A DNA stretch of 27,238 nt from a virus. The stretch is taken from positions 1 to 27,238 of the IMG/VR virus record IMGVR_UViG_3300046792_000064. One strand, given 5' to 3'. The translations under genes and the position numbers were made by a program. The notes under the pieces were generated by a model, which worked only from the letters and a program-made list of their open reading frames with translations, made no database searches and was not told the DNA's origin. Of the stretch, positions 1-27,238 are shown piece after piece (position 1 is the first letter of the stretch; each line of letters opens with the position of its first letter).

Positions 1-272
1 GATTCATTGGTGCGGTAGACGATGTGCGCATAGTTCTGATGATCGATGAACAGGCTGCCCATGACCACGATGTTGGCCCGAGTGAACGAAGCGATGCTGC
101 TCCATGTGTTGCCGTGGTCGGAGCTGCCGTACAAAGTCCACACGTTGCTGGCGAATGGTACGACTATGTACAGGTTCCCGGCCTGCGCTCCATCGACAGA
201 GATGTCCATACGGGCATAAGTCGGGTACTGGAATACCCCGTCCGTCAGTGTCGAGGCAGAGATCGTGGCCAT
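1..272 (-). CDS. Truncated tail protein with Asp-box (sialidase/BNR-like) repeat, cut by window edge
   Basis: The first 90 codons of a gene whose 3' end lies outside the window; no stop is met before base 1. The ATG overlaps the stop of the preceding gene as TAATG. Residues 51-57 read S-D-H-G-N-T-W, matching the Asp-box consensus (S-x-D-x-G-x-T-W) of sialidase-type beta-propellers, and the flanking sequence alternates short hydrophobic strands and turns as in such blades. Asp-box proteins bind or cleave glycans, and last place in the tail operon suits a host-surface recognition or depolymerising tip protein. That job is inference: one motif is visible, and Asp-boxes also occur in non-enzymatic propellers. 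Confidence 0.75.
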   Translation of the reverse strand, partial: MATISASTLTDGVFQYPTYARMDISVDGAQAGNLYIVVPFASNVWTLYGSSDHGNTWSSIASFTRANIVVMGSLFIDHQNYAHIVYRTNE

Positions 273-922
273 TAGAGGATTTCCTCCATATAGAAGCTGA
301 TCCAGTCGTTTGAGTCTACCGTGAGCACTCCGGTTCCCGATGTCCTGGCCCATTGCAGCTTGGCCGTGTAGGTTCCGGCGACCGGCTGAGCTGCCACGGA
401 CCGGACCGAGGTCCACATCATGTGCTGGTTAGCGACATTGAAGAAGTTACGTACGAGGTCGACCGTGCCGGAGCCGTCGCCGAGCAGGACGCCAATCGCG
501 AAGGTGGTCGTATTGACCGTTACGTAATTGCTAAGCGCAATGTTGAAGAACAGGTTGCTGGCAGAGTAGTGCTTCTCATAGGTGAACGTGATTGGGCCAG
601 GGAAATCGACGTATGTGCCTGACGTGGTGGTACCGGCAACCGGAGCGCCGAGGAAGCTCGCGATCGTATTACGCAGCGGCGTGTCATAATCGTTCGTGAC
701 TACCCAGTCGGAACCGAACCGAGTGAGCAGCACGCGGTCATTGGCCTGTACTGCCATGCCGCCGGCCACCTTGCACGGGATAGCCTGCGAAGATCCATCG
801 AAGATGACCATGACGCCGGAGTCAGAGCTGTCGTTCATGCATGAACCTACGGCATGACTTGCCCTAATCCGTGAATCAATACGCTGATCCACCATGGCGA
901 TAATCTCGTCATTGTACGCCAT
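272..922 (-). CDS. Minor tail protein with OB-fold-like N-terminal domain
   Basis: A 216-residue protein when started at the ATG that overlaps the upstream stop as TAATG. An in-frame ATG five codons earlier (937) has no ribosome site, so I prefer 922. The first 80 or so residues have the pattern of phage tail-tip OB domains: a short segment, a strand reading V-M-V-I-F-D-G, a pro/val-rich strand, then an N-D-R-V-L-L turn followed by G-S-D-W-V-V. The rest is Gly/Thr/Ser-rich beta sequence ending in D-W-I-S-F-Y. It sits between a hub-like protein and an Asp-box protein, so a tail-tip spike or fibre-attachment role is likely. No catalytic motif is seen. Confidence 0.8.
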   Translation of the reverse strand: MAYNDEIIAMVDQRIDSRIRASHAVGSCMNDSSDSGVMVIFDGSSQAIPCKVAGGMAVQANDRVLLTRFGSDWVVTNDYDTPLRNTIASFLGAPVAGTTTSGTYVDFPGPITFTYEKHYSASNLFFNIALSNYVTVNTTTFAIGVLLGDGSGTVDLVRNFFNVANQHMMWTSVRSVAAQPVAGTYTAKLQWARTSGTGVLTVDSNDWISFYMEEIL

Positions 923-2049
923 TACAGGAACCGCCATTCGTGCGTCATGTCAGCACCGTCGAAATCGTACGTCCACTTCGTAGCCTGAGCATCGATCCAG
1001 GTACCGACAGCGTTGTCGCTAAGCACGATGCGATCGAAATGCCAATGTAGCGGGTTAGGGCTTGTGGCATTCTGGTATACCCTCGCGACCGACTTATCGG
1101 CATCGATAGTGACCTGAGCTAGGTTGACAAGGCTAGGCTGATCGGCAGCGTCGACCCCCAACACCTTTGTGATCACACGGCCGGCACGCTCATCGACGCT
1201 CGTCGGTCCATCGGACTGATTGACGAACGTGTACATGCCGGCACCCTCCATCGGAGCGGCACCGTTAGTATTCGAGTTCAGGTAGAATACCCACTTATTC
1301 GGTGAGGCGAAGAAATCGAATAGGAGGTCCCGCTTAGGCGAGAGCATGGATGTCGACGGGTCCTGATTGTAGACCCATTCGGGCGAGCGCTGAATCGGGG
1401 TGATGTATTGCTGGACGCGCAGCACCCCCCACCAGTCGGAAAAGATGCCCTGATAGCCGATAGCTGCGCACAGATCGTTGACGACGGTCAGCCACGTCAA
1501 TTGCTGGTCGAATGCCCACACCTTGTCGGCCGGCAGGGTTGCCGTGTTGGTCCGGTCGATGCTGTATTGCGTGTAGCCACGAGCGATGAGGATTCCCTCG
1601 ATGGCGTCTGTGTAGAGCTGGCCCGCCGGCACGGATACGGCGTCGCCCACCGGATCGTCGAGGCCATTCAGGATGTCGAATCCCGACACGGCATAGACGG
1701 GCGGGTCGGTGCTGAAGTCACGCTGCGGAACCGAGACGTAATAGGCGCCCATATAGAACTTCGCTGTGATGATGCCATCGGTCAGCACAGTGTAGGGGCG
1801 GACGATTGCCTCACCCCAGTGTAGATCGCGAGAGATATTGAACGTTCCCGATGCGTGGAGGATGGCGTAACTGTCCCGCGTAACTGTCGATCCGCTCCCG
1901 AACGAATCAGAGATGTCATCGAGTACATTCAAATTCTGGTCGAGGAGTTCCATCCCTTTATCTATCTGGATGGATGCGGAGTTCTGGATGACCTGGACAA
2001 CCTGAGCCGTGGTCAGGTCTTGGCGAGGATAATCGGTCGGGTTCTGCAT
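922..2049 (-). CDS. Minor tail protein, probable tail-tip hub component
   Basis: A 375-residue protein third after the tape measure, where siphoviruses encode the hub/Tal-type protein at the base of the tail tip. An early segment (around residues 55-125) shows the strand pattern R-D-L-H-W-G-E-A-I-V-R-P followed by G-A-Y-Y-V-S and V-S-G-F-D-I-L, typical of actinophage minor tail proteins that resemble the gp27-like hub fold. The middle is Trp-rich and the C-terminus ends in H-E-W-R-F-L. There is no peptidase motif. The start overlaps the preceding stop as TAATG. The specific hub assignment is inferred from position and pattern. Confidence 0.8.
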   Translation of the reverse strand: MQNPTDYPRQDLTTAQVVQVIQNSASIQIDKGMELLDQNLNVLDDISDSFGSGSTVTRDSYAILHASGTFNISRDLHWGEAIVRPYTVLTDGIITAKFYMGAYYVSVPQRDFSTDPPVYAVSGFDILNGLDDPVGDAVSVPAGQLYTDAIEGILIARGYTQYSIDRTNTATLPADKVWAFDQQLTWLTVVNDLCAAIGYQGIFSDWWGVLRVQQYITPIQRSPEWVYNQDPSTSMLSPKRDLLFDFFASPNKWVFYLNSNTNGAAPMEGAGMYTFVNQSDGPTSVDERAGRVITKVLGVDAADQPSLVNLAQVTIDADKSVARVYQNATSPNPLHWHFDRIVLSDNAVGTWIDAQATKWTYDFDGADMTHEWRFL

Positions 2050-2423
2050 TAGACAACGTCCGTTGCCGTGACGCCCTTGAGAGCGATGGTCACATCGAAG
2101 AAGTTATCCGCCATGTATTCGACGGCCTTCAGCTCGAAATAGGTGCCATAGTATTTCTCGCCCTTGTGGTTTCGGACTACGACGGTCTCACCCTTCCATA
2201 GGCGGAGGGTCGCGAGATCAGCCGGCGGGACGTTGCGCAGCATGAATGCGTAGTCGGTCGTCTCACCAAATGTCGATACAGCTCGCTGACGGCCGCCGCC
2301 GTAGGTGCGAACCTGACCGGCCATACCGTAGTCCTGTTCGCGGCCCTGGCCAGACTGCGCAGACACAGAGGCACCGGTCGCCAATAGATTGACGAAGACC
2401 TTAGTCAGTGTCAGGGTCGCCAT
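2049..2423 (-). CDS. Small minor tail protein in the distal-tail position
   Basis: A 124-residue protein encoded directly after the tape measure, coupled on both sides by TAATG overlaps. It has a beta-rich pattern with a central basic, Gly-rich loop (Y-G-G-G-R-Q-R) and a C-terminal strand D-V-T-I-A-L-K-G-V. In siphoviruses this slot normally encodes the distal tail protein that closes the tube and seats the tip. The protein is shorter than the classical two-domain Dit (about 200-300 residues), so only the N-terminal ring-forming domain could be present. Function is inferred from position. Confidence 0.75.
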   Translation of the reverse strand: MATLTLTKVFVNLLATGASVSAQSGQGREQDYGMAGQVRTYGGGRQRAVSTFGETTDYAFMLRNVPPADLATLRLWKGETVVVRNHKGEKYYGTYFELKAVEYMADNFFDVTIALKGVTATDVV

Positions 2424-5400
2424 TACCGCCGCTTCCTCGATGCCGTAGTGATTCCTCCGCCCATGGCCCGCGCTGTGTCGTGGCCAACCTCGCCCAGCTT
2501 GTCAAGGATGTCCTTAAGAACCTCGATGACATCGTCCATCGTATCGGCCGTGGTGACCGTCTCGTGGCGACCGGTCTTGTTCAGTGCCATGGTGAGGCCC
2601 GGAGGCAGTAGACCACCACTGTCATACAGATTCGCATTCACGAGTCCGCCATTGGCGAACGCCGCCGTCTGGCCGAGCTGGGCCAGGGCAGCGAGCGCTA
2701 CCGCCTGCTCCTGGTCGTAGCGAGCGGGGAACGCGGAGACCTGGACGGCCTGAGCGAGGGCACCGGCCGAACCTCCCACGCTATGCTCCGCCGCCATGGC
2801 GCGGGAGACGAAGGAGTGCGTCGCTGTGGCCACGTTCAATGGGCTAGGCCAGCCGGCCGAAGGTCGTTGCTGAAGGAAGCCAAGCGAGTCGTGGTCAGTC
2901 GCGGTCTGGAGATTGCGGAATCCAGATTCGACGAAGCCTGCCTCGAAGAGTGCCAGCATGACGCGAGCGTCCGCGCCCATCGCCAGCGCTGTCTGATAGG
3001 CGATCTTCTCTACCTGCTTGTCGGCGAGGTTGCCATCATTGCCGGCAGCTCCACCAGCGATACAGATATCAGGCAGCTTCGAATCGATGAACGACTTAAT
3101 CTTGTCGATCAGCGTGTTGGTAACACCGCGAGCTTCGGGCTTGAAACCGGTGTCACCCTTCAGCTCGTTGTTCAGCCATCCCTTTACGGGGCCGCCGATG
3201 GTGTGGTCCCACAGAGCATCGAAGGCAACGCGGGCCGGGTTCGGGAAACAGAATCCGCCGCCGCCCTGGTCCTGGAATGCCCCGCCGCCGCCGACCGGGA
3301 TGTGGCCGTGGTTCGTGAACTTACCCGGTGACATATTGACATTGCCGATAAGGACGTGCGGCGGGGTCGCTTCGAAGTACAGGCCACCGATCGCGCCTGC
3401 CGTGTGGCCATCAGCGCCCGAGCCACCCTGCCAGCCAACGTTAAGGTCGTTCTCGCCACCCCATCCGGGCTGGAAGAATGCACCTTCATTCGATGTATCG
3501 AAGACGCGACCGTACGGCGACAGACCGTGCGCCATCTTCCACACCGCACCGACCAGGCCAGAACAGTCGTAGGCTCCGGGGCCGGCTGCGCCCATAACGT
3601 ACGGCTTGTCTTTCTGCTGATATAGCCACTGCTGAATGGAAAGAACTAGGCCGCCATCGGCGAAGGACTGCACGAGCCCACCGAGCGCGTACATCTGTGC
3701 ATCCCACTTGTTCTTCTTCTTCAGTGCAGATCCGGGATCTTCGCACAGTCCGCCAGCACAGAATCCCTGGTGCTCATAGGGAATGCCGGTGTTGCCATGC
3801 TCGATATTTCCGGTGTTGATTGCCTCAAGCACGCTGAGGTATTTCTTCGTGGCTGCGGCATTGATGACGAACTCGCCGTTAGACAGCCGAGCCGGAATAG
3901 AGTCGCTGGTGGGTCCGCCGGGTCCACTGACGAAACCACCGCTAGCGAAGTGCATTTCCGGGAGCGGGGGAAGGTTTACCTTGCTAGCGATGAAGTTCCA
4001 TGCCGGCCGGATGCCTTGCATATACACGGTGTTGACAACGAATGCGACAGGCGCGCGACAGAACTCCTTGATCTTGTCCCACGCAATGCGGATCGCCTCG
4101 ACGGCAGCGTTGAACGCCTCGGGGATAACGTCATGCACCGTGTGGTAGAGCGGACCGAACACGTTGGTATTGACCCACTGCCATACCGTATTGATCGCAT
4201 CCTTAATGGCATTCCAGACGGGAACCACGACGTTCGAATAGAGCCACTGGAACACCGAGCCGAGGACACGGATCGCGTCCTCCATGCCGTTCCATAGATC
4301 CATGAGGAAATGGCCGACAGAGTTGATAATCGACTGGATAGCCTGCCACACGGGATTGACGATATTGAAATAGAGCCACTGCCAGACGGAGCCGAGCAGG
4401 CGAATGGCCCCCCCGAGTACGGCGTCGAACAGTCCGACCAGGAACCCGACCACCGCACTGATGATGTTCTGGATTCCCTGCCACACGGGATTGACGATAT
4501 TGACCCACAGCCATTGCCAGACAGCTCCGAGCGCTGCGATCGTGGCGTGCAACGCTCCATTGAAAGTCGAGATGATCCAGCCGACTACGGCGTTAATGAC
4601 CGACTGTATGCCTTGCCAAACCGGAAGGACGACGTTGACGTACAGCCATTGGAATACTGCACCGACCGCCGTGATCGCCCCACGGATTGCCGGCCAGATT
4701 ACCCCGACGAAGAAGTTGGCGACGGCCCCCGCTGCGTCCTGGATTCCGTGCCAGGCATCGCGAGCCCATTGAGCCAGGTCTCTGTGGTACTTAATGGCGG
4801 ATATGACGATTCCTATAAGCGCGACAATCGCCAGAATAATAATGCCAATCGGGTTAGCATCCATAGCCGCGTTTAGTGCCCATTGCGCTGCGGTCCACGC
4901 AAGGACGGCGGCCCTAACGACGGCCATTGCTACGGCACTCGCAATCATCGCGACTTTCTGTAGGACCAACTGAAGCGTCAGCCGTGCCTGAGCGAGCGCC
5001 GACCCGTTAGTGATCGCCGTCCACGCGGCCTGGATTCCTCGGCCTACCGCAGTAGCCGCTGCCCACGCCTTAGTGGCAGCCGCATTAAGACCAAGGGCAG
5101 CAGAGTTGGATTTCTTCGCTACGGTGTCGGCGTCGGTCGCGACCGTTACGCCCTTCAGGCCGGTAATAGCGCCAGACAGGAATGTGGTGACGGTGCTGAT
5201 TACGCTGCCCAGCTTCCATGCCGTCCACAGCCCGGCTACAGCGATGGTCAATGCCTCGGTGACGGGCTTGTTGGTCTTCAGCCAGCCGGCCACGGCCTCA
5301 AGTGCAGGGTTGACCGCCGTGAGGATGGTTGCTGCCATTCCCGTGAAGATGGCGAGAATGGGAGAGAGCGCGTCAAGGAACTCCGCGAATGTGGGCAGCA

Positions 5401-6793
5401 GTGTGAGCACCTGAGGCCCGAGGATCGCGATGGAATCCTTAAGCCGCTGGAGCGTGGGGATCAACGCATCGACGATAGACTTGCCGGTCTCATTTAGGAA
5501 GTGGAATAGGTTCTCCAGATCCTTCTGGCCTTGCGGACTCTGAAGGAACACGCGGAACTTCTGCGTAAGCTGCTCGATGGTCGACAGTAGGTTGGTGCCG
5601 TCCGCGCTCGACGCATGGAAGAACTCGCCTATGATGATGGCCAGGTTCTTGATAATCTGCCACAGCACGAGTCCGGTATTGATGGCTTTCTGTAGCCATT
5701 CCTGGAGCTTGCCCGTCGCTTCGGCCTTCTGAATGAACCGGTCGAACGCTTGCGCCATCTCATTGATATAGCCGGCCAGCGTCACGAGAGCCGGAGCGCC
5801 AGCGTGCAGCAGGCGACCAAACGCATCGGTGACCGCGCCAGCGGCAGGGGTCAATACGCCGATAGCCTGGGCTGTGGCGTGCAGCGTGTCATTCAACCCG
5901 CGAACGAAGGATGCCGACGATGCGGCGTGAAGGATCTCCGCGGCAAATCCCCCCATCGCGTGAGCGATCTGCGGGAGCTGGTTATTCAGCACCGGGAAGA
6001 TGTTGTGCGCCAAGCCATCGAATTGCGCGATTACCGGACCCCAGAAGTTACCAGCGACAGCTTCACGCAAACCCTTGAATGCGCCCTGGAAACTGAGCAG
6101 AGCACCCACAGCGTTCTGAGCCGAAGGCGGAAGTGCAGCCATGTCGGTAGCAAATGCCTTCATGTTCCCCGAAAGGAAATCGTGAATTGCTGAGCCAACG
6201 CCGGAAGTGGCCAGCTTGAATACGCCCAGAGCTGCGGCGCCGCCGGTCAGCAGAGAGGGAAGGGCGACAGCACTGCCGATCAGTGGCGCCAGGGATGCAC
6301 CGAGGTTAACGACGGCCGGAGCTGCGGCTGCGGCTGCCCCACCAATGAGGGCGAACTTCGATGCGAGCACTCCAGCGACAGTGCTAAATATGCTGCTCTG
6401 TCGAAAGCCCGAGCCGAACCGGTCGCCCGCTTCATGTCCCGCTTCTTCGCCAGCGATGCCGGCTTCGAGCTTCAGCTTTTCCTTGAACAGCTCCATCTGC
6501 GCGATGCCTTCCCTGGCATCGACACGCAGCGAAGCAGTGGGGGATGACCGGGCGATCTCTTCCAGCTTGGCCTTGACCCGATCGATCTCGATAAGCGCCT
6601 CGGTGGGGCTGGCCCTCAGGTTAATCTCCGGCAGATTGAGGGCGCGGAGGCGGGCATTGATAGCCTCACCTGCCGCGCTCCCCGCCGCCTCGCCACCTCG
6701 GAGGCCGGCGGCCCGCATCTTAGCTGCGAGGTCGGTCTCGAATCCCGTGGCGTCGGGACGTACGCGGATGTAAGCGTCGGCCAGTGTCGACAT
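2423..6793 (-). CDS. Tape measure protein with NlpC/P60-like and lytic transglycosylase-like domains
   Basis: A 1456-residue protein, the longest gene here, that sets tail length and is ejected during infection. The start has a GGAGGG ribosome site. Residues about 1-130 are alanine-rich and helical, followed by long hydrophobic segments. About residues 710-890 hold four Trp-rich repeats of 44-45 residues. The loop G-G-F-V-S-G-P-G-G and I-P-A-R-L-S-N-G-E-F-V-I is a hallmark of actinophage tape measures. An NlpC/P60-type site follows: C1077 in Y-D-C-S-G-L-V and H1130 in D-G-H-T-A-G. A lysozyme/transglycosylase-like segment has E1289 in V-E-S-G-F-R-N and F-L-Q-Q-R-P at 1306-1311. Both enzymes would open peptidoglycan at DNA entry. 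Confidence 0.96.
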   Translation of the reverse strand: MSTLADAYIRVRPDATGFETDLAAKMRAAGLRGGEAAGSAAGEAINARLRALNLPEINLRASPTEALIEIDRVKAKLEEIARSSPTASLRVDAREGIAQMELFKEKLKLEAGIAGEEAGHEAGDRFGSGFRQSSIFSTVAGVLASKFALIGGAAAAAAPAVVNLGASLAPLIGSAVALPSLLTGGAAALGVFKLATSGVGSAIHDFLSGNMKAFATDMAALPPSAQNAVGALLSFQGAFKGLREAVAGNFWGPVIAQFDGLAHNIFPVLNNQLPQIAHAMGGFAAEILHAASSASFVRGLNDTLHATAQAIGVLTPAAGAVTDAFGRLLHAGAPALVTLAGYINEMAQAFDRFIQKAEATGKLQEWLQKAINTGLVLWQIIKNLAIIIGEFFHASSADGTNLLSTIEQLTQKFRVFLQSPQGQKDLENLFHFLNETGKSIVDALIPTLQRLKDSIAILGPQVLTLLPTFAEFLDALSPILAIFTGMAATILTAVNPALEAVAGWLKTNKPVTEALTIAVAGLWTAWKLGSVISTVTTFLSGAITGLKGVTVATDADTVAKKSNSAALGLNAAATKAWAAATAVGRGIQAAWTAITNGSALAQARLTLQLVLQKVAMIASAVAMAVVRAAVLAWTAAQWALNAAMDANPIGIIILAIVALIGIVISAIKYHRDLAQWARDAWHGIQDAAGAVANFFVGVIWPAIRGAITAVGAVFQWLYVNVVLPVWQGIQSVINAVVGWIISTFNGALHATIAALGAVWQWLWVNIVNPVWQGIQNIISAVVGFLVGLFDAVLGGAIRLLGSVWQWLYFNIVNPVWQAIQSIINSVGHFLMDLWNGMEDAIRVLGSVFQWLYSNVVVPVWNAIKDAINTVWQWVNTNVFGPLYHTVHDVIPEAFNAAVEAIRIAWDKIKEFCRAPVAFVVNTVYMQGIRPAWNFIASKVNLPPLPEMHFASGGFVSGPGGPTSDSIPARLSNGEFVINAAATKKYLSVLEAINTGNIEHGNTGIPYEHQGFCAGGLCEDPGSALKKKNKWDAQMYALGGLVQSFADGGLVLSIQQWLYQQKDKPYVMGAAGPGAYDCSGLVGAVWKMAHGLSPYGRVFDTSNEGAFFQPGWGGENDLNVGWQGGSGADGHTAGAIGGLYFEATPPHVLIGNVNMSPGKFTNHGHIPVGGGGAFQDQGGGGFCFPNPARVAFDALWDHTIGGPVKGWLNNELKGDTGFKPEARGVTNTLIDKIKSFIDSKLPDICIAGGAAGNDGNLADKQVEKIAYQTALAMGADARVMLALFEAGFVESGFRNLQTATDHDSLGFLQQRPSAGWPSPLNVATATHSFVSRAMAAEHSVGGSAGALAQAVQVSAFPARYDQEQAVALAALAQLGQTAAFANGGLVNANLYDSGGLLPPGLTMALNKTGRHETVTTADTMDDVIEVLKDILDKLGEVGHDTARAMGGGITTASRKRR
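4220..4670 (-). repeat. Four Trp-rich 44-45-residue repeats inside the tape measure
   Basis: Units begin with G-(A/S)-V-(W/F)-Q-W-L and continue V-(N/V)-P-V-W-(Q/N)-(G/A)-I. On the + strand the shared (c/g)agcca(t/c)t core recurs at 4643, 4508, 4373 and 4241, giving periods of 135, 135 and 132 bp. The copies differ at many third positions, so the duplication is old and the protein sequence is under selection. A helical repeat of this kind would change tail length in steps if copies were gained or lost. Confidence 0.9.
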
Positions 6794-7072
6794 TTACATC
6801 CCTCCTGCCGCCTGCCTTGCCTCGTACCGTTCGGCCGCTGTGCCCTCTGATCGTTGGCGGCGTTGCTTCCCCTTGAATAGAGCGGCGTAAACGACATCCT
6901 GCTCCGTGTCGGGCTTTACCTTCGGCAGCTCGGACATCAGCCAGTCTTCCCAGGCGAGGCGTTCCTCCATCAAGTCAGGTATCTCTATGTTCTCATCTCC
7001 TGCTAGCCTAGCGTGTACCGCAGCCATCCACCCCATGCGATGCTGTTCCTTCGCGTCGTCGAGCAGGACCAC
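6794..7072 (-). CDS. Tail assembly chaperone, downstream (T-type) frame
   Basis: The 92-codon reading given here starts at the first available start codon, a GTG, but this is probably not a true start. No ribosome site precedes it, and the same frame continues open upstream past 7312 with protein-like sequence (around 7117-7075: G-A-L-G-T-L-S-L-H-Q-L) and no ATG, GTG or TTG. This is the classical arrangement in which the upstream chaperone frame is extended by a -1 ribosomal shift. The acidic/Trp segment E-R-L-A-W-E-D-W-L and a basic tail follow. The long product would bind the tape measure and recruit tail-tube subunits. The next gene is the tape measure, as expected. Confidence 0.85.
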   Translation of the reverse strand: MVLLDDAKEQHRMGWMAAVHARLAGDENIEIPDLMEERLAWEDWLMSELPKVKPDTEQDVVYAALFKGKQRRQRSEGTAAERYEARQAAGGM

Positions 7073-7110
7073 ATAGACGAATGCGCAGAGCTGGTGGAGG
7101 CTCAGCGTTC

Positions 7111-7620
7111 CTAGTGCGCCGCCTCGCTCGCCTGCTGTACGGCCCGCTGAAGGTCCGGGCGACCCTCCAACGCGGCATATGCTGCGTCCTCGACTGGCAG
7201 CTCTGCGCTCTCGATGGCGCGGTGGTTGCCCCGCGAGGAGGAGACGGCCTTCGATTTCTTGTTGGTTGCGGGCAGCGTAGATGCAGAGTCGGGTGACGGC
7301 GTTGTAGGGAAAGCAGCCGTTGCCTCCACGATGACCTTCGAAAGGGTCATGAGGTCGTTCAACGTCTGTCGATTTTCCTTGGCCAGCTTCCAGAAATCGG
7401 ACCAGTCCTCATCGTGGATCTGCTGTTTCAGGAAGTCCATCGTGATCTTGACGCCCTCGGATTCGTTCTCCTCGTCGATCTCCATAGCCTTCGCCATGAA
7501 ATCGAGGTACACGAGTTCGCCGGACTGGGGGTTGACGCGGATCGTTTTGCCGAAGTAGCCGAAGGTCAGCTCCTCCATGTCGTCGTGCGCCACACCGAAG
7601 TCGCCCAGATTCTTAGCCAT
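7111..7620 (-). CDS. Tail assembly chaperone, upstream (G-type) frame
   Basis: A 169-residue protein lying between the major tail protein and the tape measure, the invariant place of the siphovirus tail chaperone. The start has a GAGAGGGA ribosome site. Residues 1-100 are acidic and ordered in appearance (F-G-Y-F-G-K-T-I-R-V-N-P, then M-D-F-L-K-Q-Q-I). Residues 105-135 form a Ser/Thr/Pro/Lys linker, and an Ala/Glu-rich helix ends the protein. A -1 shift within this gene would add the frame encoded at 6794-7114. The short and long forms together chaperone the tape measure in the cytoplasm and are absent from the finished virion in characterised phages. Confidence 0.9.
   Translation of the reverse strand: MAKNLGDFGVAHDDMEELTFGYFGKTIRVNPQSGELVYLDFMAKAMEIDEENESEGVKITMDFLKQQIHDEDWSDFWKLAKENRQTLNDLMTLSKVIVEATAAFPTTPSPDSASTLPATNKKSKAVSSSRGNHRAIESAELPVEDAAYAALEGRPDLQRAVQQASEAAH
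7306..7312 (-). promoter_or_regulatory. Candidate -1 frameshift heptamer TTTCCCT
   Basis: Read on the minus strand in the chaperone's own frame, codons are GCT TTC CCT, so the heptamer T TTC CCT fits X-XXY-YYZ exactly. It is the only perfect heptamer I found between here and the end of the upstream frame. The downstream frame is stop-free from this point to 6794. Against it: the site lies about 200 nt before the upstream stop, earlier than usual, and Y is C rather than the usual A or U. A shift nearer 7120 on a non-standard slip site is the alternative. Confidence 0.5.
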
Positions 7621-7640
7621 GTCTCCCTCTCCATGTAGAC

Positions 7641-7677
7641 GAATGCCCGGCCCGTGTAACCGGCAGGCCGGGCATTC
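7641..7677 (-). terminator. Perfect 12-bp hairpin after the major tail gene
   Basis: The arms gaatgcccggcc (7641-7652) and ggccgggcattc (7666-7677) are perfectly complementary around a 13-base loop. The hairpin lies in the 78-bp gap between the major tail protein and the tail chaperone. No T-run follows, which is common for high-GC actinobacterial terminators. A partial terminator here would lower expression of the chaperone and tape measure relative to the tube protein, which is needed in many more copies. Confidence 0.75.
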
Positions 7678-7698
7678 ATTAGCTTACACGGATCACGC

Positions 7699-8277
7699 TT
7701 ACGCGCGAGAGGTGCCAGCGGTGTAGAACTTGAACGGGAACCCGGACGCCGGGATCTCGAAGTTGAACTGGCAGGGAATCGCCGCGTACTTCGGGGCCTT
7801 GTCGAACGAGGTCTTAATCGACCCACCCTGGACGCCCTGGTACACGATGATGCGCATGGTCCCATCGAGGGATTCCCACCCGAGCATGGCTCGGACTTCC
7901 GAGCCGGGGGTCGGGGGCACGTAGCTGTTGAGCTGCGTAGCGCCCGAGCCGGAGACGACGGAGAGCGTGCCACCGTTGAGGGCGCGGCTCCAGTTGGTCA
8001 GCGTGTAGTTCGCGAGAGCGAAGGCGAACGATCCCTGTCGGTCCGTGGTGGCCCACTTGATCGGATCGAAGAACTCCGCTACCGACACGGCCGCCAGCTT
8101 CGTCTCGTACGTGAAGTCCGAACCGGACTCCGTCGCGCCGAGAGAGAGCCAGGCACCGGGCCAGGCGTCAGTGAACTTCGAACCCGAGACGGTGTTCGCA
8201 GGCTCAGCCGACAGTAGCGGCGCCCAGAAGAGATAGCCGGGGTCGGTCAACACGACCGGGGTTGCGGTAGTGGGCAT
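7699..8277 (-). CDS. Major tail protein (tail tube)
   Basis: A 192-residue beta-rich protein immediately before the tail chaperones, the normal place of the siphovirus tube subunit. It has the usual features: a start P-T-T-A-T-P-V-V-L-T-D-P-G-Y-L, a segment W-L-S-L-G-A-T-E-S-G that resembles the W-x-x-L-G-x-T-x-x-G loop of actinophage tube proteins, and a Phe-rich C-terminus (F-N-F-E-I-P-A-S-G-F-P-F-K-F-Y). Subunits stack as hexameric rings around the tape measure. The ATG overlaps the upstream stop as TAATG. A strong hairpin follows the gene, in keeping with a product made in large amounts. Confidence 0.92.
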   Translation of the reverse strand: MPTTATPVVLTDPGYLFWAPLLSAEPANTVSGSKFTDAWPGAWLSLGATESGSDFTYETKLAAVSVAEFFDPIKWATTDRQGSFAFALANYTLTNWSRALNGGTLSVVSGSGATQLNSYVPPTPGSEVRAMLGWESLDGTMRIIVYQGVQGGSIKTSFDKAPKYAAIPCQFNFEIPASGFPFKFYTAGTSRA

Positions 8278-8621
8278 TACTCACTCTCTCCATCCTCGGC
8301 CGGTTCCGGCTCGACATTGACGACCGGCGTTGCCGGCGTGACGGGCGGGGGAGCCGGGGCATCCTCATGGATGGCCTTGACTTCCTCGTAGTACGGCGGA
8401 CGCACTACGGTGCCGTCCTTGTCCCAGCCCAGCCGCTCCACTGTGGACACCGGCACCGGGTATCCCTGTGGGAACGCGAGAGTTCCACCGGGAGTATGGA
8501 TGTTGTCGGCCGCGATCCACTGCTGATACTCCCAGAGCTGTTCGCGGTTGTATCGCTCCAGAGCCTCGGGCGTGTCGTGACCCCGGACTGCGCCCTGCGC
8601 GGGAAGCTGCGGCTGCACCAC
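8277..8621 (-). CDS. Hypothetical protein with proline/acidic C-terminal tail
   Basis: A 114-residue protein started at GTG with GAGGAG six bases upstream; a second GTG follows directly. I do not recognise a family. Residues 15-45 look helical (E-A-L-E-R-Y-N-R-E-Q-L-W-E-Y-Q-Q-W-I), then comes P-V-P-V-S-T-V-E-R-L-G-W, and the last 30 residues are Pro, Ala and Glu, probably disordered. The helix resembles short host-type segments that bind a partner by one face. It is co-transcribed with, and overlaps, the major tail gene, so a structural or tail-assembly role is possible but not shown. Confidence 0.75.
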   Translation of the reverse strand: MVQPQLPAQGAVRGHDTPEALERYNREQLWEYQQWIAADNIHTPGGTLAFPQGYPVPVSTVERLGWDKDGTVVRPPYYEEVKAIHEDAPAPPPVTPATPVVNVEPEPAEDGESE

Positions 8622-8644
8622 TTCGATCTCCTCAGATATCGAGA

Positions 8645-9028
8645 TTAGTTGACGATTACAGCGTAGACCTTGACGTTGGTGTTCGCTGAAGGCGTCAGCT
8701 TCGCGAAGCCAGCGTTGCCGCCGCCCTGATCGAAGCGACGATATCCGTCGACATCGAGGCAGACGATGACCACGCCGGTCGCCGGGCAGGTGATGGTGAG
8801 GTCCTGGTCGGTGCCGTAGCTCGACAGGAGGATGGAGTCCACGGTGAACGTACAGCTCGTGCCGGCCGTGGTGATGATGATGAGCGTGCCGGTGCCGAGA
8901 TTGATCGGGTACAGGTCACCGGTGCCGGTCGTCGGAGTCGCGCCGGTCGCGGTGATGTCCTGCCCGGCGGTGGAACCGGTCGTGTTCGCCCCAACGTTCG
9001 CGGCGATCGTCGCGGTGAGCGTAGCCAT
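8645..9028 (-). CDS. Small beta-rich structural protein, S-A-N-T-N family member 1
   Basis: A 127-residue protein, almost all Gly, Thr, Ala, Val and Ile, with a GGAGG ribosome site. It is a beta-sandwich type sequence without catalytic motifs. The end reads P-S-A-N-T-N-V-K-V-Y-A-V-I-V-N; the same S-A-N-T-N near the C-terminus occurs in the proteins at 14218-14595 and 25945-26358, which share a similar strand order. Composition and place between head-joining and tail genes suggest a capsid- or tail-surface decoration protein. This is inferred from composition and context. Confidence 0.75.
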   Translation of the reverse strand: MATLTATIAANVGANTTGSTAGQDITATGATPTTGTGDLYPINLGTGTLIIITTAGTSCTFTVDSILLSSYGTDQDLTITCPATGVVIVCLDVDGYRRFDQGGGNAGFAKLTPSANTNVKVYAVIVN

Positions 9029-9064
9029 CGGTGAACCTCCAGGGGTTTCAACGTGTCAATACAA

Positions 9065-9358
9065 CTATGCCACAGTCGTATGGTATCCGCAGGCAGCGTA
9101 TCCAGCAGTGTCCACCCATGAGTCGACGTGGGTCGGGTTGTGGCGTAGCCGAGCCATCTTCATCAAGATCATCATGGCTGCCACGTCGTGGGACTTGATC
9201 GGTTTGCCGTCCTTGGATACGCCGTAGGCATTCCAGAGATCGGCAATTTCACGGAAGTTGTTCTCCGGCTGGCCGTAGGCACTGGCCCGATCCTTCGTGA
9301 CGTGAGACTTCGCCGTGTCGAGTACGTGGACTCGCGGGTCGCTGTCGGTATCTCCCAT
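9065..9358 (-). CDS. DUF6378-like protein
   Basis: A 97-residue protein that matches the DUF6378 pattern seen in many phages as I remember it: a helix with K-D-R-A-S-A-Y-G-Q-P-E-N-N-F, then I-A-D-L-W-N-A-Y, S-H-D-V-A-A-M-M-I-L-M-K-M-A-R-L-R-H-N-P, and H-V-D-S-W-V-D-T-A-G-Y-A-A. The helical core with E, N, D and the D-S-W-V-D motif recalls all-alpha NTP pyrophosphohydrolases of the MazG type, but no enzyme activity is established. It is out of place: a non-structural protein inside the head-tail joining genes, in the same orientation and operon. The ribosome site is weak. Confidence 0.85.
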   Translation of the reverse strand: MGDTDSDPRVHVLDTAKSHVTKDRASAYGQPENNFREIADLWNAYGVSKDGKPIKSHDVAAMMILMKMARLRHNPTHVDSWVDTAGYAACGYHTTVA

Positions 9359-9367
9359 GACCGCAGC

Positions 9368-9661
9368 CTATATCTCGAACGCGGGGACGAGGAAGCTATG
9401 CGGGCGCATATAGCGAGTTCCCTTTTCCTGGAAATACATGTAGTAGCGCTCGCGCGTCCAGCTCACGTCATCCTCCCAGCCGGTGTCGGTGAGCACGGGC
9501 TCGCTGTGGATCGATGCGGCGCCGAGGCCGGTTCGTTTGGGCGCAAGCTGTTGCGCCAGTGCGATATGCGGGGCCACGGCATCGAGCAACACCTGTCGCA
9601 TTTCAGGGCTACGCATCAATTCCTGAAACCCTGACTGGTTGAACTGGAAGTCGTCGGCCAT
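9368..9661 (-). CDS. HK97 gp10-like head-tail/tail-completion protein
   Basis: A 97-residue protein with the HK97-gp10 pattern: an N-terminal helix (S-G-F-Q-E-L-M-R-S), a second helix with Q-Q-L-A-P-K-R-T-G-L-G-A-A-S-I, and the C-terminal Y-Y-M-Y-F-Q-E-K-G-T-R-Y-M-R-P-H-S-F-L-V-P-A-F. The A-P-K-R-T-G and E-x-G-T-x-x-M-x-P-x-x-F elements are diagnostic of the family, which acts in the head-tail connection of lambdoid-type siphophages. It has a GGAG ribosome site. In this genome it follows the terminator-like gene rather than preceding it, a small change from the usual order. Confidence 0.88.
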   Translation of the reverse strand: MADDFQFNQSGFQELMRSPEMRQVLLDAVAPHIALAQQLAPKRTGLGAASIHSEPVLTDTGWEDDVSWTRERYYMYFQEKGTRYMRPHSFLVPAFEI

Positions 9662-9669
9662 CGAAACTC

Positions 9670-10110
9670 CTAGTAGCTGTGGTACACGTTGGCGAGGATT
9701 TCCATCGTCATGATGCTTATGGATTCGTCGTCGGTGTATGCGTGGTCGGTCAATCCTCGGGTGACGCCGAGATACGTTGCGGTGCCGAGGGATGGGTTAG
9801 CCTTCATGATCGACCGGATATCCTGAGCGATCGATTGCATGATGCCGTCCGTGGTGGCCATGTCCTTCTCGGAGTCTCGACCAACCACCTTGATGTAGAT
9901 AGTGACGAATGCCTGTTCCTGAATCAGGACGCCGGTCTCGGCTGTGGCGTCGTTGTCGGTGAACCTCGTCGCTCCGCCGTAGATGCACATTCCGTGAGTC
10001 AGTGCCGGCGGGCTGAAGTAGCCGAGATCGATGTTCGCGAGGTTGCCGATCTGCTGCTCGAATGCGAACCGATCGAACAGCGATTTCTTGACATCGATCA
10101 CTACGGTCAT
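9670..10110 (-). CDS. Probable tail terminator protein
   Basis: A 146-residue protein with a TAGGAGAGA ribosome site. It has an alpha/beta arrangement: a helix F-D-R-F-A-F-E-Q-Q-I, a strand G-V-L-I-Q-E-Q-A-F-V-T-I-Y-I-K-V-V-G, a long helix with I-M-Q-S-I-A-Q-D-I-R-S-I-M, and a final strand S-I-M-T-M-E-I-L-A-N-V. This mixed order with a central long strand is typical of gpU-like tail terminators, which cap the tube and join it to the head. Size and location next to the gp10-like gene agree. No sequence motif makes the call certain. Confidence 0.7.
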   Translation of the reverse strand: MTVVIDVKKSLFDRFAFEQQIGNLANIDLGYFSPPALTHGMCIYGGATRFTDNDATAETGVLIQEQAFVTIYIKVVGRDSEKDMATTDGIMQSIAQDIRSIMKANPSLGTATYLGVTRGLTDHAYTDDESISIMTMEILANVYHSY

Positions 10111-10118
10111 CGTCTCTC

Positions 10119-11819
10119 CTAGCTCGGGTTACCGCTTGTCTGTGTGGTGCCGCCCGCCCCGCCCAGTCCAACGCTGCCGCCCTCGGGATCGGCAGCCTGA
10201 TACGAACTACCCCCGGGGTTGCCTGAGCGCGCAGAGCTGCCCTCAGGGTCTCCGAAGTTAATCGTCGATCCGTCGATGGCGACCGGGATAACGGTGATCA
10301 CCCCGGCAACACTGCCGGTGGCTGACAGCATACCGACACCGTTAACTGTAACGATGGCACCCTGCGTTGCCAGATCGGCCAGGACACCCGAACCGGTCGG
10401 TGCGACATTCGCGCCCTGCAATGCGGACGGGCTCGCCAGCGCACCGGCACCGGTCAATGTGGCGATGACGCTTTCTGTCGCGACAGCACTCATCGTGCCG
10501 GCGCCGCCGAGGTTGGCTGAGCCGCCCGCGCTCGCGTTCAGTACGCCAGTACCGACCATTGTCACGATGGCGAGCTGCGTAGCCAGTGCCGTGACTGATC
10601 CAGCGCCAGCGATATTCACGATCGCGAGCTGCGTGGCCAATGCCGTGAGTGTGCCGGCACCGGTCGGGCTGGTCGGTGCCTGAAGAATGATATTTCCATT
10701 CGTCAGTACGCCGGCACCGGTCATCGAATCCGTCGCGCCCTGCGTCGCGGCGTCGGTCAGCGTTCCGGCTCCAGTGATGGTGACTGGCGCTAGTTCCCTC
10801 GCCGCGTTCGTGACGACACCAGCACCGGTAAGGCTAGTGACTGCGGTCTCTATTTGCATAGCGACGTTGCTCACTGCACCAGCACCGGCGAGGTTATCGA
10901 TCGCACCCTGCGTCGCAGCATTGCTGACCGCGCCGGCACCAGCCGGGGTTACGGGCGCTTGCTGAATTACGGCCGGCTGCGTGACTACGCCGCCACCGTT
11001 GGCAGCAACGGACGAGGCGAGTGTCGCATTAGGACCGACGACGCCAGCACCAGTAAAGCTCGCTGGATCTGATGGTGCGAGCAATGTACAGGGCGCATCC
11101 GCCAGTGCGCCAATGCCTACCATACCCACTGTGCCATTGAATGTCTGAGCGCCAGTGGCAGGAACGTCGGTTGTTAGGACCGTTGCCCTTTGCGTAAGCA
11201 GCTCACGCAAAACGATGGGTGGAAAGTGTGGCCTAGGTTGTTCTGGGTCGAGAATGGCGCCGGCTTCCCAGAATGTTATGCCGGGAGAGGAGACACCGCT
11301 GCCACCGGAATAACCAATACCGGGGATACCCGTTGCAATGGACGTGTCTACAGTATCGGCACCGACCTGCGAACCGTTATAGAACACGCGAATGGTTGAG
11401 CCGTAAATCTCCATACGAAGAAGCGCGCCCTGGACAAAGGTTGCAGCCCTGTCCCAGATATCGGTGAATACGCCAGCTACGAATCTCTGTAGCTGGATGT
11501 TATTGCCCGCCGCAGCGTTGATCGAAAGACGGTAATACGTGGTGGATGTGTTGTTACGGAGAATGAGGCAAGGACCGACGCCGCTGCCTGCCGTGCCACC
11601 CGTACAGAACATGAACCCCTGGACGTACTGGTCGGCGGGCCAGGTCGTCAGAGAAGACCCACCGCGTGCGTTGTAGTAAGAACCAGCATCGGAACCGACA
11701 GCGGTCGGCGCGGCCTGGTTGCTCAGGATTTGCATTGTGCCGACAAAGCCAGTCCATGGCGGATTAGGCAGCGGGCTTACATTTGCCTGAGTGAAGTCGT
11801 ATCTGGCGAGGTTGCCCAT
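10119..11819 (-). CDS. Large structural protein: lectin/LamG-like N-terminus plus 18-residue repeats
   Basis: A 566-residue protein with a GAGGGTG ribosome site. Residues about 1-195 look like a concanavalin/LamG jelly roll: Y-Y-R-L-S-I-N-A, I-Q-L-Q-R-F-V-A-G-V-F-T-D-I-W-D, L-L-R-M-E-I-Y-G-S-T-I-R-V-F-Y-N-G. Residues about 230-505 hold roughly 15 imperfect repeats of 16-20 residues (mostly 18) with consensus T-G-A-G-x-L-T-x-x-A-T-Q-x-A. The last 45 residues repeat (D/N)-P-(E/G)-G-(S/G)-S. Such an architecture fits a long thin fibre with a sugar-binding head. Its place among head-joining genes suggests a capsid or neck fibre, but this is inference. Confidence 0.88.
   Translation of the reverse strand: MGNLARYDFTQANVSPLPNPPWTGFVGTMQILSNQAAPTAVGSDAGSYYNARGGSSLTTWPADQYVQGFMFCTGGTAGSGVGPCLILRNNTSTTYYRLSINAAAGNNIQLQRFVAGVFTDIWDRAATFVQGALLRMEIYGSTIRVFYNGSQVGADTVDTSIATGIPGIGYSGGSGVSSPGITFWEAGAILDPEQPRPHFPPIVLRELLTQRATVLTTDVPATGAQTFNGTVGMVGIGALADAPCTLLAPSDPASFTGAGVVGPNATLASSVAANGGGVVTQPAVIQQAPVTPAGAGAVSNAATQGAIDNLAGAGAVSNVAMQIETAVTSLTGAGVVTNAARELAPVTITGAGTLTDAATQGATDSMTGAGVLTNGNIILQAPTSPTGAGTLTALATQLAIVNIAGAGSVTALATQLAIVTMVGTGVLNASAGGSANLGGAGTMSAVATESVIATLTGAGALASPSALQGANVAPTGSGVLADLATQGAIVTVNGVGMLSATGSVAGVITVIPVAIDGSTINFGDPEGSSARSGNPGGSSYQAADPEGGSVGLGGAGGTTQTSGNPS
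10290..11135 (-). repeat. About 15 tandem coding repeats, mostly 54 bp
   Basis: The segment encodes repeats beginning (T/A)-G-(A/S)-G-(V/L/T) and containing A-T-Q at the tenth to twelfth positions. On the + strand the repeat is visible as recurring gccggcaccggt / ccagcaccag blocks about 54 bp apart. Two adjacent units, around 10560-10650, are nearly identical (both with L-A-T-Q-L-A-I-V), suggesting recent duplication or slippage in that part. Boundaries are approximate. Confidence 0.85.
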
Positions 11820-11833
11820 TTAGGCACCCTCGC

Positions 11834-12412
11834 TTAGTAGCCAGTGATCAGTCGAACAGAGAGATAGTTCGTCTTCACAACGTTAGACGCGGAGCTTGTG
11901 CCCCACGCTGCGCCAACGCCAATCGCTCGGGCTGCCGAGCAGTCGAATGTAACGGTCCGCGCAGCCAACGTCGTGGGCATTGGGAGGTCAGTCATTGCAA
12001 CCGTCAACCCTGTCGTAAATTTCCCGAATCCCTGTCCGTTGATTGTCGCGGCGTTGTCGGGCTGGATTGCGCGAACCCGACCGAAATACATCAACGCCCA
12101 CGGGACGCTAGCAACGCCTGACCCCGTGGTAAAAGTTGGGGTCTGGGCAAGAATGCTTGTCGGAGCCGTTGGCGTAGTAGCAGTATTGCTTTCGCCGCCG
12201 TTGATCCAGACACCGAGAGTCAGGGTGGGAGTACCGGTCGTCGAGTATTCGCCATGCGCGATTACCTCGATATCCAGCCCGACCTCGAATGTAGCCTGGG
12301 GGATGACGAGCTGACCGCTTGGCGAGATGTTCGCAAACGTGGTGAACGTGTTAAAGCCAAGCCCATCTAGTGCATGGATCGGCTGCATAGGAGTAACGAT
12401 CTTGACGGACAT
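11834..12412 (-). CDS. Beta-rich structural protein of unknown function
   Basis: A 192-residue protein with AAGGGG five bases before its ATG. Composition is Thr/Gly/Ala/Val with strands such as F-E-V-G-L-D-I-E-V-I-A-H-G-E-Y and T-L-T-L-G-V-W-I-N-G-G, then Y-L-S-V-R-L-I-T-G-Y at the C-terminus. This is jelly-roll-like, similar in feel to head fibre and collar proteins that assemble as trimers. No motif identifies a family. It lies directly before the lectin-repeat gene and after a tail-fibre-like gene, so it probably belongs to the same surface structure. Confidence 0.75.
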   Translation of the reverse strand: MSVKIVTPMQPIHALDGLGFNTFTTFANISPSGQLVIPQATFEVGLDIEVIAHGEYSTTGTPTLTLGVWINGGESNTATTPTAPTSILAQTPTFTTGSGVASVPWALMYFGRVRAIQPDNAATINGQGFGKFTTGLTVAMTDLPMPTTLAARTVTFDCSAARAIGVGAAWGTSSASNVVKTNYLSVRLITGY

Positions 12413-12421
12413 CGCTACCCC

Positions 12422-12835
12422 TTACGTCAGGCTGATGGAAATGGAGTCCAGCGCGAACTGGAATGTGTTGCCGTTGGCCACGTTCACCGGCTGGCCATTG
12501 ATGTTGCCGAACCACGTGCGGACGCCAGCACCATCGGTGAGGTCAATGCTGACCAGGCCCCAGTTCGAGCCAGAGGAGTTCGTCCATGTCAGGATCGCGG
12601 TGTGCGGGATCGTGACTGCCGAGCCCGCCGCACTCGTGGTCGCGAATGGCGCGGTCGATGTCTGGCCACCGGTTGTGTACCCACCGCCCGAGGGAACCTC
12701 GGTGCCGGCAGCCGAAGCGGTCGATGCCGTGGTGTTGAGTCGGACCTTAAATCCGGTAGTCAGCGTGGTGAATGCGGTAGCAGAGGTGGTCGAATTGAGA
12801 ATCTTCGACACCATCGCCTGCTCAATCGCCGCCAT
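12422..12835 (-). CDS. Small tail-fibre/decoration-like protein
   Basis: A 137-residue protein. The open frame extends to 12913, but the ATG at 12835 has GGAGGG six bases upstream and leaves only a short overlap with the preceding gene, so it is the likely start. The sequence follows a pattern common in phage 'tail fibre' annotations: A-I-E-Q-A-M-V-S-K-I-L-N-S, F-K-V-R-L-N-T-T, A-G-T-E-V-P-S-G-G-G-Y, W-T-N-S-S, W-G-L-V-S-I-D-L-T-D-G-A-G, V-A-N-G-N-T-F-Q-F and a last strand S-I-S-I-S-L-T. Members are small beta-sandwich virion proteins. The exact location on the virion is not known from sequence. Confidence 0.82.
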   Translation of the reverse strand: MAAIEQAMVSKILNSTTSATAFTTLTTGFKVRLNTTASTASAAGTEVPSGGGYTTGGQTSTAPFATTSAAGSAVTIPHTAILTWTNSSGSNWGLVSIDLTDGAGVRTWFGNINGQPVNVANGNTFQFALDSISISLT

Positions 12836-13022
12836 CGGTTCCCTCCACTGGATCGCCGAACTGGGAAACCATCTCCAGCTCGATCTTGGGTCCGCACTGA
12901 ACCACGGTGCCATCCGGTTCTGTCACTACCCAGCCTACCTCAAAGGTAGATGCCTCGATGGTTGCGATGAGCCTGCCCTCGGCGTCGCGGGACAGCGTTG
13001 CTTCTGTCTGTGTGAATGCCAT
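12822..13022 (-). CDS. Small hypothetical protein
   Basis: A 66-residue protein overlapping the next gene by 14 bases. It reads as a single small beta domain (R-L-I-A-T-I-E, F-E-V-G-W-V-V-T-E-P-D-G-T-V-V) with an acidic end G-T-D-G-G-D. No family is recognised. It lies between the head connector and the fibre-like genes. The ribosome site is weak (TAGGCTG), so translation may depend on the upstream gene, whose stop is ten bases away. Confidence 0.65.
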   Translation of the reverse strand: MAFTQTEATLSRDAEGRLIATIEASTFEVGWVVTEPDGTVVQCGPKIELEMVSQFGDPVEGTDGGD

Positions 13023-13031
13023 GCCGGCAGC

Positions 13032-13901
13032 CTACGCGAAACCCGTGGAGGTTGTCGCCTCGCGCTGATAGACGGCATCCACTGTCGGGATACCGACCAG
13101 CTCACACGAGGGCGTGCTGAGCCGGTACGTGCCGCCGTCGTGGACGCTGTAGCTGATGGCCCGATAGGGCACGCTCGTGTCGGTCTGACCGATGAGGGTA
13201 CGGGCTCGGATGATGGCGACAGACGAGATGGTGGGCGGGCAGAAATCCATGCCATGCTCCAGCTCGAATATGATGTTCTGTCGACCGTACGGGAACCAGC
13301 CGCCCCACCACTGGACAACGCCCGATGCGGATAGCCAGATATTCGAGTTGGCCGAGATGTTTGGAACCGAGACCGTGACCACGCCATTCTGGATGATCGT
13401 GACAGATCGAAGTACGCGCGTATAGGCAATGGGCAGCAACAGCTCGGAATCGTTGTTGCCGTCCAGCGCGTAGCGGCCGAACTTCGGGAACAGCGCTCGC
13501 CCGAGAATGCGCTCCGCCTCGACCTCGGTCTCTAGCCTCGCCGCGATCAGGTCGGCAGTGGAGTACGACGAGACAGAGAGGGCCGGCTTGGCGTTGCGAA
13601 GTTGGGCCAGCGAGAAAATGGTGCCGCCGACAATCTCCAGGTAATCGAACGGTGCCACTGCGCCGCCGGCCAGGGTACAAGTCCAGGTAACCACGTACGT
13701 ATCGAGCGAGGTGACGGGCGCGAGCGTGAATGAGTACACGCCTGTCGTGCCATGAGTCGCGGTGCCCGTAACGATCAGCGTGCCATCGAGACGCTTCACC
13801 GTATAGGTGACGTTGCCCGTCGCATCCGTCGCTACCTCATCGACGTAGAACGTATGCGACAGGGTCGTCTGCGCATTCATCTGAATGCGTATAAGGCTCA
13901 C
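13032..13901 (-). CDS. Head-tail connector (adaptor) with N-terminal Ig-like domain
   Basis: A 289-residue protein starting at GTG with AAGG eight bases upstream. Residues about 1-92 form an Ig-like or BppU-like beta domain (Y-T-V-K-R-L-D-G-T-L, G-V-Y-S-F-T-L, Y-V-V-T-W-T-C). Residues about 93-289 have the head-tail adaptor pattern: S-L-A-Q-L-R-N, S-Y-S-T-A-D-L-I-A-A-R-L-E-T-E-V-E-A-E-R-I-L-G-R-A, then strands I-I-F-E-L-E-H-G. In HK97-type phages this ring docks under the portal. The added N-terminal domain is unusual and may reach the outer face of the neck. Confidence 0.8.
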   Translation of the reverse strand: MSLIRIQMNAQTTLSHTFYVDEVATDATGNVTYTVKRLDGTLIVTGTATHGTTGVYSFTLAPVTSLDTYVVTWTCTLAGGAVAPFDYLEIVGGTIFSLAQLRNAKPALSVSSYSTADLIAARLETEVEAERILGRALFPKFGRYALDGNNDSELLLPIAYTRVLRSVTIIQNGVVTVSVPNISANSNIWLSASGVVQWWGGWFPYGRQNIIFELEHGMDFCPPTISSVAIIRARTLIGQTDTSVPYRAISYSVHDGGTYRLSTPSCELVGIPTVDAVYQREATTSTGFA

Positions 13902-13904
13902 GGC

Positions 13905-14204
13905 TTACGCCTTCGCGGACGGGCCAGGTGCCTTGCGCTCGGCCGGGAGTTCCTTGACCACGGTGACCGGCCTCGATTCCTCGATGACGCGAACGTCCTG
14001 GTCCGGGTCCTGGTCCGGTTCGGCCGGCTCCGGGTCTCCGAGGGCATCGGCTCGCAGCGCGGCAGCTCGCGTCTTCTGGGAGACGTTCATGGCATCGAGC
14101 CGCTTGTTTGCGGCACGGACGCCATGGTCGCTGCCCAGTCGAGTCGACTCCACCAGCTCGTTGAGAGCCTGGATAACGTCGCCGCGTTCCTTCTGCTCAC
14201 TCAT
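13905..14204 (-). CDS. Hypothetical charged protein in the head module
   Basis: A 99-residue protein with a GAGAGGGA ribosome site. It has an N-terminal helix (D-V-I-Q-A-L-N-E-L-V-E-S-T-R-L), an R/K-rich helix up to residue 55, then an acidic, Pro-rich linker with D-P-D-Q-D-P-D-Q-D and a basic end. No family is recognised. Proteins of this size and composition between the capsid and connector genes sometimes attach to the shell or act in assembly, but nothing here proves it. Confidence 0.72.
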   Translation of the reverse strand: MSEQKERGDVIQALNELVESTRLGSDHGVRAANKRLDAMNVSQKTRAAALRADALGDPEPAEPDQDPDQDVRVIEESRPVTVVKELPAERKAPGPSAKA

Positions 14205-14217
14205 TTCGATCCCTCTC

Positions 14218-14595
14218 TTACACCGGGTAGATGTCGGCCGTCACGGTCTCATTCGTGTTCGCCGAATAGTTCAGGCGGAAGTACCGCCAGACGAGATCGG
14301 CAGTGATGAGACGAATGATGGAGCCGGTCGTAGTGACCACGAGCGTGGCGGCGAATGTGGTCGGGGTGGCCGGGTCGACGAGGCCGCAGTTCTGCCAGAT
14401 CACGTTATCGACGGAGATCTGTGGGGTGATGGTAACGGTAGGAGTCGATCCACCCGTGTTCTGTACGACCAGCACGGCGGGGTGGATACCGACGACCTGA
14501 CGGTCACAGACGTTGGTAGATGCACCAGCGGGGTTCACCTGAGCGTTGCTGAGGTTCACGCCCATGCCGGCGCCGAGGGTCTGGATCGCAGCCAC
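14218..14595 (-). CDS. Probable capsid decoration protein, S-A-N-T-N family member 2
   Basis: A 125-residue protein started at GTG with GGAGG five bases upstream, directly after the major capsid gene. It is beta-rich: A-V-L-V-V-Q-N, V-T-I-T-P-Q-I-S-V-D-N-V-I-W, L-V-V-T-T-T-G-S-I-I-R-L-I and Y-F-R-L-N-Y-S-A-N-T-N. Position, size and composition suit a protein that binds the outside of the head. The similar strand pattern and S-A-N-T-N end link it with the proteins at 8645-9028 and 25945-26358, with the closer similarity to the latter. Confidence 0.75.
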   Translation of the reverse strand: MAAIQTLGAGMGVNLSNAQVNPAGASTNVCDRQVVGIHPAVLVVQNTGGSTPTVTITPQISVDNVIWQNCGLVDPATPTTFAATLVVTTTGSIIRLITADLVWRYFRLNYSANTNETVTADIYPV

Positions 14596-14639
14596 GGTTC
14601 CTCCAATCGACTTATATCAGCATACAGGTATAGAGACGC

Positions 14640-14675
14640 CTGAGCGGGCAGCCGGAGTAGTGGCTGCCCGCTCAG
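14640..14675 (-). terminator. Perfect 14-bp hairpin after the major capsid gene
   Basis: The arms ctgagcgggcagcc (14640-14653) and ggctgcccgctcag (14662-14675) pair perfectly around an 8-base loop, nine bases after the capsid stop. It is the strongest hairpin in the window. There is no long T-run on the minus strand, as is usual for high-GC hosts. A partial terminator here would raise capsid transcript over the genes downstream. Confidence 0.82.
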
Positions 14676-14683
14676 GATCGCTG

Positions 14684-16135
14684 TTACGCGCCGAGGAACG
14701 TCGGCGCTGCCAGACCGGTGTCGTAGATCTGCACGACGGAGCCGGTGTAGCGACGGAAGCTGTACGCGAAGTAGCCGTACAGGACGAGCAGCACGCCGAG
14801 AGACGCAGCCGCCGGCTGTTCTGCGCGGAGGAATACCGGCGCGGCCGGGTCCTCCCACAGGTGGCACTCCTGGGCCGAGGTCACGTAGATCTGGTCCTGA
14901 GTACCGCCGGTCGTCGCGGTGCCGTTGCAGAGGATCGAAACGTTCGAGTCCACCACAACATGCATGCCGTTCGGAAGCGTGCCACGGAACGGGGTTCCGT
15001 AGTTCTGAGCCGCGTTGACGCCGACCTGCTGTCCGTCCGGGCCAGCCGGGTTCGAGTTGAACAGCGGGAAGTTGGCCGACATCGAAGACAGCAGAGCGTA
15101 CCAACGGCGGGGGTGCATGATGGCGAGGTCCGGCTGAGCGAAGCCCAACAGGTTCGTCTCCACAGTGGACTGCGCGCCGATGATCTTCGCGTAGGTCTTG
15201 ACGCCGGTCGGAGAGGCATCGGTGTATGCCTGCGACGTGGCGACCGCGACCAGGCCGGTGGTGGCCTGCGAAAGCAGCGTGTTGTCCAGCACCGCCGCGT
15301 AGCGACGGAACAGGTCATCCATCACGACCTCTTCGACACCGGTACCACGCTCGATGGCCTGGCGCGAAAGGGTCTGCTGACCGGCGGCCGTCTGGATGTT
15401 CTCAGTCAGCAGCGTGTCATCGATGTTCGTCTCCGAGACGCCCGTGTTTTCCGACGCCTGAAGGGCAGCGGAGGTCGCGGTCGTGATTCGCGAGATGTTG
15501 ACCGTCATGCCGGATGCCGGCAGGTCGTGGTGGTTGCACGCATCGGCGAACGGACGCATGGAGCTGACCGCCGGGGCGTACATGTCGGTGAGGTACTGAG
15601 GCACAGTCAGACCGGCGAATGCACCAGTACCCGCAGCACGGGTGAGGTACTTCGCGCGCTCGACACGTTCCTCCTGCATGTGCCGGGCCAGGCGGGATTC
15701 CGATTCCGGGTCACGGAAAAGGAACTGCCGGGTCACGTCGCGCACGAACTCGGCACCCTTGCGGTCGTTCTCCCGCGTGTAGGTGCGCGGTTCCTGACCG
15801 ACGCGAGCGACCTGATCGTAGGCCGGGCGCGGCAGGGCGACGGCGGACTTCGGATCGCGCTTGTCCTGATCGGCCTTGATCAGGTCCTCGTGTTCCTTGG
15901 TCTTCAGCGCGATCTGGCGCTTGCGCTCGATTCCAGCGATGTCGGTATCGAGCTGCTTGACACGCGCGAATGCGGCCTCGGTGTCCTTGTCCTCATCCTC
16001 GGTGAAGTTCGATCGGCCGTCGTGCTTGGCCTTCGCCACCATGGTTCGGACCTCGGTGAGGCATCGCTCGCGCATCTTCTTGGCCTGCTCCAACTCCACG
16101 TCAATGGAGAGGAGAAGCTCTTCGATGGTAGCCAT
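14684..16135 (-). CDS. Major capsid protein, HK97 fold, with N-terminal scaffold domain
   Basis: A 483-residue protein with an AAGGATG ribosome site. Residues 1-110 are a charged coiled coil (L-E-Q-A-K-K-M-R-E-R, R-V-K-Q-L-D-T-D-I-A-G-I-E-R-K-R), acting as the delta-domain scaffold that is normally cut off. The shell domain follows with Y-L-T-R-A-A-G-T-G-A-F-A-G-L-T-V-P-Q-Y-L, the E-N-T-G-V-S-E-T element of the P-domain and E-loop region, and the A-domain near M-H-P-R-R-W-Y-A-L-L. These are standard for actinophage HK97-type shells. No separate scaffold gene is present. The partner protease is immediately upstream. An apparent 551-codon frame on the other strand is a shadow of this gene. Confidence 0.97.
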   Translation of the reverse strand: MATIEELLLSIDVELEQAKKMRERCLTEVRTMVAKAKHDGRSNFTEDEDKDTEAAFARVKQLDTDIAGIERKRQIALKTKEHEDLIKADQDKRDPKSAVALPRPAYDQVARVGQEPRTYTRENDRKGAEFVRDVTRQFLFRDPESESRLARHMQEERVERAKYLTRAAGTGAFAGLTVPQYLTDMYAPAVSSMRPFADACNHHDLPASGMTVNISRITTATSAALQASENTGVSETNIDDTLLTENIQTAAGQQTLSRQAIERGTGVEEVVMDDLFRRYAAVLDNTLLSQATTGLVAVATSQAYTDASPTGVKTYAKIIGAQSTVETNLLGFAQPDLAIMHPRRWYALLSSMSANFPLFNSNPAGPDGQQVGVNAAQNYGTPFRGTLPNGMHVVVDSNVSILCNGTATTGGTQDQIYVTSAQECHLWEDPAAPVFLRAEQPAAASLGVLLVLYGYFAYSFRRYTGSVVQIYDTGLAAPTFLGA

Positions 16136-16148
16136 GTCACATCCTTCG

Positions 16149-16189
16149 GTGTGTGGAACGGAAAGGGGTCACCTCATGCGTTCACACAC
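16149..16189. repeat. Imperfect inverted repeat in the capsid leader
   Basis: The 129-bp gap between the protease and capsid genes contains gtgtgtggaac (16149-16159) facing gttcacacac (16180-16189), complementary apart from one extra base. It lies just upstream of the capsid ribosome site. It could be a leader hairpin affecting capsid translation or a protein-binding dyad. I see no convincing promoter beside it. Confidence 0.45.
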
Positions 16190-16264
16190 TTACCGGTCTG
16201 ACTGCCGGCGTAGGTGCTCACGGCCTGACCTTCGCTATGACTGGCGCCTGGTCAGCGAGATCGG

Positions 16265-17155
16265 TTAGCTCTCCTCGACGTAGAGGAGCGCTTCGATGAC
16301 ATCAACACTACGGCCCTTATCGACGGGTCCGCAACTATCGTTCTGTGCCGACCGGCTTGTCAGCTCGAATGCCTTGACCTGACGCTCGACTCGCTCCACG
16401 TCAGCGCGGACCTGGATGCGGCGCGCAGCTTCACGAGCGGCACCCAGCGGCATGCGATCAATTGCCTTGAAGATCTCAGCCTGACGAGCATTGATCGACG
16501 TATACGGGTTCGCACCGTAGGTGACTGCACTGACATCACCACGGTCAAGCGAAAGACGCGAAATGGTGAACGTGTCAAAGTCCTCGCTCCACTCCGCCTC
16601 GTCCAGCATGAATGCGAAGGACATCTCTGTGATGTCCTTGTCCGTCACCGCGAGGTGGAGATCGTGAACATCGCTCCGCTTCGGGTTGCAGTACGCATCC
16701 ATGCCGAGCCCGGTTGGGGTCATGCCCAGGATGAGCGATCCGCTGGTCGTGCGAGCCATCGAGATACCAGCATGGTTGATCAGGTACGCGACATCGGGCT
16801 GCGTGGCGAGGGCCTGCTCGAACGCCGAGCGAGTGATCACCTCGTCGTACTCGCCGAGCCAGTCGTACATCCGATAGGGCGTGTCGGTCACCGAGGCGAT
16901 GCCATTGAAATGCACCTTTTCCTCACCGTTCTGCGTGACCGTATCGGAGCGCATCTCGGCCGGAGCGGGAACACGACGGGACACGCCGAGCGGGGCCGCG
17001 GAGTCGTCACGGTATTGCGCCCACTCGGGGCGGATCGACGCCGAACGTTCGAAGGCGAGCTTCGATGTCCTGATGATCTTGTCGCCAGACTTGATGCCGG
17101 CCGCCTCGTAGAAACGGCGCCGTTCCTCGGCCGCAGCCTTACGCGCATCACTCAT
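16265..17155 (-). CDS. Prohead maturation protease (HK97 / U35 type)
   Basis: A 296-residue protein. An upstream in-frame ATG (17167) exists, but the ATG at 17155 has GGAGG seven bases ahead, so it is preferred. The first 75 residues are charged and helical. The protease core has the family signature: F-N-G-I-A-S, D-E-V-I-T-R-S-A-F, Y-L-I-N-H-A-G with H128 as the likely catalytic His, and I-T-E-M-S-F-A-F with S179 as the likely nucleophile. The enzyme acts inside the procapsid to remove the capsid delta domain and then itself. The capsid gene follows directly. The C-terminal 60 residues are charged and probably act in incorporation. Confidence 0.95.
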   Translation of the reverse strand: MSDARKAAAEERRRFYEAAGIKSGDKIIRTSKLAFERSASIRPEWAQYRDDSAAPLGVSRRVPAPAEMRSDTVTQNGEEKVHFNGIASVTDTPYRMYDWLGEYDEVITRSAFEQALATQPDVAYLINHAGISMARTTSGSLILGMTPTGLGMDAYCNPKRSDVHDLHLAVTDKDITEMSFAFMLDEAEWSEDFDTFTISRLSLDRGDVSAVTYGANPYTSINARQAEIFKAIDRMPLGAAREAARRIQVRADVERVERQVKAFELTSRSAQNDSCGPVDKGRSVDVIEALLYVEES

Positions 17156-17178
17156 CGAAACCTCCATAAGTTGACATG

Positions 17179-18420
17179 CTACGCCTTCGTGTCGTCCGAG
17201 GTCGTGGGCTGTTGCATCTGCGGTGGCTGCAAACCGGACGGCGGACCATAGAGCCGCGTGAACTCCGACTCCTGCTCGGCCGTGAGCGGGGGCCGGTCAT
17301 CGAGGGATCGACCTTCGGTGTTAGTGATCAGCTTCGCTGCCAGCAGAGCCGTGATGTACTGGGCACGCTGGAGCGGGTCCATCCGCATGATGGCGTCGGT
17401 ATTCAGCTTCACGTATCTCGGCTGAGCCGTGAGCGTTGTCAATGCCATCTCGCGGCGAGCAACGGCAGGTCCCAGATTCAGCACCAGGAATTTCATGTGC
17501 TGCTGCGTGATGTTCGCGTATTTGATATTGCTCCCGACGCCTGCCGTTGCATCGACCAAGTCCGTTGGGACGCCGAGGTAACGGCATATCTCCTCCGAGT
17601 CGTAGCGACGGCCTTCGATCCACATGGTGCCCATCTTGTCCGCTTGCATCGGACTGAGTACCCAGTCCATTCCGTGGACGAAGATATCGCCATGGTTGAC
17701 TGTGGCCATGTAGCGATCCTTGATGCGGCGCGCTTCCTCGCCGTCAATCTTCTTCGATGTGTGCTGGAGCGAAGCCTTCGGCATGCCGCCGTTGCCGAAC
17801 CATTGGAGCGCGAAGTCTTGCATTGACATGGATTCGCCGAGCGTCCAGGCTGCGTGCATTACCGGAGAGAGGCCGATGTGCAGACCGGCGACAGGATAAG
17901 CCTTTTCGTGCCACACATTCTCGGGCGCGTATTCCACGTGAGAGTTACCGAACTTATAGACGTATGTGCCATCCTGCTTATGGATGACTTGCGCTCGCGC
18001 GGCGTCCTGGAGATCGATCTGTGCCGGTAGGTTGTTCGGCGTCCGGGCACTGATGATTCCGAATGCGTTGCCGTAGCGGTCAAGATCAAACTGGGTTGCC
18101 CACAGCCAGTGGATCAAGGGCCAGTCGATACCGCCGGGGTTCCTGAGGACCTGAGGTGCAGTCACATCGATGCGGCCGCCGAGCGCCTTATCGTCGCGGT
18201 AGACATCGAGCGGGAACGTCGAGATGAGGTCAGCTCGGAGCCGGAGGCAGGCCCAGAAGGTTGAGTTCTTGAGTGCGGTATTGCCATCGACGTTTACCGT
18301 ACCGACGCGCTGCGCGTACATGCGCGGCGGGATCTGGCCATCGAGGACGATAGGTCCCTTGATGTTCGCGATACGCTTCTGGAGCCACCGGGCAGCCGAG
18401 GTTGTGCGGAGATCGATCAC
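17179..18420 (-). CDS. Portal protein (HK97 type)
   Basis: A 413-residue protein started at a GTG that overlaps the terminase stop (GTGA) with GGAGG seven bases upstream; a longer in-frame start at 18453 lies inside the terminase gene and is less likely. Family features run in order: A-L-K-N-S-T-F-W-A-C-L-R-L-R-A-D, F-P-L-D-V-Y-R, I-H-W-L-W-A-T-Q-F-D-L-D-R-Y-G-N-A-F, N-V-W-H-E-K and L-S-P-V-M-H-A-A-W, then E-E-I-C-R-Y-L-G-V-P-T-D-L-V near the clip/stem region and a Pro/Gln tail. Twelve copies form the DNA entry ring at one capsid vertex and dock the terminase. Confidence 0.96.
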   Translation of the reverse strand: MIDLRTTSAARWLQKRIANIKGPIVLDGQIPPRMYAQRVGTVNVDGNTALKNSTFWACLRLRADLISTFPLDVYRDDKALGGRIDVTAPQVLRNPGGIDWPLIHWLWATQFDLDRYGNAFGIISARTPNNLPAQIDLQDAARAQVIHKQDGTYVYKFGNSHVEYAPENVWHEKAYPVAGLHIGLSPVMHAAWTLGESMSMQDFALQWFGNGGMPKASLQHTSKKIDGEEARRIKDRYMATVNHGDIFVHGMDWVLSPMQADKMGTMWIEGRRYDSEEICRYLGVPTDLVDATAGVGSNIKYANITQQHMKFLVLNLGPAVARREMALTTLTAQPRYVKLNTDAIMRMDPLQRAQYITALLAAKLITNTEGRSLDDRPPLTAEQESEFTRLYGPPSGLQPPQMQQPTTSDDTKA

Positions 18421-20090
18421 TCCGTGTCCTCCCTCGGATACTCGATACGGCAATCGTCATAGTGAACTATGGGCATACCCTCCTGTTCAGGGTACTTGCC
18501 ACAGGCCGGACACGCACCTTCCGGTCCATACACGGAGTCGAGTACGTCATAGTCTTCGTCCACTTTCGCCTCATATCCGAGCATGGCCAGGGTCATCGCG
18601 TACAGCGGACTTATGGAGATCTCTCCACCGATGCGATCCCACGCGAACGTCCGGTTCTTCGGACTGATGATCTTACGTGCATATGCTACCGCGTTCGTCA
18701 GGACGCGCTGGTCACGGTGACGGGCTCGGATCGGAGACTCGCCCTTGCCCTCCACGGCATCGGTCCACCGCGCGCACGCCGCCGAGATCTCCAGCGTGTT
18801 GGGGGTCATCACTTCGATGCCCTTGTTTGTCAGTGGCAGGATGAGCGACTGGGCCGGGCCGCGCGGATCGATGACCACGGCGAGGATGTCATCCCACTTG
18901 CTACATATTTCGACGACTCGATCCTCAACCCAGTCGAGGCCGGCGGTGTCGGCCGGGATGTTCTGCCCCGGCTCGACGATCTCCTGATGCCAGTCTCGAT
19001 CGATGCGTTTGCCGGCGGCGGCGATGAAGCATCGATTACGGTCTTCGTCCATGTCGACGCCGAGGACAACTGAGCTGGCCGGCTCCGAGTGCTGGTCCCT
19101 CAGGTCGGTCCACGTCTGCTCATTGATGAATGTCCAGGTCGGTCGATTGTCCTTCGGCCAGATGCTCAGGTACTCCGCCGAGAAGTCGATAATCGACATG
19201 GAATCGAAGTCACCCTGGACCGACTGCACGGTGATGGTATGACGCCAGACGCCGGCCGGATCGCATCGGCAGACCGGCTCTCGTGGGTCTCTAGGACACA
19301 GAGCCGGCATGCGTCTGAGCCAAGTCTGTGGATCGGTCGGGTCTTCTTCCGGTAGTGCCCCGAACTCAAAGTACGCGATGCCCTGCCGTACATCATTGCG
19401 GACCATCTCCCTTCCGACCATCATCTTGTCGCGCAAATATTGAGAGTCGGTAGTCTTCGCTCGCGCGAGGCCGGGCACCATGGAGGTAATCCAGAGCTGA
19501 CGCGAGGGCCGGGTAAGCATGGCGGGCCGCATGCTCAGCTCACGCGAGCTGTCCGCGGACCACGCCTCGTCGATGGCGCCGAAGTCGATGGAGTCACCGG
19601 TACCGCCGGCCTTCTTTGTGCCAGCGACGGGCTTCCACATCGAGCCATTAATCCAGATCATCGCCTCATGGTTGATGCGCAGTCGCGTGGTGAACATCGA
19701 AGCGAACGGCGATTGCTCCAGCCGCTTGATATGGATGTCTTCCCATTTCTCGCGCGCCTTCGCGCCAGTCTGCGTGGTGTAGAGAATCGTCTGCGGACCG
19801 AAGCGATCCCAGCCCATAGCTCGATGCGCCATCACTGGCAGCAACAGCTCCGTCTTGCCTTGCTGTCGCATGACCACGATGATCACCGTGTGATAGAACG
19901 GGATACCGGTCTCGATGTCGACCTCGCCGGCCACGTCCACGACGTAGTTCTGCCATGGCATGAAAGGCTTCTGTAGTGCGGTGGCAACGGTCGAGATATT
20001 CGGACCTACCGTTGCTCGCTCAGGACTCCGCTTCGTTGCGTACAGGGGTTCCGAGCAGCCGAAGAAGGTCTTTGATATCTGATCCGTCAC
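18417..20090 (-). CDS. Terminase large subunit
   Basis: A 557-residue packaging ATPase and nuclease, starting at GTG with AAGGA five bases upstream and overlapping the preceding gene by 71 bases. The ATPase half has R75-Q-Q-G-K-T80 as Walker A and I-D-F-G-A-I-D174-E175 as Walker B with the catalytic Glu. The nuclease half has D346 in V-L-G-V-D-M-D, D408 in V-V-I-D-P-R-G and D485 in W-D-R as candidate metal ligands. The last 40 residues carry C527-x2-C530 and H543-x3-C547, a zinc-finger-like extension not needed in the standard enzyme. It cuts concatemers and drives DNA into the portal. Confidence 0.96.
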   Translation of the reverse strand: MTDQISKTFFGCSEPLYATKRSPERATVGPNISTVATALQKPFMPWQNYVVDVAGEVDIETGIPFYHTVIIVVMRQQGKTELLLPVMAHRAMGWDRFGPQTILYTTQTGAKAREKWEDIHIKRLEQSPFASMFTTRLRINHEAMIWINGSMWKPVAGTKKAGGTGDSIDFGAIDEAWSADSSRELSMRPAMLTRPSRQLWITSMVPGLARAKTTDSQYLRDKMMVGREMVRNDVRQGIAYFEFGALPEEDPTDPQTWLRRMPALCPRDPREPVCRCDPAGVWRHTITVQSVQGDFDSMSIIDFSAEYLSIWPKDNRPTWTFINEQTWTDLRDQHSEPASSVVLGVDMDEDRNRCFIAAAGKRIDRDWHQEIVEPGQNIPADTAGLDWVEDRVVEICSKWDDILAVVIDPRGPAQSLILPLTNKGIEVMTPNTLEISAACARWTDAVEGKGESPIRARHRDQRVLTNAVAYARKIISPKNRTFAWDRIGGEISISPLYAMTLAMLGYEAKVDEDYDVLDSVYGPEGACPACGKYPEQEGMPIVHYDDCRIEYPREDTE

Positions 20091-20322
20091 TGGAATCCTT
20101 ACCCGCGAGCTGACCGCGTATCTGCCGCAGCTCAGAGCTGAGTTTGCCCAGCTCTGTAACCTGACCGATGTCGACGCTATCCATGGCTTCCGCTATCTTC
20201 AGGGCCATGGCGACCAGCACCTCGGAGACCTGTTTCTTGGCCTTGCGCAGCTCGTAGATTTCGAGCTGCACGCCTGTCTCGATGGGTCCTATCTCCCTAG
20301 GAGAATCCTCTCCAGGTGACAT
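20020..20322 (-). CDS. Probable terminase small subunit
   Basis: A 100-residue protein. The open frame reaches a TTG at 20373, but the ATG at 20322 has GAGGAG eight bases upstream and is preferred. The sequence is a helical, charged protein (E-L-R-K-A-K-K-Q-V-S-E-V-L-V-A-M-A-L-K-I-A-E-A-M, then L-S-S-E-L-R-Q-I-R-G-Q-L) with a short C-terminal L-R-L-L-G-T-P-V. It lies directly before the large subunit and overlaps it. Small terminases recognise the packaging site and are helical oligomers, but the usual N-terminal helix-turn-helix is not evident, so identification rests mainly on position. Confidence 0.65.
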   Translation of the reverse strand: MSPGEDSPREIGPIETGVQLEIYELRKAKKQVSEVLVAMALKIAEAMDSVDIGQVTELGKLSSELRQIRGQLAGKDSSDGSDIKDLLRLLGTPVRNEAES

Positions 20323-20474
20323 CGCGCGGTCTCCTCGGCTCTCGGGCCACCGGTAACGGTAGCCGTCCGCCAATCATCGCGCGATCTAAATGCGACCGCA
20401 ACCACTACACAGCCGGCGTATGGATACTCTGTACGCCGATATTTGAATGTCTCGTTACGCCAGTCACCAGTCAC
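20289..20474 (-). CDS. Small hypothetical ORF between HNH and terminase genes
   Basis: A 61-residue reading started at GTG with GAGG four bases upstream, overlapping the end of the HNH gene by 11 bases and the start of the next gene by 34. The sequence looks protein-like: D-W-R-N-E-T-F-K-Y-R-R-T-E-Y-P-Y-A-G-C-V-V-V-A-V-A-F, then a charged helix ending R-I-L-L-G-R. An in-frame ATG at 20495 is possible. It fills what would otherwise be a 141-bp gap. No family is recognised, and the overlaps leave some doubt that it is translated. Confidence 0.5.
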   Translation of the reverse strand: MTGDWRNETFKYRRTEYPYAGCVVVAVAFRSRDDWRTATVTGGPRAEETARCHLERILLGR

Positions 20475-20790
20475 GCGACCTCGGCTCCGGTACATGTATA
20501 GGTTCGGGTATGTCTACAGCATGCCCCTTAACCTGGTTGCAAAGCAAGCCACAGGTTGGACAACGATTGAGGTTGACATTGCCGGCGGTGCCGTGAGCCG
20601 GCTGGAGATTGCCGAGGTCGTGGAAACCGGGCTCCAGCTTGCCGTCCGCGTCGCGGGGCCATAGACGCTCGGGGATGATGTGGTCGGCTGTCTTCGCTCC
20701 GCCATGCCCACAGATCGCGCAGACATCGGAGCGCTCCAATAGGATGCGCCTGTTTTCACGGTAGCGGTAACCGGATCGAGAGCTGGCCAT
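20464..20790 (-). CDS. HNH endonuclease
   Basis: A 108-residue nuclease. An upstream TTG at 20799 is in frame, but ATG at 20790 is preferred; both lie close to a hairpin and the ribosome site is weak. Zinc ligands are C24-x2-C27 and C77-x2-C80; the active site is A-D36-H37 with N61 in L-G-N-L-Q-P and H66. This is the compact HNH of HK97-type phages, where it works with the large terminase to nick the cos site. Its place immediately upstream of the terminase genes supports a packaging role rather than a homing one. Confidence 0.92.
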   Translation of the reverse strand: MASSRSGYRYRENRRILLERSDVCAICGHGGAKTADHIIPERLWPRDADGKLEPGFHDLGNLQPAHGTAGNVNLNRCPTCGLLCNQVKGHAVDIPEPIHVPEPRSRDW

Positions 20791-20798
20791 ATATAGCA

Positions 20799-20837
20799 AG
20801 ATACCCGCCAGCTCCGCACAAAGACTGACGGGTATCT
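20799..20837. repeat. 13-bp inverted repeat in front of the HNH gene
   Basis: The arms agatacccgccag (20799-20811) and ctgacgggtatct (20825-20837) are complementary with one G-T type mismatch, around a 13-base loop. In the minus-strand transcript the hairpin ends nine bases before the HNH ATG. It may end transcription from upstream, hide the ribosome site, or, as DNA, belong to the packaging site. Confidence 0.6.
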
Positions 20838-20879
20838 CGCGCGCCTCGACCCCACGGGGGCGGGGGAGACGTCTTGTCC

Positions 20880-20910
20880 CCTAGGGTACCTCGCCGAAGA
20901 GCACCCTAGG
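20880..20910 (-). terminator. Hairpin overlapping a stop codon, likely terminator
   Basis: The arms cctagggt (20880-20887) and accctagg (20903-20910) pair perfectly; inside them gag/ctc pairs close a TTCGGC-type loop, giving a nearly continuous stem. The right arm contains the TAG stop of the preceding gene. A G/C-rich stretch follows (20853-20867). The position at the end of the overlapped early cassette and before the HNH gene fits a transcription boundary. Confidence 0.6.
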
Positions 20911-21145
20911 AGTTAATCACCTGGAGAACCGCCTCCAGGGTTACCACCTTCAGCCCGGAATCGCTCAGGTCATAGCACAGATCCATGAGCCGGGCCAGCT
21001 TGCTATCGAGGATTGCGACCTTTCGTTCAAGTCGCTCTTTATCCCGCGTCAGTTTCCCCACCGTCTGTCGAGGGACCTTGATGGATGGCTGCTCCATGAC
21101 CTTCCTCGGCGCGTTCTCTGCGAGCTGCGCATTAATATCGGTCAC
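20906..21145 (-). CDS. Coiled-coil hypothetical protein
   Basis: A 79-residue protein from a GTG that shares a base with the preceding stop (TAGTG) and has GAGGGG nine bases upstream. Other in-frame starts are ATG at 21181 and ATG at 21097, the latter also with a good ribosome site, so the N-terminus is uncertain. Residues in the middle form a clear heptad helix (K-L-T-R-D-K-E-R-L-E-R-K-V-A-I-L-D-S-K-L), followed by D-L-C-Y-D-L-S and a last helix. No DNA-binding motif is seen. It is the last gene of the early-type cassette. Confidence 0.72.
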   Translation of the reverse strand: MTDINAQLAENAPRKVMEQPSIKVPRQTVGKLTRDKERLERKVAILDSKLARLMDLCYDLSDSGLKVVTLEAVLQVINS

Positions 21146-21324
21146 TAAATGCTGCCCCTCATCAGGACAGTTTGCTTCCATACCTCGTAGGCCATCGCGA
21201 GCTGAGCATAGACCGTGGCGTGCTCAGCGTCGGTCAGCGCACCGGGGTCGCGAACGTCGGGGATCGATTCGACGCACGCCTTCGCGTAGGGATTCGCCGC
21301 GATGAACTGTTGCATCATGTCCAT
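21145..21324 (-). CDS. Small hypothetical helical protein
   Basis: A 59-residue gene in a tight overlap: its ATG lies within the end of the upstream gene and its TAG shares a base with a GTG of the next. Sequence features are M-D-M-M-Q-Q-F-I-A-A-N-P-Y-A-K-A-C, D-P-G-A-L-T-D-A-E-H-A and a helix A-T-V-Y-A-Q-L-A-M-A-Y-E-V-W. The regular start/stop overlaps and third-base pattern support coding. No family is recognised. Confidence 0.7.
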   Translation of the reverse strand: MDMMQQFIAANPYAKACVESIPDVRDPGALTDAEHATVYAQLAMAYEVWKQTVLMRGSI

Positions 21325-21611
21325 TTATAGCCATCCTTCGCTTCGTGGATGATCCGGTCCTCGCCGCCCCGCCGGGTCGTGGTGTGCTGATCCTTGTGTA
21401 GCCGGCAGCCAAACATTTCCTGGACGTATTTACCGTCCTTCTCAACGTACCGGCTTATGCGGTGCGGGCATCCGCCGGCCTTGATGAACTCGCCCAGCTT
21501 GACCGACGCCGCGACCTTCCGCCCGATGCCGCCTCGCTGTTCGGCTATCGTCTGCTGAGCCGGCGGGACGGCCGCGCCCACGTGGCCCTTCCGGGGTTTC
21601 TTACTGCCCAT
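21315..21611 (-). CDS. Hypothetical basic protein
   Basis: A 98-residue protein with a lysine/arginine-rich start (M-G-S-K-K-P-R-K-G-H-V-G) and an ordered part from residue 35: V-K-L-G-E-F-I-K-A-G-G-C-P-H-R-I-S-R-Y, then M-F-G-C-R-L-H-K-D-Q-H. The C-P-H and C-x-x-H pairs could bind a metal. It overlaps genes on both sides by about ten bases. No family is recognised. The basic character suits nucleic-acid binding, but this is weak inference. Confidence 0.72.
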   Translation of the reverse strand: MGSKKPRKGHVGAAVPPAQQTIAEQRGGIGRKVAASVKLGEFIKAGGCPHRISRYVEKDGKYVQEMFGCRLHKDQHTTTRRGGEDRIIHEAKDGYKWT

Positions 21612-21885
21612 GGAAACCCGCCACCGTCATGAGCGTGACGATGCCCCACGCGACCGCGACCATTGTCGCAGCAAAGAAACCCCACCCGATGACAGAGCCC
21701 GTGAGCGCCCGAGCGACGCGCGTCGTCGCGCGGATTCGACGTGCCCATACCATCGAAGGAGTCTCGTAAATGCGATCGGGGCCAGTGAGATACCAATTGC
21801 CGCTCCGAGCATTATGCTCATGGAACGCCCGACTCCAGAAATCGATGGCCTCGTCGGTCCGCTTTTCACCGGGGGATGCACTCAC
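21601..21885 (-). CDS. Small membrane protein
   Basis: A 94-residue protein started at GTG with AGGA ten bases upstream. Residues 1-60 are soluble and charged (E-K-R-T-D-E-A-I-D-F-W-S-R-A-F, Y-L-T-G-P-D-R-I-Y). Residues about 62-90 are one long hydrophobic segment (G-S-V-I-G-W-G-F-F-A-A-T-M-V-A-V-A-W-G-I), so it is probably an N-in tail-anchored inner membrane protein. R-R-I-R-A-T-T-R-V-A-R at 49-59 gives positive charge before the membrane segment. It overlaps its neighbours, and function is unknown. Confidence 0.75.
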   Translation of the reverse strand: MSASPGEKRTDEAIDFWSRAFHEHNARSGNWYLTGPDRIYETPSMVWARRIRATTRVARALTGSVIGWGFFAATMVAVAWGIVTLMTVAGFHGQ

Positions 21886-22039
21886 TATGAACCAGTCCTG
21901 TCACTTCGCCGTGGACCCATTCGCGGGCCTCGCTTTGGAATATGCCTCTGCGGCAATACTTGCATTCACTGATTCGCTCGTCGCGGTGCCGGCCACGTTG
22001 GAACCCCTTCGAGCTGAACCGATCGTCTATACCGGCCAT
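21866..22039 (-). CDS. 57-residue Cys/His (zinc-ribbon-like) protein
   Basis: This gene fills the apparent gap between 21886 and 22026. The ATG lies inside the end of the upstream gene, the TGA inside the start of the next. Residues 26-29 are C-x-x-C (E-C-K-Y-C-R-R-G) and 51-54 are H-x-x-C (V-H-S-E-C-I-P-R), making C-x2-C-x21-H-x2-C, with W-V-H-G between. That spacing fits a small treble-clef or zinc-ribbon fold. Such proteins in phages often bind host enzymes or nucleic acid, but the partner here is unknown. Confidence 0.75.
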   Translation of the reverse strand: MAGIDDRFSSKGFQRGRHRDERISECKYCRRGIFQSEAREWVHGEVTGLVHSECIPR

Positions 22040-22329
22040 TCGTACAGCCCGGTAGGTTCACCCTTCCGTCGCGCCATCCTGCGAAGCTGGCGGAGCTGAC
22101 GGACGGTCAGGCAACCACCGCGCTGGCGGGCATAGATGTCTTCGCGCTGCCGGGTCTCCATCGGTTTGACGGGGAGGATCTTGTGCAGATGCGTGAGGGT
22201 CACCTTGTTACCCTTCGATGCGCAGCGCATTTGCTTGCACCAATAGGTGCGACCCTCCTTCGCTCGTGGAGACAGCCGGACCTCGACCCCTTTCGGGACC
22301 AGGGCTGTCTCCACATCGGACACCTTCAT
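22027..22329 (-). CDS. Hypothetical basic protein with L-T-x-R-Q-x-R-x-L-R motif
   Basis: A 100-residue basic protein. It has G-R-T-Y-W-C-K-Q-M-R-C, a T-H-L-H-K element and a C-terminal helix G-G-C-L-T-V-R-Q-L-R-Q-L-R-R-M-A-R-R-K. A terminal L-T-x-R-Q-x-R-R-x-x-x-K-x helix is a recurrent feature of actinophage hypothetical proteins. It might bind nucleic acid or the ribosome, but no function is known to me. A CGACCTCC (minus GGAGG) ribosome site is found nine bases before the ATG. Confidence 0.75.
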   Translation of the reverse strand: MKVSDVETALVPKGVEVRLSPRAKEGRTYWCKQMRCASKGNKVTLTHLHKILPVKPMETRQREDIYARQRGGCLTVRQLRQLRRMARRKGEPTGLYEWPV

Positions 22330-22338
22330 GCCGACCTC

Positions 22339-22464
22339 CTAGGCGATGAACAGGATGAGCAGGACCGTGATGATGGGGTGATGGCCATACCAGTGCCATA
22401 CGTCGATGGCGGTCTGGTTGCCGGCCGACTCCAGAATCCAGGTCAGGATCCAAACGAGCAGCAT
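22339..22464 (-). CDS. 41-residue membrane peptide beside the SPFH gene
   Basis: An in-frame open stretch runs up to 22569 inside the SPFH gene, but the ATG at 22464, after GGAAGGGG and four bases past the SPFH stop, is the evident start. The peptide has two hydrophobic segments (M-L-L-V-W-I-L-T-W-I-L and P-I-I-T-V-L-L-I-L-F-I-A) joined by a loop with H-W-Y-G-H-H. It could be a hairpin membrane protein or a small toxin/holin-like peptide; context favours action with the SPFH protein. No lysis genes are nearby to support a holin. Confidence 0.72.
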   Translation of the reverse strand: MLLVWILTWILESAGNQTAIDVWHWYGHHPIITVLLILFIA

Positions 22465-22468
22465 GGAT

Positions 22469-23353
22469 CTACCCCTTCCCAACGATGACCGGCGGAGCAC
22501 CAGCCTGCGAGCAATTGAACGTCGTCGGGAGGTTACCGAGCTGGCCCTCGGACGCGAGGAACTTGACAAGGTTGAGGCAGTTCTGATACTGCACCCCCGG
22601 ATCGTTGGAAGATTGAGTAGCGAGAATGTCGTTGGCGAGCTTCTGTTGCTCGGCCGTCAACTTCTGCTGCGTCGCGATCTGCGTATCCGCGAGCGCTTGC
22701 GCGTAGCCGTTCAGCTTGTTCTGCGTCACCGGGTCGAAGTGAACGATGGAAATGAGCAACGTATCGACATCGATACCAGGATCGACGGACGCCTTCATCG
22801 CGGCGAGGACCTGCCTCGCGAGGTCGCCGGTTGAGATCTGCGGGGCTCCCGAGTTGGTCAGTACAGCCAGAGGATTGTACTGCTCGAAAGCCACATTGAG
22901 GGCTCGCTGCAACTCCCGGCGTACCACGTTATTCCCAATGTTCTCGACCACCTTGTCGTTGTTGCCGCGATAGCGCTGCCACAGCTCATTGGCATTCGCG
23001 TGCTGATCGATGTTCCACTGGAGCGTGAGATCGACGCACGCCGTGGTTTGGTTGGCCAGACGGACGGTCACACAGTTCGGATTGTCGAGGTTGACATTCT
23101 GAACGGTCGCATCGACGGTCTCGATTGACGACCACGGCGGTACGAAGTGCGCGCCGTTGCTCAGGGTTTCGTTCGCCTTGCCGAAGTTGTTGACGATGCC
23201 GACGTTCCGTGCAGGGATGATCGTGAAGGAATCGAAGAACAGCAGGATGGCAGCGAGGACCATGAGGCCGACGCCGACGTATCGAGGGCGCACGAAACTT
23301 AGGCAGATCAATCCGGCAATAAATGCCAGGATCGATACGACGAAGACGAACAC
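22469..23353 (-). CDS. SPFH/band-7 (prohibitin-like) membrane protein
   Basis: A 294-residue protein started at a GTG that shares a base with the preceding stop and has AAGGAGG four bases upstream; a GTG nine codons earlier is inside the upstream gene. Residues 1-20 and about 24-42 are hydrophobic and should span the membrane. The SPFH core starts at I-I-P-A-R-N-V-G-I-V-N-N-F-G-K and N-G-A-H-F-V-P-P-W-S-S-I, with later strands V-D-L-T-L-Q-W-N-I-D, and a helix Q-A-L-A-D-T-Q-I-A-T-Q-Q-K-L. Family members form large membrane rings that organise proteases or lipid domains. A role in protecting or remodelling the host membrane is inference. Confidence 0.93.
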   Translation of the reverse strand: MFVFVVSILAFIAGLICLSFVRPRYVGVGLMVLAAILLFFDSFTIIPARNVGIVNNFGKANETLSNGAHFVPPWSSIETVDATVQNVNLDNPNCVTVRLANQTTACVDLTLQWNIDQHANANELWQRYRGNNDKVVENIGNNVVRRELQRALNVAFEQYNPLAVLTNSGAPQISTGDLARQVLAAMKASVDPGIDVDTLLISIVHFDPVTQNKLNGYAQALADTQIATQQKLTAEQQKLANDILATQSSNDPGVQYQNCLNLVKFLASEGQLGNLPTTFNCSQAGAPPVIVGKG

Positions 23354-23616
23354 TAATCCTCCTTGAAAGTAACGAACCACACCTGAGATTCCTCGGGCGT
23401 GCCGGGTTCGGTGTATTCCGATGGCTCACACTGGAGCAACGTCGCGACGTTCGGCTGGAAATAGACGGACAGCACTCCATCGTTCGCGGTCAGGATGGCG
23501 CGGTCCAACTTCTGGCCATCGAGGAATCGCCATCCCGGAGTCGCCCTCAGCTCGTCGCTCTTCGTGCGCAGCACCACATTGCGCGGTGCCGGCCGTTCCT
23601 GCGTTTCGACGGTCAT
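23353..23616 (-). CDS. Hypothetical protein upstream of SPFH gene
   Basis: An 87-residue protein. The ATG at 23616 overlaps the upstream stop (ATGA) and has GGGGAG seven bases ahead, which decides against the longer GTG start at 23631. Sequence: a basic N-terminus with R-P-A-P-R-N-V-V-L-R, then W-R-F-L-D-G-Q-K-L-D-R-A-I-L-T-A-N-D-G-V-L-S-V-Y-F-Q, and an acidic end E-S-Q-V-W-F-V-T-F-K-E-D. It reads as a small alpha/beta domain. No family is recognised. Confidence 0.78.
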   Translation of the reverse strand: MTVETQERPAPRNVVLRTKSDELRATPGWRFLDGQKLDRAILTANDGVLSVYFQPNVATLLQCEPSEYTEPGTPEESQVWFVTFKED

Positions 23617-23846
23617 GTCCATTCTCCCCACGGTGGTCGCGCTGATGCCTGGATCTGATGCTCGGCCACGGACCGGGCCGGGCGGGACAACACCGCAGCC
23701 ACGTCCGGCTGCGAGGCGTAGCCGATGATGACGCCCCGCTCATCGTTCTCCACGACCACGATCCATTCGCGTGTAATGATGGTCGGTCCGAGGACGGTGC
23801 CGGGCTCCGCGTGAATCCCATTGATGCGGCCGGATATGATCGTCAT
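23613..23846 (-). CDS. Hypothetical protein
   Basis: A 77-residue protein. The open frame extends to 24002, but the ATG at 23846 overlaps the stop of the 50-residue gene upstream as ATGA and has GAGG five bases ahead. Strands such as M-T-I-I-S-G-R-I-N-G-I, T-I-I-T-R-E-W-I-V-V-V-E-N-D and G-V-I-I-G-Y-A-S suggest a small beta barrel or roll; the tail is A-R-P-P-W-G-E-W-T. Function unknown. Confidence 0.75.
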   Translation of the reverse strand: MTIISGRINGIHAEPGTVLGPTIITREWIVVVENDERGVIIGYASQPDVAAVLSRPARSVAEHQIQASARPPWGEWT

Positions 23847-23995
23847 ACATACCTCGATTGCTGAAGACCGCACTTCGTACATTCGCGGTATTGCCACGAG
23901 TTCGGAGTCACGCGGCCCCAGTTGCCGAACACGTGCCGGCGGCCGGAACCTGGAGCCGGTCGGCACCGTCCCCAGTGCTCCCGAAACCAGTTCAC
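23843..23995 (-). CDS. 50-residue zinc-ribbon-like protein
   Basis: This gene starts at a GTG that overlaps the stop of the HTH gene (GTGA) and ends with a TGA overlapping the next ATG (ATGA). The sequence has H21-V-F-G-N-W-G, W34-Q-Y-R-E-C39-T-K-C42-G-L-Q-Q, a layout (H-x-W...R-x-C-x-x-C-G-x-x-Q) that recurs in small actinophage proteins and resembles half a zinc ribbon. C11 or H7 may give further ligands. A different, longer frame here is a spurious extension of the next gene. Confidence 0.78.
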   Translation of the reverse strand: MNWFREHWGRCRPAPGSGRRHVFGNWGRVTPNSWQYRECTKCGLQQSRYV

Positions 23996-24528
23996 AGCGC
24001 ATCGACCTCGGTGATCAGGTCGGACAGCTCGCGCTGCCAGCGCTGCTTTTGCGCGGGAGTCGGGCGCTCCCTCGCCGCGTTGCGCCGGGCGATCTCCTCG
24101 CCCACCTTCGTTAGCGCGCGCAGGACAGAGAGGTAGATCTCTGAGCGCTCATCGGCCGCCGTCATTTTCGTGGGCTTCGATGGCTCGACTACGGTGGCGG
24201 GCGACAGCTCCGGCTCGTCGACCTCGACCGGTGCGGAGCCCTTCGTTTTCGTGAGATCGTTGCGGACCGTACGCTCCGAGACGTTGAGGGTCGCGGCGAT
24301 CTCGCGGTCCTTCATGCCGTGCTCGGACAGCTCCGCCACAACGTCGGCGCGCTCCAGTTTGGACAGACGGGGCAGCACCGGGAACTCGCCGAGGATGTAC
24401 TCCTCCCAGCTCTTGTAGCCGAGAGCCGTATGAACGCCGAGGCGGTATGCCTCGGCGAACATTTCGAGCAAGTTCTCTGTGGCTTCCTGGATCTTCTTTG
24501 TTATCTCGACAGCCTTCGCTCTGTCCAC
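23992..24528 (-). CDS. Helix-turn-helix DNA-binding protein (ParB/regulator-like)
   Basis: A 178-residue protein started at GTG with GGAG six bases upstream. Residues 37-47 have the G-Y-K-S-W-E-E-Y-I element and 72-92 the HTH itself: M-K-D-R-E-I-A-A-T-L-N-V-S-E-R-T-V-R-N-D-L. The L-x-x-H-G-M-x-x-R-E-I-A turn and T-V-x-N-D-L recognition helix resemble actinobacterial ParB-like and phage regulator HTHs. Residues 95-130 are a Pro/Glu/Ser linker and the rest a charged helical tail. It is first in the tight cassette and may control it or act in replication; the target site is unknown. Confidence 0.88.
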   Translation of the reverse strand: MDRAKAVEITKKIQEATENLLEMFAEAYRLGVHTALGYKSWEEYILGEFPVLPRLSKLERADVVAELSEHGMKDREIAATLNVSERTVRNDLTKTKGSAPVEVDEPELSPATVVEPSKPTKMTAADERSEIYLSVLRALTKVGEEIARRNAARERPTPAQKQRWQRELSDLITEVDAL

Positions 24529-24585
24529 GGTGTACTCCTACTGTGCGGTCGGAATGCGGATGAGGAACCCTAGCATGGCATGACT

Positions 24586-25002
24586 CTAGTCGGCAACCCT
24601 GCCGTAAAGATCCATGCCACCACGGTGGATACCGTTGGCGTCGTGCTCGGGGAGCGAACACCACTTGCAATACGTGGCCTTCTCTTTCGTCCAGTGATCG
24701 ACGTAATCCGTCTGCTCATAGACGTGGAGGATTCTCTTGCTGTACTCCGATGGCGTGCCGGCCATAGGGTTGACGCCGATCGCCTCGGCGAAACGACGCA
24801 GCGCGTGGACCTCGTCGTCATCCAGAAATCCCGACCCGAAATTCATCGAGCCCACTGCGCAATCGAAGACTGCCTGCGCCACTTCGAAGTCCACCGTTAC
24901 GACGCGCCTCGGGGGACCGGGCGGCGGGCACGGCTCGGGGCCGGCCGTGTGGATCGTGTTGCAATGCGCGTCGTGCGCAAAGACACGGTCTGTGTAAGAC
25001 AT
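24586..25002 (-). CDS. Hypothetical Cys/His protein
   Basis: A 138-residue protein with AAGGAC eight bases before its ATG. The N-terminus has H-D-A-H-C and C-P-P-P-G-P-P; the middle is helical (F-E-V-A-Q-A-V-F-D-C-A-V, D-D-D-E-V-H-A-L-R-R-F-A-E-A-I-G); the C-terminus reads Y-C-K-W-C-S-L-P-E-H and I-H-R-G-G, a possible C-x2-C...H zinc site. No family is recognised. It is transcribed from, or through, the large gap at 25003-25317. Confidence 0.78.
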   Translation of the reverse strand: MSYTDRVFAHDAHCNTIHTAGPEPCPPPGPPRRVVTVDFEVAQAVFDCAVGSMNFGSGFLDDDEVHALRRFAEAIGVNPMAGTPSEYSKRILHVYEQTDYVDHWTKEKATYCKWCSLPEHDANGIHRGGMDLYGRVAD

Positions 25003-25317
25003 GTGCGAATGTCCTTCTATTTAGACGGGGCACGTAGGGCAGCCACCGAGGACCCAGAGCCCGTGATCTATCAGTCCACAGCGGACGGGCCTACCCTACG
25101 CTCCCGACTGGTAACCGGGGTCAGATGACCAGGGCGCCGGTCCGGATTGGTGGCCGGGTGATTCATGGAGCTACGTCTTCCCACGCCCGTTCGGAGACAT
25201 CCTCCGACACCACGCCCCGGCCTATTTAATTAAATGTGTGGCTGAGCCTCAGCATATTTACGTCCGGCTGAGGCGTGCGGACGGCCGGTCTCGTAGGCCA
25301 GGCAGGATGAGCCTAGC
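25003..25317. other. 315-bp gene-free, palindrome-rich region
   Basis: No reading frame with a ribosome site is found on either strand. Visible dyads: cgtaggg/ccctacg (25033-25039 with 25094-25100), gcccgt/acgggc (25059-25064 with 25085-25090), ctggt/accag (25108-25112 with 25128-25132), tcggag/ctccga with a 5-base loop (25191-25207), a perfect 12-bp AT palindrome atttaattaaat (25224-25235), and gcctcagc/gctgaggc (25246-25253 with 25267-25274). The AT palindrome stands out in GC-rich DNA. The set could be an origin, an operator/promoter region for the leftward genes, or a structured RNA. The last dyad may also end the gene to the right. Confidence 0.7.
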
Positions 25318-25551
25318 CTAGTTCTCGGCGATTGTCACCCCGAGAGCCGCGAGTTTCTGAGCTGCCAGCGTGGCATGCGTACCGACGCCGCCGGCATTCG
25401 TCCACTCATTGATGTATGAGCACATCAGGTTCGTGTTGTGCGGCGCCAGGGTCACGCCCGGCGACTGCGACTTGGTAGCGCATCCACGCGAGTCTCTGTT
25501 GACGTTCTGGAATGCGCCGCCGGAAATCGGCTTGATCTGAGTCGTGGTCAT
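25318..25551 (-). CDS. Hypothetical protein
   Basis: A 77-residue protein with GAGGAG six bases before its ATG. Sequence elements are K-P-I-S-G-G-A-F-Q-N-V-N-R-D, T-L-A-P-H-N-T-N-L-M-C-S-Y-I-N-E-W and a final helix A-T-L-A-A-Q-K-L-A-A-L-G. It is not recognised. It directly follows the next gene to the right, is the last before the long gap, and is likely translated with it. Confidence 0.75.
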   Translation of the reverse strand: MTTTQIKPISGGAFQNVNRDSRGCATKSQSPGVTLAPHNTNLMCSYINEWTNAGGVGTHATLAAQKLAALGVTIAEN

Positions 25552-25554
25552 CGA

Positions 25555-25926
25555 TTACTCCTCGTGGTCCAGGAACGCTTTCTGTGCTTGCGCCCACGCC
25601 TTGTGAAGTCCGACCGTGGCCAGCGCTCCGCCATCCATGATAAGCGATGGCACAGCGGGATGGTGGTACAACGCATAGAACAGCGCCGCTCCCGCTTTCG
25701 CCTGCTGATCGGTCAGCTTCGAAACGACACCGATCTCGAACAGCTCCTCGGTGATGCGTTTCAATTCCTCGCTGGCCTCGACGCGACCAATCACCTCGAT
25801 GACAGTCGCGCTCGGGTCAACCGCTAGCCGCTGCGCAAGCTGCGCCTCGACCTTCTCCGCAGTAGTGGGGCCAACGTGCCCGCGATCGGGGCGGTGGCCA
25901 TGCATCGCTAAGTCAGGTCTCTCCAT
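25555..25926 (-). CDS. Hypothetical helical protein
   Basis: A 123-residue protein. The start is uncertain: ATG at 25926 has only a weak ribosome site, and ATG at 25905 is 13 bases after GGAGAG. After a His/Arg/Pro-rich start it is helical: T-A-E-K-V-E-A-Q-L-A-Q-R-L, E-E-L-K-R-I-T-E-E-L-F-E-I-G, K-A-G-A-A-L-F-Y-A-L-Y-H-H-P and W-A-Q-A-Q-K-A-F-L. No motif points to a function. Confidence 0.75.
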   Translation of the reverse strand: MERPDLAMHGHRPDRGHVGPTTAEKVEAQLAQRLAVDPSATVIEVIGRVEASEELKRITEELFEIGVVSKLTDQQAKAGAALFYALYHHPAVPSLIMDGGALATVGLHKAWAQAQKAFLDHEE

Positions 25927-25944
25927 ATCGAGAAACCTACACCA

Positions 25945-26358
25945 CTAGACCCAGCGCTGTTGCGGGCGGATCAGGGCGTAGATCCACGAGTTCACATTCG
26001 TGTTCGCGGAGAGAACGACCTTCAGGTAGCGGAAGTCCGTGGGCTTGCCGTAGACGATCTTCGTCGCCGCGAGGCCGCCGGCCGTGACAGTGAACGCGGT
26101 CGTTCCGGTCGTGCCCGGAGTCGAGACATCGGCGAACGTCGCAGCCGAGTACGACGAGTTGTCCGCCGACACGTTCGGCAGATAGGTACACGTCGGGGTG
26201 GCGCCAACCGACTGGAAGAACAGCAGCTCGATGGAGTTGGCCTTGAAGTGCGGCCCGAGATCGAGGATGTTCGTCGTGTCACCGGTGCCGGACTGGTTGG
26301 CATTCAGCGCAACGGCGAACGGCAGAAGCGCCTGAGGGCTCACATCGATAAGGGCCAT
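25945..26358 (-). CDS. Beta-rich structural-type protein, S-A-N-T-N family member 3
   Basis: A 137-residue protein in the small-gene region, far from the structural genes, yet it resembles the protein encoded next to the capsid gene (14218-14595). Shared order: a hydrophobic strand (I-E-L-L-F-F-Q-S-V / A-V-L-V-V-Q-N), N-V-S-A-D-N-S / Q-I-S-V-D-N-V, F-T-V-T-A-G / L-V-V-T-T-T-G, F-R-Y-L-K-V-V-L-S-A-N-T-N / W-R-Y-F-R-L-N-Y-S-A-N-T-N. It is probably a virion surface protein expressed from a separate unit. No strong ribosome site is seen; it starts five bases after the preceding stop. Confidence 0.75.
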   Translation of the reverse strand: MALIDVSPQALLPFAVALNANQSGTGDTTNILDLGPHFKANSIELLFFQSVGATPTCTYLPNVSADNSSYSAATFADVSTPGTTGTTAFTVTAGGLAATKIVYGKPTDFRYLKVVLSANTNVNSWIYALIRPQQRWV

Positions 26359-26363
26359 ACCGT

Positions 26364-26594
26364 CTATGCTAGCGCAGCACGGGCCTTCGTGATCCGGTCG
26401 CGCGTCATGCTCAGCTCCAGCTTCAGGGCCACAACCTCATCGAGCAGACGGTCACGTTGCTCGACGAGCATGTCTACGCCCTGCGGAAGAGGTCGACTCA
26501 TGCCGATGGCGTCGCGCCAGCCCGGAATCGCCTCGTCGAGCTTCTGGCGGATCTGCCGATAGTGAAGGGCTTCTGTTTCAGTACATGTTGGCAT
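26364..26594 (-). CDS. Hypothetical coiled-coil protein
   Basis: A 76-residue protein with AAGGTGG six bases before its ATG. It has Y-R-Q-I-R-Q-K-L-D-E-A-I-P-G-W and then a heptad helix V-D-M-L-V-E-Q-R-D-R-L-L-D-E-V-V-A-L-K-L. It should form a helical dimer. No family is recognised. Confidence 0.75.
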   Translation of the reverse strand: MPTCTETEALHYRQIRQKLDEAIPGWRDAIGMSRPLPQGVDMLVEQRDRLLDEVVALKLELSMTRDRITKARAALA

Positions 26595-26603
26595 GCCGCC
26601 ACC

Positions 26604-26831
26604 TTAGCAGTCAGCATCATCCATGGGGTAGCGCGTGACGCGGAGCGTGAATCGCTCCAGGCCGCCGACGTGAGCCCACGACACGACCTCGATAGGATCG
26701 CCGGTCTTCGGCTCGTCGAACCACATATCGACCTCGGGCCATGAGCGCTGCGCAAGTTCCTCGGACGAATAGACGCCCATCACCTCGGTGTCGCAATACT
26801 CATGCTTCGTCAGTACGTAGGCCAAGATCAC
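26604..26831 (-). CDS. Hypothetical small alpha/beta protein
   Basis: A 75-residue protein. The open frame reaches 27035, but the region before 26831 overlaps a better gene and reads as low-complexity, so the GTG at 26831 is preferred. The sequence begins I-L-A-Y-V-L-T-K-H-E-Y-C-D-T-E-V-M-G-V-Y-S-S-E-E-L-A, which resembles short phage proteins with a Y-V-L-x-x-x-E-Y-x-D-x-E-V-x-G-V-Y-S pattern, then V-D-M-W-F-D-E-P-K and F-T-L-R-V-T-R-Y. Function unknown. Confidence 0.75.
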   Translation of the reverse strand: MILAYVLTKHEYCDTEVMGVYSSEELAQRSWPEVDMWFDEPKTGDPIEVVSWAHVGGLERFTLRVTRYPMDDADC

Positions 26832-27075
26832 GGAGCGGGTCCCAATCTGTGAGGGGTTTAGACATGTCAGTCCAATTGAGGTCTTCGCCGCAACCGATGT
26901 ACAGGTTCTCCCGGTGGGTCCACGCGACCCCGCAGCCGTTCGTGCTGCCAAGATCACTGCCCTTCTGGTATCCAGAGCCGGGGCCGCCATGCACGTGCGC
27001 CGCTTCGTTCGGATCAGCGTTCCCCCGGCATTCACTGCACTGACTGTTTGACCGACCCACCTCGACCCACGCCAT
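26800..27075 (-). CDS. Hypothetical Cys-rich protein, first gene after the promoter region
   Basis: A 91-residue protein from ATG 27075 with AGGGTG four bases upstream; an in-frame GTG at 27090 has no ribosome site. Cys/His positions are C13-x2-C16 (Q-C-S-E-C-R-G), H27, H29, C48, H54 and C62, with a Gly-rich centre G-G-P-G-S-G-Y-Q. The pattern suggests a metal-bound fold, not one I recognise. It overlaps the next gene by 32 bases and is the first gene downstream of the promoter at 27118-27148. Confidence 0.75.
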   Translation of the reverse strand: MAWVEVGRSNSQCSECRGNADPNEAAHVHGGPGSGYQKGSDLGSTNGCGVAWTHRENLYIGCGEDLNWTDMSKPLTDWDPLRDLGLRTDEA

Positions 27076-27117
27076 ACGGCACCCTAACACGCCCGAAAAC
27101 AGCCAGGAACCGCTGCA

Positions 27118-27148
27118 TTTTATACAAGAATGCCCCAGAATCGGACAG
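27118..27148 (-). promoter_or_regulatory. Promoter candidate for the leftward genes
   Basis: On the minus strand a TATAAA box (27124-27119) is preceded, after 18 bases, by CTGTCC (27148-27143). The -10 is close to consensus and rare in such GC-rich DNA; the -35 matches TTGACA at only 3 of 6 positions. A start near 27110 would give a leader of about 35 bases to the ATG at 27075. Confidence 0.6.
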
Positions 27149-27206
27149 AACGCCTAGGAATCGCATAGTTCGCTGCGGACGCATATGGGCTGTCCAGATT
27201 CGGACA
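27135..27206. repeat. Two 13-bp direct repeats, one within a dyad (operator-like)
   Basis: ccagaatcggaca (27135-27147) and ccagattcggaca (27194-27206) differ at one base and lie 59 bp apart. The second is part of a dyad tgtcc-N6-ggaca (27191-27206); the first has an imperfect version (tgccc...ggaca). The first overlaps the -35 of the promoter candidate, and TTGTCC with the second could be another -35. This is the layout of repressor operators. Confidence 0.55.
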
Positions 27207-27238
27207 ATTTTCTCACGAGGGTATATTTTCCAGCGACC

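Follow-up and report, generated by a model that had tools for sequence, protein, structure and literature searches.

The window analysed here, a viral contig of 27,238 bases, encodes a protein with a lectin-like N-terminus and a long run of short repeats among its head and connector genes. This raises the questions of where on the particle such a protein might sit, what it might bind, and whether the gene stands alone. A first-pass annotation had taken it for a capsid or neck fibre, and for a single gene whose layout matched no described system. Here we compare the gene and its neighbours with related viral loci and weigh the explanations for its function.

The fibre gene and its surroundings

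The open reading frame at 10119-11819 exists as first annotated, and its strand, which had been left out, is the minus strand (11819 to 10119); the plus strand across the same interval is crowded with stops. A GAGGG-type ribosome-binding sequence lies ahead of the start codon, which is 14 nt past the stop of the preceding gene, G118. The structural genes on the minus strand are ordered TerL, portal, protease, major capsid protein, a small beta-rich protein (14218-14595) and the connector; then come the small gene at 12422-12835, G118, the fibre gene, the gene at 9670-10110 and an HK97-gp10-like neck protein, followed by the major tail protein and a chaperone (both assigned by position) and the tape measure (see Table 1 for coordinates).

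The fibre gene had been placed between connector and tail terminator. The connector upstream is borne out by its PHROG match, and it is moreover related (E=8e-5) to the adaptor of locus L087, a phrog_442 member. The name of the downstream gene comes from position: no Pfam, PHROG or PDB match backs "tail terminator" for 9670-10110, which is so called because it precedes the HK97-gp10/Neck1-like gene.

Table 1. Features of the fibre cassette and its flanks in the window
Feature	Position	Strand	Basis or remarks
Head-tail connector, adaptor-like, cassette flank	13032..13901	-	phrog_30828, E=2.8e-47
Small beta-sandwich-like cassette protein	12422..12835	-	55.6% identity to the L054 homologue from residue 27
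G118, predicted jelly-roll protein, cassette marker	11834..12412	-	192 aa; directly upstream of the fibre gene; AlphaFold, Foldseek
Fibre protein	10119..11819	-	566 aa; final cassette gene
Predicted N-terminal jelly-roll, ConA-like/CBM66-like lectin domain, residues 1-195	11235..11819	-	AlphaFold and Foldseek; homologues in relatives
Shaft, residues ~231-505	10305..11129	-	14 GxG-anchored repeats, period 18, TGAGxLTxxxATQ
C-terminal tail, residues 524-566	10122..10250	-	four 10-residue repeats
Tail-terminator candidate, cassette flank	9670..10110	-	position only; adjoins the connector in cassette-free relatives
Neck/tail-completion protein, HK97-gp10-like	9368..9661	-	phrog_5, E=3.6e-6

Other genes on the minus strand of the window are recorded in their own right. 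The beta-rich protein at 14218-14595 is related to another small one far away at 25945-26358 (30% identity, E=9e-6), and 8645-9028 shares just the ending SANTNV with this pair. A DUF6378 gene (9065-9358, E=6.3e-30) lies between the neck and tail genes, and 22469-23380 encodes a 303-aa SPFH/Band_7 membrane protein (Pfam E=4.9e-21). The tape measure (2423-6793) matches the endolysin-labelled phrog_971 (E=3.1e-91) and perhaps has built-in peptidoglycan-cleaving domains. At locus L005 the translated tape-measure gene (9090-12224) has a seemingly intein-like insert (CLEESAQALTKDRGWVHHDALSPGD... LAGWVATEGWF).

The N-terminal head domain

The N-terminal domain gave no sequence match in Pfam, PHROG or PDB, and a PDB profile search returned antibody chains only, which were judged spurious. 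The AlphaFold model of the fibre is weak (pLDDT 43.7 overall, 60-74 at residues 90-160), and its top 50 Foldseek matches in the PDB are solely CBM66, galectin, alginate-lyase, glucanase and similar jelly rolls (best E=4e-3). This low-confidence model thus suggests that the head belongs to the ConA-like jelly-roll fold class, and we claim no single Pfam family for it. The first-pass annotation had called the N-terminus LamG-like and had held that a predicted structure lacking a jelly roll would count against a lectin fibre. The model, with jelly rolls throughout its top 50 matches, agrees with that description, as does a Laminin_G_3 domain (Pfam E=7.7e-13) in L096, a relative whose shaft is likewise of GAGTLTA type. 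Homologues of the head occur in N-terminal position in L002 (41% identity) and in a tail-fibre-like protein (L143), and as a free-standing protein in L141.

Shaft and tail repeats

Fourteen GxG-anchored units, mostly spaced by 18 residues, lie between residues 235 and 497, and column counts give the consensus TGAGxLTxxxATQ. The earlier count of about 15 repeats was right to within one, and the period of 18 is supported by autocorrelation (z=7.4, reached by 0/300 shuffles). The D-P-E-G-S-S tail reported before is present (residue 524); what had been missed is that it belongs to a second tandem array, with units of 10 residues (DPEGSSARSG, NPGGSSYQAA, DPEGGSVGLG, GAGGTTQTSG; lags 10 and 20, 0/300 shuffles). 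L002 carries a matching 10-residue tail.

The shaft is beta-rich and may form a beta-helix or beta-roll. For a triple beta-spiral we scored a 15-residue consensus with hydrophobic residues at c, e, g, k and m and Gly/Pro at j; the window repeats do not fit this consensus, scoring 0.38 against 0.35 ± 0.03 for column-permuted repeats (137/500), and some excess appeared in three of 13 shafts (L118, L131 and L136). For the six-residue sub-period expected of a left-handed (hexapeptide) beta-helix, lag 6 gave z=2.9 in the window, and the periods of 20 and 22 in relatives misfit 3 x 6. On reading the shaft sequence, the GGxGxDxUx nonapeptide of RTX beta-rolls was not seen, and lag 9 is outside the top lags.

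A cassette with a jelly-roll partner

G118 was modelled well (pLDDT 86.5), with the TNF-like lectin PLTL as the top Foldseek match and BC2L-C also among the matches (TM about 0.4-0.55), a likeness to TNF-like lectins that is suggestive only. The small gene upstream of it starts at M 12835, as implied by relatives, and not at the mechanical start of the reading frame (12913). Homologues of its product were found solely directly upstream of G118; we rejected this gene as a universal cassette member, since most loci lack it ahead of G118.

A G118 profile identified 57 related viral loci. A fibre-like gene, scored as one that starts no more than 1.5 kb downstream of G118 and whose large product is rich in Gly, Ala, Ser, Thr and Val, follows in 52 of the 55 loci examined, and the remaining three are cut by the contig end. 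As these genes were picked by composition and length, periodicity is an independent test. Among 41 shafts whose normalised similarity stays below 50% (median 7%), 36 were significantly periodic, with the best lag at 18 (13 shafts), 20 (16), 22 (5), 21 (1) or 29 (1). Of these 36 sequence-distinct shafts, 34 thus have an even period (18 as in L136, 20 as in L123 or 22 as in L113); the shafts share ancestry and hence are not fully independent. Odd lags are not suppressed by the procedure, since the same kind of script gives lag 11 for several tape measures. Many of the relatives' fibres moreover end in 8-10-residue tandem repeats of SGREP-, RPxTGxT-, NRTYVVPAQ- or VDAYSG-type.

The fibre gene of the window fits this build, in which a head-shaft-tail fibre of period 18, 20 or 22 comes after a jelly-roll protein, and so is one member of a modular cassette; the earlier view of a lone gene does not hold. 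The same data bear on whether the product is a non-structural protein set free at lysis to bind glycans of the host or of competitors. Such a protein would need no secretion signal, and L141 has a free-standing lectin, but the tight coupling to structural genes and to the jelly-roll partner, together with a repeated shaft and tail typical of fibres, makes this explanation very improbable.

Exchange of heads and the anchor end

The heads vary among cassettes, comprising LamG, CBM-like, esterase and spherulin-4 hydrolase types. Pfam detected Spherulin4 in the L095 fibre (residues 358-585, E=2.3e-30), a weak esterase/abhydrolase-like stretch in that of L132 and a weak CBM_4_9 in that of L121. Similarity over the first 200 fibre residues does not track that of G118 (Mantel 0.08, 97/500), and in the distant cassettes L052 and L091 head similarity is 0.85 versus 0.18 for G118. 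Judged by these comparisons, head domains are swapped between distant cassettes, and both fibre ends are exchanged between relatives. The glycan-binding role first assigned to the fibre gains indirect support from the enzyme and carbohydrate-binding domains of its relatives.

The first-pass annotation had named the C-terminus, not the lectin, as the likely virion anchor. Co-variation of the C-termini with G118 at first spoke for this (0/500), but we rejected the signal, as shuffled C-termini, a control for composition, correlate equally; either end may be the anchor. The structurally known RcGTA spike (PMC10218006), A-1(L) neck fibre (PMC10966104) and lactococcal NPS (PMC6669499) have the N-terminus as anchor.

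As to domain order, the L095 fibre gene (6535-10065), upstream of the terminase gene, has its spherulin-4 (hydrolase-like) domain between head and shaft, and those at L132 (355-2637) and L088 (6574-7908) have an alpha/beta-hydrolase (esterase-like) stretch at the same place.

Distribution and host

Searched by tblastn against 50,697 deposited phage records, the fibre, G118 and further fibres had no match, and the fibre head alone gave only noise at E=4. No match came from a viral scan with the single fibre sequence or from a G118 search of genome contigs, and the tested fibres and G118 had no PHROG match, save the L127 fibre (phrog_14065, function unannotated).

The nearest capsid relatives in named genomes (44-57%) are from Streptomyces, Micromonosporaceae, Nonomuraea, Nocardioides and other actinomycetes, from which we infer that the host is probably an actinomycete, of soil type. 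G118 was present in 0/20 actinomycete capsid-relative loci; the genome of Acrocarpospora phusangensis NBRC 108782 (L158) encodes a 451-aa fibre of the same build, with period 20 and a repeated tail. Among cultured phages the capsid protein comes closest to those of Mycobacterium phages such as Courthouse (about 30%), in which no fibre is annotated at the corresponding place. Judging from these searches, the fibre type is so far known almost only from uncultivated phages.

Courthouse itself (L082, 9624-13679) has glycosyl- and methyltransferase genes between its capsid and connector genes, in the zone where the fibre cassette inserts in relatives of the phage studied here.

Position of the cassette in phage genomes

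In three relatives by major capsid protein (L003, L029 and L068) little or nothing separates the connector gene from the terminator gene, and G118 was found in just six of the 41 capsid relatives having enough sequence. Because the flanking genes adjoin where the cassette is missing, we regard it as an optional insert. Elsewhere it adjoins phrog_442 head-tail adaptors (L087, L097, L099 and L138), and cassette loci contain major head proteins of phrog_10, phrog_1650 or phrog_29, i.e. at least three capsid-protein families. The fibre gene lies upstream of terminase or capsid genes at four loci (L095, L158, L006 and L061), so that the attachment site is not fixed by gene position.

This latitude bears on whether the protein is instead a receptor-binding fibre of the tail or tail tip, with a gene that merely happens to be among head genes. 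Lectin heads on repeat shafts are common in such fibres, and the L143 protein has the same lectin domain at its N-terminus. Nevertheless, we consider a tail fibre improbable, given that the cassette recurs among head and connector genes with three capsid-protein families, and near the terminase elsewhere, and that separate genes lie past the tape measure (3-2423), where tail-tip proteins are expected. Assignment to the head/neck region, from recurrent placement among head and connector genes in many phages, is the best reading, and here the first-pass proposal of a capsid or neck fibre stands.

Comparison with known systems

The neck fibre NPS of lactococcal 936 phages (PMC6669499) is likewise encoded by an optional gene and has interchangeable carbohydrate-binding modules or carbohydrate-active folds, with domain exchange (PMC6669499, PMC10684548). 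It differs in having a conserved N-terminal part of ~180 residues and C-terminal CBMs on a coiled coil, whereas the fibre studied here has an N-terminal lectin, a shaft of 18-22-residue repeats and no conserved anchor that we could find. A BppU-like N-terminal ring domain with a C-terminal CBM, as in NPS, was not seen; the N-terminus is lectin-like and has no Pfam/PHROG match. The triple beta-spiral shafts of adenovirus fibre and reovirus sigma1 (PMC3150272) are similarly beta-rich repeats with turn glycines and a globular receptor-binding head, but their consensus is not found here and the globular domain is N-terminal in our fibre. In its mode of action the fibre would resemble NPS, the RcGTA head spikes and other head fibres, but we do not file it under these families, as it lacks the N-terminal domain of NPS and does not fit the triple beta-spiral consensus.

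The RcGTA head spike (PMC10218006) resembles it as a head fibre with a lectin-like predicted domain and a separate base protein, and differs in its N-terminal anchor and alphaproteobacterial origin; that G118 might be such a base protein is only a guess by analogy. The RcGTA spike binds capsular polysaccharide before the tail engages (PMC10218006). The A-1(L) neck fibre (gp82-gp81-gp80; PMC10966104) is also a multi-gene structure with a distal carbohydrate-binding module, built of separate bead proteins in place of one repeat protein. That module failed to bind the laboratory host of this cyanophage (PMC10966104), a caution against equating a lectin fold with primary binding to the host.

The accessory head appendages phi29 gp8.5, SPP1 gp12 and T4 Hoc (reviewed in PMC7602432) boost cell-surface binding via carbohydrates, but have helical, collagen-like and Ig-like folds and no sequence match to the fibre. 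By comparison with Hoc, fibre and G118 together could be a capsomer decoration, acting mainly to stabilise or disperse particles or to bind environmental matrix and not the host. G118 is a jelly roll beside capsid genes, and such decorations often bind glycans yet are dispensable for infection (PMC7602432). We regard this as unlikely, since stability does not need long shafts and the hydrolase and esterase-like domains in relatives point to active passage across a glycan layer.

A probable accessory head or neck fibre

Taken together, our data suggest that the gene probably encodes an accessory head or neck fibre of exchangeable head, shaft and tail, which together with G118 would serve in glycan attachment before the tail tip engages. 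The head would be an N-terminal carbohydrate-binding module, here a ConA/CBM66-like jelly roll and in relatives a LamG or CBM-like domain; in some relatives an esterase or spherulin-4-type hydrolase comes after the head. It would be carried on a beta-rich shaft of 18-, 20- or 22-residue repeats ending in a tail of 8-10-residue repeats. Encoded with its jelly-roll partner and probably oligomeric, the fibre would be part of the virion, fixed on the outside of the head or where head and tail join, and would loosely tether the particle to glycans of the actinobacterial cell or matrix before engagement of the tail tip, and in relatives glycan cutting or passage through the matrix may be added.

More tentatively, these proteins may form a new class of head/neck fibres that is widespread in uncultivated actinomycete-type phages, with a sequence-tolerant shaft fold limited to periods of 18, 20 and 22 and swappable heads that bind or cut glycans; fibre and jelly-roll partner would travel together as a cassette from one capsid lineage to other, unrelated ones. 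If this is true, many environmental phages that lack cultured relatives bear on their head or neck a so far unrecognised device for adhesion, itself exchangeable and distinct from the receptor-binding proteins of the tail. The even steps in repeat length give a prediction by which an undescribed shaft fold can be tested, and the swappable heads, whether lectins, esterase or hydrolase, would supply glycan-recognising modules.
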